Part shown: in pieces, positions 1 through 64,000 of the stretch
How the letters are laid out: each line of letters opens with the position of its first letter
Position numbering within the stretch: position 1 is the stretch's first letter
NCBI RefSeq assembly: GCF_900636365.1
Contig: NZ_LR134266.1
Span: 1,067,501 to 1,131,500, forward strand
Length of the DNA: 64,000 bases
Direction: 5' to 3'
Source: Streptococcus viridans
Lineage (GTDB): Bacteria; Bacillota; Bacilli; Lactobacillales; Streptococcaceae
Made by a program: the position numbers and the translations under genes
The notes under the pieces: model-generated
Databases searched by the model: none
What the model was told of the DNA's origin: nothing
The model's input: the letters and a program-made list of their open reading frames with translations, nothing else

Positions 1-950
1 TCGTTACGCAAAGCAGCTGATCCAGGCTTACCAGGTGGGTAGACTAGCTTAGGTACACGACCATTTGGCGCCCAAGGAAGGTGTTCCAATCCTTCTGCTG
101 GTGTCTCAACGTATGGTGGAATTTGGTTTTCACTTGGCTGGTCAGTTGTTACCAATCCGTCATTACCAGGTACTTCTGGTTGAACCGGAACTTCTGGCTT
201 CGGCTCAGCTGGATTCTCAGGAGTTGGAGCGAATGGATCGAATTCACCATCTGCGCCTACAAATGGCGGATTCTCAGGAAAGACCAAGTTACCTGTATCT
301 TCAGGTGTAGCTGGTTCTGATGGTTCCACCGGTTGATCTGGTTTATCAGACGGATTTGGTTCCTCCGGTGTTGGGGTTGGAGTTGGGGTTGGAGTATCCG
401 GCGTTACAGGATTTTCTGTTTCGCTAGAATTCTTCACAAATACCCACTTACCATTTTGATAGTAATAGTAATCCCCATTCTCTAATAAATAGTAATGGTA
501 ACCATTCTCGTAAAGGTAATGAGGATCGTTGGCTAGATTATTTCTAGAGTTGTTACGATTGGTCAACGGTAGCCATTGCCCATTGCGATAGATCCGGTAA
601 CTTCCATCACTCATGCGATAGTAGTGGTTGCCATTCCAGTAAATGTAATTCTCATCATGTGTGAGATTGTTATAGCCATAGTAGTTATTCCAGTTATTAT
701 AACCGTAGTTATAGCCATAATTGTAATTATTATAGCCGTAATTGTTATAACCATAGTAATAATCATAGTTGTTATAGCCGTAGTTATAGTTGTAATTGTT
801 GTAACCATAACTTGGAGTATAGTAACTGTAGATATAACGACTGGTGTTCCAACTATAGCTCTCAGCCTGAACATTCGACGCGACAAATACTGGAACTGCT
901 ACAGCAGAGGCTAAGATAGCCCGAGTTACATATCTATATTTTTTATCCAT
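1..950 (-). CDS. secreted Tyr/Asn-rich, Pro-rich surface protein (C-terminus beyond window)
   Basis: The frame is open from ATG at 950 to the window edge, giving 316 codons without a stop. A GGAG lies 9 nt upstream of the ATG. Residues 1-29 form a signal peptide ending VQA. Residues about 35-95 are almost entirely Tyr, Asn and Gly in GYNN-type units. Residues about 95-165 hold two similar aromatic-rich stretches (NGNHYYRM and NGYHYYLL followed by NGQW/NGKW). A Thr-Pro run and a long Pro/Glu-rich region follow. The layout suggests an exported wall- or surface-associated protein, but the anchor or any enzymatic domain would lie outside the window. I do not recognise the family. Aromatic NGxW units recall carbohydrate-binding repeats, which is only a resemblance. 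Confidence 0.8.
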   Translation of the reverse strand, partial: MDKKYRYVTRAILASAVAVPVFVASNVQAESYSWNTSRYIYSYYTPSYGYNNYNYNYGYNNYDYYYGYNNYGYNNYNYGYNYGYNNWNNYYGYNNLTHDENYIYWNGNHYYRMSDGSYRIYRNGQWLPLTNRNNSRNNLANDPHYLYENGYHYYLLENGDYYYYQNGKWVFVKNSSETENPVTPDTPTPTPTPTPEEPNPSDKPDQPVEPSEPATPEDTGNLVFPENPPFVGADGEFDPFAPTPENPAEPKPEVPVQPEVPGNDGLVTTDQPSENQIPPYVETPAEGLEHLPWAPNGRVPKLVYPPGKPGSAALRN

Positions 951-1385
951 ATCAATAATCTCCATTAGGATAGTATTATAAATAAAAAGGATGAAAAAAA
1001 CCTATGCATAAGTGTAATTCAACCATTCTTCCAGTTTATATAGGTAAAGAGAGCTCCTGAATGAGACGTTCATTTTATTTTAAGGCCTATTTAAAAAATG
1101 AACACATCAGTCAGATTCCCACATATTTTTGCCTAAAAAACTGATATTGACGGCATATTTTGTATCGACACTTTTTCTTCCTTTGTGAAAATTATAGCAC
1201 AGAAAGTTTTGAATAGCAAATAATTTGAGAACCTTCTTATTTTACTCATAGAACTATACTCATTCTTTATGCAGATAATTTTTACCCTACTATTCTCTGG
1301 TTGAATGGTAGGGTTATAAAGGATAAAACAATAGGATAGTATTATACTATTGTTTTATCCTGTTTCTATTACTGCTAGATTATAC
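951..1385. other. non-coding stretch with leader of the surface protein gene and a perfect 15-bp inverted repeat
   Basis: No coding frame is convincing here. The part near 950 is the minus-strand leader of the Tyr/Asn-rich protein gene, with a TATAAT-like box around 970-975. Arms at 1320-1334 and 1347-1361 form a perfect 15-bp inverted repeat around a 12-nt loop. Neither side has a long T-tract, so a terminator role is uncertain. A GGATAGTATTATA string occurs both near 967 and inside this palindrome. Confidence 0.5.
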
Positions 1386-1565
1386 AAAAGAGGCTGGGAC
1401 AAAAGTCCTAGCCTCTCAATTGTCTTTGGATAATCGAGCAAGACGCAGTGGTTGAGTGGGCTCTACTACGCTGATTTCATCAGCTTTTACAGCCCTACTC
1501 AACTGTGCAGAGGTGGGACGACGAAATCGAATTCTAACGAATTACCGATTTCTGTCCCACTCTCA
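1386..1565 (+). repeat. three-hairpin intergenic repeat, copy A
   Basis: First of six copies of a ~180-bp element. The left end is a GAGGCTGGGAC / GTCC(T)AGCCTC hairpin. The middle is a GTTGAGT...ACTCAAC hairpin. The right end is a long hairpin (GTGGGAC paired with GTCCCAC around AATTC/GAATT arms). Outward T-runs follow the end hairpins, so it can act as an intrinsic terminator. It ends 9 nt past the stop codon of the SEC10/PgrA gene. Other copies: 37244-37417, 40130-40305, 42317-42493, 50174-50352 and 63310-63488. Confidence 0.9.
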
Positions 1566-1574
1566 CTTTAACAA

Positions 1575-3782
1575 CTATTCATCTTTTTTAAACCCAAGCC
1601 CTCGGAACCATTTGGATAATCCCTTTTTACTTTTGTGTTCGTCTTTTCCAGTAGCTTTCTCAAGGTTAGCTTCGTCTTGCAAGTGATCTTCTGATTGAGT
1701 AGAAGCCAGTAACGAAACTTGGGCCTGATCAGTAACTTCTTCCTCTCTTGCTACTGCAGATTTGTTACCTTCCTCAATTGACAGAATTTTCTCTATCCGA
1801 CTTCTGAACTCACTAGCTTCCTTTTGATAAGCCATAAAACTTGCAAAGGCTGTTTCAAATTCTACTTTTTTCTCTTCGAGTTCAGATTTTGCGGAAGCCA
1901 CTAAGGCCTGGGCATCAACTAGTAGTTCAGATGAATTGGTAAACAGTTTCAGATGACCTTTGGCTTGCGTTAATTGTTTTTGAGCGATTTGAAGTTGGGC
2001 ATGTGCTCCTTCAAGCTTAGATGCAGTCTCTTTTGCTGCATACTGTAAAGCATCTAATTTCTTTTTATCTTCTTCTAATGCTAGAGTAACATTTTTCAAG
2101 GCTTCTTCTTTCGGGCTAATACTGCCTTGTATCCGAGCCTGTGATACTGCCAGTGAGTTTTCCGCTTCCTTGACTTCTGTCGACGCAGCCTGCCATTTCT
2201 TCATCGCTGAAGCAAGGTTACGTTGAGCACGCGCCAATAGTTGCTCATGACTTGCAAGAGAATTCTTGACATCGAATAAATGCCCAGAAAGGATATTGAT
2301 ACGAGACTCTTGGTTAATCTTTTCGACCTTTAGGCTCTCCAATGTATTTTTTACAGCCTTCACATCCGCTTTTGTCGTCCTTGCATTAGCAATTTTTCTC
2401 ATCCACTTGGTCAGTTCTTCACTGGTATAAAGTGGGCTTCCTTCTTCAAAGAAAGCTGCTTGAGATACTTCTAAATCTGGATCATAGGCAACTGAAATAG
2501 CCTTGTATTGATTCCCCATCATGTGGATATAGTGGCCAACCTTAGCAAATAGCTCCGGTCCCACTTTTCTGGAAATCTGACTAGGATCTAGCTGACTTTC
2601 ATCCGTCGGTAAATCGAATTGCTTGGCTAATTGACGATAGTGGTCTTTTTCACTATACCAGAAGGCAACCGCTTCTCTAGGTCGATAGCCCCAAGCAACA
2701 TTCTCATTCTCTTGGTAACTGGACAAGCCTTTTCGATGGTTTACATAATACTCTGTTTGAAGTTGACTAGCAGGCAATTGATAAGGAGCCACCAAGAGCT
2801 CCTCTAAACCAGCCTGGCGACGGTACAGATTAATCGTATCTACGATTTCTAACGCTTTTAAGACGTTATCTAATCTAGTGACCTTTCCACCTGTCAGCTG
2901 GTTCTCTTCATCCTTACGGCGATAAAGAGACAAGGCTTCGACAGCGCCTTGGTCACCCGCCTTGACCCACTCTTGAAGTAAGGTCTCATAGCTTGCCTGT
3001 TGAAGATTGATGGGACTCAGCATTGCCGCTTCACGGACCTGTTCTAACTCCACTTCTTTTAGGGAAATTTGATGGGCTAATCGCTCAATTTTTTCCTGTA
3101 CACCAGCAATCTCACTGGAAACCTGCTTTAAGACCTGGGGCACATTGGCATGAGTTTCTGTCAAATTAACCACTAATGCTTGAGCTATTTTTAATTCGTT
3201 TTGCGCCTTCCCCTCTTTTAGCTGTGCGTTGGCTAATACTATCTCATCGTTCTGGATGGGTTGTTTGGCTTTTCTCAATTCATTACCTGCAATATCTACA
3301 AGTAATTGTTGGGCAGCGATTTTATTCTCTTGATTCTTGATGGCAGAACGGACTTGGCGATCGGCTTCTGTTGCTTGGCGTACCTTGTCTTCTTCTAAAG
3401 TAACAACTGCTTCAGCAACCGCAACTTCATTTTCAGTTTTGCCAATAGTGCTTTGATTGGAGTTTTGAATCCTTGTTTCAGTATTCTGTAAGTTAGCTTC
3501 AGCAGCTTCAAGACCAGACTTGGCTACATTGTATTCAGATTGAGCCTGATTCAAGCGCAAACGTTGGTCTTCTACTCTTTTTTCAGCTTTTAACAACTGT
3601 TCATTTAAGATATTCATATCCATAAAACTTGAATCCATTCCAGTCATATCCGTCGACTGCTGATCAGCAGCATCATTCTGAGTGATTTCCTCCGCTTGCG
3701 CCTTATGCCCAGCCAAAGCTGAAAAGAGGGTTGTCGCAGCGACACCCGTTGTAAAGACTGATTTTCCTATTCTTTTGCCCAT
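1575..3782 (-). CDS. secreted coiled-coil protein with SEC10/PgrA-type CAP-like domain
   Basis: 735 residues from ATG at 3782, which has TGGGGA 6 nt upstream. A TTG at 3797 would add five residues but has poorer ribosome-binding context. A signal peptide ends at about residue 30. Residues about 50-270 and 470-690 are Ala/Glu/Lys/Gln-rich heptad-like coiled coils. Between them (about 300-460) is a CAP/SCP-like domain of the SEC10/PgrA surface-exclusion family, with NLYRRQAGL, YVNHRKGLSSY and ENVAWGYRP stretches. The C-terminus is basic (KKGLSKWFRGLGF) with no LPXTG or hydrophobic anchor, so the protein is probably released or held non-covalently. A role in surface exclusion, adhesion or wall association is inferred from family only. 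It is monocistronic, with repeat copy A after the stop. Confidence 0.8.
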   Translation of the reverse strand: MGKRIGKSVFTTGVAATTLFSALAGHKAQAEEITQNDAADQQSTDMTGMDSSFMDMNILNEQLLKAEKRVEDQRLRLNQAQSEYNVAKSGLEAAEANLQNTETRIQNSNQSTIGKTENEVAVAEAVVTLEEDKVRQATEADRQVRSAIKNQENKIAAQQLLVDIAGNELRKAKQPIQNDEIVLANAQLKEGKAQNELKIAQALVVNLTETHANVPQVLKQVSSEIAGVQEKIERLAHQISLKEVELEQVREAAMLSPINLQQASYETLLQEWVKAGDQGAVEALSLYRRKDEENQLTGGKVTRLDNVLKALEIVDTINLYRRQAGLEELLVAPYQLPASQLQTEYYVNHRKGLSSYQENENVAWGYRPREAVAFWYSEKDHYRQLAKQFDLPTDESQLDPSQISRKVGPELFAKVGHYIHMMGNQYKAISVAYDPDLEVSQAAFFEEGSPLYTSEELTKWMRKIANARTTKADVKAVKNTLESLKVEKINQESRINILSGHLFDVKNSLASHEQLLARAQRNLASAMKKWQAASTEVKEAENSLAVSQARIQGSISPKEEALKNVTLALEEDKKKLDALQYAAKETASKLEGAHAQLQIAQKQLTQAKGHLKLFTNSSELLVDAQALVASAKSELEEKKVEFETAFASFMAYQKEASEFRSRIEKILSIEEGNKSAVAREEEVTDQAQVSLLASTQSEDHLQDEANLEKATGKDEHKSKKGLSKWFRGLGFKKDE

Positions 3783-3897
3783 TGCAATCCCCACCAAAAC
3801 TTTTTCATTTCTCTTCTCTCTTCATAAGGATACCACATTTTGTTACCAATAACTAGTAGGATGGGAAAGATTTTTTCTAATTTTAGGGCAAAAGAAA

Positions 3898-3913
3898 AAC
3901 AGCTAACGCTGTT
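3898..3913 (-). terminator. intrinsic terminator overlapping the trmD stop
   Basis: AACAGC and GCTGTT arms with a 4-nt loop are followed on the minus strand by TTTTTC. The arm includes bases of the trmD stop codon. Confidence 0.75.
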
Positions 3914-4628
3914 AGTCTTCTTGTTTAATTTGCTCCAACATCTTCTCTTCTTCTGCTGTCAACTCATAGTTTTCTAGCAGGTCAGGGCGACGCTCCAAGG
4001 TCTTTTTCAAACTCTGATAGAGGCGCCACTGACGGATATTTTCATGGTGACCACTCATGAGGACATCTGGAACCGTCATCCCTCGGTATTCATAAGGCCG
4101 TGTGTATTGAGGATACTCTAAGAGACCAGACGAAAAACTATCATCCTGGTGGCTGGACTCTTTTCCAATCACTTCTGGAATCAAGCGCACTGTCGCATCA
4201 ATCATAGTCATGGCCGCTAGCTCACCACCCGTCAGGACATAATCCCCTAGTGAAATTTCATCCGTCACCAAGGTTTTGATCCGCTCGTCATAGCCCTCAT
4301 AGTGACCACAGATAAAGATCAATTCTTCTTCTTGAGCTAACTCTTCTGCATACCTTTGGTCAAAGGTCCGACCAGCAGGATCTAGCAAGATCACGCGCGG
4401 ATTCTTTTTCTCAATGGCATCAAAGGCATCAAAGATCGGCTGCGCTCGTAGAAGCATACCTTGCCCACCACCATAGGGTTCATCATCCACATGGCGCGCC
4501 TTTTCTGCATTTTCACGAAAATTATGGTAGTTGATCTCAAGGAGTCCCTTTTCACGCGCCTTTCCGACGATGGAATGCTCAAGGGGAGAAAACATCTCTG
4601 GGAAAAGGGTTAAAATATCAATCTTCAT
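3912..4628 (-). CDS. trmD: tRNA (guanine(37)-N1)-methyltransferase TrmD
   Basis: 238 residues, the usual TrmD length. TrmD methylates N1 of G37 in tRNAs with G at position 36, using S-adenosylmethionine, and so prevents +1 frameshifting. Visible family landmarks are [13 protein letters not shown] at the start, EPYGGGQGM near residue 51, the trefoil-knot SAM site with LLDPAGRTF and [12 protein letters not shown], and the [14 protein letters not shown] segment. The start overlaps the end of rimM by 11 bp, so the two are translationally coupled. Ribosome-maturation and tRNA-modification genes commonly pair this way in Firmicutes. Confidence 0.97.
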
Positions 4629-5136
4629 CGTCTAACCCTTCTAAGATGTCCACATCGACCCGATTACCCAGGATATCGATATTGAGCACCACTGGTGGGA
4701 TATAAGGCAAGAGAAGGTCTCGTTTGCCTTTGCGTTTGACTACCCAGACATCATTGGCACCTGGTTGCAGGATTTCCTTGATCTGACCGATTAGTTGGTC
4801 ATTTTCATAAACATCAAGGCCGATGATCTCATGGTAATAAAACTCGCCATCCTCCAAATCCGTCAAGTCTTCTTCCGCAACCTTGAGGCTAAAGCCCTTG
4901 AATTTTTCGATGGCATTGATATGGTACATATCCTTAAACTTGATGATATCAAAGTTCTTGTGCTTGCGGTGACTAGCAATGGTCACTGTTTGGACGAACT
5001 GATCCTTCTCATCAAAGAGGGCCAATTCAGCTCCTTTTTTAAAGCGCTCTTCCGCAAAGTCTGTTACAGACAAGACCCGCATCTCTCCTTGTAAGCCTTG
5101 GGTATTGACAATCTTCCCAACATTAAAGTAATTCAT
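4618..5136 (-). CDS. rimM: 16S rRNA processing protein RimM
   Basis: 172 residues, normal for RimM, a 30S assembly factor that binds S19 and helps mature the 16S 3' domain. The N-terminal β-barrel starts [21 protein letters not shown]. The C-terminal PRC-barrel part contains [14 protein letters not shown] and the [11 protein letters not shown] and [10 protein letters not shown] signatures. GGAG sits 7 nt before the ATG. It has its own promoter (5165-5193) and is separated from khpA by a terminator, so rimM-trmD appears to be a transcription unit distinct from rpsP-khpA. Confidence 0.97.
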
Positions 5137-5164
5137 GATTTCTCCAGTGTAGTTTATTCACTCT

Positions 5165-5193
5165 ATTTTATCACGTTCAGCAACAATTCTCAA
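5165..5193 (-). promoter_or_regulatory. σA promoter of rimM-trmD
   Basis: On the minus strand, TTGAGA (5188-5193), a 17-nt spacer and TAAAAT (5165-5170), with an extended TGA just before the -10. Confidence 0.75.
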
Positions 5194-5223
5194 CGTTGCT
5201 CCCTGAGTGCTCCAACAAAAAAA

Positions 5224-5238
5224 CGGGACAATGTCCCG
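5224..5238. terminator. terminator after khpA
   Basis: Perfect palindrome CGGGACAATGTCCCG flanked by an A-run on the left and a T-run on the right. It is usable in both directions but is positioned to end rpsP-khpA. Confidence 0.85.
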
Positions 5239-5243
5239 CCTTT

Positions 5244-5483
5244 TTATTTTTCGTCAATAACGATTCTTACTTTTTTATCTTCAGTTGGTACAGAGTAGAC
5301 AATCGTTCTTATCGCAGAAATGGTGCGACCTTTCCGACCGATCACTCGACCAACATCGCTAGGATCAAGGTCAAGGTGGTACTCCAAGAATTCAGGAGTA
5401 TCTTCGATCTTGATGGTTAAGGCATCCGGTTGTGAAATCAAGGGTTTCACAATTGCAATAATAAGATTTTCAATCGTATCCAT
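5244..5483 (-). CDS. khpA: KH-domain RNA-binding protein KhpA
   Basis: 79 residues comprising a single KH domain with the [11 protein letters not shown] loop (GxxG motif) near residue 49. The family was earlier called YlqC. In streptococci KhpA pairs with KhpB/Jag and influences cell elongation and division through RNA binding. It lies 19 nt after rpsP, the conserved order in Firmicutes, and its stop codon abuts the terminator palindrome. Confidence 0.94.
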
Positions 5484-5502
5484 ACATCAACCTACTTTAT
5501 GA

Positions 5503-5775
5503 TTATTTTGAGAATTTAGAATCGTGGAATTTCTTCAAGACACCTTCTTTTGAAAGGATGTTGCGAACTGTATCTGAAGGTTGAGCTCCATCAGCCAACC
5601 ATGCAAGAACGCGGTCTTCTTTCAAAGTTACTTGGTTTTCTTCAACAAGTGGATTGTAAGTTCCAACTGTTTCGATGAAACGTCCATCACGTGGTGAACG
5701 TGAATCTGCTACGTTGATACGGTAGTAAGGTTTTTTCTTAGAACCCATACGAGTCAAACGAATTTTAACTGCCAT
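5503..5775 (-). CDS. rpsP: 30S ribosomal protein S16
   Basis: 90 residues, full length for bacterial bS16, which binds 16S rRNA early in 30S assembly. It starts [20 protein letters not shown], with [10 protein letters not shown] following, the family hallmark. It is first in a two-gene unit with khpA and is preceded by a near-consensus promoter. Confidence 0.98.
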
Positions 5776-5841
5776 TTTTATAAGTCTCTTTTCTATATTT
5801 TAATTTTCGGTGAAATAGACAAGCTATTTAGCACATGATCT

Positions 5842-5869
5842 ATTATAACACATTTTATAGACCTGTCAA
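5842..5869 (-). promoter_or_regulatory. strong promoter of rpsP-khpA
   Basis: Consensus TTGACA (5864-5869) and TATAAT (5842-5847), spaced 16 nt, on the minus strand. The GTCAAG...CTTGAC inverted repeat just upstream overlaps the -35 and may also help end the preceding gene. Confidence 0.85.
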
Positions 5870-5898
5870 GAAAAAAACTTGACACTATTAAAAAAATT

Positions 5899-6648
5899 TT
5901 AATCGATCTCAAAGTAATAAGATCCTTCATTTTTGGAATCCGATTCAATCACATAGTTGCCAGGGGGAAGACCGGATACATCCAAGTGCTTCCCTTCAAA
6001 TTCTTTGGCGAGGGAAGTCACTGTGATGGTAAAGGAAAATCCCTTAATTTGGCGGTAGGTAGCATAATTTAAAGTCAGAATTCCTCGAAGATCCGTTTCT
6101 CCAGCTTTCTCGGCAGCTAGCAAGTCTCTTGCTAACTGATCTTCAAAATCGGGATTTTGAATTGGTAACTGGAGACGAATCTCACTTACCTCGAGGCCCT
6201 GTTGATGGAATCGATCTTTTATCTCTTGCTTTAATTGTTTAAATCCTTTAGATTCCGTAAAGGCTCTTTCGAAGAACGGAGCTACTAACCAACTGTTGTA
6301 ATGTTGAGCTAGTTCTCCTGCCGTGTCATAGTTTTTCCCAGTTTCTTCTTTTGATAGATGAGTTGCATCGGGAAAGTCAAACTGAACCGTCTTTCCCTCA
6401 ACTCTTTCTTGATAGGTATAAGCATATTTGGTCGACATCCCATGGAGTTTAGCTGCTTTAAAATGTAGGTCTCCTTTAAATCCCGCTTCCTGATAAAAGC
6501 CAAAAATTTGCTCTTGGATTTCTTTTTCTTCTTGATTAGTAAAATAAAAGAGAATACAAATCAAGAGAGCGACCACTGTGAAGAATGCACGAACCAGGTA
6601 GCCGACCCATTTCTTCATGTTGAATGGTATTTGTTTAAATATATTCAT
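5899..6648 (-). CDS. membrane-anchored protein of unknown function
   Basis: 249 residues. One hydrophobic helix near residues 16-38 (VRAFFTVVALLICILFYF) is followed by a hydrophilic, probably extracellular domain of about 210 residues ending GNYVIESDSKNEGSYYFEID. There is no lipobox. An in-frame ATG at residue 11 (MKKWVGYL) would still keep the helix, but neither start has a good ribosome-binding site. A terminator separates it from the upstream membrane-protein gene. I do not recognise the family. Confidence 0.65.
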   Translation of the reverse strand: MNIFKQIPFNMKKWVGYLVRAFFTVVALLICILFYFTNQEEKEIQEQIFGFYQEAGFKGDLHFKAAKLHGMSTKYAYTYQERVEGKTVQFDFPDATHLSKEETGKNYDTAGELAQHYNSWLVAPFFERAFTESKGFKQLKQEIKDRFHQQGLEVSEIRLQLPIQNPDFEDQLARDLLAAEKAGETDLRGILTLNYATYRQIKGFSFTITVTSLAKEFEGKHLDVSGLPPGNYVIESDSKNEGSYYFEID

Positions 6649-6666
6649 TTATCCATAATAACAAAA

Positions 6667-6686
6667 AACTAGCCCGAGAGCTAGTT
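6667..6686. terminator. terminator between two unknown membrane-protein genes
   Basis: AACTAGC and GCTAGTT arms (7 bp) with a 6-nt loop, then TTTTTTG on the minus strand. Confidence 0.8.
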
Positions 6687-6737
6687 TGTAATGGAATGAA
6701 ATTTGAACAAAGCTTGTTCATTTACTTAAAGAAACGC

Positions 6738-7361
6738 TTATATTTGATGTTCCTCCACATCACCGCTGCACTCTATCCATGGATATTCCCTGATCAGATA
6801 GGACCAAAAGTGATACCACTCCTCTTTCTGATAGCTAATAGCGAGATAGTATTCCTTGTAGTCAAAATCCCTTAACACAAGAAAATACTTAGGAGGAAGA
6901 AGTGATTTGTTTCTACCAGAGTATCTACTATAACTATACTTTTGAAATTTCTGAAGTTGGATTTTCCAAATGTCCTCATCTATTCTCAGATAGTCGAAAC
7001 AAGACCGATAGGTTATCAAATAGCCCTTATATACTAGTAATTTCAACCTCGGTTCTCTGAATTCCGCTTCCTTCTCTATTTCCCGCAAAGAGATTGATTC
7101 GATCCATTCCTGTGAAAACTCTCTGCCTCTTCTGCTTGTTTTACAAATCAGACGAACAAATTCGAATACTTGCCGAATGAGAATGAAAGAAACCGTGCAG
7201 CCAAGCATGATCCACGCTCGAAACCCTTTTCTTTCCTGGATAGTAGCTTGGTCCCAATCCATCCCATTCAACGAGCATAACAGATAGAAAGCTGCACCAG
7301 CTAATAGGAGGATATAAGCTAGTCGAATAAGAAATTGAAAAAATAAACTCTTTCTAATCAT
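6738..7361 (-). CDS. two-helix membrane protein of unknown function
   Basis: 207 residues. Two transmembrane segments lie near residues 10-30 and 48-68. A cytoplasmic-looking domain rich in Tyr, Arg and Trp follows, with KLLVYKGYLITYRS and SYSRYSGRNKSLLPPKYF. The topology (two helices then a soluble β-rich tail) recalls YcxB-like proteins but I cannot confirm that. It is a single gene ended by the hairpin at 6667-6686. Confidence 0.6.
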   Translation of the reverse strand: MIRKSLFFQFLIRLAYILLLAGAAFYLLCSLNGMDWDQATIQERKGFRAWIMLGCTVSFILIRQVFEFVRLICKTSRRGREFSQEWIESISLREIEKEAEFREPRLKLLVYKGYLITYRSCFDYLRIDEDIWKIQLQKFQKYSYSRYSGRNKSLLPPKYFLVLRDFDYKEYYLAISYQKEEWYHFWSYLIREYPWIECSGDVEEHQI

Positions 7362-7441
7362 TTATCCCCGTTTACACTCTCCTTCTTTTCAGGTCAATTC
7401 CTTTTTAGCTCTAACTGAAAGCAACTGGTATCCGTACTAGG

Positions 7442-8134
7442 CTAATCTTTTCGCAAGAGCGCCAATAAGGCCTCATAAGAATCCACTTCATAAGTCGGCA
7501 CTGCTGGACTGGTATTTTCTTTGTGATCCGGATTGTACCAGACGGTATCAATCCCCGCAGCATTGCCTCCAGCGATGTCCGCCGTCAAAGAATCCCCAAT
7601 CATGAGAGCTTGTTCCTTAGCAAATCCTGGGATCAGGTTCCCAATCTTTTCGTAAAAGGCCACTTCCGGTTTTTGAGTTCCTAATTGTTCAGAGATGAAA
7701 ATTTCTTTGAAATAAGGGGTAATGGCTGATTGCTTCAAACGCCCTTGTTGAATGGCAGTAGCGCCGTTGGTAGCACCATAGAGCCGGTAACCTCTTTTTA
7801 CTAGCTTAGCTAACAAGTCTTCTGCTCCTGAGAAAGTCTGTCCCTGTTGACTAATGTAGTCCTGGTAACGAAGAGCCATCTCTTCACCATCTACCTCTCT
7901 ACCAAAATGGGCAAAGGCAATGGCAAACCGGCTATTAATCAAGTCTTTCTTGCTAATCTTCTTTTGCTCCAAATCTTTCCAGAGGCCTTGGTTCATGGGT
8001 TTGTAGTAATCTTTAAAGGCTTGGATATCTTGAACCCCCTGATCTTGGAGGAATTGCGTTAAGGCCACTTCCTCCGCTGTATCAAAGTCCAACAAGGTGT
8101 GGTCTAGGTCAAAAAGTAAAAATGTATATGTCAT
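7442..8134 (-). CDS. yjjG: YjjG-family pyrimidine nucleotidase (HAD superfamily)
   Basis: 230 residues from ATG at 8134. The longer frame to 8182 runs through the end of the upstream gene and is less likely. HAD motif I is FDLDHTLLDF at residues 8-17, motif II is around GATNG, and the acidic motif is MIGDSLTADI. YjjG enzymes dephosphorylate nucleoside monophosphates, preferentially non-canonical pyrimidine nucleotides, which sanitises the pool. The ATG overlaps the TAA of the Cys-cluster gene by one base (TAATG), so the two are coupled. Confidence 0.88.
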   Translation of the reverse strand: MTYTFLLFDLDHTLLDFDTAEEVALTQFLQDQGVQDIQAFKDYYKPMNQGLWKDLEQKKISKKDLINSRFAIAFAHFGREVDGEEMALRYQDYISQQGQTFSGAEDLLAKLVKRGYRLYGATNGATAIQQGRLKQSAITPYFKEIFISEQLGTQKPEVAFYEKIGNLIPGFAKEQALMIGDSLTADIAGGNAAGIDTVWYNPDHKENTSPAVPTYEVDSYEALLALLRKD

Positions 8135-8628
8135 TACAAACGATCCTTTAATTTTTCTACAAATAAATAGGCTGCTGGGCAAGTGAGAGTATTCTTGATG
8201 GTCAGATGGTTGATCTGATAGATTTTCTTGCGGTCTGTATGAGGGAATTCTCGACAGGCTTTCGGACGCACATCGTAGATGGAACAGAGATTATCACCAC
8301 CCAAGAAAGGGCAAGGCATGGATTTAAAAACCTTATCTCCGTCTTCATCGACTTGAAGAAATTCCGCCTCAAAAGCGGGAAGCTTCATCTTGAAATACTT
8401 GGCGATGCGCGTGATATCTGCTTCCTTAAAATCGGGTCCCAGGGTCTTACAGCAGTTGGCGCAGGCGGTACAATCAATTTCTTGAAAGACTTCATCGTGA
8501 ATCTCTTGGGCTATTTTATCTAGATTTTTAGGAGGCTTCTTTTTCAGATTCGCCAATACCTTGCGGTGCTCCTTTTGTTTTTGGAGCGCTAACTGATGGT
8601 ATTTTTCTAAGTCAATTTCTTGAGTCAT
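8134..8628 (-). CDS. YkgJ-family cysteine-cluster protein
   Basis: 164 residues. Metal-binding cysteines occur as CTACANCC near residue 54 and then CPFLGGDNLCSIYDVRPKAC near residue 105, the pattern of the YkgJ/CxxCxxCC family thought to bind zinc or an Fe-S cluster. No enzymatic role is established. It is co-transcribed with the downstream yjjG through a one-base stop/start overlap. Confidence 0.85.
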   Translation of the reverse strand: MTQEIDLEKYHQLALQKQKEHRKVLANLKKKPPKNLDKIAQEIHDEVFQEIDCTACANCCKTLGPDFKEADITRIAKYFKMKLPAFEAEFLQVDEDGDKVFKSMPCPFLGGDNLCSIYDVRPKACREFPHTDRKKIYQINHLTIKNTLTCPAAYLFVEKLKDRL

Positions 8629-8683
8629 CCTCTATTTCCTCTTCTAAACAATAGAAAGATTATACCACAAAGACTGTAAAAAA

Positions 8684-8705
8684 AGATAGATCCTGCGATC
8701 TATCT
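8684..8705. terminator. terminator after lipoprotein gene
   Basis: AGATAGATC and GATCTATCT perfect 9-bp arms with a 4-nt loop and a following T-run on the minus strand. Confidence 0.85.
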
Positions 8706-8712
8706 CACTTCA

Positions 8713-9354
8713 TTAATCCGTCACGGCACCTGTTCCATCAAGGCTCCAAGTATTTTCTACATAAGAGGTTAATTGAGCTAATGTTTTTTCATCTCCAAGA
8801 CAGGCAATGTAATGCATCTTCCCATCTATTTGAAAAAACCAGCAAGTAACATGTCGACCCGACTTAAGAATCATGTTTAATTGGGTGGCTACATTTCCAC
8901 CAACTTTTCTAGTAGATCTCCACGATTTTACTACTTTATTTATTTCGTTCAAGTCATTCTCAAATCTTTGAGCCATCACTTCATTAAAATCTTCCTCTTC
9001 GGCGACACCCGCTCTTTCTCTAGTAGTAGAGTTCAAAATAATCGCATTATCCACGCTTTTATCTGAGTACTGGATATTATCTCCACCTTCTTCATTTATA
9101 TATTTTACCCAATCACTTGGAATATTGACATACCCATAATCTGCTGATCCAATTCGTTTCGTTTCTGCGAGACTTTCACTATTATCTGATAGCTCTTCCT
9201 TTACCTTGCTACTTGATTTTGTTGTTTCTTTTGCCACATTCGTGGAACTAGATGCTGACGATGATTTACTAGACTCTTTCTTTGGACTAGTACAAGCAAA
9301 GAGACTGCCAACAGATAAAAACATAACTGACGCTAGTAGGAACTTATTTTTCAT
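8713..9354 (-). CDS. lipoprotein, paralogue 1 of a tandem pair
   Basis: 213 residues. A lipoprotein signal peptide has lipobox LFAC (Cys near residue 21), followed by a Ser/Lys-rich linker to about residue 60. The globular domain starts RIGSADYGYVNIPSDW, continues with ATQLNMILKSGRHVTCW and ends YVENTWSLDG. The same landmarks occur in the neighbour at 9641-10300, so the pair arose by tandem duplication. Its position on the outer face of the membrane is expected. Function is unknown. Confidence 0.8.
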   Translation of the reverse strand: MKNKFLLASVMFLSVGSLFACTSPKKESSKSSSASSSTNVAKETTKSSSKVKEELSDNSESLAETKRIGSADYGYVNIPSDWVKYINEEGGDNIQYSDKSVDNAIILNSTTRERAGVAEEEDFNEVMAQRFENDLNEINKVVKSWRSTRKVGGNVATQLNMILKSGRHVTCWFFQIDGKMHYIACLGDEKTLAQLTSYVENTWSLDGTGAVTD

Positions 9355-9447
9355 CTTTCTCTCCTCTATGATAGATTATATACACTAGTCTAACATCTTA
9401 TACTCTATTTTAAAAGGACCATTTAAATTTCTGACCAAAAAAACAAG

Positions 9448-9482
9448 AACTAATTCAAACTGATGAACTGTTTGAATTAGTC
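9448..9482. terminator. terminator after the second paralogous lipoprotein
   Basis: Arms of about 13 bp (ACTAATTCAAAC with GTTTGAATTAGT), then TTGTTTTTTT on the minus strand. Another short hairpin (GCTGTG/CACAGC, 9557-9574) lies between this and the stop codon at 9641. The rest of 9483-9640 shows nothing I can interpret. Confidence 0.75.
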
Positions 9483-9640
9483 CCTGCTTTCTTAAGGATA
9501 TACAACCTGAGAGATTCTTTGCTAACCAGGCTATAAGAAGTTGATTATTACAAGATGCTGTGCTTTATCACAGCTTCTCAAATTTCATCTATCAGCAATT
9601 GAAAATTGGTGACAATGAAAACAACTTCCTCACGAATGCA

Positions 9641-10300
9641 TTAGGCATTTGAACCTTTCTCATCCAAACTCCAAGTTTCCTCAATGTAAGGAATGAATTG
9701 AGCCAAGGTCTCTGGATCCCCTTCAAAAGACATCAAGTATACCTTATCATCCTTTTGGAAGACCCAAGTAATGAGGTACTGTCCAGATTTTAGGATAATA
9801 TTCAGCTGCAAGGCTTCATTCCCTGAGACAGTAGTCTTCGCTCCCCACATTTTCTCTACTTCTTTATTGTCATTCCAATAGTAAGCAATTCGGTTGGCAA
9901 TCAACTCTGCGTTGAAGACTTCCCCTTCACCGACATTTGCTTTCTCTTTAGTATACCCGTTCATGGTAACGATGTTGTAGGCACTTCCATCTGTAAATTG
10001 AATGCTGTCTCCGCCATCTATATCTGTAAATTTAATCCACTTGCTTGGGATATCGATATAACCATAATCTGCAGAACCAACCCGTTTGGTTTCGACAGAA
10101 CCCTTGTTATCATCCGATGATTTTGATTCTACCTTGCTAGAGGTTTTTTTACTAGAGGATTTTTTGCTCTTTTTTACCACCTCAGTGGAACTAGATTCAG
10201 ATGACAATGGTTTTCTAGACTCTTTTTTAGGTGTGCTACAAGCTACAAGGGCAACAGCTGATAAGACCGAGACGGTCGCTAGTAGGAACTTATTTTTCAT
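9641..10300 (-). CDS. lipoprotein, paralogue 2 of a tandem pair
   Basis: 219 residues. Lipobox LVAC with Cys near residue 21, a long Ser/Lys linker, then RVGSADYGYIDIPSKW, LQLNIILKSGQYLITW and YIEETWSLDEKG, matching the neighbour at 8713-9354 along the full domain. The signal peptide start MKNKFLLA is nearly identical in both. Each copy has its own terminator, so they are separately transcribed. Function is not recognised. Confidence 0.8.
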   Translation of the reverse strand: MKNKFLLATVSVLSAVALVACSTPKKESRKPLSSESSSTEVVKKSKKSSSKKTSSKVESKSSDDNKGSVETKRVGSADYGYIDIPSKWIKFTDIDGGDSIQFTDGSAYNIVTMNGYTKEKANVGEGEVFNAELIANRIAYYWNDNKEVEKMWGAKTTVSGNEALQLNIILKSGQYLITWVFQKDDKVYLMSFEGDPETLAQFIPYIEETWSLDEKGSNA

Positions 10301-10391
10301 CTTTTCTCTCCTTTGTGATGGATTTTGATACCTCTAGTTTATCACGTTCAATGAAGATTTGAAAGCGCTATTTGTCTAGTCCGAAAGAAAA

Positions 10392-10411
10392 AACGCCCCT
10401 AGTGGGACGTT
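10392..10411. terminator. terminator after lepA
   Basis: AACGCCCC and GGGACGTT arms with a short loop and TTTTTTC on the minus strand. Confidence 0.8.
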
Positions 10412-10440
10412 TGATTTGTTCGAACATTTCAGAGAGAAGC

Positions 10441-12264
10441 TTACTCCTCATCCATTGACAAAACTGACAAGAAGGCTTCCTGTGGTACTTCTACCGAACC
10501 GATAGCTTTCATGCGTTTCTTACCAGCTTTTTGTTTTTCAAGAAGCTTCCGTTTCCGTGATACGTCACCACCATAACACTTGGCCAAGACGTTCTTACGA
10601 AGAGCCTTGATATCAGTACGTGCAACGATCTTATGACCGATGGCTGCTTGGATAGGCACTTCAAACTGTTGACGAGGGATAATCTTCTTGAGCTTCTCAA
10701 CTATCAACTTACCACGTTCATAGGCAAAGTCCTTGTGAACGATAAAGCTGAGAGCATCGACGGTATCGCCATTGAGAAGGATATCCATTTTAACCAATTT
10801 AGATGGACGGTATTCAGACAACTCATAGTCAAAGCTTGCATAGCCACGCGTAGAGGATTTCAATTTATCAAAGAAATCAAAGACAATCTCAGCTAGTGGG
10901 ATTTGATAGATGACATTGACCCTATTTTCATCGATGTAGTCCATGGTCACAAAATCCCCACGTTTCCGTTGGGCTAATTCCATGACGGCCCCGACAAACT
11001 CTTGTGGCACCATGATTTGCGCTTTGACATAAGGTTCTTCAATCGAAGCAATCTTGGTTGGATCTGGGAACTCAGATGGGTTGGACACATCCAGCACTTC
11101 TCCGTCTGTCAAATTGACCTTGTAGATTACAGACGGCGCTGTCATGATCAAGTCAATATTGAACTCGCGCTCCAAGCGTTCCTGGATAACGTCCATATGA
11201 AGGAGTCCCAAGAAACCACAACGGAAACCAAAACCAAGGGCTTGAGATGTTTCAGGCTCAAATTGGAGACTAGCATCATTCAATTGCAACTTTTCCAAGG
11301 CTTCACGAAGATCATTGTATTTGTTTGATTCGATTGGGTAAAGACCGGCAAAGACCATTGGGTTCATTTGCTTGTAACCATGAAGGGGCTCACTTGCTGG
11401 ATTGGTCGCTAGGGTCACCGTATCCCCGACACGGGTGTCCGCAACAGTCTTGATAGAAGCCGCAATATAACCAACATCTCCTGTCGCAAGGAAATCACGA
11501 CCAACTGCTTTAGGAGTAAAGATCCCTACCTCAGTCACGTCAAAGGTCTTACCATTGCTCATCAACTGGATGGTGTCGCCAGGCTTCACCATACCATTGA
11601 CAACCCGAACTTGAAGGATAACTCCACGATAGGGGTCGTATACTGAGTCAAAGATCAAGGCTTGCAATGGAGCAGCAACATCCCCAGTAGGAGCTGGAAC
11701 TTTCTCAACAATTTGTTCCAAAATCTCTTCAATCCCGATACCAGCCTTGGCTGAAGCTAGAACTGCTTCACTGGCATCCAAACCAATGACATCTTCTACT
11801 TCTGTGCGCACCCGTTCTGGATCGGCAGCTGGCAAATCGATTTTATTGATAACTGGCAGGATTTCCAAATCATTGTCCAGCGCTAAGTAGACATTGGCTA
11901 GGGTCTGAGCTTCAATCCCTTGAGCCGCATCCACTACGAGAATGGCTCCCTCACAGGCAGCCAGCGAACGAGAAACCTCATAAGTAAAGTCCACGTGTCC
12001 CGGTGTGTCAATCAAGTGGAAGATGTAGGTTTCCCCATCTTTAGCCGTGTAATTCAACTCGATGGCATTAAGCTTAATGGTAATCCCACGTTCCCGTTCT
12101 AAATCCATGCTGTCCAAAAGTTGGGCTTGCATTTCCCGACTAGAAACGGTCTCAGTTTTTTCTAAGATTCGGTCCGCCAAGGTTGACTTTCCGTGGTCAA
12201 TATGGGCGATAATGGAGAAGTTCCGAATCTTCTCTTGTCGTTTCTTTAATTCTTCTAAATTCAT
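10441..12264 (-). CDS. lepA: elongation factor 4 (LepA)
   Basis: 607 residues, full length. EF4 is a ribosome-associated GTPase that acts in translation initiation, elongation recovery and 30S biogenesis. G1 is AHIDHGKST near residue 20, G3 DTPGHVDF near 87 and G4 NKIDLP near 141. The EF-G-like domains follow, and the LepA-specific C-terminal region is [25 protein letters not shown] precedes the ATG, with a TGT-TATAAT extended -10 at 12294-12299. It is divergent from the regulator gene at 12457. Confidence 0.98.
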
Positions 12265-12398
12265 TTTTTCATCCTTATAAAATCATTCAGTATATTATAA
12301 CAAAAAGGCTGTTTCTTGGCTAGTTTTAAGAAATCAAAACTAGCTATATATGATTTATATCGAAATTGTTTAAATTCTTCATTTATGTAAGGTTTTTG

Positions 12399-12427
12399 TT
12401 TACTTTTTCGATTTAATTCGCTATAAT
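12399..12427 (+). promoter_or_regulatory. promoter of the XRE/S24 regulator operon
   Basis: TTTACT (12399-12404), a 17-nt spacer and TATAAT (12422-12427). Confidence 0.7.
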
Positions 12428-12456
12428 GAGTTGTAATGTAAAAGGAGGTGAAGCTC

Positions 12457-13209
12457 TTGGCAAGAGGACGTGGAAAAGCAAGCCCACAAGATAAAGAGGC
12501 TTTGCGCATTATTTCCGAAAAAATAAGAGAACTATTAAAGGTTCAAAACAAGAAACAGGTCGATTTATCTCGTACAACTGGTATTCCAGCTAGTACCTTA
12601 ACTGGCTATGTGAAGGGCACTTCTCTCCCAGTTAGTGAGAACTTAGAAAAGATTGCTAGCTTCTTTGAAATCCCCATCTCTGACCTAGATCCTCGTTATA
12701 GTCAACCAGATACCTTGGAGGATTCTAAGATTGAGTTTATCTATAAGCAACTGGATGAGGATTTTCAAGATTCACTCTTAGAGGAAGCCAATCGCTTGTT
12801 GGTTTTACAGGCTGAACGGAAACGTATCGAGAAAAAATACACACCATATACGGTCTTCGACAGTTATGCTGCAAGTCAAAGTGCTTCTAAGGGAGATTTG
12901 GTTTGGTTTGATCAAAAACTGGCCTACGATCTAGCACTTTGGATTCATACAGACTCGCTGGAACCTAAATATCCAAAGGGAGCTGTTGCCCTAATCAAGC
13001 AAACTTTCTACGATACTGCCGGTGCAATCTATGCTATTGAGTACGACGGGCAAACCTTGATCAAGCGTGTCTTCCGTGAAGCCCAAGGGATTCGTCTCGT
13101 TTCCCTCAATAAAAAGTACAGTGATAAGATTATTCCTTTAGAAGAGGAACCGAGAGTCATCGGAAAAGTCATTGCTAGCTTTCTTCCAGCTAAGGAGGAT
13201 GAGCTATGA
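12457..13209 (+). CDS. XRE-family regulator with S24 (LexA/CI-type) peptidase domain
   Basis: 250 residues from TTG at 12457, which lies 8 nt after GGAGG. A GTG at 12448 sits inside the ribosome-binding site and is unlikely. Residues about 15-75 are an HTH_XRE domain (KKQVDLSRTTGIPASTLTGY). The C-terminal half is an S24-like domain with the Ser in HTDSLEP (Ser167) and the Lys in LIKR (Lys203), where the catalytic dyad is expected. Such proteins are DNA-binding repressors that can inactivate themselves by autocleavage on RecA filaments. No phage genes surround it. It overlaps the phosphatase gene by ATGA. Confidence 0.85.
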   Translation: MARGRGKASPQDKEALRIISEKIRELLKVQNKKQVDLSRTTGIPASTLTGYVKGTSLPVSENLEKIASFFEIPISDLDPRYSQPDTLEDSKIEFIYKQLDEDFQDSLLEEANRLLVLQAERKRIEKKYTPYTVFDSYAASQSASKGDLVWFDQKLAYDLALWIHTDSLEPKYPKGAVALIKQTFYDTAGAIYAIEYDGQTLIKRVFREAQGIRLVSLNKKYSDKIIPLEEEPRVIGKVIASFLPAKEDEL

Positions 13210-14024
13210 TTCGATTAGTTGCTATTGATTTAGATGGGACACTTTTATCACCAGACAAAACCATTAGTCCTGCTAATAAGCAGGCTCTTTTGGATGCTGA
13301 AGCTGCTGGTGTACACGTCGTCATCTGTACAGGTCGCCCTCTCTCTGGTGTTCGTCCAATTTTTGAAGAAATCGGCTTCAAAAGTAACCACTCCTACTCT
13401 GTGATTAATAATGGTTGTACAACTGTCAAATCATCAGATTGGTCTGTTATCAGTTATGATGCCTTATCTGAAGAAGATTTGGTTTATCTCGATCAACTGA
13501 CTCAGGAGATCCATCCTCAATTAAGCTTATTCGATTTAAATCGCTATATCATTTTGAATCGGAAACCTTCTGAAATAGCTAAAATGGATGCTAGCATCGT
13601 TTCTGCAGTCCCCGTGTCACTTGGCCTAGAAGAAATTCTTGAGGCACAACCGATTTTCCAAGGGATGTTTATCGATCAGAAAGAGCAGATTGATGTCTTT
13701 CAAGAAACCTATGAAGAAGTATTAGCCCAGCGCTTCCACACTATTCGCTCCCAACCGATCCTATTTGAGATCCTTCCTAAAGGGGTAAATAAAGCGACCG
13801 GCTTAAAGGCACTGGCTGAATACTTAGGAATTCCAAGGCAAGAGGTCATGGCTATTGGCGATGAGAACAACGATATTGAAATGATTGAATTCGCGGGTCT
13901 TGGAGTTGCTATGGGCAATGCTCCATCTCCTATTAAAGCCTTGGCTGATGTCACTACTACTTCTAACGAAGAAGACGGTGTCGCTACTGCTATCAAGCGC
14001 TATGTTTTACAAGCACAGAACTAG
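13206..14024 (+). CDS. Cof-type HAD phosphatase
   Basis: 272 residues. HAD motif I is [15 protein letters not shown] at residues 5-19, motif [10 protein letters not shown] near 42, and the C2B cap is followed by [23 protein letters not shown] (motifs III and IV). Cof/YidA phosphatases act on sugar phosphates and related small metabolites. The substrate cannot be read from sequence. Its ATG overlaps the stop of the regulator gene (ATGA), and it is 14 nt ahead of pepT. Confidence 0.9.
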
Positions 14025-14038
14025 AAAAGGAAAAACAA

Positions 14039-15259
14039 ATGAAATACCCAACATTATTAGAACGTTTTTTAACCTATGTCAAAGTCAACACTCGCTCTGA
14101 TGAGACTTCAACAACAACTCCTAGTACAGCTTCTCAAGTAGAGTTTGCAAAGAATGTACTGCTTCCTGAAATGGAACGAGTTGGACTGCAAAATGTTTAT
14201 TATCTTCCAAACGGTTTTGCGATTGGAACGCTGCCAGCAAACGATCCAAGTCTTACCCGAAAGATTGGCTTTATCTCTCATATGGATACAGCTGACTTCA
14301 ATGCTGAGAATATCAGCCCACAAGTCATCGAAAACTATGATGGTGGCACTATTGCTCTCGGGGATTCTGGTTATTCACTTGATCCAGCCGACTTTGCTAA
14401 CCTCCATAACTACAAAGGTCAAACCTTGATCACTACTGACGGTACGACCCTTCTTGGTGCAGATGACAAATCAGGGATTGCTGAGATTATGACAGCCATC
14501 GAATACTTGAATGCTCATCCAGAAATCAAACACTGCGAAATCCGAGTTGGCTTTGGACCAGATGAAGAAATCGGAGTCGGAGCAGATAAGTTTGATGCAG
14601 AAGATTTCAATGTAGACTTCGCTTATACAGTGGACGGTGGTCCTCTTGGTGAATTGCAATACGAAACCTTCTCTGCTGCAGGAGCTGAAATTACCTTTAA
14701 AGGGCGCAATGTGCACCCAGGTACTGCTAAGAACCAAATGGTCAATGCCCTCCAGTTAGCCATTGACTTCCACAATCAACTCCCTGAAGAAGACCGCCCA
14801 GAAAAAACAGATGGCTATCAAGGCTTCTTCCATTTGATGAATATCGAGGGGACTGTTGAGGAAGCGCATGCTAGCTACATTATACGTGACTTCGAGACAG
14901 AGAACTTTGAAGCCCGTAAAGCTATGATGGAAGACATCGCAAGCAAGATGAACCAAGAACTTGGTGCCGAACGTGTTCTCTTGACACTTAAAGACCAGTA
15001 CTACAACATGAAACAGGTCATCGAGAAAGATATGACACCTGTCAACTTGGCTAAGGAAGTCATGGAAGATTTAGGCATTACTCCTATTATCGAACCAATC
15101 CGCGGTGGTACAGACGGTTCTAAGATTTCCTTCATGGGAATTCCAACTCCAAACCTTTTCGCTGGTGGCGAAAATATGCATGGTCGCTTTGAATACGTCA
15201 GCCTTCAAACCATGGAACGTGCAGTGGATACCATTATCGGAATTGTTAGCCATTCCTAA
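14039..15259 (+). CDS. pepT: peptidase T (tripeptide aminopeptidase)
   Basis: 406 residues, the normal length. PepT is a cytosolic dizinc M20B peptidase that releases the N-terminal residue of tripeptides. Metal-site landmarks are [10 protein letters not shown] (His near residue 80), [15 protein letters not shown] (Asp/Glu region near 142), [11 protein letters not shown] near 173, [11 protein letters not shown] and the C-terminal [20 protein letters not shown] precedes the ATG. It ends just before a bidirectional terminator facing the pyr operon. Confidence 0.96.
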
Positions 15260-15282
15260 TCCACACTATTGAATTAAACAAA

Positions 15283-15309
15283 GAGCTTCGGTTATCTTGA
15301 CCGAAGCTC
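15283..15309. terminator. bidirectional terminator between pepT and the pyr operon
   Basis: Perfect 10-bp arms GAGCTTCGGT and ACCGAAGCTC around a 7-nt loop, with T-rich sequence on both outer sides. Confidence 0.85.
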
Positions 15310-15314
15310 ATTTT

Positions 15315-17042
15315 CTATTCATCCAAATATTCTACCTGACCAAACTGGCTGTTAATCTGGTCTTGGTAAGTCTCATAAATTGAGAGGGGGATTCGCAAGC
15401 AAGTATCTGCTTCATGTCCTGCAAAAGGACGATGTGTCAGAAGGGCTACTTTTCTTCCCTTTTCATGCTCCTGCTTCAAGCAATCTATCAGTCTAAGAAT
15501 CTGGCTCGAATCTTCTGGAGCGCTTCGATCAACCAATAATGTCCATTGACTCCAATCTGGTGCCTCATTCTCGCCACAGATCGAAGTATAGTAAGAAACC
15601 CTTTCGCCAACTTGACCGAATCCAGCTGTTAAATCCAAAGGACGTAATTTTAGCTCAGGACATAGTTGCTCCTTCTCTTGTCGCTCATACAAGTAAAGAT
15701 TATATAAAAACTGGAGATAAAACGGATCCATTCGACTCAGGTCACTCACTTCTTCCATCTCGAACCCTCGATGAAATGCCTCTAAGATAGATGAGAAGCG
15801 ATATGGCATTCGTTTAGCAATCCGTTGAATGAGTTCATCGTCCGAAACCTCTTTTAGAATATGCTTAGGCCATTGATCCGAACCGAAATTTTCAACGGCT
15901 TGCTGATAGGCTTCTTCTAGACTTGTACCAAACCCATGAATTGCACCAACTGAATGAATTTGTGTGTTGAGAACTTTTGTCACCTTTTCCATTGGAAAAA
16001 CAGGGAGTTTAAAGAAAATACGATCTAGAGTGGGTTCAAAGAGGGCTGTAAGACCCTTCATCGTAGGATGAGGAAGATCCAAAAGGTGGTCGCCTAATTT
16101 TAAGCATAAGGCCTGGTGATAAATCGAATAACCTAAGGCCATGGACATGGTCGAGAAGGAATCCGAAGCAAAAGGATTGACCTCAAGAATATAGAATTGG
16201 TAACTCTTTGGATCTAGCGCAAACTTGATGGACGTCGCTCCAACTAGTCTCAAATGCCGGACAATAGACAGTGCTGCCTCTCTCAAGGTCTGATGCTCGG
16301 TATCCGTCAGCGTCAGACTAGGGATGACTTGATAAGAATCACTGGAATGGATCCCCACCGGGTCGACGCTCTCAATGTTTCCCGCAAGGTAATAATTATC
16401 CTGACGATCTCGGACAACGATGTATTCCAACTCCTTGAAACCAACCGTCGAGAACTCCAACAAACACTGAGCCTGTGGCGATACTTCTAGTCCTTTTTCG
16501 ACAGCATCACATAAATCATCCAAGTTATTAGCGATCCGACGGCCTTGCCCATGCTTGCTGGCAAGTGGCCAAACAACAATAGGGAATTGGATTTGCTCTG
16601 AGAACTCAATAGCCTCTCTGACTGTCGAAACCAAGGAAGAGGAAGGAACTTGATAACCTAAGTCCTTTAGAAAAGACTTTTGGTCTGCCTGGTGGTAAAA
16701 GGTACGGTACTGCCTAAGCGAAGTTCCTAGAATACGGATCTTGTGTTCCTTGAGAAACCCAATTTCCTCCAATCGAAATAATAGCCCAAGGACTTGCTTA
16801 TCCGCAAATGACAGCAGTAAATTTTTGGTTTTCGTCGCTAGAAGGGCTTCTTTTAGACTATCCAACTTTAAACGAATAACGGAAACAGCATTTCCTACTT
16901 CTTTTGTGATTCCGTTCTCGTCTCCACAATAGAGGATTTCTGTCTGGTAGCCACGTTCTTTTAATAAGGGACAAGACGTGAGTGCTCCAAGCAAACTGAC
17001 ATCATTGAAGGATTCTGCACACAAAAGCGTTACTTGATTCAT
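15315..17042 (-). CDS. half-length, substituted CarB homologue (carbamoyl-phosphate synthase large chain-like)
   Basis: 575 residues from ATG at 17042, with AGGAG 8 nt upstream and ATGA overlap with the carA-like stop. Normal CarB is about 1060 residues. This one aligns with the N-terminal half: pre-ATP-grasp, ATP-grasp and oligomerisation domain, then a stub of the second half. The second ATP-grasp and the allosteric domain are absent. The family's GGQT motif is missing. At positions equivalent to E. coli R169, Q285 and R303 it has Trp158, Lys273 and Phe291, while Glu287 and Asn289 (EVNP) remain. Landmarks such as KELEYIVVRD and PVGIHSSDS make the ancestry clear. Carboxyphosphate and carbamoyl-phosphate synthesis is unlikely. 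The frame is open and clean, so it may be a retained pseudoenzyme. Confidence 0.82.
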   Translation of the reverse strand: MNQVTLLCAESFNDVSLLGALTSCPLLKERGYQTEILYCGDENGITKEVGNAVSVIRLKLDSLKEALLATKTKNLLLSFADKQVLGLLFRLEEIGFLKEHKIRILGTSLRQYRTFYHQADQKSFLKDLGYQVPSSSLVSTVREAIEFSEQIQFPIVVWPLASKHGQGRRIANNLDDLCDAVEKGLEVSPQAQCLLEFSTVGFKELEYIVVRDRQDNYYLAGNIESVDPVGIHSSDSYQVIPSLTLTDTEHQTLREAALSIVRHLRLVGATSIKFALDPKSYQFYILEVNPFASDSFSTMSMALGYSIYHQALCLKLGDHLLDLPHPTMKGLTALFEPTLDRIFFKLPVFPMEKVTKVLNTQIHSVGAIHGFGTSLEEAYQQAVENFGSDQWPKHILKEVSDDELIQRIAKRMPYRFSSILEAFHRGFEMEEVSDLSRMDPFYLQFLYNLYLYERQEKEQLCPELKLRPLDLTAGFGQVGERVSYYTSICGENEAPDWSQWTLLVDRSAPEDSSQILRLIDCLKQEHEKGRKVALLTHRPFAGHEADTCLRIPLSIYETYQDQINSQFGQVEYLDE

Positions 17043-18136
17043 GACCATAACTCCTCCCTTCTTTCGTCTAATTTACTTTCAATCAGATCCATAAATTCGT
17101 CATAGAAATAGAGACTTTCCCTTGGTCCTGGACTGGACTCAATATGGTAGAGGACACCGATCAAAGGAAGATAGCGGTGACGAAAGGCCTCAATCGAGTG
17201 ATCATGAAGCTCCTCATGGGTGATCAGAAAATCACGTGGAAGAGTATCGCGCTCGATGTTGTACTGGTGATTCTGGCTAGTGATTTCGACTTTTCCAGTA
17301 GCCACCTCTTTTACCGGAATGTTGAGACCTCGATGAGGACTTTTTAGTTTCGCGAGGCTTCCCCCGTGGGCAAGGGCCAGCAATTCTGCCCCCAAGCCGA
17401 TCCCCATAATCGGAATATGAGGATCAATTTTAGCAATAACCTGGCAAATACCATCGATATGATGAGGATTCCCTGGACCACTAGATAGAATAATGCCATC
17501 TGGCTGCAAATCCTTCAATTCCTTCAATTTAACTGAATAAGGAACGACCGTGACGTTACAACCCCGCGCAATCAATTGACGCAAAACGGAATGCCGTAAG
17601 CCCAAGTCAATCAGGACAATACTCTTCCCAAATCCTGGTGCAGCATAGGGCGTTTTGGTCGACACCTGACGGACTTGGTCAAAAGGCAAGACGGTTGCCC
17701 GAAGCTGGTCTAAGATATGCTCGATCGCATCCCCCTCATTGACCACTGTAGCCTTCATACTTCCATGTTCAGTAACAATTTTAGCCAGCTTTCGAGTATC
17801 GACTCCTTGGATCCCTGGAATATTGTGTTTCTTCAGATAAGCATCTAAGGATAACTGTTTGCGCCAATTACTGGGATGACTCGCTAATTGATGCACTACC
17901 ACTGCTAGACACCCAGGAAAAATAGATTCATAATCATCTCGGTTTATCCCAGTTGTACCGATAACTGGAAAAGTAAAGGCTAAAATTTGCCCCTTATAGG
18001 ACTGGTCGGTAATCAACTCCTGATAACCCGTCATGGCAGAATTTAAGACCAATTCTCCACTGACATAGGTATCAGCTCCAAAACCAGTTCCTTCAAAAAC
18101 CGTCCCATCTTCTAACACTAAGAGACGTTTTACCAT
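17039..18136 (-). CDS. carA: CarA homologue lacking the catalytic cysteine (carbamoyl-phosphate synthase small chain-like)
   Basis: 365 residues, normal CarA length, with LVLEDGTVFEGTGFG, GTTGINRDDYES and SSGPGNP landmarks. CarA is the class I glutaminase that passes ammonia to CarB. The nucleophile segment, usually GICLGHQ, reads GIGLGAE here. Gly247 replaces Cys (codon GGC at 17396-17398, one base from TGC), and the following His and Gln are also changed. The His331/Glu333 pair (YHIESSPGP) is kept. HRGLNIPVKE replaces the usual HRGANHPVKD. Glutamine hydrolysis should therefore be lost. It sits downstream of pyrB and overlaps the CarB-like gene by ATGA. Confidence 0.85.
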   Translation of the reverse strand: MVKRLLVLEDGTVFEGTGFGADTYVSGELVLNSAMTGYQELITDQSYKGQILAFTFPVIGTTGINRDDYESIFPGCLAVVVHQLASHPSNWRKQLSLDAYLKKHNIPGIQGVDTRKLAKIVTEHGSMKATVVNEGDAIEHILDQLRATVLPFDQVRQVSTKTPYAAPGFGKSIVLIDLGLRHSVLRQLIARGCNVTVVPYSVKLKELKDLQPDGIILSSGPGNPHHIDGICQVIAKIDPHIPIMGIGLGAELLALAHGGSLAKLKSPHRGLNIPVKEVATGKVEITSQNHQYNIERDTLPRDFLITHEELHDHSIEAFRHRYLPLIGVLYHIESSPGPRESLYFYDEFMDLIESKLDERREELWS

Positions 18137-18160
18137 AAATTCTCCTTACAAACTCCAAAA

Positions 18161-18208
18161 AGAAAAGTGAGAAAAGACCACCTTTTTGTAGACTCCCTCA
18201 CTTCTCCT
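18161..18208 (-). terminator. hairpin between pyrB and the carA-like gene
   Basis: The 90-bp gap holds arms AGAAAAGTGAG (18161-18171) and CTCACTTCTC (18197-18206) with one mismatch. The minus strand continues into TTTTCTTTTTGG. It looks like an internal terminator that could lower expression of the carA/carB-like pair relative to pyrB. Confidence 0.55.
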
Positions 18209-18226
18209 TTCTATTTTCTTACTCTA

Positions 18227-19144
18227 TTATTTCCGTCCAGCTAAAACCGCTTCGATGATAGCCATGCGGACAAAGACACCGTTGGTCATTTGCTCCACAA
18301 TGCGTGATTTAGGAGCTTCTACCAAATGGTCAGCAATCTCCACATCACGGTTTACTGGAGCTGGGTGCATCAAGATGGCTGTGTCTTTCATACGATCATA
18401 GCGTTCTTGTGTCAAGCCATGCAAACGATGGTAGTTCTCTTTTGAGAAGAGAGATTCATAATCATGACGCTCGTGTTGCACACGGAGGAACATCATGACA
18501 TCGACCTCTTCGATTACTTCATCAATCGTCACAAAGGTTCCGTATTCTTCAAACTCTGCACTTCTCCACTCGTCTGGACCAGCAAAGTAAAGAGTTGCTC
18601 CCAAGCGTTTCAAGATTTGCATATTGGATTTTGCAACCCGTGAGTGATCCAAGTCACCAGCGATACAAACCTTAAGTCCATCAAAATGACCAAACTCTTG
18701 ATAGATGGTCATCAAGTCTAGCAAACTTTGACTTGGGTGTTGACCGGATCCATCTCCCCCGTTGACAATAGAGGCTGTGATAGTTGGACTTTCAATCAAT
18801 TGCTTGTAGTAGTCTACTTCTGGGTGACGGATGACGCAGATATCAACTCCGAGAGCTGACATGGTCAAAATGGTATCGTACAGAGTTTCACCCTTGTTTA
18901 CAGAGCTCGTTTTCACATCAAAGTCAAGGAGGTCACAACCTAATTTCAACTCAGCCACTTCAAATGCTTTGTGCGTACGTGTTGACGACTCAAAGAAGAG
19001 GTTAGCCACGATATGTTGCTCATCGTAATGAGCTTTTGCTCCATTTTTAAACTCAATACCACGCTTAATCAAGGCCATAACTTCTTCGTTTGATAAAGCT
19101 TCCATTGAGACAAGGTTTTTAAGTGCGATTTGATTTGTAGACAT
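18227..19144 (-). CDS. pyrB: aspartate carbamoyltransferase catalytic subunit
   Basis: 305 residues from ATG at 19144, with GGAG 7 nt upstream (the frame to 19162 lacks this). The enzyme joins carbamoyl phosphate and L-aspartate to form N-carbamoyl-aspartate, the committed step of pyrimidine synthesis. The carbamoyl-phosphate site [16 protein letters not shown] is near residue 50, with [15 protein letters not shown] near 130, [13 protein letters not shown] near 160 and [11 protein letters not shown] near 265. All key motifs look intact, in contrast to the two downstream genes, so its carbamoyl phosphate must come from elsewhere if those are inactive. Confidence 0.97.
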
Positions 19145-19183
19145 GTTGTAACTCCATTCCAAAGATATGCATATGTGAAAACG

Positions 19184-19214
19184 ATACAGGAAGCTTCCTC
19201 AGTCACTCCTGTAT
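19184..19214 (-). terminator. hairpin between pyrR and pyrB
   Basis: Arms ATACAGGA and TCCTGTAT (8 bp) enclose a 15-nt loop, followed on the minus strand by CGTTTTC. It may be a weak second attenuator or an mRNA-processing hairpin. It lacks an obvious PyrR-binding sequence. Confidence 0.4.
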
Positions 19215-19237
19215 ATAGCGACGATTTGAAAACTACC

Positions 19238-19759
19238 TTATTCACTCACCTCGATCAAGATGCGATCTTGACCATCTAGCTCAGTCATCTCGACAATGAT
19301 TTCCTCTGATCGACTTGTTGGAATGTTCTTTCCAACATAATCTGGTCGGATCGGCAATTCTCTATGACCACGATCCACTAGGACTGCCAGGCTGACACGT
19401 GATGGACGTCCACGACTGACAAGATTATCGATGGCTGCTCGAATGGTCCGACCTGTATAAAGGACATCATCAATCAGGATGACATCTTTGCCAGTAATAT
19501 CTACTGGTAAAACGGTTGAATCTTCTGTTACTTTGATATCATCACGGAAAGGCTTGGTATCCAATTCACAGACTGGAACTTCTATTTGTTCTAGCTGTGC
19601 TAACCGTTCTTTGATGCGATTGGCAATGAAAACGCCACGAGTTTTGATCCCTACCAAAACAATTTGGCTCAGATCCTTATTCCGTTCGATGATTTCATAA
19701 GTGATGCGAGTAATTGCTCGCTTCATGGTCAGATCATCAACGACTTTTTTGATCTTCAT
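19238..19759 (-). CDS. pyrR: bifunctional pyr operon attenuator / uracil phosphoribosyltransferase PyrR
   Basis: 173 residues, full length. PyrR binds the pyr leader RNA when UMP is abundant and favours termination. It also has weak uracil phosphoribosyltransferase activity. The PRPP loop is [17 protein letters not shown] near residue 97, with [14 protein letters not shown] near 35 and [19 protein letters not shown] in the C-terminal third. AGGAGG-rich sequence precedes the start. It is the first gene of the operon, directly behind its own attenuator. Confidence 0.97.
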
Positions 19760-19780
19760 CTTTTCCTCCTAATTGATAGA

Positions 19781-19895
19781 AAAAAGCCTCCCTTTCCAAG
19801 GAGGCTTCAGAAAAATATCAAGAGATAAGACCTAGAACGCATCTAGTTCACCCCTTATTTTGATCAGACTCCTTGCCTGCCTCACGGGACAGGAT
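19781..19895 (-). promoter_or_regulatory. PyrR-dependent transcription attenuator leader
   Basis: On the minus strand the leader carries a PyrR-binding element with CCCGTGAGGCAGGCAAGGA (19870-19888 region), matching the conserved GNGAGG loop and flanking stem. About 60 nt later a terminator hairpin has arms GCCTCC and GGAGGC (19786-19805) followed by TTTTTTC. This is the standard Firmicutes arrangement for UMP-sensing attenuation by PyrR. The intervening sequence could form the competing antiterminator. Confidence 0.88.
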
Positions 19896-19918
19896 TAAAG
19901 GACTATTTAATTATCCAT

Positions 19919-19947
19919 ACTATATCACAGTTTATAGTGGGATGCAA
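19919..19947 (-). promoter_or_regulatory. promoter of the pyr operon
   Basis: TTGCAT (19942-19947), a 17-nt spacer and TATAGT (19919-19924), with an extended TGA before the -10, upstream of the PyrR leader. Confidence 0.7.
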
Positions 19948-20002
19948 GAAAAAACTCATTATTTTCTACGAATGTTCGGATTTACATCCACAAATCTTTT
20001 AT

Positions 20003-20641
20003 TTAATGATGATCTGTTCCTTTTTTCCCAATCTTCTTCAAGGCAAACAAGCCACATCCTGCTAGTAAATAAGCAACAAAAATGATGGTCGCCATCTTAA
20101 CCACATAGAGCCAGCCAAAACGATTGACATTGATAAAGAAATAAGGGAAAGGACTGTCTTTTGCCCCTGGAACTGGCCACTTAAGGACCAAACCATTGAG
20201 AAGAGCAAAGACCATATAGAGCAAGGGAAGCAAGGTCCAAGCTAATGGATCCGACTTACGGTATTGTTTCGGTTTATCAATCACCAGGGTGTCAAAGAAG
20301 AACATCAAAGGAACAATGTAGTGACAGAGGAAGTTTTCCAAACGGTAAAACTTCTCAGGTGTCGCGATGGGTGCTAGCATAAAGTGGTAGATGACACAGG
20401 TGATCATGATAGACATGGTGACACCACCCTTTAAGCGAAGATAGCCCTGAGTCTGGGTCGAACGACCACGAATCATGCGCCAGACCATGTCCCCCATAAA
20501 GAACATGACCAACATGTTGGACAAAATGGTGTAATAGAGCATCATCCCAAAGCCACCATGCTTGGTCAGTTGCAGATAAACGCCGATCACACTCAAGATA
20601 AACAATAGAAAACGATAGCTAAACAATAGTTTGAATTTCAT
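20003..20641 (-). CDS. Pr6Pr-family integral membrane protein
   Basis: 212 residues with six predicted helices. Landmarks of the Pr6Pr family include YTILSNMLVMFFMGDMVWR, a conserved His in CVIYHFMLAP, LCHYIVPLMFFFDTLV and the FPYFFINVNRFGW segment near residue 165. Biochemical function is not established. It follows the phnA-like gene by 44 nt, but a hairpin at 20659-20676 lies between, so co-transcription may be partial. Confidence 0.8.
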   Translation of the reverse strand: MKFKLLFSYRFLLFILSVIGVYLQLTKHGGFGMMLYYTILSNMLVMFFMGDMVWRMIRGRSTQTQGYLRLKGGVTMSIMITCVIYHFMLAPIATPEKFYRLENFLCHYIVPLMFFFDTLVIDKPKQYRKSDPLAWTLLPLLYMVFALLNGLVLKWPVPGAKDSPFPYFFINVNRFGWLYVVKMATIIFVAYLLAGCGLFALKKIGKKGTDHH

Positions 20642-20658
20642 AGTATTCTCCCAAAAGA

Positions 20659-20676
20659 AAAGGGTTTAGGCCCTTC
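20659..20676 (-). terminator. terminator after the PhnA-like gene
   Basis: GAAGGG and CCCTTT arms around a 6-nt loop, then TCTTTTGG on the minus strand. Confidence 0.6.
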
Positions 20677-20685
20677 TTCTTATCT

Positions 20686-21021
20686 TTAGATTTTCTTGAC
20701 AAATTCTGATTTGAGTTTCATTGCGCCAAAGCCATCAATCTTACAATCGATGTTGTGGTCGCCTTCTACGATACGGATGTTTTTCACGCGCGTTCCTTGT
20801 TTCAAATCTTTTGGTGCACCCTTCACTTTTAAGTCTTTGATCAAAGTGACAGTATCGCCATCAGCCAATTTATTTCCATTCGCGTCGATGGCTACAACAC
20901 CCTCTTCTTCTACGAGTTCAGCTGGGTTCCATTCATAGGCACACTCTGGACAGACCAAGAGGGTACCATCTTCGTAGACATATTCCGAATTACATTTTGG
21001 ACAGTTTGGTAAGTTATTCAT
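20686..21021 (-). CDS. phnA: PhnA/YjdM-family zinc-ribbon protein
   Basis: 111 residues from ATG at 21021, with AAGGAG 6-7 nt upstream. The longer frame to 21051 is not supported. The N-terminal zinc ribbon has [21 protein letters not shown], and the C-terminal SH3-like domain has [22 protein letters not shown]. The family is annotated alkylphosphonate utilisation protein for historical reasons, but there are no phn genes here and the cellular role is unclear. Confidence 0.88.
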
Positions 21022-21114
21022 TTCAATCTCCTTAGCAAAATTAACTCCCATAGTATACCATGAATGGGAAAATTTGACAAATTCTGTTTAACTGTAGCAT
21101 TTTCAATAAAAGAA

Positions 21115-21130
21115 GAGGCAACTTGGCCTC
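21115..21130. terminator. terminator after the HAD hydrolase gene
   Basis: GAGGC and GCCTC arms around a 6-nt loop, then TTCTTTT on the minus strand. Confidence 0.6.
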
Positions 21131-21149
21131 CTAGAATCGATGATCACCT

Positions 21150-21902
21150 TTAATCTTCTTGCAATTCCTGAATGTCTCGAATCACGCGCACGCCTGCTTG
21201 ACTCCTATTCTGTAATTCTTCGTCCGAGTAGGGGAAGGTATTGATCAAGATACTTTGCATGCCGATACTTTTCGCCACAGCCACATCTGTAGTGAAGTCA
21301 TTCCCTACCATGACCGTTTTATCAGGATTTAACTGGTGTTCTTTGATGACTTTCATGAGAAATTCGCGCTGAGGTTTGCGAATCCCTGCATCAGACGACA
21401 GATAAATATCATGGAAAATCTCTCTCAAGCCGACCAAATCAATCTCTGGGTTGGTAAAGTCCGCTTGGGCATTGGATAAGAGATAGATCCGACACCCTGC
21501 CGCCTTCATTTCTTCTAAGACTTCTTTCGTGTGCGGATAGAGCTCCAATCGTTTGCGAGAGAGGACACGGAAGGTCCGAGCAATCAAGCGTCCCCACTCT
21601 TTAAGATGATGGACACTGGCTCCTGTTGGATGACTCTCTAGATAGAGTTGAACGAAAATCACAGTCAAGTCTATCTCCGGATAAGTGACCTGTTTTTCCT
21701 TAGCGATACTTTGCTCAGCTTGCTGTACCAACTCCTTATACCGGACTTGCAGGCTGTCCCCTGTATAAAGAGCTCCATAGGACTGGTAGATCTGGGCCAT
21801 GGTCTCCCACAAGACTGGACTCGACTCATCAGTTTCGATATCGACCAAGGTTCCATAAAAATCAAAAATATAGTTTTTAAATGCGTACTTTTGCTGATTC
21901 AT
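21150..21902 (-). CDS. HAD-family hydrolase
   Basis: 250 residues. Motif I is FDFYGTLVDIE near residue 14, the variant with Tyr two residues after the nucleophilic Asp seen in haloacid-dehalogenase-like members. Motif II is LLSNAQADF near 140, the Lys site GIRKPQREF near 173 and the acidic motif VMVGNDFTTDVAVA near 197. The substrate is unknown. GGGAGAAAGAG precedes the ATG. The gene begins 26 bp inside the end of the thioesterase gene, so the two are coupled. Confidence 0.88.
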   Translation of the reverse strand: MNQQKYAFKNYIFDFYGTLVDIETDESSPVLWETMAQIYQSYGALYTGDSLQVRYKELVQQAEQSIAKEKQVTYPEIDLTVIFVQLYLESHPTGASVHHLKEWGRLIARTFRVLSRKRLELYPHTKEVLEEMKAAGCRIYLLSNAQADFTNPEIDLVGLREIFHDIYLSSDAGIRKPQREFLMKVIKEHQLNPDKTVMVGNDFTTDVAVAKSIGMQSILINTFPYSDEELQNRSQAGVRVIRDIQELQED

Positions 21903-22281
21903 CTCTTTCTCCCGTTACAAACATGGTAAAGGTGGCCTTACAGACATTGGCACCTTCCTGATTGGTAATATCGACATCCACAACCCGAGTCGTCCGGCCA
22001 CTGTGGACACATTCCCCGTGAATCGTTAGGACATCTCCTAGGCGCCCTGCTTTCAAATAATTGATGGAAGACTGCAAGGTCACACCATCTACTCCCTGTG
22101 AAATAATGACCAAGCCACTGATCTGGTCACACAGGGTAAAGAGATAGCCACCGTGCGCGTTTCCATAATAATTGAGCGACGATTCGACCACCTTGGTGGT
22201 CACCACCACATGGCCATCTCTCATGGTTTCAATTTCGTAATTTTCAAATGCCGCAATAGCATCAAAGTGAAAATCCTTCAT
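21877..22281 (-). CDS. PaaI-family hotdog thioesterase
   Basis: 134 residues, typical of hotdog-fold acyl-CoA thioesterases. YYGNAHGGYLFTLCDQISG near residue 37 is the signature helix with the catalytic-region Asp. GVTLQSSINYLKAGRLGDVL and RTTRVVDVDITNQEG form the sheet. It probably hydrolyses short or aromatic acyl-CoA, but the substrate cannot be told. It overlaps the HAD gene. Confidence 0.88.
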   Translation of the reverse strand: MKDFHFDAIAAFENYEIETMRDGHVVVTTKVVESSLNYYGNAHGGYLFTLCDQISGLVIISQGVDGVTLQSSINYLKAGRLGDVLTIHGECVHSGRTTRVVDVDITNQEGANVCKATFTMFVTGERDESAKVRI

Positions 22282-22363
22282 ATATAATAAATCCCCCTAG
22301 ATCAGGTATTCCTAAACCCTTCCATCATACTACTTTTTTCCACTTCTTACAAGAATAAGAAAA

Positions 22364-22382
22364 GAGCTGGTCTACCCAACTC
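22364..22382 (-). terminator. terminator after the NUDIX gene
   Basis: GAGTTGG and CCAGCTC arms (one G-U pair), then TTTTC on the minus strand. Confidence 0.65.
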
Positions 22383-22383
22383 C

Positions 22384-22851
22384 TTAATAGCGAAATTTTT
22401 CCCAATCATCGTCTGTCCGTTTGCGATAATAGTACTCGGATAAATCTGGGTCTTCCATCACTTCCAGCAGAGGAAGCATGTCGTAGGACAAGTCCAACTG
22501 ATCTAATTGGTCCTTCTCAACCCAAGAAACTTCTCCTTCATCAGACGATCTTAGCTGGCCTGTAAATTCTGTCGCTTTGTAGCAAAAGACGATGTAGCGG
22601 CCGCCCTCATCTTGTGGCCAGTCTTTGACTGCAACCAGTTTTGGATTTGTAATTGTAAGTCCTGTCTCTTCGTAGATTTCACGAATGACGGATTCTACAA
22701 TGCTTTCTCCTTCTTCAATATGGCCACCTGGAAAAGCATAGCCAGCCCAGTGAGTCTTTTCAGGTGAGCGGTATTGGAGGACCACCTTCCCATTTTCAAG
22801 ATCTTCGACCATGCAAAGATTGCACAGTATAGTAGGCGTTGTACGTGACAT
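22384..22851 (-). CDS. NUDIX hydrolase (8-oxo-dGTP diphosphatase-like)
   Basis: 155 residues from ATG at 22851, with AAAGGA 5 nt upstream, in preference to the frame to 22878. The Nudix box spans GGHIEEGESIVESVIREIYEETG near residue 43, matching GX5EX7REUXEEXGU. The preceding HWAGYAFPGGH is typical of MutT-type members. The enzyme cleaves a nucleoside diphosphate linked to another moiety, possibly oxidised nucleotides. It starts 23 nt after the end of the membrane-protein gene upstream. Confidence 0.88.
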   Translation of the reverse strand: MSRTTPTILCNLCMVEDLENGKVVLQYRSPEKTHWAGYAFPGGHIEEGESIVESVIREIYEETGLTITNPKLVAVKDWPQDEGGRYIVFCYKATEFTGQLRSSDEGEVSWVEKDQLDQLDLSYDMLPLLEVMEDPDLSEYYYRKRTDDDWEKFRY

Positions 22852-22874
22852 AAAGTTCCTTTCTATGATGTAAT

Positions 22875-23312
22875 TCATTCATCAATATACACTTTTTTCT
22901 GTATTTCTTTTTTCATGACAAAGGGATTTACTAGCTCATGGTATTCATCGAAGGCATCTAAAAGGGAACCTCTCTGAAAGACAATTGAATTCTCTTTTAA
23001 ATAATACTCCGAGTGAATCGTTACCGAACCATGACCATCAAAACTAAAGAAAAACACAATGAATAATACTAGGATCAGGCTAGCAAAGAAACTAAACAGT
23101 AGCCCCACTACATTCTTCCAATTGACTGCGTGAGTTCGATAGAAGCGATACCAGATATGACAAAAAACTATCACAGCTCCTAGATATAACCAAGGATTCC
23201 ACAAGAGAGGAGTAAAGGCATAGCCATAGTAACCTAATACAAAGTTAACAAAAACAAAAAGTAAAAGAATTAGATACAGGATCCTAAACAGATTCAAATG
23301 CTTTCCCATCAT
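22875..23312 (-). CDS. membrane protein of unknown function
   Basis: 145 residues. Three hydrophobic segments (about residues 7-28, 36-56 and 68-90) are followed by a soluble tail with DGHGSVTIHSEYYLKEN and a Lys/Glu-rich end. The family is not recognised. It is close to the NUDIX gene and probably transcribed with it. Confidence 0.6.
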   Translation of the reverse strand: MMGKHLNLFRILYLILLLFVFVNFVLGYYGYAFTPLLWNPWLYLGAVIVFCHIWYRFYRTHAVNWKNVVGLLFSFFASLILVLFIVFFFSFDGHGSVTIHSEYYLKENSIVFQRGSLLDAFDEYHELVNPFVMKKEIQKKVYIDE

Positions 23313-23371
23313 TGACCTCTGCTATGTAAACATTGGTTTGAGTTTAAGATAAAACGAATAGCGTGCTCCCC

Positions 23372-23725
23372 TTAAATAATAATCAACAGAATATGGACTG
23401 CTAACCGTAGCCAATGATCAATCAGAGGCGTATCCGGTTCACTATTTTTACTATCTAAGAATAGGCTGAGTGATAATAGAAGCAAAAGAAAGGCAATGAC
23501 TATTTTCAGAGATAGCATCATACCACCAATAGCAAAAGCAGCTAGAAAGCCAAAAAATGGTAACGGACTAAATAAAAATGACAAAAAACTGAAATAGAGC
23601 ATAAACAAAGAGAGTATCAATAAGCCGTAAACAATCAACTTAGTGAAAATTGAGACTCTTTTGCCTTCATTTTTCATTTTTGATAGTGAATAAATGACAT
23701 AGATCATATAGATAAAAAGTAGCAT
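23372..23725 (-). CDS. small membrane protein of unknown function
   Basis: 117 residues and very hydrophobic, with four predicted helices and short polar loops (KMKNEGKRVSIFTK, DSKNSEPDTPLIDHW). AGGA lies about 10 nt before the ATG. Base composition is AT-rich like the neighbouring unknown gene at 22875. No family is recognised. Confidence 0.55.
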   Translation of the reverse strand: MLLFIYMIYVIYSLSKMKNEGKRVSIFTKLIVYGLLILSLFMLYFSFLSFLFSPLPFFGFLAAFAIGGMMLSLKIVIAFLLLLLSLSLFLDSKNSEPDTPLIDHWLRLAVHILLIII

Positions 23726-23828
23726 ATTAAATCATTCCTATGTTTTATAGATTATGTTAATAGTTTAACTAAAACCTATTCAAAATACAACTAAAGACAC
23801 TAACTTATCAGTAGTAACCCATCTCTGA

Positions 23829-24452
23829 TCAAAGTTTCTTGACTTCTGCTGCCACCTTTTGGAGATGCTGTTCCCGTATGCTAGCGGTATTCACATCTCG
23901 GCCGACTTCTCCCAAGATGCAGACGCGCTTGGTTTTAATTCCACAATGGTTCAAGACGGCATTCTTCAAAACAGAGATGCCATAACTATCAGGAATGTTA
24001 AGGGGGCCTGAAAAAATCTTATACCACCAAGTAGGCGCCATGGAGGTCGCATAAACACTAGCCGTTTTGCCTTTAAGCAACTTCTTAAATTGCTTGCCTC
24101 TCAGGTAATTCCAGATAAAGCTTCCCTGATCATTAGCCGAGTAGGCAATTCCAGGTGTGAAGACCCGATCGATCCAACCTTTCAAGAGACTCGGCATACT
24201 ACTCCACCAGATGAGATAGACAAAGATGAAATGATCCGCCCACTGGATCAATTCCTGAGAACGAAGGATAAAGGGATCTTCTTCCATCCGCTTTCGATAG
24301 CCATAGCGTAATACAGGGTCAAAATCCTCTTCATTGAGACTGATGACTTCAAGCTCATGGCGCTTTGAGTCAATAGTTTCGACTATGGTTTGAAAAATAG
24401 CCTGACAGTAACTTTCCTTATCTGGATGCCCATTGATGACTAGAATTTTCAT
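23829..24452 (-). CDS. flavodoxin-fold NAD(P)H-dependent oxidoreductase
   Basis: 207 residues. It starts MKILVINGHPDKESYCQAI, the FMN-binding loop of the KefF/NQO1 (Flavodoxin_2) family. VYLIWWSSMPSLLKGWIDRVF near residue 78 and KTASVYATSMAPTWWY match that family's fold. It probably reduces quinones or electrophiles with NAD(P)H. It follows uvrB by 13 nt and is probably co-transcribed. Confidence 0.88.
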   Translation of the reverse strand: MKILVINGHPDKESYCQAIFQTIVETIDSKRHELEVISLNEEDFDPVLRYGYRKRMEEDPFILRSQELIQWADHFIFVYLIWWSSMPSLLKGWIDRVFTPGIAYSANDQGSFIWNYLRGKQFKKLLKGKTASVYATSMAPTWWYKIFSGPLNIPDSYGISVLKNAVLNHCGIKTKRVCILGEVGRDVNTASIREQHLQKVAAEVKKL

Positions 24453-24465
24453 TCCTATCTCCTCC

Positions 24466-26454
24466 CTAATCCAAGGCCTTGACTTCCAACATCATATCGC
24501 GGATTTGTGCTGCCAACTCAAAGTCAAGCACTTCGACGGCTTCTTGCATTTGTCCTTGCAGTTTCTTGACTAGTTCCTTGCGCTCTTGGCGGTTGAGACT
24601 GGTGATATCCACTTCCTTGTCCTCTTCCTTGGCCACAGCCTTGGTAACAGAGATCAGGTCACGGATTTCCTTCTTAATGGTTTGTGGCACAATGCCATGC
24701 TCTTCATTATAAGCCATCTGAATCTGACGACGACGGGCTGTTTCATCGATGGCTTTTTGCATAGACTGAGTCATGGTGTCCGCATACATGATCACGTGAC
24801 CCTCACTATTACGGGCTGCACGACCGATGGTCTGAATCAATCCGCGTTCATTACGGAGGAAACCTTCCTTATCCGCATCGAGGATGGCAACTAGACTCAC
24901 TTCCGGTACGTCAATCCCTTCCCGAAGGAGGTTGATACCGACCAAGACATCAAAGACGCCCAAACGCAAATCACGAATAATCTCAGTCCGCTCCAAGGTC
25001 TTAATATCCGAGTGCATGTATTTGACTTTGACACCCATTTCTTTGAAGTAGTCGGTCAAGTCTTCTGCCATCTTCTTGGTCAAGGTGGTGACAAAAGTCC
25101 GCTCTCCACGTTCTACACGCGCATTGATCTCACCCAAGAGATCGTCCATTTGTCCCATAGTCGGACGCACTTCGACTTCAGGATCGAGTAGACCTGTCGG
25201 ACGAATGATCTGTTCGATGACAGTATCCGTTTGCTCCATCTCATAGTCGCCTGGTGTCGCAGACACATAAACGATCTGGTGGACATGGCTTTCAAACTCC
25301 TCACGACGCAGTGGCCGGTTATCCAAGGCTGACGGCAAACGGAAACCATAGTTGACCAGCATCTCCTTGCGCGAGCGGTCTCCATTGTACATGCCCTTGA
25401 TCTGTCCCATGGTCATGTGACTTTCATCGATCATAATGAGAAAATCTTCTGGGAAGAAGTCAAGAAGGGTGTAGGGAGGCTCTCCTTCACTTCGGCCATC
25501 CATGTGGCGAGAGTAGTTTTCGACCCCATTGGTATAGCCCATCTCCCTCAACATTTCGATGTCATACTCGGTCCGTTGTTTCAGGCGTTGGGCTTCCAGC
25601 AACTTGCCTTCTTTTTCAAAGACCTTTAACTGCTCTTCAAGTTCCGCTTGAATCTTGGCAATGGCAACTTCCATATGGTCGTCATTGGTCACGAAGTGGG
25701 TAGCTGGGAAAATCGCTAAATGATCCACTTCACCAAGGACTTGACCAGTCAGAGCTTCAACCTCACGGATGCGGTCAATTTCGTCCCCGAAAAACTCAAC
25801 GCGAAAGGCATGCTCATCACGCGAAGCTGGGAAAATCTCGACCACATCCCCCCGAACACGGAATTTGCCCCGTTGAAAGTCGATGTCATTGCGTTCAAAC
25901 TGGATGTCCACCAGGTCATTGAGCAAACGATCACGAGAAATCTCCAGACCGGGTCGCAGGCTGACCACGCTATCGGCATATTCCTTAGGCGAACCCAAAC
26001 CATAGATACAAGAGACGGAAGCTACAACGATGACATCGTTACGCTCCAACAAAGCTGAGGTTGCTGAGTGACGTAGTTTGTCAATCTCATCATTGACAGA
26101 ACTATCTTTTTCGATATAGGTATCGCTCGACGGCACATAAGCTTCTGGCTGATAGTAATCGTAGTAAGATACGAAGTACTCGACGGCATTCTCAGGGAAA
26201 AATTCCTTAAATTCCCCATAGAGCTGGCCTGCTAGCGTTTTATTGTGGGCGATGACCAGGGTCGGCTTATTGACTTGGGCGATGACCTGGCTCATGGTAT
26301 AGGTCTTCCCCGTACCAGTCGCTCCCATCAGGATTTGTGCCTTTTCTCCTCCCTCGATGTTATCCACCAACTGTTCAATCGCCTGCGGTTGATCCCCAGA
26401 CGGTTGGTATTTGGAGACGAGTTTAAATTTGTTATCTGTAATTCGATTAATCAT
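24466..26454 (-). CDS. uvrB: excinuclease ABC subunit B
   Basis: 662 residues, full length. UvrB is the damage-verifying DEAD-like helicase of nucleotide excision repair. Walker [10 protein letters not shown] is near residue 43, the β-hairpin [12 protein letters not shown] near 96, [10 protein letters not shown] near 342, motif [29 protein letters not shown] near 530 and the C-terminal UvrC-binding helix pair near 625-660. AAAGGAAG precedes the ATG. The oxidoreductase gene follows closely. Confidence 0.98.
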
Positions 26455-26542
26455 ACTTTCTTCCTTTGACTATACTCCTTTTATTTTACCACAATGAAGG
26501 ATATTTCTCTGACTTTTGAAAAGAGGATCCTTGTACAGAAAA

Positions 26543-26564
26543 AGACAGGCTCAATAACCTGTCT
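26543..26564. terminator. terminator after the CPBP protease gene
   Basis: AGACAGG and CCTGTCT arms around an 8-nt loop, then TTTTC on the minus strand. Confidence 0.8.
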
Positions 26565-26595
26565 CCTTATTCATCATTATTTCCTTTCAGCCATT

Positions 26596-27543
26596 TCACA
26601 CTTGTTCAGTAACAGCACTTTCTCTCCTCTCCCCTAAACGATAAACAATCACTAGGGATACAAGAAGAACCAGAGTTGTGATGATCGATCCTTCTGCACC
26701 AAATGCCCCTCCGGTCAGCCAGTCAGGTCCTGAACCCATGGTAAAACTAAAGATAGACGCATCTGCGCCCGTCCCACTGACTTGAAAACCAAGGAGATTT
26801 CCTTGTACATAGTTCCAAGTACCGTGTTGGGCAACCACTAGCCAGATACTATCGGTGTAGATAACAAGCAAACCAGCTAGCACTCCATCGAGGATGATAT
26901 TCAGTACGGATAAGAAGGTCACTCCTGAATTTCCCAGATGAAGAAAGCCAAAGAGACTACTAGAAATCGCGATCGCTAAAGGTAGATTAGTTCTTGCAGC
27001 AATCCGAGTTAGGAGCCAACCCCTCGTCGCTACTTCTTCCGTTCCTCCTTGAAGGAGCCAAAATGGAAATAAGCCTAGAATAAAGAGAATGGGTTCTAAA
27101 CTTAATTCATTAAGCTCAAAAGACCCAATTCCACCCAACTGGTAGACAAGGGCAATCACACCCATTTGAAGCAGTGAAAGCAAGATCCCCCAACCTAGAA
27201 ACTTGAGCCAATTCTTTTTTACAAAACCTAAAGTGGATAGAGGATTCTTCTCAATGAACTTCACCCAAAAAATAAAGAGTAAGAGAATGAATACAAAACT
27301 GAAAAGCTCATAATAAAGAAAATAATGGTAGAAAAATTCTTGGACACTCGCTCCTCCATTGCCTGGTGAAAAGAGCTCTGTTAAAAACTCTATGACTAGA
27401 GAAAATGGTCCAACAAACTCACTCCCAAACCAAAGTCCACCTTCAACAAATAGGAAGGTTAAAAACACATAGAATAGTGTAGAAACAAGTACTGGCCATG
27501 AGGTGTTAGTTTTTATATCTTGAATAATCTTACCTTTCTTCAT
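26596..27543 (-). CDS. CPBP-family intramembrane metalloprotease (Abi domain)
   Basis: 315 residues from ATG at 27543, with GGAGG upstream (the frame to 27600 lacks this). It has about eight helices. The CPBP catalytic motifs are EEVATRGWLL (EExxxR), LFGFLHLGN (FxxxH) and VAQHGTWNY (His of motif 3). The family includes CAAX-type proteases and bacteriocin-immunity proteins, and there is no bacteriocin gene nearby to point to immunity. It is divergent from glnP and monocistronic. Confidence 0.88.
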   Translation of the reverse strand: MKKGKIIQDIKTNTSWPVLVSTLFYVFLTFLFVEGGLWFGSEFVGPFSLVIEFLTELFSPGNGGASVQEFFYHYFLYYELFSFVFILLLFIFWVKFIEKNPLSTLGFVKKNWLKFLGWGILLSLLQMGVIALVYQLGGIGSFELNELSLEPILFILGLFPFWLLQGGTEEVATRGWLLTRIAARTNLPLAIAISSSLFGFLHLGNSGVTFLSVLNIILDGVLAGLLVIYTDSIWLVVAQHGTWNYVQGNLLGFQVSGTGADASIFSFTMGSGPDWLTGGAFGAEGSIITTLVLLVSLVIVYRLGERRESAVTEQV

Positions 27544-27644
27544 GATCGACCTCCATTTATCTAATAGGTCCATTGTAGCAAAGAAAAACTGAGACTGCAA
27601 GATTAAATCATGTTAGATAACCTCACATGAGATGATTGAAATTC

Positions 27645-27673
27645 TTGATTTTAGGTTTTATTTATGATATGAT
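27645..27673 (+). promoter_or_regulatory. promoter of glnPQ
   Basis: TTGATT (27645-27650), a 17-nt spacer and TATGAT (27668-27673). Confidence 0.65.
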
Positions 27674-27698
27674 AATACCTGTAAAAAATAAATGATGA

Positions 27699-27737
27699 AA
27701 TTCATACTTGTTTTCAGTGTGAATTCTTTATTTTTTT
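27699..27737 (+). terminator. terminator-like hairpin in the glnPQ leader (possible attenuator)
   Basis: Arms AATTCATACT and AGTGTGAATT (10 bp, one G-U) around a 7-nt loop are followed by CTTTATTTTTTT. It lies about 20 nt after the predicted start of transcription and about 70 nt before the glnP ATG, so it would stop transcription before the gene unless overcome. Confidence 0.55.
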
Positions 27738-27805
27738 GAGCCCTTTTGGGTATCCCTTCCATTGCTCTTCTCGAGATCAGTGGATTAGATATAAAGGAGA
27801 ACGAA

Positions 27806-30010
27806 ATGAAGAAAAAACTAGTAGCATGTTTGCTTTTCTTATTTCCACTATTCGCCTTTGCGAGTCAAGCACAGGCTGAAACTGTAAAAGTCGTTTTCGA
27901 TACGGCATATGCCCCCTTCGAATTTAAAGACTCAGACCAAGTTTATAAAGGAATTGATGTTGAAATCTTGGATAAGGTCGCTGAAATCAACGGTTGGACC
28001 TTAGAAAAGTCATTCCCAGGCTTTGATGCAGCGGTCAATGCAGTTCAAGCTGGTCAAGCCGATGCCATTATGGCAGGGATGACCAAGACCAAGGAACGTG
28101 AGCAAGTCTTTGCCATGTCTGATACCTACTATGATACAAAAGTCGTGATTGCGACTAAGAAAGCTAACAAAATCACTTCCTATGACCAGCTTAAAGGCAA
28201 GACAGTCGGTGTTAAAAACGGTACAGCTGCTCAACGCTTCCTTCAAAAGAACAAGGACAAGTACGGTTATACGATCAAGACCTTCGATACCAGTGATTTG
28301 ATGAACAATAGTTTATCAACTGGTGCAGTGAATGCCATTATGGATGACCAACCTGTTATCGAATACGCCATTAAGCAAGGCCAAGATCTTTCTATTAATA
28401 TGGAAGGGGAAGCTGTCGGAAGCTTTGCCTTTGGGGTCAAGAAGGATGGTTCTCATGAAAACCTCATTAAACAATTCAATACAGCTCTTGCTCAAATGAA
28501 GAAAGATGGTACATTGGATCAAATTATTGAAAAATGGACTGGTAGCAGCCAATCATCATCTGCAACAACAACTACCGCTAGCACTTCTGTTGTTCCAGAA
28601 ACGAGCACTGAAGCAGGACAAAAAGCAACTCCAAAGAAGAAAACCTACAAAATTTCTAGTGATTCCTCTTTTGCTCCCTTTGTCTTCCAAAATGATCAAA
28701 GTAAATACACTGGGATTGATATGGAATTAATTAAGGCGATTGCCAAAGACCAAGGCTTTACACTAGAAATTAGCAACCCTGGTTTTGATGCCGCCGTCAG
28801 TGATGTCCAGAATGGAAATGCCGATGGAATGATTGCCGGCATGACTGTGACAGATGCTCGTAAGGCAACTTTTGACTTCTCTGACCCATACTACACAACC
28901 AATTCGATTCTTGCCGTTCAAGAAAGTAGTAACATTGCTTCCTACGAAGATCTAAAAGGAAAAACAGTCGGTGTCAAAAATGGCACGGCTTCTCAAACTT
29001 TCCTCGAGGAAAACAAGAGTAAGTATGGATATAAAATCAAAACCTTCTCAGATGGGGCTTCTATGTATGATAGCTTGAACTCTGGTTCTGTAGCTGCTAT
29101 CATGGATGACGAACCTGTGATCAAATACGCCATTAAACAAGGACGTAAATTCAAAACACCTATCGAAGGTACTCCAAGTGGTCAGATTGCTTTTGCTGTC
29201 CAAAAAGATTCGAACCCTGAATTGATTGAAATGTTTAACAACGGTTTAGCCAACTTAAAAGAAAGTGGCGAATACCAAAAAATCTTGGATAAGTATCTTT
29301 CAAGCGATAGTGATGAAACCACAGAATCTACTTCAGTGGATGAAACGACTATCTGGGGCTTGCTCCAAAACAACTACAAACAATTGTTAAGTGGACTTGG
29401 GGTCACTATTGCACTAGCACTTCTATCATTTGCGATCGCTATGGTGATCGGAATCATCTTCGGGATGTTCAGTGTCAGTCCTTATAAATGGCTTCGTTGG
29501 ACTGCTGAGATTTTCGTCGATGTCATCCGTGGTATCCCACTGATGATTCTTGCTGCCTTCATCTTCTGGGGAATTCCTAATTTGATCGAGTCCATGACGG
29601 GTCACCAATCCCCAATCAATGACTTCCTTGCAGGTACGATTGCTCTCTCACTCAATGCTGCTGCTTATATTGCTGAGATTGTTCGTGGTGGGATTCAAGC
29701 CGTACCAGCTGGACAGATGGAAGCTAGTCGAAGCCTCGGGATTTCTTATAGCAAGACCATGCGCAAGATTATCTTGCCTCAAGCAACCAAACTCATGCTT
29801 CCAAACTTCGTCAACCAATTTGTCATTGCACTGAAAGATACGACTATCGTGTCAGCTATCGGTTTGGTCGAGCTCTTCCAGACTGGTAAGATTATCATCG
29901 CTCGAAATTATCAAAGTTTCAAGATGTATGCAATCCTTGCTGTCTTTTACCTCGTCATCATTACCTTATTGACACGCTTTGCAAAACGATTAGAAAAGAG
30001 GGCTAATTAA
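27806..30010 (+). CDS. glnP: GlnP-type amino-acid ABC transporter: two fused substrate-binding domains plus permease
   Basis: 734 residues from ATG at 27806, with AAGGAG 6 nt upstream. A signal sequence to about residue 24 is followed by two tandem substrate-binding domains (about 25-245 and 285-500). They repeat the motifs APFEFKD/APFVFQN, GFDAAV, IAGMT and [11 protein letters not shown] Ser/Thr linker joins them. The permease domain (about 530-734) has the EAA-type loop [22 protein letters not shown]. This is the architecture of lactococcal GlnP, a glutamine/glutamate (asparagine) importer. It forms a dimer that carries four binding domains. The stop overlaps the glnQ start (TAATG). Confidence 0.93.
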
Positions 30011-30750
30011 TGGCTAAATTAAAAATTGATGTCCATGACCTCCACAAATATTACGGTGAAAATGAGGTCCTAAAAGGCATCTCAACAAAATTCTACGAAG
30101 GAGATGTGGTTTGTATTATCGGTCCATCTGGTTCTGGTAAATCCACCTTCCTTCGCAGTCTTAACCTTCTTGAAGAAGTAACCAAGGGACAAATTACTGT
30201 GAACGGCTATGACCTGACTGATCCTAAAACCAACATTGATATCGTTCGTGAAAATGTCGGGATGGTTTTCCAGCATTTCAACCTCTTCCCTCATATGAGT
30301 GTTATTGAAAACATCATGTTTGCTCCTTTGGAGCACAAACGCATGAGTCGGGAAGAAGCTAGAGAACTAGCAATGGAACTCTTGGAAAAGGTTGGACTGG
30401 CTGACAAAGCTGATGTCTCTCCTGATAGTCTATCAGGTGGTCAGAAACAGCGCGTAGCCATTGCGCGTGGTTTGGCAATGAAACCAGATGTCATGCTCTT
30501 TGACGAACCGACTTCTGCCCTTGATCCGGAGATGGTCGGAGATGTACTGAATGTTATGAAAGACTTGGCTAAGCAAGGGATGACCATGATCATCGTCACC
30601 CACGAGATGGGATTTGCTCGCCAAGTGGCCAATCGTGTCATCTTCACAGCAGATGGTGAATTCCTCGAAGACGGCAAACCAGACCAAATTTTCGACAATC
30701 CACAACACCCACGATTGAAAGAATTCTTAGATAAGGTCTTAAACGTGTAA
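30010..30750 (+). CDS. glnQ: amino-acid ABC transporter ATP-binding protein GlnQ
   Basis: 246 residues. Walker [10 protein letters not shown] is near residue 38, Q-loop [11 protein letters not shown] near 87, signature LSGGQKQR near 141, Walker [15 protein letters not shown] near 161 and switch His in THEMGF. It powers GlnP on the cytoplasmic side. The one-base overlap with glnP and the terminator just after it define a two-gene unit. Confidence 0.96.
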
Positions 30751-30759
30751 TAGAAATAA

Positions 30760-30786
30760 AAACTGGAGTTAAACCTCCAGTTTTTT
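30760..30786 (+). terminator. terminator of glnPQ
   Basis: AAACTGGAG and CTCCAGTTT arms followed by TTTT. A near-copy lies at 31034-31058. Confidence 0.85.
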
Positions 30787-30870
30787 GAATGTATACAAAC
30801 GATTGTTTTACATAAAACAGCTAGATGATTTTCAAAAAAAATTATTTTTTATAGTTATTTAAGTAGATGT

Positions 30871-31007
30871 AAAACTTTCCGCCGTGAGAAAAGTGCCTGA
30901 ATCAGAGTTGTTTCAGGCACTCGGGAGTTTTGAGACCTTAGGCTCAAAACTAAGTCATGGAACTTCATAGAAGTTCGCTGACGTCCGTACTCACCTAAGG
31001 AAAGTTT
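30871..31007. other. candidate structured RNA element or mobile repeat
   Basis: No reading frame fits. Outer arms AAACTTTCC (30872-30880) and GGAAAGTTT (30999-31007) enclose GTGAG/CTCAC (30884-30888, 30990-30994). Three perfect hairpins lie inside: GTGCCTGAA/TTCAGGCAC, AGTTTTGAG/CTCAAAACT and GAACTTC/GAAGTTC. Loop CCTTAGG (30936-30942) is complementary to CCTAAGG (30994-31000), which overlaps both outer stems, so a pseudoknot or alternative fold is possible. The strand is not determinable. The remainder of the 30751-31175 gap is AT-rich, with a terminator on each side of this element. Confidence 0.6.
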
Positions 31008-31033
31008 TTAAAATCACTTTGTCTTCAATTTGA

Positions 31034-31058
31034 AACTGGAATAAACCTCTAGTTTTTT
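31034..31058 (+). terminator. second terminator-like hairpin, near-copy of the glnPQ terminator
   Basis: AAACTGGA and TCTAGTTT arms (one mismatch) with TTTTTTTC, resembling 30760-30786. Confidence 0.6.
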
Positions 31059-31175
31059 TCTTCCTCCAAAGATGAAAATTATTAAGAAATTTCATTTAAA
31101 TAACTTGCTAAATGAAGCAAAAAACTATACCATAGTAGAGTGTCTTTTGACTAAATATGTGATTAAAGGATGATT

Positions 31176-32330
31176 ATGAAAAAATTATTAGAAAAGGTTA
31201 GTATCCTTTCTTTATCTCTTGTATTAACGACGTCTTTTTCGATTTCTAGTGCTCTTCCCTATATGTTCGAATACTATAAGGATCTCCCAAAAAGTCAAAT
31301 CGAACTCTTAGTATCCCTTCCATCCGCTGGGATTATGGTCACCCTCTTCCTCAACACCTTTATCGAACGCTTCTTAGATGAGAGAAAGATGATTATCACC
31401 GGTCTATTAATCCTCTCAATCTTTGGAATGGTCCCTTTCTTTAACCAAACCTATCCTATCCTCTTCATCTCTCGTTTCATCTTCGGGATGGGAGTCGGAT
31501 TGATCAATGCTAAGGCTATTTCAATTATCAGCGAACGCTACCAGGGACGAGAACGAATCCAAACTCTTGGTTTTCGTGGTTCTGCCGAAGTCGTAGGGAC
31601 AGCCCTGGTCACTTTATTGGTTGGCTTCCTCCTCCAATTCGGCTGGACTTCTAGCTTCCTAGCCTACGGGGCAGGTTTAATCGTTCTCTTTCTCTTCATG
31701 ACCTTCGTTCCTTATCACCAGCAAGAAGAAAGTCAATATATCCATGCCAATCATAAAGAACCACTCCAAAAAGAAGAATGGAAGTTGACTATTATTTTAG
31801 CCATTGTAGCCGCTATGATCGTTCTATGCAACGTCGGAGTAACTCTTCGCATTCCTAGTATTGTCGCCTACACCTTCAAGGATCAGCATAATTCAGCCAG
31901 CTTCATTCTAAGCGCTATGCAATTGATTGGCATTCTAGCTGGTATCACCTTCTTTGGTCTTGTTCATTTGTTCAAGAGCAAATTGATCACTTATGCCGGG
32001 ATTGCTTACGGAATCTCAATGATGGCTGTAGCCCTTTCACCAAGTATCTCTCTTCTGGCTCTTTCCGCCCTCTTCTCAGGCTATACATACAGTACTGCTC
32101 TTACCATGGTTTTCCAAATCTTGTCAGCCAAGATTCCTGCTAGACGATTAAACCAGGTGACCTCAGTAGCCGTCTTGGGATGTAGCTTCGGAGCGGCCAT
32201 TACACCTTTCGCCCTCAATACCATCGGTCTCATCTCCGACAGTAACTCTTTTATCTTTACTGTATTAGGTATTGCTATGGCTCTCCTAGCCTTCTCTCTT
32301 CTCTATCTTTTAAAAGATCATCACGAATAA
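31176..32330 (+). CDS. major facilitator superfamily transporter
   Basis: 384 residues from ATG at 31176, with AAAGGA 5 nt upstream (the ATG at 31170 overlaps that site). There are twelve hydrophobic segments. The loop 2-3 motif reads NTFIERFLDERKMIITGLL, and FISRFIFGMGVGLINAKAISIISE follows near residue 95, as in drug or small-molecule MFS exporters. The substrate is not deducible. It is flanked upstream by the structured element and downstream by a bidirectional terminator. Confidence 0.88.
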   Translation: MKKLLEKVSILSLSLVLTTSFSISSALPYMFEYYKDLPKSQIELLVSLPSAGIMVTLFLNTFIERFLDERKMIITGLLILSIFGMVPFFNQTYPILFISRFIFGMGVGLINAKAISIISERYQGRERIQTLGFRGSAEVVGTALVTLLVGFLLQFGWTSSFLAYGAGLIVLFLFMTFVPYHQQEESQYIHANHKEPLQKEEWKLTIILAIVAAMIVLCNVGVTLRIPSIVAYTFKDQHNSASFILSAMQLIGILAGITFFGLVHLFKSKLITYAGIAYGISMMAVALSPSISLLALSALFSGYTYSTALTMVFQILSAKIPARRLNQVTSVAVLGCSFGAAITPFALNTIGLISDSNSFIFTVLGIAMALLAFSLLYLLKDHHE

Positions 32331-32333
32331 ACA

Positions 32334-32363
32334 AAAAGACTGGAAAAAACATCCAGTCTTTTT
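32334..32363. terminator. bidirectional terminator between MFS and ABC exporter genes
   Basis: AAAAGACTGGA and TCCAGTCTTTT arms with A- and T-runs on the two sides, between convergent genes. Confidence 0.9.
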
Positions 32364-32377
32364 GTGTCTTACTGATT

Positions 32378-34105
32378 CTAAAGTTGGGCAGTTTGCATTT
32401 TGTAATAAACACCTTTTTGTGCCATCAACTCCGAATGATCCCCATGTTCGACGATATTTCCATCTACCATGACAAGAATCAGGTCTGCATTTTCAATCGT
32501 TGACAGGCGATGGGCGATCACAAAACTGGTCCGCCCCACCATCAGCTTATTAAAGGCATCCTGAATGAGCAACTCTGTCCGTGTATCAATGGAAGAGGTC
32601 GCCTCATCTAGGATCAGAATCTTAGGTACTGCAAGAAAGACCCGAGCAATGGTCAGAAGCTGTCTCTGCCCTTGAGAGAGGGACTCTCCAGCATCTGCTA
32701 GATAGGTATCATAACCATCTGGAAGCTGTTGGATAAAGAAATCAGCATTGGCAGCTTTTGCTGCTTGGACCACTTCTTCCCGACTAGCATCTGGTCGACC
32801 AAAGGCGATATTCTCATGAACCGTTCCAACTTTGAGCCAAGTCTCTTGGAGCACCATTCCAAACTGCTTGCGGTAGCTAGCAAGACTATAGTCACTTACA
32901 GGTACTTGGTCTAAGAGTAGGCGACCTTGATCCACATCATAGAATCGCATGAGAAGGTTAATCAATGTAGATTTCCCAGCTCCAGTTGGACCAACAATGG
33001 CTACCTTACTAGCCGGCGGGATGGAAATGGAGAGATCCTTTATGAGGGTCTGATCAGGGCGATAACCAAAGCTGACATGATCGAATTGGACTGCTCCTTT
33101 GACAGTCTCTTCTTGCAAGTCTCTCTTACCACTTTCTTTCACTTCCTCTTGGTCTAGGATACTATAGAGGCGCTCTGCACAAGCTAAGGCGCTCTGCAGT
33201 TCAGCAAGGACAGAGGAAATGTCATTGAAGGGTTTGGTATACTGATTGACATAGTTGAGAAAAGTCACCAACTGACCAACAGTAAAGCCAGTTCCAGATA
33301 GGATACGGAAGGCACCAAATCCCGTCACGAGGGCATAGATTAGGGCATTGACAAAGCGCGTCGCAGGATTAACGGTGGAGGAGTAAAAAATCGCTTCTTG
33401 AGAGTAAGCAGCATAGTCGCCATTGATCTCGATAAACTTCCTATGAAATGCACCCTGAGCATTGAAGGCTTGAAGCAAGCTTTCTTGACTAAGAGATTCT
33501 TCAATCATTTGCGTCTGAGCCCCACGCGCCTGGGTCTGCATCCTGAAGAGATGGTAAGAACGCTTGGCAATAAAACGGGCGATAAAGAGTGATAAGGGTG
33601 TCAAGATCAAGACCATCCCCATCATCATCCAATCCAATCGGGCCATACTAGCTATGGTCACTAAAATCGTAAGAAGACCAACAAAGAACTGACTGAAGAC
33701 CATGAATAAACCATTGTTCAGTTGTTCAACGTCCGTGGTCAAGCGACTGACCAAATCCCCAGTACCTTGACGATCCAGGTAAGATAAAGGTAGGACATGC
33801 ACTTTCTGGATGACCTTCTCCCTTAAATCCTTACTGTAGCGATAAATCATCTGATTGTAAATTAAAGGATTCAACCATTGAATTAGCGTTGCAAAGAGAA
33901 TCACTAGACTCATTTGCAGGATAAGTGGGAGTAAGAGGTGAGCTGCATCAGGGAGCACCACTAAGTCTATTGCCCGCCCGATCAGGATAGGGATATAGAC
34001 GGTTAACAAGACTTGCAAGATGGTTCCCAGACTGGATAAGATTAGCCAAATGGGCTGTTTGGCTATATCAGCAAGCAAGCGCCGTAAATAAGTCTTCTGT
34101 TTCAT
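32378..34105 (-). CDS. ABC exporter half-transporter with canonical ATPase site
   Basis: 575 residues from ATG at 34105, with AGGAG 8 nt upstream and ATGA overlap with the partner gene. Six transmembrane helices (about 15-300) are followed by an ATPase domain: Walker A GPTGAGKST near 372, signature LSQGQRQLL near 475, Walker B LILDEATSSIDT with the catalytic Glu, and switch His in AHRLST. It pairs with the product of 34102-35838. Heterodimers of this kind export drugs or peptides in streptococci, but the substrate is unknown. Confidence 0.92.
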   Translation of the reverse strand: MKQKTYLRRLLADIAKQPIWLILSSLGTILQVLLTVYIPILIGRAIDLVVLPDAAHLLLPLILQMSLVILFATLIQWLNPLIYNQMIYRYSKDLREKVIQKVHVLPLSYLDRQGTGDLVSRLTTDVEQLNNGLFMVFSQFFVGLLTILVTIASMARLDWMMMGMVLILTPLSLFIARFIAKRSYHLFRMQTQARGAQTQMIEESLSQESLLQAFNAQGAFHRKFIEINGDYAAYSQEAIFYSSTVNPATRFVNALIYALVTGFGAFRILSGTGFTVGQLVTFLNYVNQYTKPFNDISSVLAELQSALACAERLYSILDQEEVKESGKRDLQEETVKGAVQFDHVSFGYRPDQTLIKDLSISIPPASKVAIVGPTGAGKSTLINLLMRFYDVDQGRLLLDQVPVSDYSLASYRKQFGMVLQETWLKVGTVHENIAFGRPDASREEVVQAAKAANADFFIQQLPDGYDTYLADAGESLSQGQRQLLTIARVFLAVPKILILDEATSSIDTRTELLIQDAFNKLMVGRTSFVIAHRLSTIENADLILVMVDGNIVEHGDHSELMAQKGVYYKMQTAQL

Positions 34106-35838
34106 TCTGCCCACTCCTCTCTCTTCTGTTGGGAGTAATGAATCTCTTGGTATAAAGGATTCGTTGCCACCAAGTCCTCATGATTTCCTAGGCCGACTTG
34201 ACGACCTTTATCTAAGACGAGAATTTGCTCAGCACTTCTCAGACTATTGGTCCGTTGCGAAATGAGAATGAGGCTCGTCTCCGTCAACTCCTCTTTTAGA
34301 GCCTGTAAGAGTCGTGCTTCTGTCAAATAGTCCAAGGCAGATGTAGAATCATCCAACACCAAAAATGGAGCTTGGCGAAGGATAGCCCGAGCGATGGTCA
34401 GACGTTGCCGTTGACCACCAGAAAAATTCCGTCCAAAGGCTTCTACGGGAGCCTCTAGTCCTCCCTCTTTCTCATGGACGAAAACAGCTGCTTGCGCAAC
34501 TCCCAAGGCCCACCACAACCGCTCTTCATTCGGTTCCTCATTTAATCCTAAAGTTAGGTTTGAACGTATACTCCCTTTAAAGAGCTCTGCTTTTTGAGGA
34601 ACTACTGCTACCCAGTCACGCCACTGACGAAGAGTCTTTGGATTTTCTCCATCTTTAAAAATAGTTAGACTTCCTTTGCTTGCTTCATACAGATGACCTA
34701 ACAATTGAACCAAAGTAGATTTACCAGCACCTGTCCCTCCTATGATTCCTAAGGTTTGTCCCTTCTTTAACGATAAATCAATACCTTCTAAGGATGGTTT
34801 TGAGGCTAAAGGATAGGTAAAGACAAGGTCTTGGATCTGAAGAGCCAGCTGAGGGTCAGAAACAGATACATTATCCAACTCTTGATCCAGCTCTTCACTT
34901 TTCTCATCAAAGACCTGGACAATCCGACCAGCAGCAATATAGCTTTGGTTGAGCGATGTCACCAACATGGCTAACTTCAGTAATTCCGTCAAAATTTGAA
35001 GCAGGTAATTGACCAAAGCAACCAACATTCCTTGACTGAGGGTCCCCATTTGAATAGAGGCTTGCCCTTGCCAAAGAATACAGATCAAGGTTCCATTCAC
35101 GACGAGGAAAGTCAAGGGACTAATTAAACTAGACCATTTAGAGACCACTAATTGCCACTTCGTATAGTCTTGGTTGACCTCATTAAACTCTGCTTCTTCG
35201 TGAGATGCCTGCCCAAAGGCGCGGATAACCCTCATCCCTTGTAACTGCTGACGCGTAATGGTAACCATTCGGTCCGTAATTTTCCTGATGCGCGCATAAA
35301 GAGGATTGACCAGACGAGACATAAGGACAATGATTAAGGTCAAGAGGGCAACCATACCAATAAACCATAAGGTCAGTTGCGGACTAATGGTGAAGGCCAT
35401 AAAGATAGATCCGAAAACGACAATCGGCGCACGGAGAAATAGACGTAAAAATAAATTAATCCCCGTTTGAATCTGATAGGTATCACTGGTTAAGCGCGTC
35501 ACGAGACTTGAGGTGGTTAAACGGTCTCTTTGCTCCTTAGACAAGCTGAGAATCTTCTCATATAGGTCATTAGTCAATTCCTTGGTATAGCCAACCGCTG
35601 CTTTTGACGAATAATATTGGGCCGTTATCGCTACAAGAACCCCAAAACCAGCAAAAACAAACAAGAGAACAACCAGTCCAAGCAACCCTCCTTGATCCTG
35701 ACTGGGGATGAGCTGATCGACTAGATGGGCAATTAAAAGTGGAACCAGTAATTCAAAAGTTGCTTCTAACAACTTGAAAAACGGTCCCAGTATGGTTTCT
35801 TTTTTATAATTCCTGAAGTATTTTAATAAGTCTTTCAT
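34102..35838 (-). CDS. ABC exporter half-transporter with degenerate ATPase site
   Basis: 578 residues. There are six transmembrane helices, then Walker A GGTGAGKST near 366 and signature FSGGQRQRL near 472. Walker B reads LVLDDSTSALD, with Asp where the catalytic Glu is expected, and the switch region reads ISQRTNSL with Gln in place of the usual His. These two changes mark the non-hydrolysing half of heterodimeric exporters such as TM287/288 and LmrCD. It is the first gene of the pair and overlaps the second by ATGA. Confidence 0.92.
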   Translation of the reverse strand: MKDLLKYFRNYKKETILGPFFKLLEATFELLVPLLIAHLVDQLIPSQDQGGLLGLVVLLFVFAGFGVLVAITAQYYSSKAAVGYTKELTNDLYEKILSLSKEQRDRLTTSSLVTRLTSDTYQIQTGINLFLRLFLRAPIVVFGSIFMAFTISPQLTLWFIGMVALLTLIIVLMSRLVNPLYARIRKITDRMVTITRQQLQGMRVIRAFGQASHEEAEFNEVNQDYTKWQLVVSKWSSLISPLTFLVVNGTLICILWQGQASIQMGTLSQGMLVALVNYLLQILTELLKLAMLVTSLNQSYIAAGRIVQVFDEKSEELDQELDNVSVSDPQLALQIQDLVFTYPLASKPSLEGIDLSLKKGQTLGIIGGTGAGKSTLVQLLGHLYEASKGSLTIFKDGENPKTLRQWRDWVAVVPQKAELFKGSIRSNLTLGLNEEPNEERLWWALGVAQAAVFVHEKEGGLEAPVEAFGRNFSGGQRQRLTIARAILRQAPFLVLDDSTSALDYLTEARLLQALKEELTETSLILISQRTNSLRSAEQILVLDKGRQVGLGNHEDLVATNPLYQEIHYSQQKREEWAE

Positions 35839-35898
35839 ACTAGTCGTTTTTCTTTCTAAAGGATGTACTTATTTTACCACAATTTAGAAAGATAAAAA

Positions 35899-35925
35899 AA
35901 CTCTCCCTGCAAAGCAGAGAGAGTT
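35899..35925. terminator. terminator after the MFS gene
   Basis: AACTCTCTCTGC and GCAGGGAGAGTT arms (one G-U) around a 3-nt loop, with TTTTTTT on the minus strand. Confidence 0.85.
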
Positions 35926-35954
35926 GAATAATGACCTGATGAAGGTCAGAAATC

Positions 35955-37154
35955 TTATTCCTTCTTTGTCACCTTTCCTAAGGTCTTGCCCATTCTCCCT
36001 AATCCAATCAGTAAGAGAGGGAAAGAGATGAGTGTTATCAGGCCTAGCACAAGAAAAACAGCTACAAATCCACAAGTATCGATCAACCAACCAGTCAGTG
36101 GGAAGATCACGATCATGGAAAGACTAAACATCATCGAATTAATACTCAGCATGGTTGCTCGTACACTAGAAGGTAAATAAGCTTGTAACTCATTGTAGTA
36201 GATAGGTTGATAAACTGCGTAAAGGGCATTGGTCAAGAGATAGACACTTAGATAAGCGAATGGAGTCTTGAAGCCTACAAAAAACAAGGCCAACCCTGTC
36301 AATGCAACCAAAACCGGAAAGACTTGATTACTATTCCATTTTTTCCCAATTTGACTGGCTAAATAGACCGCTAGGATATTGAATCCACTACCAATCAACA
36401 TGATGAGCGAAACTTGCCAACTGGCCAAGTCACTGATTTTCTGTTGGTAGTAAAAATAAAACATACACATGATGGTCCCTACCAACTGATAGGTGAGCAT
36501 CCAGTAAAACAAGACTGGTTTCTCCTGCCATTCTTGTTTCACTACTACCAATATCCGTTTTAAGGTCAAGTGATTTCTTTCACCACTTTTGCTCTCTGGC
36601 TCCTTCATTAGAAAAATCAAGAGAATGGAAAGCAAGGAGAGACCAATAGCAATTAGATAGGTCCAAGCCAATGCTCCGTGAACAAAGAAGCCTGCCATAA
36701 CGGTACCTAAAGTTCGGGTGACTTCGGCCACGCCAGACAAAAAGCTAGAAATCTGAAGATACCGGTCCTTTTGCCCTGCTTCTACCGCAGAATCGTATAA
36801 GAAAGCGGTGCTGGTTCCCGAGTCAAAATTATAAGACCAAGCACTGACCATCATAGCAAGCGCATAGATCCAAAAATTCCCCTGACCAAACAAGATCAAG
36901 ATAGAGGATCCAATGCTGGCCAAGCGAGCCAAATAGAGATTGGTCTTGTAGCTAAATCGATCGGCCAACATACCGGATGGGATCTCACACAAGAGACTTG
37001 TCCCATGAAAGATACTCTCTAATAGACCGATTTGAAGCAAGGAAAGACCATTCTGAATAAAAAATAAAATCCAAAAACTGGTAATGCCAAAATAAGATGT
37101 GAATTCCAGACCCGCTAGGAGTGGAATATTGCCTTTGTAAGTTCTTTTAAACAT
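35955..37154 (-). CDS. major facilitator superfamily transporter
   Basis: 399 residues with about twelve helices. The loop 2-3 motif reads GMLADRFSYKTNLYLARL near residue 62, and DSGTSTAFLYDSAVEAGQKDRYL near residue 110 is typical of this MFS group. The central loop is Lys/Glu-rich (KEPESKSGERNHL). The substrate is unknown. It stands alone between the ABC exporter and asnS, with terminators on both sides. Confidence 0.87.
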   Translation of the reverse strand: MFKRTYKGNIPLLAGLEFTSYFGITSFWILFFIQNGLSLLQIGLLESIFHGTSLLCEIPSGMLADRFSYKTNLYLARLASIGSSILILFGQGNFWIYALAMMVSAWSYNFDSGTSTAFLYDSAVEAGQKDRYLQISSFLSGVAEVTRTLGTVMAGFFVHGALAWTYLIAIGLSLLSILLIFLMKEPESKSGERNHLTLKRILVVVKQEWQEKPVLFYWMLTYQLVGTIMCMFYFYYQQKISDLASWQVSLIMLIGSGFNILAVYLASQIGKKWNSNQVFPVLVALTGLALFFVGFKTPFAYLSVYLLTNALYAVYQPIYYNELQAYLPSSVRATMLSINSMMFSLSMIVIFPLTGWLIDTCGFVAVFLVLGLITLISFPLLLIGLGRMGKTLGKVTKKE

Positions 37155-37243
37155 TGTTTTCTCTCTTTCAATATATAGTATGACTGTTTCTAAAAGACTT
37201 ACTTAGAGTTGCCTACATTTTCTCCACCTCTTTCATTTAAAGT

Positions 37244-37417
37244 GAGAGTGGGACAGAAATCGGTAATTCGTTAGAATTCGATTTCGTCGTCCCACCTCCG
37301 CACAGTTGAGTAGGGCTGTAAAAGCTGATGAAATCAGCTTTTACAGCTCACTCAACCACTGCGTCTTGCTCGATAATCCAAAGACAATTGAGAGGCTAGG
37401 ACTTTTGTCCCAGCCTC
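37244..37417 (-). repeat. three-hairpin intergenic repeat, copy B (inverted)
   Basis: Same element as copy A in reverse orientation, ending 7 nt past the asnS stop codon. Its central hairpin is unusual. Both arms read as the AGCTGTAAAAGCTGAT half, so it forms a perfect 16-bp stem, whereas other copies have one CTCTACTACG-type arm. It acts as the asnS terminator by position. Confidence 0.88.
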
Positions 37418-37424
37418 ATAGTTA

Positions 37425-38768
37425 TTATGGTTTGATACGGTGCAACATACGTGGGAATGGAATGGCTTCACGGATGTGTTTTGTACCAGCTGCGAAAGTT
37501 ACCATACGCTCGATACCGATACCAAATCCACCGTGTGGTACTGTACCATATTTACGAAGGTCAAGGTAGAATTCGTATTCTGTACGATCCATACCGAGTG
37601 ATTCCATCTTAGCGACAAGGGCATCGTAGTCTTCCTCACGCATTGAACCACCGATGATTTCTCCGTAACCTTCTGGTGCGAGCAAGTCCGCACAAAGTAC
37701 GCGGTCTGGATTACCAGGAACTGGTTTCATGTAGAAAGCTTTGATGTCTGATGGGTAGTTGATCACGAAGGTTGGTACACCAAAGTGGTTTGAAATCCAT
37801 GTTTCGTGTGGTGAACCGAAGTCATCTCCATGTTCAAGATGTTCGTAATCCGCATCTTCATCGTTTTCATGCTCTTGCAAGAGATCAATCGCTTCATCGT
37901 AAGTGATGCGTTTGAATGGCTCTGCAATGTAGCGTTTTAAGAGCTCAGTATCACGCTCTAATGTTTCTAAGGCTTGAGGAGCACGGTCCAACACACCTTG
38001 AAGAAGGGCTTTGACATAAGCTTCTTGTAAGTCAAGTGATTCATCGTGTGTCAAGTAAGAGTACTCAGCGTCCATCATCCAGAACTCAGTCAAGTGACGA
38101 CGAGTCTTAGATTTCTCAGCACGGAATACTGGACCAAAGTCAAAGACGCGACCAAGGGCCATAGCACCCGCTTCAAGATAAAGCTGACCTGATTGGCTCA
38201 AGTAAGCTGGAGTACCAAAGTAGTCTGTTTCAAAAAGTTCAGTCGAATCTTCTGCAGCATTTCCTGAAAGAATTGGGCTATCAAATTTCATGAAACCATT
38301 CTTATCAAAGAACTCATAAGTTGCATAGATGATAGCGTTACGGATTTGCATGACTGCGACTTGCTTACGAGAACGCAACCACAAGTGGCGGTTGTCCATC
38401 AAGAAGTCTGTTCCGTGTTCTTTTGGAGTGATTGGGTAATCTTGAGATTCACCGATCACTTCGATGTCTGTAATATCGAGCTCATAACCAAATTTAGAAC
38501 GCTCGTCTTCTTTGACAACACCCGTTACAAAGACAGATGTTTCTTGGCTCAAGCGTTTGATAGTGTCAAATTTTTCAAGACCTACTTCTTCGCCGAATTT
38601 TTCGATAAAGTTTGGTTTGAAAGCAACACCTTGGAAGAAGGCCGTTCCGTCACGCAATTGCAAGAAAGCGATCTTCCCTTTTCCTGATTTATTCGCAACC
38701 CAAGCACCGATGGTCACTTCTTGACCGACATAGTCTTTTACTTCGATGATGGTAATCCGTTTTGTCAT
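37425..38768 (-). CDS. asnS: asparaginyl-tRNA synthetase
   Basis: 447 residues from ATG at 38768, with AAAGGAAG upstream, the normal length. The N-terminal OB fold ([23 protein letters not shown]) binds the anticodon. Class II motifs are seen as motif 2 [19 protein letters not shown] near 215 and motif 3 [12 protein letters not shown] near 420. It charges tRNA-Asn directly. I saw no T-box in the 296-bp gap upstream, which is AT-rich with two small hairpins and divergent promoters. Confidence 0.98.
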
Positions 38769-39010
38769 AATAGATCTTCCTTTTCTCATTGTACTTGTCC
38801 GAAGACATGATCACCTTTCATTTTACCACAAATAATAGCCGATAGCTATCTCTCACAATCTAAAAATCCGTCTTTTTTAGCGAAAACTGACTTTTTTAAA
38901 GAAAAGTCAATCAACTTTTTCAAATTCTTGAACCTATTAAAATATTTTATCCTATAATTTGATTTTTCAAAGGAAAATCCTGTCATTTTAAGCCTTTCTA
39001 GCAACCATTT

Positions 39011-39040
39011 TTGACAAGTCAAAAGCTTACAAGTTATACT
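39011..39040 (+). promoter_or_regulatory. promoter of the secreted repeat-protein gene
   Basis: TTGACA (39011-39016), an 18-nt spacer and TATACT (39035-39040), about 25 nt before the ATG. Confidence 0.75.
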
Positions 39041-39064
39041 AACAGTATGTATAAGGAGGAAAAT

Positions 39065-40117
39065 ATGAAAAAGAAAATTCAACTCACTACGGGATTGTGT
39101 GCAGCTGTTTTAGCCCTCAGTCTCGCAACAACCACATTTGCGGATGAGCAGACAACACCTGTCACTGCTCCTATCACTGAACGACAAGATGGGCTTGCTC
39201 CTGTTTCAGCGACTTCAGATAGTTCAGTTGCTACAGTTACAAACGAAGCAACAGCTCCACTTCCTAGCGAAGAAACTGCTATCCCAACAGTTGAGGAATC
39301 AACCCCAGCTCCCGCTGAAACACCAGTAGATCCACGAATCTCCGAAATTCGTGTCATCCATCGTCGTCGCACTCTGAAACCAGACTTTTCTCCAATTGCA
39401 TCTTCAACAGATGTCGTTTACAAAACAGTTGAAGCCCATGCTTTTACCGAATATGACGTTTCTGGAAATGGGCCTGCAACCGTTACAGACGAAAATGGAA
39501 AAACATGGTATCGAGTGAGATATTCTGAACTTGATATTAAAGATGGCTTCCACTACAAGAGCGCTCCTGAAAAAGGGACTGCCACCGCACCCGTCATTGA
39601 AGTCATTCATCTCTATGACGATATCGATTTGAATCCAGACGTTATTAAACGAGCTCGTTATGTGGATGAAAATGGACAAGAAATCGCGCCTTCCCAAGAA
39701 AACAGCGTCGAGCGGAGCCTTGATTTGGCTTATGAAGCTGGTCTCCCAACAGCACCCGCTCAGATCCAAGCCAATGGAAAAACTTATACCTTCCAATCAG
39801 CTGACAAAGGAGAATTGACCTCTCATAAACTCCAGGTTTCTAACCTGGTTACAGTAACCTATTTCTATAAAGAAGTGACAAGCCCAGTTGTTGAGAAACC
39901 GGTGACTCCTTCTACTCCAGAAAAACCTGTTCAGAAACTTCGTCTTCCAAAAGGAAATAATGGAGCCAAAACACGCGTACCTGTTAGCAAGAAGACTCAA
40001 GCAAAACCATCTAGTCCAGAAGTGAAAAAATTCCGCCTTCCAAAAGGAAACAATGGGGCTAAGACCCGAGTACCTGTAAAAAAGGCGAATACTATTCTTT
40101 CTGTCGATTACTTATAA
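39065..40117 (+). CDS. secreted protein with two C-terminal RLPKGNNGAKTRVPV repeats
   Basis: 350 residues from ATG at 39065, with AAGGAGG upstream. A signal peptide is cut near residue 27 (TTFADE). A Thr/Pro/Ala/Glu-rich linker to about residue 95 follows, then two domains. The second (about 180-285, RYVDENGQEIAPSQEN ... VTVTYFYKEV) resembles MucBP-like modules. The tail carries two copies of RLPKGNNGAKTRVPV about 30 residues apart. There is no LPXTG or membrane anchor. Probable role is surface binding or adhesion, which is inference. Repeat copy C separates it from the convergent aminotransferase gene. Confidence 0.8.
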   Translation: MKKKIQLTTGLCAAVLALSLATTTFADEQTTPVTAPITERQDGLAPVSATSDSSVATVTNEATAPLPSEETAIPTVEESTPAPAETPVDPRISEIRVIHRRRTLKPDFSPIASSTDVVYKTVEAHAFTEYDVSGNGPATVTDENGKTWYRVRYSELDIKDGFHYKSAPEKGTATAPVIEVIHLYDDIDLNPDVIKRARYVDENGQEIAPSQENSVERSLDLAYEAGLPTAPAQIQANGKTYTFQSADKGELTSHKLQVSNLVTVTYFYKEVTSPVVEKPVTPSTPEKPVQKLRLPKGNNGAKTRVPVSKKTQAKPSSPEVKKFRLPKGNNGAKTRVPVKKANTILSVDYL

Positions 40118-40129
40118 TGCCATAGAAAA

Positions 40130-40305
40130 GAGAGTGGGACAGAAATCGGTAATTCGTTAGAATTCGATTTCGTCGTCCCACCTCCGCACAGTTGAGTAGG
40201 GCTGTAAAAGCTGATGAAATCAGCGTAGTAGAGCCCACTCAACCACTGCGTCTTGCTCAACAATCCAAAAATAATTGAGAGCCTAGGACTTTTGTCCCAG
40301 CCTCT
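40130..40305 (-). repeat. three-hairpin intergenic repeat, copy C (inverted)
   Basis: Inverted copy between two convergent genes, 12 nt past the plus-strand stop and 4 nt from the minus-strand stop. T-runs follow the end hairpins on both strands, so it can terminate both genes. Confidence 0.9.
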
Positions 40306-40309
40306 TATT

Positions 40310-41488
40310 TTAATTTTCCATAAATTGATGCAAGCGGCGAACAGCTTCCTTCAACGTTTCCAGGTCAGTTGCATAGCTAAGACGGACATTTTCTGGTGCT
40401 CCAAATCCAGCTCCTGTAATAAGGGCAACACCCACTTCTTCCAGGATGGCAGTTGCAAACTCTGTCACATCCGTATAACCTTTCATCTCCATGGCTTTTT
40501 TTACATTTGGGAAGAGATAGAAAGCTCCCTGTGGCTTGATGACATCAAAACCTGGAACTTCGCACAAAAGAGGATAGATGGTGTTCAAACGTTCCTCAAA
40601 AGCTTGACGCATCACTTCTACCGAGTCTTGTGGACCAGTGAGCGCTTCAATCGTAGCATACTGCGATACGGCCGTCAGGTTGGAAGTTGTTTGACCAGTC
40701 AGTTTACTCATAGCTGCAATGATTTCTGGATCACCAACCGCATAACCAACCCGCCAACCTGTCATGGCGTAGGCTTTTGAAACCCCGTTAATGACAACCG
40801 TTTGTTTGCGGATGGCTTCAGATAAGCTTGAAATCGGAACAAACTCATTGCCGTTATAGACTAGACGACCATAGATATCATCCGCTAGGATAATAATGTC
40901 ATGTTCGACAGCCCAATTACCAATGGCTAAGAGTTCTTCCTTGCTATAAATCATACCCGTCGGGTTAGATGGAGAATTCAAGACCAAGACCTTCGTCTTT
41001 TCCGACCGAGCTTCTTCCAATTGTTCAACGGAAACTTTAAAATCATTGACTTGGTGCCCCTTGACATAGACAGGAACCCCTTCCGCCATTAGGACCTGGT
41101 CCCCATAGCTGACCCAGTATGGTGTTGGGATAATGACCTCATCACCTGGATTGAGCACAGCCATAAAGAAGGTATAGAGCGAGAACTTCGCTCCAGTCGC
41201 AAAAGTGACTTGGTTTGGTGATACTGAATATCCATAATATCGTTCGAAATAGGTATTGACGGCAGCCTTTAATGCTGGCAGGCCAGAAGCAACCGTATAA
41301 AAGGAAGCCCGCCCATCCCGAATGGCTTCTACTGCAGCATCTTGAATATTCTCAGGAGTGTGAAAATCAGGCTGGCCCAAGGTTAGAAAGAGAATATCTT
41401 TTCCTTCTTCCTTTAATTTTTTCGCTTTGGCGTCACTTGCCAGGGTGACACTTTCTTCCATCTTTAATACACGATCAGAAATTTTCAT
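40310..41488 (-). CDS. aspC: PLP-dependent class I aminotransferase (aspartate/aromatic type)
   Basis: 392 residues. It starts MKISDRVLKMEESVT, with LTLGQPDFHTPENI near residue 35. YTVASGLPALK, NSPSNPTGMIYS near 170, ADDIYGRLVYNG near 200 and the Schiff-base Lys in GVSKAYAMTGWRVGYA near 235 are all present. The C-terminal Arg of VRLSYAT should bind the substrate carboxylate. It probably interconverts aspartate and oxaloacetate, and its linkage to asnS in related streptococci fits this. An aromatic substrate preference is possible. Confidence 0.88.
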   Translation of the reverse strand: MKISDRVLKMEESVTLASDAKAKKLKEEGKDILFLTLGQPDFHTPENIQDAAVEAIRDGRASFYTVASGLPALKAAVNTYFERYYGYSVSPNQVTFATGAKFSLYTFFMAVLNPGDEVIIPTPYWVSYGDQVLMAEGVPVYVKGHQVNDFKVSVEQLEEARSEKTKVLVLNSPSNPTGMIYSKEELLAIGNWAVEHDIIILADDIYGRLVYNGNEFVPISSLSEAIRKQTVVINGVSKAYAMTGWRVGYAVGDPEIIAAMSKLTGQTTSNLTAVSQYATIEALTGPQDSVEVMRQAFEERLNTIYPLLCEVPGFDVIKPQGAFYLFPNVKKAMEMKGYTDVTEFATAILEEVGVALITGAGFGAPENVRLSYATDLETLKEAVRRLHQFMEN

Positions 41489-41761
41489 ACCTTACCTACT
41501 TTCTATCTGGGACCAGTAACAGACGAACCAATTTAGACTTAGATTCTACCAGAAACTGGCTACAATACCTATATTATACACCATAGATTAGACTTGGAGC
41601 AAGATTTTACTAAGGATTGCAAAGAAACTTTACTCCTTCTTACTATTCGACAAAAAAATAATTTGACACTAAAGTTAACAGTCATTTTTTCTTCTGTTGA
41701 TAATTCCATTATCTTGTCACCCGCCTGTAATCTATTTGATATTAAGGCTTAATAGCGTCTA

Positions 41762-41789
41762 ATACTATTTATTGCTAAAATGATAGTAT
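41762..41789 (+). promoter_or_regulatory. palindromic operator overlapping the start of the marR gene
   Basis: Arms ATACTAT (41762-41768) and ATAGTAT (41783-41789) flank 14 nt, with the second arm running into the ATG. A TGC-TAAAAT extended -10 (41776-41781) lies between them. A second possible promoter is TTGATA-18-TAATAC (41736-41765). The position suggests autorepression. Upstream, 41489-41760 is AT-rich with no other feature recognised. Confidence 0.55.
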
Positions 41790-42234
41790 GAAGAATTTAG
41801 AAAAACTATTTGAAGAAGCCCAAACAGAATTAAAAACTATGATTGTCTTTCACAAAGCGGAACGGACTTTTCGTGCAGCAGAGTCTCATGTCTTTAAGGA
41901 TCATCAGTTGACCCCTACTCAGTTTTCCGTTTTGGAAACCTTGTACAGTAAGGGGGATCTCCGTATCCAGAACCTGATTGACAGTATTTTAGCGACCTCT
42001 GGAAATATGACCGTCGTGATTCGAAATATGGTGCGTGATGGATGGATCAAACGCGAAACGGATCCAGACGACCGTCGTGCCTGCATTGTTTCTTTGACAG
42101 AAAAGGGCCGTAAAAAAATTATCGAAGTTCTTCCTGATCATATACGAAATATTCAAAAAGTCATGAGTGTCTTTAGCGAAGAAGAGCAAAAACAACTCCA
42201 AACTCTTCTGAAAAAATTAAAGGGCTCCCACTAA
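41788..42234 (+). CDS. MarR-family transcriptional regulator
   Basis: 148 residues. The winged helix is QLTPTQFSVLETLYSKGDLRIQNLIDSI, then SGNMTVVIRNMVRDGWIKRETDPDDRRACIVSLTEKG, with the D-x-R-x wing motif typical of MarR. Flanking helices should form the dimer. The ligand is unknown. There is no ribosome-binding site before the ATG, and a -10 box ends 6 nt upstream, so the mRNA may be leaderless. No adjacent co-directional target exists: the next gene, yaaA, is convergent across repeat copy D. Confidence 0.9.
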   Translation: MKNLEKLFEEAQTELKTMIVFHKAERTFRAAESHVFKDHQLTPTQFSVLETLYSKGDLRIQNLIDSILATSGNMTVVIRNMVRDGWIKRETDPDDRRACIVSLTEKGRKKIIEVLPDHIRNIQKVMSVFSEEEQKQLQTLLKKLKGSH

Positions 42235-42316
42235 ATTCTAACCATTCAATCAGTCGTGTTCATGGCCAACTAACTACAGTTGCTAGCTATGAACACGTTT
42301 TTTGATTCTCAAAAAC

Positions 42317-42493
42317 AAAAGAGGCTGGGACAAAAGTCCTAGCCTCTCAATTGTATTTGGATTGTCGAGCAAGACGCAGTGGTTGAGTGAGCTCTACTAC
42401 GCTGTTTTCATCAGCTTTTACAGCCCTACTCAACTGTGAGGTGGTGGGACAGAAATCGAATTCTAACGAATTACCGATTTCTGTCCCACTCTC
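42317..42493 (+). repeat. three-hairpin intergenic repeat, copy D
   Basis: Copy between convergent marR and yaaA genes, 6 nt from the yaaA stop. The right-hand hairpin differs slightly from copy A (GTGGTGGGACAGAAATCG instead of GGTGGGACGACGAAATCG), keeping the pairing potential. Confidence 0.9.
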
Positions 42494-42499
42494 TTTCAT

Positions 42500-43228
42500 T
42501 TACTCATATTTCACAAAGACTAATTGTTTATCAGTTGATAACTCAGACTGGTATGCAAAGCCACTAAAGGTTAGCTGCTTCATCTCTTCGACCTTTGTAA
42601 TCTGCTTCTCTAATAAAGCTGTCACAAAAGCCCCACGCGCTTTCTTTGAAATGGTTGAGTGAACCTTCAACAGCCCATTCTTCTCTTCAAGGAATTTAAA
42701 AGTCACCATCCGATTTTGAATCTCCTTAGAAAAGACTGTTTCAAACTCACTGGAAAGTAAAGAAATAACGAGGTCTTCATCTTGAAGGGCTTGATCATAG
42801 CTAGCCTTCCAAAAAGTCTTTAAGGATTTCCCCTGGACCTTGAGCTTCATGAGAAAGTCCAAACGATGAGGAGCAATCGGAGTAAGGGCTGGAATCACCC
42901 CATAAAGAGCTGAGGTAATCAAGAGATGGTCTTGTACATAAGCAGCTTCTGCTTCTGTCCAGTCCGTACGGCGGATATTCCGATACATGAGGCCGTCGAA
43001 GAGATTCAAAGCTGGATAGGTCTTAGCTGTACCCGACTTGAGCGCTTGGATCCGTTGCTCTTCTTCACTTGCTCGATCTTCAGAAATCTTATAAAGTGAG
43101 GCTAACTCTTCTAGAGATAATGAAGCTAAGGCATCGATGACCGCTTGTGTCTCATTTGATACAGGATGATCCGTTTTTTCTGGGGTATCCAGATTCATTT
43201 CTTTTGCAGTTGGAATTAATAGTTTCAT
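42500..43228 (-). CDS. yaaA: peroxide-stress protein YaaA
   Basis: 242 residues from ATG at 43228. The longer frame to 43264 lies in the divergent promoter region. It starts MKLLIPTAKEMN, with LFDGLMYRNI near residue 75, ITSALYGVIPALTPIAPHRLDF near 110 and the C-terminal KARGAFVTALL. In E. coli YaaA lowers intracellular iron during H2O2 stress and binds DNA, which is relevant for peroxide-producing streptococci. There is no ribosome-binding site, and TGG-TACAAT (-10, 43235-43240) ends 6 nt before the ATG, suggesting a leaderless mRNA. Confidence 0.92.
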   Translation of the reverse strand: MKLLIPTAKEMNLDTPEKTDHPVSNETQAVIDALASLSLEELASLYKISEDRASEEEQRIQALKSGTAKTYPALNLFDGLMYRNIRRTDWTEAEAAYVQDHLLITSALYGVIPALTPIAPHRLDFLMKLKVQGKSLKTFWKASYDQALQDEDLVISLLSSEFETVFSKEIQNRMVTFKFLEEKNGLLKVHSTISKKARGAFVTALLEKQITKVEEMKQLTFSGFAYQSELSTDKQLVFVKYE

Positions 43229-43257
43229 AGAATAATTGTACCATATTTCATTTTCGC

Positions 43258-43305
43258 TTGACATAAAATTACCATCATGTTATCATCTAGTTATTAAAAC
43301 TAGAT
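43258..43305 (+). promoter_or_regulatory. promoter and palindromic operator of the DUF1836/hemolysin III unit
   Basis: TTGACA (43258-43263), a 17-nt spacer and TATCAT (43281-43286). A perfect 8-bp inverted repeat, ATCTAGTT-ATTAA-AACTAGAT (43285-43305), begins within the -10 and covers the start point. The yaaA promoter diverges from the same region. Confidence 0.7.
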
Positions 43306-43314
43306 AACAAAGAG

Positions 43315-43767
43315 GTGAGAACTATTTTATTCAACTACACTTATCCCAAGTGGGAAGAAATTCCTGATATTGACCTTTATTTGGACCAAGTCCTCCTCTA
43401 TGTCAATAAGGTGTGTGCGCCTTTTATCTCAGAAACAGACAAGGGCTTGACAGCCTCCATGGTCAATAATTACGTTAAACATGGCTACCTGCCAAAACCA
43501 GATAAAAAGAAATACAAGCGACAGCAGGTTGCCCGTCTCATTGCTATTACGACCTTAAAGACGGTTTTTTCGATACAAGAGATCGCGGCTACCTTGAACC
43601 TCTTGCAGAGTCAAGCCAATTCCGCAGACCTCTACAATAGTTTTGTGGACTTTCTTCATGAAGAGAAAGAACCTTTAGCACCTATTATCGAATCTGCCTG
43701 TCGTACCGTGCTACTCTACCAAGAAACCCTATCCTATATCCATGTTCATTCTGAGGAGGAAAAATAA
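43315..43767 (+). CDS. DUF1836-family protein (HTH-like)
   Basis: At most 150 residues, read from GTG at 43315. That GTG is part of the AGAGGTGA ribosome-binding site, and the best-spaced codon after it is ATT at 43324, so initiation may be non-canonical. The next ATG is 48 codons in. YPKWEEIPDIDLYLDQVLLYVNK and MVNNYVKHGYLPKPDKKKYKRQQVARLIAI match DUF1836, whose fold resembles MerR-type winged helices. It ends 2 nt before the hemolysin III gene, so they are one operon, and it may regulate that operon via the operator upstream. Confidence 0.8.
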   Translation: MRTILFNYTYPKWEEIPDIDLYLDQVLLYVNKVCAPFISETDKGLTASMVNNYVKHGYLPKPDKKKYKRQQVARLIAITTLKTVFSIQEIAATLNLLQSQANSADLYNSFVDFLHEEKEPLAPIIESACRTVLLYQETLSYIHVHSEEEK

Positions 43768-43769
43768 AA

Positions 43770-44417
43770 GTGAATTATGCTAGTAAATTAAGTAAACGAT
43801 TATCCTTTGGAGAAGAAATCGCAAATAGTGTCACCCATGCCGTCGGGGCTGTTTTGATGCTCTTTCTATTACCAACTTCTGCTATCTATAGTTATGAAAC
43901 ACATGGCACTTTAGCAGCTGTAGGGACTTCGATTTTTGTCATCAGTCTCTTTCTCATGTTTCTCTCATCGACTATCTACCATGCCATGGCCTATGACTCA
44001 CCTCAGAAGTATGTCCTTCGGATCATTGATCACTCCATGATTTATATTGCCATTGCAGGTAGCTACACACCCGTCGTTCTTTCTCTCATGAACAACTGGT
44101 TCGGCTATGCCATTATCCTGATTCAATGGGGGACGACCATCTTCGGAATTCTTTATAAGATTTTTGCTAAGAAGGTAAATGAAAAATTCAGCTTGGCCCT
44201 CTATTTGATTATGGGATGGTTGGTGATTTTCATTATCCCTCAGATCATCAGCCAGACAAGTCCAACCTTCTGGGGCTTGATGCTGATGGGTGGCCTATGT
44301 TACACAGTTGGAGCTGGATTTTACGCCAAAAAGAAACCTTATTTCCACATGATTTGGCACCTCTTCATCCTCGCTGCTTCAGCTCTCCAATATATCGCGA
44401 TTGTGTATGTCATGTAA
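43770..44417 (+). CDS. hemolysin III family membrane protein (TrhA/YqfA)
   Basis: 215 residues from GTG at 43770, with GAGGAGG about 10 nt upstream. It has seven helices. Family metal-site landmarks are SFGEEIANSVTHAVGA near residue 10, STIYHAMAYDSPQK near 71, RIIDHSMIYIAIAGSYTPV near 85 and FHMIWHLFILAAS near 190. Members belong to the PAQR-like superfamily. The E. coli homologue influences membrane-energy homeostasis, and haemolysis is not generally proven. It is second in a unit with the DUF1836 gene. Confidence 0.92.
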   Translation: MNYASKLSKRLSFGEEIANSVTHAVGAVLMLFLLPTSAIYSYETHGTLAAVGTSIFVISLFLMFLSSTIYHAMAYDSPQKYVLRIIDHSMIYIAIAGSYTPVVLSLMNNWFGYAIILIQWGTTIFGILYKIFAKKVNEKFSLALYLIMGWLVIFIIPQIISQTSPTFWGLMLMGGLCYTVGAGFYAKKKPYFHMIWHLFILAASALQYIAIVYVM

Positions 44418-44420
44418 GAC

Positions 44421-44445
44421 AGTGACTCTCTTATAGGGAGTCACT
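44421..44445 (+). terminator. terminator after the hemolysin III gene
   Basis: AGTGACTC and GAGTCACT arms, then TTTTTA. Confidence 0.85.
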
Positions 44446-44451
44446 TTTTAG

Positions 44452-44480
44452 TTGCTTTTTTACACCATATTGACTACAAT
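44452..44480 (+). promoter_or_regulatory. promoter of the MocR-like gene
   Basis: TTGCTT (44452-44457), a 17-nt spacer and TACAAT (44475-44480). Confidence 0.6.
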
Positions 44481-44505
44481 AAAGAAAAATTGTACGGGGA
44501 CAGTT

Positions 44506-45774
44506 ATGACAACCAAATACCAAAAGATTTTTACAACATTGAAAAACCAGATTGACCAGGGGATCCTAAAAACTGGAGACCGCCTGCCTTCTGTTCGCCA
44601 ACTAGCCAGTCAGTATGCCTGCAGCAAGGACACCGTCCAACGAGCCCTGCTCGAGCTCAGCTACAAGAACTATATCTATGCCAAGCCCCAAAGTGGCTAT
44701 TATGTCCTGGAGGAAGAGACTGGAAAGCACACCGACCTGCCTCTTCGCCTCAAGGAAGATCGCTTCCAAGCCTTTGAAGACTTTCGGACTTGTATCAACG
44801 AAACCCTTGTCGGTCGTGATAATTACCTCTTCAACTACTATGAAAAACAGGAAGGTCTAGTCGATCTCCGTCAATCTATTGCTTCTCTCCTGCGAGAAGA
44901 TGCGATTTATACCCAGGAGCAACAAATCGTTATTACTTCAGGAACTCAGCAAGCCCTCTACCTCCTAAGCCAGGTCGCCTTTCCGAACCAAAAAGAAGAA
45001 ATCCTAGTAGAGCAACCAACCTATTACCGCATCAATAAATTAATTCAGGAGCAAGACTTGCCTTACCAAAGCATCAATCGCTTGCCCCAAGGAATTGACT
45101 TTGAGCAACTAGAAGCCATTTTCAAAAGTGGCAAGATCAAATTTTTCTATACCATTCCACGCTACCATTACCCGCTGGGACATAGTTATAGCAAACAAGA
45201 GAAGGAACAGATATTGGCCTTAGCAGACCTCTATGATGTCTATATTGTCGAGGACGATTACTTGGGAGACTATGATCCACATTTTTCTCCTAGCTTTCAT
45301 TATCTGGATGCATCTGACCGGGTTATCTACATCAAGTCCTTTTCTACCAGCCTATTTTCTGCCCTCCGCATCACTTCTATGATCCTCCCCCAAGCGCTTC
45401 TTGCCCCTGTCTTAAAACTTAAGGGAACACTCGACTACGAAAGTAACTTGGTCATGCAGAAGGCCTTAAGCCTCTATATTGATAATGGCATGTTTGCAAA
45501 AAATAAAGGGCTCCTTCACCAACAGCAAGTCATCCAAAAAGAGCAAGCTGCTTCCCTACTCCAGCAACATTCCCTGTCCGTCCCTGTATGGCCAGTCATT
45601 GGAGGAGTCTTACTAGATTTAAGACAGGTCCCTTCAGTCGCTCGACTGAAACATAGCGGTCTCCCTCTCCACTTCTTCGAATCTGCCTATATTCAAAGCT
45701 GTCCCTATGCCTTTGCCCGTATCAATCAGGATAAACTGGAAGAGGTTTTACCCCAAATTAACGCATATCTATGA
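44506..45774 (+). CDS. MocR/GabR-like regulator (GntR HTH plus aminotransferase fold) lacking the usual PLP lysine
   Basis: 422 residues from ATG at 44506, with GGGGACAG upstream. Residues 1-70 are a GntR winged helix (LKTGDRLPSVRQLASQYACSKDTVQRAL). From about 85 on it is a class I aminotransferase fold with ITSGTQQALYLLSQV near 145 and VEDDYLGDYDPH near 250. MocR proteins sense PLP or amines via a Lys in an FSK segment. Here that segment reads SFSTSLF, with Thr281 where Lys is expected, while a Lys lies four residues earlier. Targets are not evident; vitamin B6 genes are not adjacent. Confidence 0.88.
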   Translation: MTTKYQKIFTTLKNQIDQGILKTGDRLPSVRQLASQYACSKDTVQRALLELSYKNYIYAKPQSGYYVLEEETGKHTDLPLRLKEDRFQAFEDFRTCINETLVGRDNYLFNYYEKQEGLVDLRQSIASLLREDAIYTQEQQIVITSGTQQALYLLSQVAFPNQKEEILVEQPTYYRINKLIQEQDLPYQSINRLPQGIDFEQLEAIFKSGKIKFFYTIPRYHYPLGHSYSKQEKEQILALADLYDVYIVEDDYLGDYDPHFSPSFHYLDASDRVIYIKSFSTSLFSALRITSMILPQALLAPVLKLKGTLDYESNLVMQKALSLYIDNGMFAKNKGLLHQQQVIQKEQAASLLQQHSLSVPVWPVIGGVLLDLRQVPSVARLKHSGLPLHFFESAYIQSCPYAFARINQDKLEEVLPQINAYL

Positions 45775-45821
45775 TTCAATCCCATCCTTCTATTCTTGAG
45801 TTATTTTTATATATAAAACTA

Positions 45822-45884
45822 TGTTACAGAAACATTACATTTATTACAAAAATCACTTGACATCTGTAACAATAGGAGTATAAT
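45822..45884 (+). promoter_or_regulatory. promoter with flanking inverted repeat upstream of the lipoprotein gene
   Basis: TTGACA (45857-45862), a 16-nt spacer and TATAAT (45879-45884). TGTTACAG (45822-45829) and CTGTAACA (45864-45871) form 8-bp inverted arms around the -35, and TTACA also recurs between them. A regulator site is plausible but unidentified. Confidence 0.65.
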
Positions 45885-45913
45885 CTAAGTCAGAAAGATA
45901 AAGAGGTGATATT

Positions 45914-46576
45914 ATGAAACGATCTTTGATTCGTTGGACTGCAGCCTCTCTTGTGGCTGCATCACTTGGACTTGCTTTGGGAGGGTGTGGCTCAAAAGAT
46001 AAAACAACTTCCTCATCCGAAAAAGCTTCTAGCTCGAAAGTTGAGAAAAAACCAAAAGCCAGCTTGAATAAAAAAGCTACAGTTTCTTCTTCTCAAGCAA
46101 AAGAAAATACTACTCCTTCAAGTCAGGCAAGTAACCCATCAGCTTCAACTGAACCGAACAAGGCAGAAGATACATCTTCAACTGATCAAGCAGTTGTTCC
46201 TGCAGATCTTGTCGGCACATGGGTAGGATCTAGCCCTCAGGCGGATAGCATCAAAATGACTATTGAAGCCAATGGTGATATTACAACTGTCGTTAGCTTT
46301 AAAAATGATAGTGAACCAACCCGCACAGCCACCTATACTGCAAGAGCTATTCAAGCATCTGGCAATGTCTATTACTGGGAGTCAGAAGGTCTTAACGGCG
46401 CAGATGCACTACTTCCTGGTATTACTGGATTAGGAGTAGCAAATTTCCGCTTCAAACCAGGATTTATCCTTGAGGAAGGTCATTATACTCCGATAGCCTT
46501 CACAACAGATATCAATACAGATTTTGACTATAGCAATTACAGAGATTTCCACTTCTCATTGACCAAAGAGCAATAA
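45914..46576 (+). CDS. lipoprotein with Ser/Lys-rich linker
   Basis: 220 residues. The signal peptide has lipobox LGGC (Cys near residue 25). Residues about 28-90 are Ser/Thr/Lys/Ala-rich. The C-terminal domain (about 95-220) starts LVGTWVGSSPQADSIKMTIE and contains TARAIQASGNVYYW and a FRFKPGFILEEGHYTP stretch, which looks like a small β-barrel. GAGGTG precedes the ATG. Function is unknown. It has a strong promoter and its own terminator. Confidence 0.8.
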   Translation: MKRSLIRWTAASLVAASLGLALGGCGSKDKTTSSSEKASSSKVEKKPKASLNKKATVSSSQAKENTTPSSQASNPSASTEPNKAEDTSSTDQAVVPADLVGTWVGSSPQADSIKMTIEANGDITTVVSFKNDSEPTRTATYTARAIQASGNVYYWESEGLNGADALLPGITGLGVANFRFKPGFILEEGHYTPIAFTTDINTDFDYSNYRDFHFSLTKEQ

Positions 46577-46602
46577 GGACAGGAAATTCTCCAATAAAAA
46601 AA

Positions 46603-46626
46603 AGAATGTTGACCCCTCAACATTCT
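46603..46626. terminator. bidirectional terminator
   Basis: Perfect AGAATGTTGA and TCAACATTCT arms around CCCC, with A- and T-runs outside. Confidence 0.9.
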
Positions 46627-46670
46627 TTTTTTGTGTTTTATTCACTTTCACAAATTAATTGTGTTAACCC

Positions 46671-47330
46671 CTACTTCTTGGTCAAGGTCCAACTCTTGGC
46701 CACAAGCTCGAAAAGATAATTATCCTCTACTCGTTCATCCAAGGGAATACTGATCCAGTATTTCTTGTTCATATGGTAGGCCGGATAGAAAGGAGGCTCT
46801 TCTAAGAGTTGGCTGACATGGTCCAGTTTAAGATTTAAGACCTCAATCTTCCCTTCTTGTTTCGCATCAAGCTTGGACCAGTCAATCTTCATAAAAACGC
46901 CAAACCATTTGAGATCCTTTTGATGACGAAAGACGCCCGAGTCCGGTGAGCGGTCCCAGAGATATTCGAGGGGACGATCATACTGCTGACTGATCCAATT
47001 CACCAAGCGCTTGGTCTGTGGATACATAAAATCTTTGACAGCAAAACAAGACTTTCTTATATCTTCTAAGGCCTGCTGACAGGCTTCTCTGACTTGACCC
47101 ACATATTGACCCACCATCTGGTCCATATGGAGCTGCATATAGTCGTCACCTGTTTCTTGATCCACTAACCAAAAATTCACTTCCTTACCTTGAACAGTCA
47201 CATAGAGCTTGAAGTCTCCATCGAGGATTAGTTGCTCATAGTGATAGGTCTCTCCCTGCTCTGAAAACCCATAAGCCAGGGCTTTTTCTTTATCTATACT
47301 ATATTTCTCAAAATAATCCGGTAAAAACAC
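46671..47330 (-). CDS. MmcQ/YjbR-family protein
   Basis: 219 residues from GTG at 47330, with AAGGAG 7 nt upstream. The frame to 47360 has no such site. The N-terminal part (FEKYSIDKEKALAYGF) precedes a YjbR-type domain, with a DMPxxYxxxxxxWxSI-like ending here reading PFYPAYHMNKKYWISIPLD near residue 180. YjbR folds resemble CyaY and have a DNA-binding surface. The precise role is unknown. It lies 31 bp past the cutC-side terminator. Confidence 0.82.
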   Translation of the reverse strand: MFLPDYFEKYSIDKEKALAYGFSEQGETYHYEQLILDGDFKLYVTVQGKEVNFWLVDQETGDDYMQLHMDQMVGQYVGQVREACQQALEDIRKSCFAVKDFMYPQTKRLVNWISQQYDRPLEYLWDRSPDSGVFRHQKDLKWFGVFMKIDWSKLDAKQEGKIEVLNLKLDHVSQLLEEPPFYPAYHMNKKYWISIPLDERVEDNYLFELVAKSWTLTKK

Positions 47331-47373
47331 TGGTCTACTCCTTCTTCTCCAGTATACCAAAAAGAAGCAAAAA

Positions 47374-47400
47374 ATGAGTTGAGAATGGTCCTCAACTCAT
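47374..47400 (-). terminator. terminator after cutC
   Basis: ATGAGTTGAG and CTCAACTCAT arms, then TTTTTTG on the minus strand. Confidence 0.85.
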
Positions 47401-47406
47401 ATAGAT

Positions 47407-48042
47407 TTAAAAGACAACGCGGGTCCCATGGACCTGATCCACTCCAGGAACGTCAAGGAAAAGCTGACGATTCTCCAAGGAAACACCGCCACCTGCCAAG
47501 ATTTCTACCTGGCCATCCGCTAACTTAGCATACTCTTCGTAGCGTTCCAACCGTTGTTCTAAGTCTGTTTCTGGACTGCCGGCTCTTGTTAATAGTCGGG
47601 TCACACCCTCCTTTTTCATCCACTCGATTGTCGACGCTTGATCTTCTAGAGGAATCTGGTCAAATGCCATATGCATGGTCAATTCAAACCCTTGGCTAGC
47701 TAGGATGAAACGAAGCATGGCGTCTTTATCCAGCTGATTGTCAGCAGTCAAGACACCTACCGCCAAGCCATCAACACCCAAATCACGAGCAACTTTCCAA
47801 TCTTCTAACATGATGTCTAGCTCTTGATCAGAGTATACAAAATCTCCACCTCGTGGACGAATCATGACGATAACCTTGGCCTGATACTCTTTAGCAAGCC
47901 TCACAGCCTCTTTGATCACAGCATAGCTAGGAGTCGTACCTCCTACCGCTAAGTTATCACATAGTTCTACTCGTCGCGCTCCTGCTTGAAAAGCTTTTTC
48001 TAAAAGAGTTATGTTTTCTGCACAAAATTCATATAGTGGCAT
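47407..48042 (-). CDS. cutC: CutC-family protein (copper homeostasis)
   Basis: 211 residues, the usual CutC TIM-barrel length. Family landmarks are YEFCAENITLLEKAFQAGARRVELCDNLAVGGTTPSYAVI at the start (several shorter motifs), IMIRPRGGDFVYSDQEL near residue 62 and LTRAGSPETD near 140. EILAGGGVSLEN near 175 is also present. A role in copper tolerance was proposed in E. coli, and direct copper binding is debated. AGGGAG precedes the ATG. It appears monocistronic. Confidence 0.92.
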   Translation of the reverse strand: MPLYEFCAENITLLEKAFQAGARRVELCDNLAVGGTTPSYAVIKEAVRLAKEYQAKVIVMIRPRGGDFVYSDQELDIMLEDWKVARDLGVDGLAVGVLTADNQLDKDAMLRFILASQGFELTMHMAFDQIPLEDQASTIEWMKKEGVTRLLTRAGSPETDLEQRLERYEEYAKLADGQVEILAGGGVSLENRQLFLDVPGVDQVHGTRVVF

Positions 48043-48151
48043 TTTAAATCTCCCTGTTTCTGAAATCGTTTTCTCGTTCTACCTTACTCTTTTTTCTGGG
48101 CTTTGTCAAACAGAAAAACCACCGGCCTCATCAGTAACCAATGGTTGATGC

Positions 48152-48754
48152 TTAATAGGAAATGGGAATGATAATTTGCAATACCATGTTCCCTTTTTCG
48201 ACCTTCGCAGAATGGATTTGATAGCCACTTGTCGGTAAGGTCAATTGGATTTGATTGCCTGTCATGGTAGCTCCGGTTCCCTCTTGGTTAACTTTTTCAG
48301 CAATTTTCGAAGCGACCAAGGCACGTGGAATTGGGAGATGGCCAAGACGGGCCCGTTCTAGGTTTAAGGTCAATTGTTGATCCGTCACACTCGCTGAAAA
48401 GTCCATGCTCACCATGGTTTCCACCGGTCCTAGTTCAATCGGCACCTGAACATTGATATAGTCTCCATTCATAGAGACAGCTGTATTGAGGAGTGTTTCA
48501 TCCGAAACCTCTCCAAGCATTCCTTTAATGACTTGGCGCAATTGAGGAGAATTCAGCTGAAGCTCTGTTTGCAGGCCAGATGTTGTTAAGTCTGCTGTAG
48601 AAAGACCTTCTTGGGCTAGATCTACCAGCGAAGTATTCACTGTCACATTTTTAAATTGTTCTTGAGTCGAAACTTTTGCCGGTATCAAGAAAATTGCTAA
48701 GACAATCACTAGGAGGAAGGTCAGTCCGATGATCCGTTTGATCCATTTCCACAT
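48152..48754 (-). CDS. YpmS-family membrane-anchored protein
   Basis: 200 residues from ATG at 48754, with GAGGTG upstream. One N-terminal helix (IIGLTFLLVIVLAIFLIPA) is followed by an extracellular domain of about 170 residues. Strand-rich motifs include DYINVQVPIELGPVETMVSMDFSAS and LGHLPIPRALVASKIAEKVN, matching DUF2140/YpmS. Members are widespread in Firmicutes with unknown function, probably lipid- or wall-associated. Confidence 0.85.
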   Translation of the reverse strand: MWKWIKRIIGLTFLLVIVLAIFLIPAKVSTQEQFKNVTVNTSLVDLAQEGLSTADLTTSGLQTELQLNSPQLRQVIKGMLGEVSDETLLNTAVSMNGDYINVQVPIELGPVETMVSMDFSASVTDQQLTLNLERARLGHLPIPRALVASKIAEKVNQEGTGATMTGNQIQLTLPTSGYQIHSAKVEKGNMVLQIIIPISY

Positions 48755-48895
48755 ATGGTCACCTCTTTTCGTTTTAATGGATGGAAGAGAGTTCATCTCT
48801 ATCACTATTGATCTATTCTTTTTCAAAATATGACTTCTATTCTACCCTAATTTTTCAAAAAAAGCGAACGAGAGGAATAAGGTGCACATAAGAAA

Positions 48896-48921
48896 AGAGG
48901 CTGGACAAAGTCCCAACCTCT
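48896..48921 (-). terminator. terminator after the acetoin reductase gene
   Basis: AGAGGTTGGGAC and GTCCAGCCTCT arms, then TTTTC on the minus strand. It resembles the left hairpin of the six-copy repeat but without the rest of it. Confidence 0.75.
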
Positions 48922-48930
48922 GGTTTTATC

Positions 48931-49695
48931 TTAATGGAATTGCATCCCACCATCCACGATGATGGTTTGTCCTGTGATGTAGTTTGAATCAGGACCTGCA
49001 AGGAAGCTAACCGCTGCTGCTACATCTTCAGGTTCTGACAAACGTTTGAGGGTTATATCTTTAGCAAAAGTTTGCATACCCCATTCGTCATCTTTACCAG
49101 CGTTCTTACCAACTTCATGAGCGATGTCAAACATCATTGGAGTCTTAACGATACCAGGTGCATACGCATTGACAGTGATGCCTGAATCTGCCAAGTCACG
49201 TGCCAATGTTTGCGTAATTCCACGAACAGCGAATTTAGTACCACCATAGACAGTCAAGTTAGGGTTACCAACGACACCAGCCTGTGAGGTGGCATTGATG
49301 ATTTTTCCTCCATGGCCAAGCGCTTTGAATTGGGCTTGAGCAGCTTGAGCACCCCAAATCACACCACCAACGTTGATGGCAAAAGTGCGCTCAAATTGTT
49401 CTTCTGTAATCGTATCAAGTGGTGTAGTTGGTGCAACACCAGCGTTGTTAACGACGACGTTTAAGTCTCCGAAATGATCCACAACTTTTTGGAAAGCTGC
49501 AGCCACTTCTGCTTGTTTGGAGACATCCGCAACGACCGCAAAAGCATTTTCAGCTGACAATTCAGCCACTGCTTTTTCCGCTGTTTCAGCGTTGTAATCC
49601 AATACTCCGACCTTGAAGCCATCTTGTACCAATCGTTTCGCAATCGCAAAACCGATTCCTTGACCTGCACCTGTGACAATAGCTACTTTAGACAT
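48931..49695 (-). CDS. butA: (S)-acetoin-forming diacetyl reductase / 2,3-butanediol dehydrogenase (SDR)
   Basis: 254 residues from ATG at 49695, with AAGGAGG upstream. Rossmann motif [15 protein letters not shown] at residues 8-22, [12 protein letters not shown] near 85, catalytic Ser/Tyr/Lys in NATSQAG (about 139) and [10 protein letters not shown] (about 152) and [13 protein letters not shown] at the C-terminus. The enzyme uses NADH to reduce diacetyl to acetoin, and possibly acetoin to butanediol, as a redox outlet. It is monocistronic. Confidence 0.9.
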
Positions 49696-49941
49696 ATGAT
49701 TCCTCCTTGGTATCCCTGATACCAGCAAATGTTCATAGAAGAACAGCAAAGGTTGACAGTCAGTTTTGGGTGAATCTATCATAAGTTCCTTCCAAAACTA
49801 TGCTAATAGTATACTCCTTTGTGAAATAAGTGTCAAACTCTGGCCTCTTATTATCTAAAATAATTTACAATCTATGGTATTTTTATTTAGTAATAGGTTA
49901 ACTGATCTAAATAATTTTAAAAGGAGAATCTAATTTTAACA

Positions 49942-49988
49942 AAAACAGCTGTTTTGCTATTGTTTTAGGGATTATTTCATGCTACACT
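49942..49988 (+). promoter_or_regulatory. promoter and 14-bp palindrome upstream of the 35-residue peptide gene
   Basis: AAAACAGCTGTTTT (49942-49955) is a perfect palindrome ending 4 nt before TTGTTT (49960-49965). A 17-nt spacer and TACACT (49983-49988) follow, with an extended TGC. The rest of the 49696-50024 gap is AT-rich and unassigned. Confidence 0.65.
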
Positions 49989-50024
49989 AATCCTAAGAGA
50001 TTCAAACAATAAGGAGATCAATCA

Positions 50025-50132
50025 ATGAAAGAATTCATGGATAAATTGAATAACCTACCTAAGCCGGTTCAATACATTATTGCCATCATTATTTTCTTTA
50101 TCGCTTTTTACATTTCTTATAGCTTGTTTTAA
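50025..50132 (+). CDS. 35-residue single-pass membrane peptide
   Basis: A complete short frame, ATG at 50025 to TAA at 50130, with AAGGAG 8 nt upstream. The product has a charged N-terminus (MKEFMDKLNNLPKPVQ) and one hydrophobic segment (YIIAIIIFFIAFYISYSLF) running to the end. A clear promoter and palindrome precede it, and repeat copy E follows 41 nt later. It could be a regulator of a membrane protein or a toxin-like peptide. No family is recognised. Confidence 0.7.
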   Translation: MKEFMDKLNNLPKPVQYIIAIIIFFIAFYISYSLF

Positions 50133-50173
50133 GTTAGAACGTACAAAGCACTCTTTAGCTGATACAGTATTTT

Positions 50174-50352
50174 AAAAGAGGCTGGGACAAAAGTCCTAGC
50201 CTCTCAATTGTCTTTGGATTATCGAGCAAGACGCAGTGGTTGAGTGGGCTCTACTACGCTGATTTTATCAGCTTTTACAGCCCTACTCAACTGTGCGGAG
50301 GTGGGACGACGGAATCGAATTCTAACGAATTACCGATTTCTGTCCCACTCTC
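50174..50352 (+). repeat. three-hairpin intergenic repeat, copy E
   Basis: Lies between the 35-residue peptide gene and glpF, ending 9 nt from the glpF stop, and serves both as terminator by position. Confidence 0.9.
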
Positions 50353-50361
50353 TTTCTTTTT

Positions 50362-51063
50362 TTAAAACATTTTAAAGACTGCTACTGCAAGTACTGCACC
50401 GATGATTGGACCAACTACTGGAATCCAAGCGTAACCCCAGTCACCATCTCCTTTGTTAGGAATAGGAAGGAGGCTGTGCATGATACGAGGACCTAAGTCA
50501 CGAGCTGGGTTGAGAGCGTAGCCTGTAGTTCCACCGAGAGACAAACCAATCCCTACAATCAAGGTACCAACGGCAAAAGTACCAAGTCCTGCTTGAAGGT
50601 CATAAAGACCAAGTGCAAAGATAGTCAGTAGCAAGACAAAGGTTCCAAGGATTTCACTGATGAGGTTTGAAGTAGTATCCTTAATTGCTGGACCTGTACT
50701 AAAGGTTGCAAGGATATTTCCAGGATTTTCTTCTGCTAGGTAATGCGGTTTGAACTGTAACCAGACAAGGACTTGCCCTACCATGGCTCCAGCGAATTGA
50801 GCGATGATATAAGGAATCACAGATGCCCAAGCTAGTCCACCATTAAGAGCAACCCCAATTGTCACCGCTGGATTCAAATGAGCCGGACTTAACTTGCCAG
50901 AGATAAAGGCTGCCACTGCAACTGCAATCCCCCAACCAAGGGTAATGACGATCCAACCTGAGTTATGGCTCTTCGTTTTCGGAAGAACCACTCCTGCTAC
51001 AACCCCATTTCCCAAAAGAATCAGGATTAAGGTCCCTAAAAATTCACCAAATAATTCTTTCAT
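50362..51063 (-). CDS. glpF: glycerol uptake facilitator (aquaglyceroporin)
   Basis: 233 residues with six helices and two half-helices. NPA boxes are AHLNPAVTIG near residue 65 and ALNPARDLGPR near 190. The Asp after the second NPA (NPARD) is the glycerol-facilitator signature. It passes glycerol through the membrane for GlpK. It is the last gene of glpK-glpO-glpF, behind a hairpin at 51086-51123 that may modulate its level. Confidence 0.95.
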   Translation of the reverse strand: MKELFGEFLGTLILILLGNGVVAGVVLPKTKSHNSGWIVITLGWGIAVAVAAFISGKLSPAHLNPAVTIGVALNGGLAWASVIPYIIAQFAGAMVGQVLVWLQFKPHYLAEENPGNILATFSTGPAIKDTTSNLISEILGTFVLLLTIFALGLYDLQAGLGTFAVGTLIVGIGLSLGGTTGYALNPARDLGPRIMHSLLPIPNKGDGDWGYAWIPVVGPIIGAVLAVAVFKMF

Positions 51064-51085
51064 ATGATTTAATTCTCCATTATAA

Positions 51086-51123
51086 AGAGGGGAAGGTTAG
51101 ACAGTCTTCTTTCCAACCCCTCT
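51086..51123 (-). promoter_or_regulatory. hairpin between glpO and glpF
   Basis: AGAGGGG and CCCCTCT arms with a TTGGAA.../...TTCC-rich inner part. No strong T-tract follows (TTATAATGG), so it looks more like an RNA-processing or stabilising stem than a full terminator. Confidence 0.45.
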
Positions 51124-51133
51124 TTTGTTTTTC

Positions 51134-52960
51134 TTAGTTTTTTAATGCTGCCAAGTCATTGTTTTCTAAAGCGACTTGCAAGTCTTGGCGGTAGCCAGCT
51201 TTTTCTTCTTCTGACCATTCATAGAAGCGTCCCATTTCATCCAAAACAGGTTCGACAATTGCATCTAAGCTATCCCGCATGAAGAGCATGTGGTTCGTCC
51301 GACGAAGAAGGAAGTCAACTGGGCTAAGTGCCAATTCATTGCGCATTGCATAGTGAAGTGATAAGGTATCTGCTAGGCTCAATCCAGGTGCTTGTTCCAC
51401 GCTATGAGCAAGGGCGAAGACCTTAGGTGCATTAGAACCGTATAGGTTAGCTAGGTAGTGAGCTTCCTTGCTATCCAAGCCACGAGATACGCCAAGTTGA
51501 GCAAAGGCTTCGATTTCAGAATCCACGTTGGTTGGGTTAATTTCTCCACCTGATACTGGATAGGTCTTAGAGTTGATCAATTTGAACTGACGGTCAAATT
51601 CTTCCTTGAGAATGGTCAAGACACGCTCCATCGCTCCTTCAGCCATCTTGCGGTAGTCTGTAATCTTCCCACCAGCCAGGGTCAAAAGACCATTGTCATC
51701 GCGGTCTAAGCTTGATCCACGAGAAACAGCAGATGGATCCAAATGTTTTTCAGAAGTGCTGCCTTCCAAGTGGCTGATTGCTGATTCAACATCTTCACGC
51801 GATTTTTCTTTAGAAAGATAGCCTTCAACTGTTGCAATCAAAGCATTAAAGCTTTCATCACTGATAGTGCCGTTGTTTCCACCATTGTAGTCAGAAGCAC
51901 TGTTTCCTGAGATCAACGGACGAAGACCAGCCCAGCTACTTTCGATATCATCGATGGTGATGTGAGCTTCTGGGAAGCGGTTATTCACGATTCCTAACAA
52001 GTAGTCGACATCTTCTTGAGTTACTGTTGGATGCTCTAAGTCGCCAGTGTAGTCCGTGTCAGTCGTTCCGAAGTAAGTTTTGTTTTCACGTGGCAAGACG
52101 AAGACCATCCGACCATCTCCAAGACCAGTATCAAAGTAGACTGGTTGAGAAACTTTGATCTTGCTTGAATCTACGACCAAGTGAACACCCTTGGTTGGAC
52201 GCATTTGTGAATGCTGCTCTCCATCGTTTGAGAGGTTACGCACTTTATCGCTCCAAGGACCAGTTGTATTAATCACCAAACGAGCCTTGATTTCAAAGAC
52301 TTCATCAGTCAAGAGATCACGCGCCACTACACCTGTGATCTTGCCAGATTCATCAAAGAGGAATCCTTCAGCTTTTACGTGGTTAGCAATGAGGGCCCCA
52401 TCTTGGTTGGCACGTTTGATATTTTCAATCACCAAACGAGCATCGTTGTTACGGAAGTCTAGGTAGACCCCACCTCCGACTAGACCTTCTTGTTTCAACT
52501 CAGGCTCACGAGCCAACACTTCTTCTTTGGTCAAGACCTTGTTGGCAGCTGGAGTATTGCTGACACCTGCCAAGAGGTCATAGAGGTCCATGGCTACCTT
52601 AAGACGGAAGAGGCTAAAAGTTGCCCCATCTTCATCATAGACTGGTAAGAGCATTGGGTCTGGTTTTGGAATATGAGGAGCAATTTGTTGCACTACTGCA
52701 CGTTCTGATACCGTATCTGATACCACTTCTACGTCAAATTGTTTGAGGTAACGAAGTCCACCGTGGACCAATTTTGTTGAACGGCTTGATGTCCCTTCCG
52801 CAAAGTCCTGCATTTCAATCAAACCTGTTTCAAGACCACTTGCTGCTGCCTGCAAGGCTACCCCAGCACCTGTGATCCCTCCCCCGATAATCAAAAGATC
52901 CAGGGTGCGTTCTTGCATTTTCTTAATCGATAATTCACGAGTTTTCTTTGAAAATTCCAT
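51134..52960 (-). CDS. glpO: α-glycerophosphate oxidase (type 1 glycerol-3-phosphate oxidase)
   Basis: 608 residues. FAD-binding GGGITGAGVALQAA is near residue 26, and HGGLRYLKQFDVEVVSD near 66 is the family signature. The roughly 50-residue Ser/Glu-rich insert near 390-430 distinguishes the lactic-acid-bacterial oxidase from dehydrogenases. It oxidises glycerol-3-phosphate to dihydroxyacetone phosphate with O2, producing H2O2, at the membrane. It lies 33 nt after glpK. Confidence 0.95.
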   Translation of the reverse strand: MEFSKKTRELSIKKMQERTLDLLIIGGGITGAGVALQAAASGLETGLIEMQDFAEGTSSRSTKLVHGGLRYLKQFDVEVVSDTVSERAVVQQIAPHIPKPDPMLLPVYDEDGATFSLFRLKVAMDLYDLLAGVSNTPAANKVLTKEEVLAREPELKQEGLVGGGVYLDFRNNDARLVIENIKRANQDGALIANHVKAEGFLFDESGKITGVVARDLLTDEVFEIKARLVINTTGPWSDKVRNLSNDGEQHSQMRPTKGVHLVVDSSKIKVSQPVYFDTGLGDGRMVFVLPRENKTYFGTTDTDYTGDLEHPTVTQEDVDYLLGIVNNRFPEAHITIDDIESSWAGLRPLISGNSASDYNGGNNGTISDESFNALIATVEGYLSKEKSREDVESAISHLEGSTSEKHLDPSAVSRGSSLDRDDNGLLTLAGGKITDYRKMAEGAMERVLTILKEEFDRQFKLINSKTYPVSGGEINPTNVDSEIEAFAQLGVSRGLDSKEAHYLANLYGSNAPKVFALAHSVEQAPGLSLADTLSLHYAMRNELALSPVDFLLRRTNHMLFMRDSLDAIVEPVLDEMGRFYEWSEEEKAGYRQDLQVALENNDLAALKN

Positions 52961-52993
52961 AATTCTTCACTTTCTATCCTACTGAAGTCTTGA

Positions 52994-54631
<1,638 letters not shown>

Positions 54632-54705
54632 TCAGAACCCTTGTTTCATAAGGATTTTTAAGACTTAGAAAAAATGAAATTTTTAGAAAAATCTAATAAA
54701 AAAGC

Positions 54706-54742
54706 TAGGAGGAACAATTCGTTTTGAATTTGTTCTGCCTAA
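54706..54742 (-). terminator. terminator after the Mga-like gene
   Basis: TAGGCAGAACAAATTC and GAATTGTTCCTCCTA arms (imperfect) around AAAAC, then TTTTTTA on the minus strand. Confidence 0.7.
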
Positions 54743-54812
54743 CCTCAAATTTTTTATTACTTCTAACTCAGCTCAATAATATCGTAAAAGTCTCATCAAG
54801 CATTGAATAGCT

Positions 54813-56252
54813 TTATTGACCTTCTTCTTGGTAGATCATCTGGCGAATATTGGCTAGATCGATCATATCTAAATCATATTTTAAATAATAGACAGGAATC
54901 CGCTGGGTAAGGCTAATCGGATTGTTGGTCACGATCAAATCGTAATCTGAAGCTGGATCAAAAGCTTCAATGGTAATAAAACGATTGTACTCTAGGTAGC
55001 GCTTGAGGACTTCTGTCATCCGTGTATAGCCTAAATAGCCCACTGTTAAGTCTAAGCCGATCTTAATTTGTCTCCCACTATTTTCTGCGATATAATCCAT
55101 TAACTGGAGCCACTCCCACTTGATTTTTTTATCCAGAGCTGTCCCTTGGCAAAAGATCGAAAGTTTGCTGAAGATAGTGTCTGCTACTTCTCTATAATCA
55201 TGACTACTAAAGACATAAGGATTGTGGGTTTCAAGTTGGTACTTATACTTGTCTTGAAGAAGGTAGCCTGTAAAAAGATAAACCTGCCCACAAATTTGGC
55301 TCAATTCATAGGTCACAGGGCCTTCGATATAATCCCCTAATAACTTCTGCGTTTTCATCTCTTGAATGAGTTGCGTTGTCAAATTACCAATCTCTCCCCC
55401 AAAGCCTAAGATGTACTCCATAGTATGAAGCGGAAGGATCCGATGGGTAACAAGGAAAGCAAAGAGGACCAACATCTCTCCATCATCATGACTAAGGGCA
55501 ATGTGTTTCCCAGAAAAGAGCTGGTTTACCCGACGAAATAAGCGTTGGTAAAAAATGTTGTCCGTATAGCCCTTCATCTTCTGTTCAATTTCTTGAAACT
55601 GACAGGCATTGATCTTAAGTCGTTGCTGGGTAATGTGGGACCAGAGAACAAAATCCAAGCGTTGGCCTTGAGACAACTGGGCACCACAGAGCTCTTCTAA
55701 GGTTTCAATTTCGGTTTGTCTTTCTTTCTTGGCAAGTTCATGTTTCCAGTCTGAACTAGCCCAAACTTTTCGTAGCAAGCCAAAATAAAAATAACGAATT
55801 TTATGTTCAGGTCCTTTCAAGCGCCCATTTTGAATTGAAAATGAAAACTCAGTTAATAATTTATTCAAGCCCGAAATATGACGCCCTAATGTCGCTTCAC
55901 TAATCAAGAGCTCCTGAGCTAATTGTTGAGCTTGAAATTGGCCATGATAAAGTAAATAGATCAATAATTGGTACTTGATGGCATTGTCCAAAAAAGCCCG
56001 CCGAATGTCCCGCCCCTTGGTATCCGAACCCACAAGAAGGCGAAGATTTTCATCTTCTAGTTCAATGGAAAGGGCCAGCTGATTCTCTTGGGCCTTGTCA
56101 TTAATCAGTGCAAGATATTTGTTCAAGGTTGCTTTGGAAAATTCCGTCACAGCCATCACTTCTGACAGACTACTTGGGGAATGCTGTTGCAGATGTGACA
56201 AGATTAAAAACTGTCCACCCTCACTTTTTTCCATTAAATCAGCTAAATGCAT
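54813..56252 (-). CDS. Mga-family helix-turn-helix regulator
   Basis: 479 residues. N-terminal Mga-type HTH domains occupy about 10-130 (LSEVMAVTEFSKATLNKYL and QQLAQELLISEATLGRHISGLNKLL). A long central region resembles PRD/Mga domains, and the C-terminal part (YDLIVTNNPIS) resembles an EIIB-like fold. The position directly upstream of glpK, same strand, makes it a likely regulator of the glycerol genes. The separate terminator and promoter mean independent expression. Confidence 0.87.
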   Translation of the reverse strand: MHLADLMEKSEGGQFLILSHLQQHSPSSLSEVMAVTEFSKATLNKYLALINDKAQENQLALSIELEDENLRLLVGSDTKGRDIRRAFLDNAIKYQLLIYLLYHGQFQAQQLAQELLISEATLGRHISGLNKLLTEFSFSIQNGRLKGPEHKIRYFYFGLLRKVWASSDWKHELAKKERQTEIETLEELCGAQLSQGQRLDFVLWSHITQQRLKINACQFQEIEQKMKGYTDNIFYQRLFRRVNQLFSGKHIALSHDDGEMLVLFAFLVTHRILPLHTMEYILGFGGEIGNLTTQLIQEMKTQKLLGDYIEGPVTYELSQICGQVYLFTGYLLQDKYKYQLETHNPYVFSSHDYREVADTIFSKLSIFCQGTALDKKIKWEWLQLMDYIAENSGRQIKIGLDLTVGYLGYTRMTEVLKRYLEYNRFITIEAFDPASDYDLIVTNNPISLTQRIPVYYLKYDLDMIDLANIRQMIYQEEGQ

Positions 56253-56346
56253 TTTCAGAAAACCCTTCCATTATTCTATCTTTAGAGTACCATAATTTGC
56301 CCAAAAGAAAAAACAATCTGTTTCTATCCTCATTAGAATAAACAAA

Positions 56347-56364
56347 AAGAGCCCTAAGGCTCTT
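56347..56364. terminator. bidirectional terminator after the ankyrin-repeat gene
   Basis: AAGAGCC and GGCTCTT arms around a 4-nt loop, with T-runs on both outer sides. Confidence 0.85.
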
Positions 56365-56387
56365 TTAACTAGTAGTTCAAATGCTTA

Positions 56388-57059
56388 TCAAGATCTGCTC
56401 TGATCTAAGCGATTTAAGAATTCCATAGTCGGGCTGTCCTGGTAAAGTTCTTTGAGAGGAATCTTATAATAGGCAGAGATTTCGTCCGAAGTCACACCGT
56501 AACGAATCAGGAGATTATAAATACGATTTAAATCATGACGTAATTCCTCCGTGATGAGGACATTATCTCTTGTTTCTTTTGTTTTCCAAGAATAAGATGG
56601 CAGAACTTCTTTGGTTTCTATTAAGATAGTTTGTAATAAGGTTCCCCCATGACTATTCTTCTGAGAGATATCTGCCCCAAGTTCCAACATTTTCTCGAAA
56701 ACCTTGAAAGAGTGGTCCGCCTTTTCCTTAGACGAATACATTTCATATTGGCCATTCCAACGTTTGATCATGCGCCTGCAGTCAAATACAGCTCGTCCAC
56801 CGGCTGTTTGGATGACCGGTTGACAAAATGGATTCAGCTCTGTCGGCTCTTCAATAAAGTTAAGATTTGCCCCTCTATCAATGAGTAAGTCTGCAATATC
56901 TAGATGTCCCGATTTGATAGCGACTTGAAGAAGGGATTGCCCTTGATCTCTTTTGGGTTTGTCACCCGAAACAGCATTGACTTCTTCTGGCTTTTTATCC
57001 AATATCTGACGGACGGCCTCTAGATCTCCTCTTCGCAACAACTGAAAAGTTTTTTGCAT
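56388..57059 (-). CDS. ankyrin-repeat protein
   Basis: 223 residues from ATG at 57059, with GGGGGAAAG upstream. Ankyrin repeats are visible as GQSLLQVAIKSGHLDIADLLIDRGANLNFIE (about 42-72, read in two halves) and MLELGADISQKNSHGGTLLQTIL near 125. There is no signal peptide. It is probably a cytosolic protein-interaction module, and the partner is unknown. Confidence 0.85.
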   Translation of the reverse strand: MQKTFQLLRRGDLEAVRQILDKKPEEVNAVSGDKPKRDQGQSLLQVAIKSGHLDIADLLIDRGANLNFIEEPTELNPFCQPVIQTAGGRAVFDCRRMIKRWNGQYEMYSSKEKADHSFKVFEKMLELGADISQKNSHGGTLLQTILIETKEVLPSYSWKTKETRDNVLITEELRHDLNRIYNLLIRYGVTSDEISAYYKIPLKELYQDSPTMEFLNRLDQSRS

Positions 57060-57204
57060 GGTCTTTCCCCCTTGAATCATAGATAATCGTAACTCTGATT
57101 TCTTCGTTAAACTAATTATATCATTTTACAGACTTCTCTATGAAGTCCTAAATGATGGAACGTGTAAATAGCCAAACAGTTTTTTGTCACCTGATAAAAA
57201 GAAA

Positions 57205-57231
57205 ACCTCCCACCGAAATTAGATGAGAGGT
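57205..57231 (-). terminator. terminator after the CbrC-like gene
   Basis: ACCTCTCA and TGGGAGGT arms (one G-U), then TTTTCTTTTT on the minus strand, about 115 nt past the stop. Confidence 0.7.
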
Positions 57232-57346
57232 GCAACTCTATTTCTATGATTTTCGTATAGCCACTAGCCAAGAGGATACTAGGATTTCTAAAATAACTTG
57301 CTCATTTTTCCTCCGTAACAGGATGATAAATCAGATAGATCACACC

Positions 57347-58216
57347 CTAATCCGCATCAACCCACAGATGGTATTGTTCACAATGGAGACATCGAAAGAG
57401 ATAGCCACACATGGAACCATCCTTGACTAAGTATTCAGCCACATCCTGAAATTCATTACGTGACTCGTATTCTGCTAAGACTTGCTCAGCAATGCCCATC
57501 TCTTCCAGTTCATGAGTGCCAACTGTCCCCAGATAGGCACAGTAGTCTTGACAACAGGAGAGCCAATATTCTCCTTGCCAACTACTATAGCCAGGAGTTT
57601 GACAGAAGAGAATCTGGGCTTTTTCCTTATCCATGACCCCTTGCCAATCAGCATCTTGGATAAACTCTGCTTCAAACTTTTGGGCTGCACGACCAGTAGA
57701 GATACAAGTCGGACAGAGATGGCTTAGCTCCTCCACACAATAGGGTCTCAAAGCATAATAGATAGTGTTTTCTTCCCCACACGAAGGACAGGTCTTGGGC
57801 TCCCCTTCCTTAAAGGCACCAGTCGCTAGTGGATCCGAATGATAGCGGAAGGTTGGCAAGTCTCTGACCTTCTCCTTATGAGCCTCTTTTTCTTTTTCAG
57901 TCAAGGGACGCGGGAGCGCAAAGCGATCGCCATGACTGAGACTCATCTTTTCTAAGATAAAGAATTTCTTAACTTGCTTGCGATCAGACTTGTCTACTAG
58001 CTCTGAGAAGATAGCAAAGGCACTGGCATACAAGCCCAACTCCTGATACACATCCACCAAGACCTGCTTAGCTTCTGGAGTTTCCAGTAAGGCCAGCCGA
58101 TCCGCAAATTCATAGAAAGCCAGCACGCTGGATGAATCCTTATCTTGTTCTTGGAACTGCTTTTTAAGATGGATATATTCTTTCATCGAATCGTTCATAG
58201 GACTACTCGCTTTCAT
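57347..58216 (-). CDS. CbrC-family protein (UPF0167-like)
   Basis: 289 residues. The N-terminal helical part (about 1-95) precedes the CbrC core. This contains LPTFRYHSDPLATGAF near residue 123, CPSCGEEN and CPTC zinc-site cysteines, WLSCCQDYCAYLG near 218 and MCGYLFRCLHC near the C-terminus. E. coli CbrC is linked to colicin E2 tolerance by genetics only. No start has a strong ribosome-binding site; ATGs at residues 7 and 11 are alternatives. Confidence 0.82.
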   Translation of the reverse strand: MKASSPMNDSMKEYIHLKKQFQEQDKDSSSVLAFYEFADRLALLETPEAKQVLVDVYQELGLYASAFAIFSELVDKSDRKQVKKFFILEKMSLSHGDRFALPRPLTEKEKEAHKEKVRDLPTFRYHSDPLATGAFKEGEPKTCPSCGEENTIYYALRPYCVEELSHLCPTCISTGRAAQKFEAEFIQDADWQGVMDKEKAQILFCQTPGYSSWQGEYWLSCCQDYCAYLGTVGTHELEEMGIAEQVLAEYESRNEFQDVAEYLVKDGSMCGYLFRCLHCEQYHLWVDAD

Positions 58217-58264
58217 TTTTAAAGGAATCAGATCGTAAATTCTATTTTTACAGATGATTGTATT

Positions 58265-58654
58265 CTAACGTGGATCATGTACTTTAAACCCATACCTGCC
58301 AGCATTTCGCTTGAGTTTCGCAACTAGCTCTTCATTCCGCTTGCTTTTCCCAAAAAAGAAGGGAATAGTCTTACCAGTTCTAAGTTCAATATAGAAAGCA
58401 TAGCGACTCCCACCACCAGATCTACCTCTGAGGGGAAAGTAGGTAATTTGCTTGATCTCTTTCAGTGGGATGCTACGACGACTGAAACACAAAGGCACAT
58501 GAATGTAGAAGATGCCACGGTTAATATGGAAGGGAGCAAAGAAAGGACCGCCACTACGTCGGCTAGCCAACCAGCGACGAACGAATAACGTAATGCTGAA
58601 GAAGCCAATAAATCCAACACTTAATAATACTGGTCCTGATTCTAAACTCTCCAT
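58265..58654 (-). CDS. small membrane protein of unknown function
   Basis: 129 residues from ATG at 58654, with GGGAG 7 nt upstream. One or two hydrophobic segments (PVLLSVGFIGFFSITLFV near residue 8) precede a basic domain with LKEIKQITYFPLRGRSGGG and FYIELRTGKTIPFFFGKSKRN. This resembles a bacterial PH-like β-domain, without confirmation. It is probably co-transcribed with the 63-residue gene upstream. Confidence 0.65.
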   Translation of the reverse strand: MESLESGPVLLSVGFIGFFSITLFVRRWLASRRSGGPFFAPFHINRGIFYIHVPLCFSRRSIPLKEIKQITYFPLRGRSGGGSRYAFYIELRTGKTIPFFFGKSKRNEELVAKLKRNAGRYGFKVHDPR

Positions 58655-58707
58655 TCCATTTCTCCCACCATAAATTCTAAATACACAGTACAATTGTTGA
58701 CTCGGCC

Positions 58708-58899
58708 TTAATCAGTATGCTTTTTAGTCTTTGTTAATAAGATGATGACACCCACTAAGATTAGAACTCCAATTATAAAAACAGCAAGCTCTAATTCCTT
58801 AAATCCTTCAATATAGGGTAGGATATACATACTTGATTCTACTAATAGAAAACCGATAAGAATAAGGGCTAGAGCAAAGTAGCTCCGTTTTTTATTCAT
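58708..58899 (-). CDS. 63-residue two-helix membrane protein
   Basis: AAGGAGG lies 5 nt before ATG at 58899. Two helices (about 7-28 and 37-57) are separated by EGFKEL, with a short basic tail. The family is not recognised. It sits between the lipoprotein gene and the next small membrane-protein gene on the same strand, 54 and 53 bp away, so it probably belongs to one operon. Confidence 0.7.
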   Translation of the reverse strand: MNKKRSYFALALILIGFLLVESSMYILPYIEGFKELELAVFIIGVLILVGVIILLTKTKKHTD

Positions 58900-58953
58900 C
58901 TTTACCTCCTTTCCTTAGCTGGAGCTCCCATCAAACTTAACTAGCTGGAAATT

Positions 58954-59841
58954 CTATTTGGTTTCAACCCATTTTTCATTGTCCATGATAAAGGGCTTAG
59001 CTAGACCTTCACCGGTGTAATCTTGGTATTTGGTCTCCAAGTATTTGTAGACATCTTCCTTGGTCGCAAACTTGATCGCTTGATAAGGCTCTTCAAAGGT
59101 CAGCTTTTCGACAAAGAGGTAGCCGTCCTTGGCAGGAACTAAGACACCGACGTGCCCGACAAATAGGGTATTGCCATCTAGGTTATCATGAACGATGACA
59201 GAAAGCATGCGCGCATTTTCATTGAACTTGAAATTGGCAAAATACTCTTCCATCTTCTTAGCATGGACCTTGACATCCGTTGTCGCCTCTGTCGGAACCC
59301 GTGAATACAGAATGTTAAAGGCCTCCTTGTCTGCCTCATCAAAGACTTTCCCTTTCTCAATAGCATCATTGTCCACGAACAAGAGTTCACTGTCCGCCTT
59401 TTGCTTAGGGATCTCGATGCGGTTCTTCAACAAGGTATAACTATTGATCCGGCAGTTGGTCCCGACGAAATCTCCCTTTTTCTTGGTCCACAAGTCACTA
59501 ATCTTCTCCACATCGTATTCCGTCTTTTTGAAGGTGCTAAAGTCGCCCGTCAAGCCAACAGATCCAACGATATTATCATAGTCCGTTACTAGACCCAAAA
59601 ACTTGTCTACACTCTCCTGATCCAAATAAGCAGATAAGAGAGCACGCACTTCTTCGACACTAGCCTTGCTATTGAGGTTGCTGTAAGTTCCCTTGTAGTG
59701 CTCCTTGTCTGAACTGGCCTTTTGGACAGTGGAGCTTTCCTGCTTTTCCTTGGATTGCTTTTGGTTGGTCCCACAAGCCGTTAAAGCAAAGATAGCCAAG
59801 GCACAGCTAGTAAGGAGCATGATTTTTTTAGATGGTTTCAT
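58954..59841 (-). CDS. lipoprotein of unknown function
   Basis: 295 residues. Lipobox LTAC with Cys near residue 22, then a Lys/Gln/Ser-rich linker to about 50. The soluble domain contains VRALLSAYLDQESVDKFLG, YDNIVGSVGLTGDFSTFKKT and GHVGVLVPAKDGYLFVEKL. The family resembles DUF4300-type lipoproteins, a tentative assignment. It has a clear promoter and is probably first gene of the small-membrane-protein operon. Confidence 0.8.
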   Translation of the reverse strand: MKPSKKIMLLTSCALAIFALTACGTNQKQSKEKQESSTVQKASSDKEHYKGTYSNLNSKASVEEVRALLSAYLDQESVDKFLGLVTDYDNIVGSVGLTGDFSTFKKTEYDVEKISDLWTKKKGDFVGTNCRINSYTLLKNRIEIPKQKADSELLFVDNDAIEKGKVFDEADKEAFNILYSRVPTEATTDVKVHAKKMEEYFANFKFNENARMLSVIVHDNLDGNTLFVGHVGVLVPAKDGYLFVEKLTFEEPYQAIKFATKEDVYKYLETKYQDYTGEGLAKPFIMDNEKWVETK

Positions 59842-59940
59842 AAACTGGTTCCTTTTCTATATACTAAGATGTTTTGTAACATTGAATAGCGTTTTATAAT
59901 ATGATTCTTTTCTTTTTCTTATCGAATCTCCTTCTCCTAT

Positions 59941-59969
59941 ATTATAGTTTAAAACGGACTTAGCTCCAA
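59941..59969 (-). promoter_or_regulatory. promoter of the lipoprotein operon
   Basis: TTGGAG (59964-59969), a 17-nt spacer and TATAAT (59941-59946), about 95 nt before the ATG at 59841. Confidence 0.7.
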
Positions 59970-60010
59970 CTATTTTTCACGAAATGAGGAAACTTTATAG
60001 GTAGCAAAAA

Positions 60011-60036
60011 AAGAGCTGGCAGACTATCCAGCTCTT
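60011..60036 (-). terminator. terminator after the first Ltp-like unit
   Basis: AAGAGCTGG and CCAGCTCTT arms, then TTTTTTTG on the minus strand. Confidence 0.85.
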
Positions 60037-60043
60037 CAATATG

Positions 60044-60204
60044 TTACATTGGACTTGTTTTGTATTCATCCCTGTTCAACTAGCGATTATTGGTAGAAAA
60101 CGTGTTTTGATCATCATTATGCCTCTTTTCATCATTTTCTATCCTAGCTATTTTATATTCATCAGCCTCTTTTAAGTTCTTCAAATCAAAATTAAAATTA
60201 TTGT
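60044..60204 (-). pseudogene. decayed remnant, homologous to the fragment at 61576-61860
   Basis: Downstream of the first Ltp-like gene, one frame reads LKNLKEADEYKIARIENDEKRH, then hits a TAG and resumes as DEYKTSPM before a TAA. The same stretch downstream of the second Ltp-like gene reads KIAAVESYEKWHNEHKD and DDFKTSPM. The two are clearly related, and this copy is broken by stops and truncated. Confidence 0.65.
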
Positions 60205-60897
60205 TTAATTCAACCAATCTACTTGAGCATGTTCTATTGCGTACTCAGCTTCTTCTTGAGTAAATTTTCTTTTTATGACAAGTAATTCTAATAACTCCTC
60301 TTTTGACATGTTTCCAGGGTTTGCAATAGCTTCCACTTTTTTCACAGCTTCCTCCTTCCAATCGAAATTAACTTGTTCTATAGCATAGTCAGCCTCTTCT
60401 TGAGTAAACAGTTCAACATTTATAAGTTGCCAAACTAACATTTCTTTTGAAAAATGAAACATTTGAAGTGATTTTGCTTTTAAAACAGCTTGCTCTTTCC
60501 AGTCTATATTAAGTTTATTCATAGCGTACTGGCAAGCATCCTCTGAATACCACCTTGTTAGATCTTGTTCAATTTTCTGTTTCGATAAATGAGAATTTTC
60601 TGACAAAAAGAGAGCTTTTACATATGCATCTGTAGATTTATTTGAATTTTTATAATCATAATACTTCGTACTAGAACTTGAAGTCTTACTAGAACTTGAA
60701 GAAGAGTATTTTTTATAATCATAATACTTCGTACTAGAATTTGAAGAAGAGTATTCTTGTACAGGATAAGTTACCTTTGATCCTGAATGTGAATTTTGCC
60801 ATTCATTATAACTTCTTTGATAACTATATACCATAAAAACTATCCATATTACCATCATTCCAACCATCGCAAAAATAACTGTAAAAAATTTTCTCAT
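60205..60897 (-). CDS. membrane-anchored Ltp-like protein 1
   Basis: 230 residues from ATG at 60897, with AAAGG 8 nt upstream. One N-terminal helix is followed by a Ser/Tyr/Lys linker with two copies of SSTKYYDYK. Three repeats of the Ltp-type module then follow (LSKQKIEQDLTR ... YAMNKLNIDW, FSKEMLVWQLINVELFTQEEADYAIEQVNFDW and MSKEELLELLVIKRKFTQEEAEYAIEHAQ, in short blocks). The Ltp family (PF07553) includes the phage TP-J34 lipoprotein that blocks DNA injection. Here there is a helix rather than a lipobox and no phage genes nearby. It is paralogous to 61899-62579. Confidence 0.78.
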   Translation of the reverse strand: MRKFFTVIFAMVGMMVIWIVFMVYSYQRSYNEWQNSHSGSKVTYPVQEYSSSNSSTKYYDYKKYSSSSSSKTSSSSTKYYDYKNSNKSTDAYVKALFLSENSHLSKQKIEQDLTRWYSEDACQYAMNKLNIDWKEQAVLKAKSLQMFHFSKEMLVWQLINVELFTQEEADYAIEQVNFDWKEEAVKKVEAIANPGNMSKEELLELLVIKRKFTQEEAEYAIEHAQVDWLN

Positions 60898-61031
60898 AAT
60901 GACTACCTTTACTTGTTTTTCTCCAATGGAATCTTTCATCTCTATGAAACTGCTTTCATTAGTATTATATCATGAAATATTGTTCATTTTTATTTACTAG
61001 TGTAAAAGTCTTCATACTAGTTAATAAAAAA

Positions 61032-61061
61032 AGCGACTGCAATATTTCAACTGCAATCACT
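61032..61061 (-). terminator. terminator after the 103-residue protein gene
   Basis: AGTGATTGCAGT pairs with ATTGCAGTCGCT through several G-U pairs around a short loop, then TTTTTTTA on the minus strand. Confidence 0.65.
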
Positions 61062-61104
61062 CGTTCAATTGTGTGATAAAAAAATAACAAAGTATTATAT
61101 AAGA

Positions 61105-61416
61105 TTATTTAATCTTGTGTTTGTTCATCTTTTCTTCAAAGACTTCTGTCATGATGACACGCAATTCTTCCCGTTCTTTTTCAGGAAGGTCTCCTTGGCG
61201 CTTGGCCACGGCATAGAGTTCAGGATAGCGCATAGCCACACGTTCGATGGTCTTTGTTGTCGCATGTCCTCTAACAAAGAAAGGAATTCGCTTGATCCAT
61301 TCTTGCGGGACAAGAGCGAGCAACTTCTTCGCCGCTTCTTTATCAGAAATCTCAGCTGTACTCAAACCTTGGTTGATTTGTTCTTGTTCTTTTTCTGTAA
61401 AATCTTTTAATTCCAT
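61105..61416 (-). CDS. 103-residue helical protein of unknown function
   Basis: ATG at 61416 lies 6 nt after AAGGAG; the ATG at 61422 is too close to that site. The protein is charged and helical (ELKDFTEKEQEQINQGL, LVPQEWIKRIPFFVRGHATTK, EREELRVIMTEVFEEKMNKH). There is no signal or membrane segment. It lies between the two Ltp-like units. No family is recognised. Confidence 0.7.
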   Translation of the reverse strand: MELKDFTEKEQEQINQGLSTAEISDKEAAKKLLALVPQEWIKRIPFFVRGHATTKTIERVAMRYPELYAVAKRQGDLPEKEREELRVIMTEVFEEKMNKHKIK

Positions 61417-61502
61417 ATCCATCTCCTTATTCTACTAATTTCTTTACCTAAGGACAAATTATACACCTATGTGGGAGAAAGCACAACTAAAGGAACTGAA
61501 AA

Positions 61503-61534
61503 ATAGAGCAAGGGCAAGTCAGCCCTCACTCTAT
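61503..61534 (-). terminator. terminator after the second Ltp-like unit
   Basis: ATAGAGTGAGGGC and GCCCTTGCTCTAT arms (one G-U), then TTTTTC on the minus strand. Confidence 0.75.
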
Positions 61535-61575
61535 CTTTTAGTCGTTAAATCATATGAAGTATATTGATTTTCGAT

Positions 61576-61860
61576 TTAGTGTGGAGCATCTCCCTTTTGC
61601 TTTAAGTAATAGTCACTTGCCTCTGTTAGTTTTTTATAATAATGATCGTAACTCTTACTAAATTGTCTAATCAGGGGAATAGCTACTTCATAGTAGTGAT
61701 GATCGATCAAAAATATTTTCAGTTGATCTTGTATATTTTTCATTGGACTTGTTTTGAAATCATCACTGTTCAAATAGCGATCATAAATAGAAATTGTATC
61801 CTTATGCTCATTATGCCACTTTTCATAACTTTCTACTGCAGCTATCTTAGCTTCATTAAC
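61576..61860 (-). pseudogene. 5'-truncated ORF downstream of the second Ltp-like gene
   Basis: The frame is open for 94 codons from just after a TAG (61861-61863), but has no ATG at its head. Possible internal starts are TTG at 61773 or ATG at 61743. The product is charged and helical (KIAAVESYEKWHNEHKD, FLIDHHYYEVAIPLIRQF, SYDHYYKKLTEASDYYLKQ). Its 5' part matches the remnant at 60044-60204. The lack of a start and ribosome-binding site suggests decay, though a shorter translated form from TTG cannot be excluded. Confidence 0.6.
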
Positions 61861-61898
61861 CTATTTTAAGGTCTTTAAATAAATACTAGAACTATTGT

Positions 61899-62579
61899 CT
61901 AATCCAACAAATCTATTTTTGCATGTTCTATAGCATACTCAGCTTCTTCTTGAGTGAATTTTTTATTCTCAACAAGTATTTCTAATAACTTTTCTTTTGA
62001 AATCTTGCCACTGTTTACATAAGATTCCGCTTCTTTCACAGCATTCTCCTTCCAATCGAAATTTACTTGTTCTACAGCATAGTCAGCCTCTTTTTGAGTA
62101 AATAGTGCAACATTTATCAGTTGCTCAACTAACTTTTCTTTTGAATAACGATACTTTTGAAGTGATTTTGCTGCTAAAACAGCCTGCTCTTTCCAGTCTA
62201 TATTAAGCTTATATACAGCGTACTGGTTAGCGCCTTCAGAATAATTATAAATCTTTATTTTATTTTTGATAGCCTGCATCGAAATAGGAGAATCCGCTGA
62301 CAGATTTTTAGCTGTTTCATATGCCCTTTTAAATTCTTTTTCTACTAAAGTTGGAGAAAAAAGTTTTTTAACAAGCAAATTAAATAATAATTCGAAATTA
62401 TCATTATATTCATCAAATGGATTAGAGTATTTTTCTACAGGATAAGTTTCTTTTGTCCATGAATAACTCGAATGATTATGAGCATTCTCATAAGCTTTAA
62501 TATAACTATTATACATAATAGCGAACATTCCTATCAACGATACAAAAATCGCAAAAATAAATATCAAAAATTTTTTCAT
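61899..62579 (-). CDS. membrane-anchored Ltp-like protein 2
   Basis: 226 residues from ATG at 62579 (62582 is equally possible), with AAAGG upstream. An N-terminal helix (FLIFIFAIFVSLIGMFAIM) and a linker containing WTKETYPVEKYS precede Ltp-type repeats near residues 100-226 (YAVYKLNIDWKEQAVLAAKSL, FTQKEADYAVEQVNFDW and FTQEEAEYAIEHAKIDLLD). It matches 60205-60897 over the last 130 residues, while the linkers differ. It is probably anchored outside the membrane. A superinfection-exclusion-like role is only a family-based guess. Confidence 0.78.
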   Translation of the reverse strand: MKKFLIFIFAIFVSLIGMFAIMYNSYIKAYENAHNHSSYSWTKETYPVEKYSNPFDEYNDNFELLFNLLVKKLFSPTLVEKEFKRAYETAKNLSADSPISMQAIKNKIKIYNYSEGANQYAVYKLNIDWKEQAVLAAKSLQKYRYSKEKLVEQLINVALFTQKEADYAVEQVNFDWKENAVKEAESYVNSGKISKEKLLEILVENKKFTQEEAEYAIEHAKIDLLD

Positions 62580-62726
62580 CATGAATACCTTTACTTGTTT
62601 TTAGTCAATTTAATTTGTTATTTTGTTCTTAATAAAGCAATATTGTAAACTCAACAGTCTCATTCATACAGATACTTCCTAACTATGTGTATTTTTTCTT
62701 TTAGGACAGAATAGACAATCTGTTTC

Positions 62727-63245
62727 CTAGTCACCTTTTAATTGCACTTGCGTATGGGCTATCAGGTCTCCAAGATGCCTCTTATCTCTCCGAAACATCG
62801 TCATTGCTAGTAAGGAAACTGCTAGTAAAGTCGCCGAAATAGAAAGGATAATGGATAATCCATCAAAATTACTATAGAAGCCATGAATGGTGCCCATATG
62901 ACCGAGTTGCCAAGGTAAAAATTTAATGGTATTTCTGATCAAGCTAGCTTGCACTGTTTTTTTCTGGTAGACCAGTTCAAGTCCTGCTTTTACCTTCCCA
63001 AAACTGCCATCATTTTTATAATCCAAGAATGTGAACAGGAGCGTGATTGGCAAAACAGAGGTAAAAAATACAAGCCACTGCGACTGAATTTCTGTAAACT
63101 CTGGGACACCATTAAAAAAAATGATGTAAATAAGCATCGAAACAATAAACAGAAGAGCTAAATAAGCTAGAATGAAAAGATAATCGAATAGAAATTCTAT
63201 CATTCTTTTTTTAACCGAAATAGGATTGATTGCTAACATCTTCAT
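62727..63245 (-). CDS. RDD-family membrane protein
   Basis: 172 residues from ATG at 63245, with AGGAGGA 7 nt upstream. The RDD domain is visible as VKKRMIEFLFDYLFILAYLAL near the start (Arg and Asp, with the first position varied). DGSFGKVKAGLELVYQ is near residue 80 and RRDKRHLGDLIAHTQVQ at the end, with four or five helices. Members may act in ion transport, but function is unproven. It is upstream of the Ltp-like unit on the same strand. Confidence 0.85.
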   Translation of the reverse strand: MKMLAINPISVKKRMIEFLFDYLFILAYLALLFIVSMLIYIIFFNGVPEFTEIQSQWLVFFTSVLPITLLFTFLDYKNDGSFGKVKAGLELVYQKKTVQASLIRNTIKFLPWQLGHMGTIHGFYSNFDGLSIILSISATLLAVSLLAMTMFRRDKRHLGDLIAHTQVQLKGD

Positions 63246-63309
63246 CGCCGGCTCCTCCTTTCTCATCTCCCATTATAATATAAGGGCACGAATAAAGAAA
63301 CAATTTATA

Positions 63310-63488
63310 TAAAGAGGCTGGGACAAAAGTCCTAGCCTCTCAATTGTCTTTGGATTGTCGAGTAAGACGCAGTGGTTGAGTGGGCTCTACTACGCTGATT
63401 TCATCAGCTTTTATAACCCTACTCAACTGTGCGGAGGTGGGACGACGAAATCGAATTCTAACCAATTACCGATTTCTGTCCCACTCTC
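63310..63488 (+). repeat. three-hairpin intergenic repeat, copy F
   Basis: Copy between the RDD gene and the GH13 gene, ending 7 nt from the GH13 stop codon. It has one base change in the right arm (AACCAATT for AACGAATT). Confidence 0.9.
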
Positions 63489-63495
63489 TTTCTTA

Positions 63496-64000
63496 CTAAT
63501 TTTCTCTATAAATAACAAAGCCATTTGGCTGAATGATCAAGCGATCATGGGAAATGCTTCCAAGACTCATCAGATCTGCCTGTCCTCTTTCTAAGACAAC
63601 GTCTTTCTTCGACTGGTTAAAGTAGGCTTTGAGCATGTCACCTTCATGCTGCCATTCTACTGCTACTACATCTGGCTCTACTTCTTCCAGACTCACTTTA
63701 CCATGCTGGATCAAGCCCGCTACTTCTTTTCGGAGCTGGATCAAGTCCTTCATAAAGTTCAGCATATCGTTGTCCGCAGACACGCGCTCCCATGGCATGA
63801 CACGGCGGCAATCAGGGTCTGGACCACCGATGAGGGCTAGCTCCGTTCCATAATAAATACAGGGCGTACCTCGTTGCAGATAGAGGAATGACAGAGCAGA
63901 CTTGACAGACTGAAGATTGCCTTTGGCCGTCGTCAAAATGCGCTCTGTATCATGCGAGTCTAAGAGGTTAAACATAACCTCAGAAATCTGCTGCCTGTAG
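63496..64000 (-). CDS. GH13 α-glycosidase (neopullulanase/cyclomaltodextrinase type), 5' part beyond window
   Basis: The frame continues past an internal ATG at 63975 to the window edge, reading YRQQISEV before it. MFNLLDSHDTERIL is GH13 conserved region IV with the transition-state His-Asp pair, followed by LYLQRGTPCIYYGTELALIGGPDPDCRRVMPW. This is typical of maltogenic amylase/neopullulanase enzymes that degrade maltodextrins. A short C-terminal β-domain closes the protein. The catalytic nucleophile and acid lie outside the window. Confidence 0.88.
   Translation of the reverse strand, partial: YRQQISEVMFNLLDSHDTERILTTAKGNLQSVKSALSFLYLQRGTPCIYYGTELALIGGPDPDCRRVMPWERVSADNDMLNFMKDLIQLRKEVAGLIQHGKVSLEEVEPDVVAVEWQHEGDMLKAYFNQSKKDVVLERGQADLMSLGSISHDRLIIQPNGFVIYREN

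Follow-up and report, generated by a model that had tools for sequence, protein, structure and literature searches.

A catalytically impaired carbamoyl-phosphate synthetase pair retained under purifying selection in the pyr operon of a Streptococcus clade

The pyr operon of a Streptococcus clade contains a carA-carB pair whose products have lost what a normal carbamoyl-phosphate synthetase (CPS) needs: there is no glutaminase nucleophile, the carboxyphosphate site is broken and the second ATP site is missing. The pair, referred to here as the dead pair (dead CarA and dead CarB), is the only CPS-like pair of its genome, lies in a PyrR-controlled operon and is under strong purifying selection. 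By membership tests it is not a CPS, and its identity as a CPS-derived pseudoenzyme is well supported. The best overall explanation, which we favour with modest confidence, is that the pseudoenzyme serves as a ligand-sensing regulator of pyrimidine synthesis, in a pathway whose aspartate carbamoyltransferase, PyrB, would be fed by arginine catabolism or carbamate kinase. The locus was analyzed within a 64,000-nucleotide stretch of DNA (the window), which belongs to a complete 1,998,575-base Streptococcus genome.

The operon is read from the minus strand and begins with a PyrR binding site and attenuator leader (19777..19905; RF00515, 55.4 bits vs a cut-off of 54), followed by pyrR, encoding the pyr operon attenuation regulator (19238..19759), and pyrB, whose product has 305 residues from the likely ATG (18227..19144; the listed open reading frame starts with TTG at 19162). 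The dead carA (17039..18136; 365 residues) and dead carB (15315..17042; 575 residues) come next, and a bidirectional intrinsic-terminator-like hairpin (15283..15309, assigned to neither strand) separates carB from the convergent pepT. A sequence-only reading of this DNA had described pyrR and pyrB as normal and the two car frames as clean and overlapping by ATGA. Both descriptions hold: PyrR and PyrB score above the NCBIfam equivalog cut-offs with the PyrR binding site upstream, and both car frames are open. The carA stop and the carB start share ATGA at 17039..17042 on the minus strand, an arrangement suggestive of translational coupling, and the same 4-nt overlap occurs in the sister group. 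The first in-frame ATG of carB (17048) would give a protein of 577 residues; the second gives 575 and overlaps the carA stop. Normal Streptococcus carA and carB are ~23 nt or more apart. The overlap was considered as a hallmark of the dead pair and dropped, because carA and carB overlap in other, normal-CPS Lactobacillales families too; only among streptococci does it stand out.

Dead CarA, characterized from its open frame, domain profiles and active-site alignment, retains the CPSase small-chain domain (residues 6–131) and the GATase domain (174–350). Alignment with the GICMGHQ motif of normal Streptococcus CarA confirmed the previously noted glycine and altered neighbors, with the nucleophile Cys replaced by Gly247, the His by Ala250 and the Gln by Glu251. 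The GICxGHQ nucleophile elbow with its catalytic Cys is thus absent, and Gly247 is invariant across the two groups (A and B) into which the clade divides. The later catalytic His is present in the window protein (YHIE) and is a Gln in the parasanguinis group. Dead CarA nevertheless scores 382 bits against TIGR01368 (glutamine-hydrolysing CPS small subunit), above the cut-off of 307, so that such genomes are likely to be read as CPS-encoding and metabolic models to credit them with a missing enzyme. Vertebrate CPS I, which is ammonia-dependent, has likewise lost the glutaminase Cys and kept the domain; it differs in being a full enzyme with both ATP sites, whereas the synthetase of the dead pair is broken too.

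Dead CarB was characterized from its open frame, profile and active-site alignments and a fold model. It covers columns 53–636 of normal CarB, corresponding to the N-half, the oligomerisation region and the first Rossmann stretch of the C-half. The end of the alignment at column 636 bears out the earlier description of a 575-residue protein without the second ATP-grasp and allosteric domains; one ATP-grasp domain is present. Against TIGR01369 (CPS large subunit, ~1050 positions), the protein scores 293 bits, below the cut-off of 1027, and matches positions 57–480 only. Five substitutions fall in the active site (R129Q, R169W, Q285K, R303F and R306D in E. coli numbering). The sequence-only reading had correctly numbered three of them as Trp158, Lys273 and Phe291, which are equivalent to E. 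coli R169, Q285 and R303 (W160, K275 and F293 in the 577-residue numbering) and are invariant across groups A and B. The carboxyphosphate-site set R129/R169/Q285/E299/N301/R303/R306 is complete in 51/51 normal CarB sequences, and the window clade keeps only E299 and N301, the metal ligands; E208, E215 and H243 are also retained in the clade.

An AlphaFold model of dead CarB built from 50 CarB sequences (pLDDT 87, pTM 0.88) matches the CPS structure 1c30_A with a TM of 0.88 (query length), a match to be read with the bias towards the CPS fold that the normal CarB sequences in the alignment impart. Prediction from 12 dead CarB sequences alone gave a pLDDT of 45 and was set aside, and a search of a viral structure library returned only generic ATP-grasp matches. 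The dead pair resembles E. coli and Streptococcus CarA/CarB in its homology over the whole of CarA and the N-half of CarB, in its predicted CPS fold and in its operon position after pyrB behind a PyrR leader; it differs in lacking the nucleophile Cys, the catalytic Arg and Gln residues, the second ATP-grasp and the allosteric domains. The retained E299 and N301 leave room for some ATP chemistry. A neofunctionalised enzyme, in which CarB would use its ATP-grasp chemistry for another reaction or for weak ammonia-dependent chemistry with CarA as a scaffold, would explain why these and the other three retained residues persist and why conservation within CarB peaks in the ATP-grasp domain (69% identity between groups, vs 24% in the C-terminal 117 residues, the lowest of any region); human CPS I, moreover, works with ammonia despite the lost glutaminase Cys. 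We regard such an enzyme as unlikely, since R129, R169, Q285, R303 and R306 are all gone, E299 is also lost in nearly all dead pairs outside the window clade, and a protein with no second ATP site could not phosphorylate carbamate in the normal way.

The dead pair is old in the clade, being carried by two divergent groups. All 18 named loci fall in group A (S. australis, S. rubneri, S. xiaochunlingii, Streptococcus sp. bf_0095 and the window genome) or group B (S. parasanguinis, Streptococcus sp. F0442, HSISM1 and others), with identical gene order in both. Between the groups, pyrB is 95% identical, CarA 67–68% and CarB ~54%. Pairwise dN/dS, calculated by the Nei-Gojobori method within each group, is 0.018 (group A) and 0.028 (group B) for carA, 0.114 and 0.096 for carB, and 0.016 and 0.042 for pyrB. 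The loss of catalytic residues is therefore combined with dN/dS well below 1, as expected of a pseudoenzyme under selection. The sequence-only reading had proposed such a retained pseudoenzyme in place of ordinary decay, with orthologue alignment and dN/dS as the check; the invariance of the substituted residues in both groups, dN/dS values of 0.02–0.11 and the intact state of both frames in 17 of the 18 loci all support the proposal. Slow decay, by which a carAB made redundant on an arginine-deiminase background would drift towards loss, could account for related species cleanly without carAB, for the split carA of HSISM1 (the one exception among the 18 loci), and for a CarB that has lost its C-half and whose C-terminal segment diverges fast. 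It is nonetheless very improbable: the pairwise values disfavor it strongly, the frames have stayed open across two long-separated groups, the ATGA overlap is conserved, and similar constraint is seen in other families. The chance that a sequencing or assembly artefact mimics the active-site changes, an error at Cys247 having been raised earlier, is negligible, as identical changes are present in numerous independent assemblies from several species and nothing was found in favor of it. In HSISM1 (L070 4911–6001), carA is split into open reading frames of 108 and 238 residues next to an intact carB, which could reflect a true frameshift or a draft error. In group A (L040, L041), the first 335 codons of carB are 91–99% identical and the C-terminal segment falls to values down to 55%, a drop that suggests recombination or very fast change there.

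As the source of carbamoyl phosphate, the sequence-only reading had pointed to another carAB or to the arginine deiminase route. The first suggestion fails: a search of the complete window genome found no second carA, only two weaker glutamine-amidotransferase matches, and no second carB, the other CPSase_L_D2 matches being shorter ATP-grasp proteins of 351–465 residues. For the second, the genes are in place as an arcA-arcB-arcC operon that could supply carbamoyl phosphate. The later pyrimidine pathway looks whole, given that pyrB, pyrC and pyrF are present and that pyrD and pyrE lie beside pyrF in the sister genomes inspected. Ornithine transcarbamoylase (OTC) and carbamate kinase were found in 12/12 clade genomes tested and are the likely source in the clade; either ArcA/ArcB, starting from arginine, or carbamate kinase would provide PyrB with carbamoyl phosphate, and the clade may depend on arginine catabolism for its pyrimidines. 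In a genus sample of 147 genomes, carbamate kinase (arcC) was above the cut-off in 20/20 genomes with pyrB and without intact CarA, and in about 50/122 with intact CarA. This association lends arginine-linked supply suggestive support only, the 20 genomes falling in about four lineages that are not phylogenetically independent. Pyrimidine synthesis without CPS has a likeness in the archaeon Thermococcus kodakarensis, in which carbamoyl phosphate is obtained from arginine through ArcB (PMC13260591); that system differs in using arginine synthetase, and its abstract mentions no dead CPS. Five relatives without CarA (G027, G040, G102, G008 and G017) keep a pyrB at 92–93% identity. Three of them, G027, G102 and G040 (L098, L099 and L100), have the order pyrR-pyrP-pyrB with nothing where carAB would be, and retain carbamate kinase and OTC. 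Two small Streptococcus genomes, G004 (L124) and G142, carry a pyrB of another type (~32% identical) near pyrF, and have carbamate kinase and no CarA.

Dead pairs also occur elsewhere in Lactobacillales. Comparison of CarA across the order first showed a nucleophile Gly outside the clade, and a DNA pattern written for this Gly elbow then matched 47/398 Lactobacillales genomes from three families (13 of 80 genera); the reversed pattern, used as a control, gave 0 matches. The window clade contributes 18 of these, genus g10 of family f2 four, and family f9, probably Lactobacillaceae in view of its many genera, 25. Their CarB partners are defective as well. In f2, dead CarB is full length (1063–1066 residues) with R129P, R169M, Q285R, E299G, R303C and damaged C-half sites; in f9, it has about 821–838 residues, with E299 changed to K/R and R303 to Y/F; in the divergent Streptococcus genome G111, a CarB of 579 residues carries E299Q, N301G and R303G. 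Genus g9 of f9, missed by the Gly-elbow pattern, has CarB copies of 1054–1058 residues with both sites broken. Across 55 dead CarB N-sites, R129 is lost in every one, few keep R303 and the metal ligands are often lost, while E215, G241, H243 and D246 are mostly retained. In E. coli CPS, the lost residues take part in the handling of phosphates, the metal and bicarbonate; E215 makes contact with the ribose. The dN/dS of dead carA in f9 and f2 is about 0.006 to 0.066 over few usable pairs, values that point to strong constraint. In 22 of the 25 f9 loci, pyrR lies directly upstream of the dead pair, and no other pyr genes were seen near such pairs in three loci with wide flanks (G169, G177 and G200). 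Several f9 genomes also have a normal carAB; at least eight show dead CarA only, so a mere subunit role in the normal enzyme does not account for the dead pair. In g9 (L187, L188 and L189), a second full-length CarA/CarB lies beside lspA-rluD-like genes with no pyrR neighbor; its CarA carries the nucleophile Gly and its CarB is broken at both ATP sites. In G111 (L196 6676–10856), a short-chain-dehydrogenase-like open reading frame separates pyrR from a dead carA-carB that is very divergent, and pyrB, pyrC, pyrD and pyrF are located elsewhere (L197).

As dead pairs usually adjoin pyrR, their job in Lactobacillales is probably regulatory rather than enzymatic. One such job would be limited to PyrB, with the dead pair as a structural or assembly partner that stabilises aspartate carbamoyltransferase or channels to it. 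The placement of pyrB immediately before the dead pair in the window lineage and its 95% identity between groups fit this idea, and a precedent exists in the inactive dihydroorotase chain (pDHO) needed for aspartate carbamoyltransferase activity in P. aeruginosa (PMC7053772). What the two share is that a homologue of a pyrimidine enzyme has lost its activity and is kept in the pathway for a non-catalytic role, which for the dead pair is presumed; the differences are that pDHO derives from another enzyme, and that the recurrent neighbor of dead pairs is pyrR, contact with PyrB being putative. A PyrB partner seems improbable to us, because the dead pairs of f9 and G111 lie beside or near pyrR and not beside pyrB, and because the 92–93% identical pyrB of relatives without carAB implies that such a PyrB needs no partner. 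The preferred reading, regulation of pyrimidine synthesis by a ligand-sensing pseudoenzyme, would proceed as follows. Translationally coupled and with both core folds conserved, CarA and CarB would still form a CPS-like heterodimer; this heterodimer would retain part of the nucleotide-binding pocket and bind a ligand non-catalytically; and it would thereby act as a regulatory component, most likely through PyrR-dependent operon control and possibly through PyrB. The PyrR-dependent role is favored over one limited to PyrB on the strength of the recurrent pyrR neighbor, an adjacency that may itself be ancestral, as pyrR normally heads the pyr operon. Whatever its function, it is dispensable in some lineages, as relatives with a closely similar pyrB have lost carAB altogether.

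More broadly, and only tentatively, Lactobacillales may have repeatedly turned CPS into a non-catalytic sensor complex that, with PyrR, adjusts pyrimidine synthesis in response to a signal, be it a nucleotide, bicarbonate or carbamoyl phosphate, the complex being the sole CPS remnant in the australis/parasanguinis clade. L. plantarum reportedly has a second PyrR, PyrR2, which couples the expression of pyr genes to inorganic carbon (work cited in PMC3582564); the f9 pairs similarly follow a pyrR copy, whose orthology to PyrR2 is putative. A selected, pyrR-linked dead CPS with at least two origins suggests that pyrimidine synthesis has a layer of regulation not recognised so far, and opens to experiment the question of how lactic acid bacteria adjust this synthesis to the supply of carbamoyl phosphate or inorganic carbon. 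No account of a bacterial CPS pseudoenzyme or of the S. parasanguinis CPS emerged from a limited search of open papers.

Phylogenetic analysis of CarA supports at least two independent origins of the dead pair, and four are possible. The window-clade CarA is monophyletic (support 100/100), and the dead CarA of f2 groups with normal f2 CarA (support 98/97). AU tests rejected a single dead-CarA origin for the window clade and f2 (p 0.0002), for f2 and f9 (p 0.005) and for all dead CarA (p 0.014); a joint origin was not rejected for the window clade with f9 (p 0.14) or with G111 (p 0.43). Long branches weaken the placement of the window clade in the second tree. In genome G280 (L198), the CarB partner aligns poorly and differs from the other f2 dead pairs, which may make it a case of its own or a different stage in the process.
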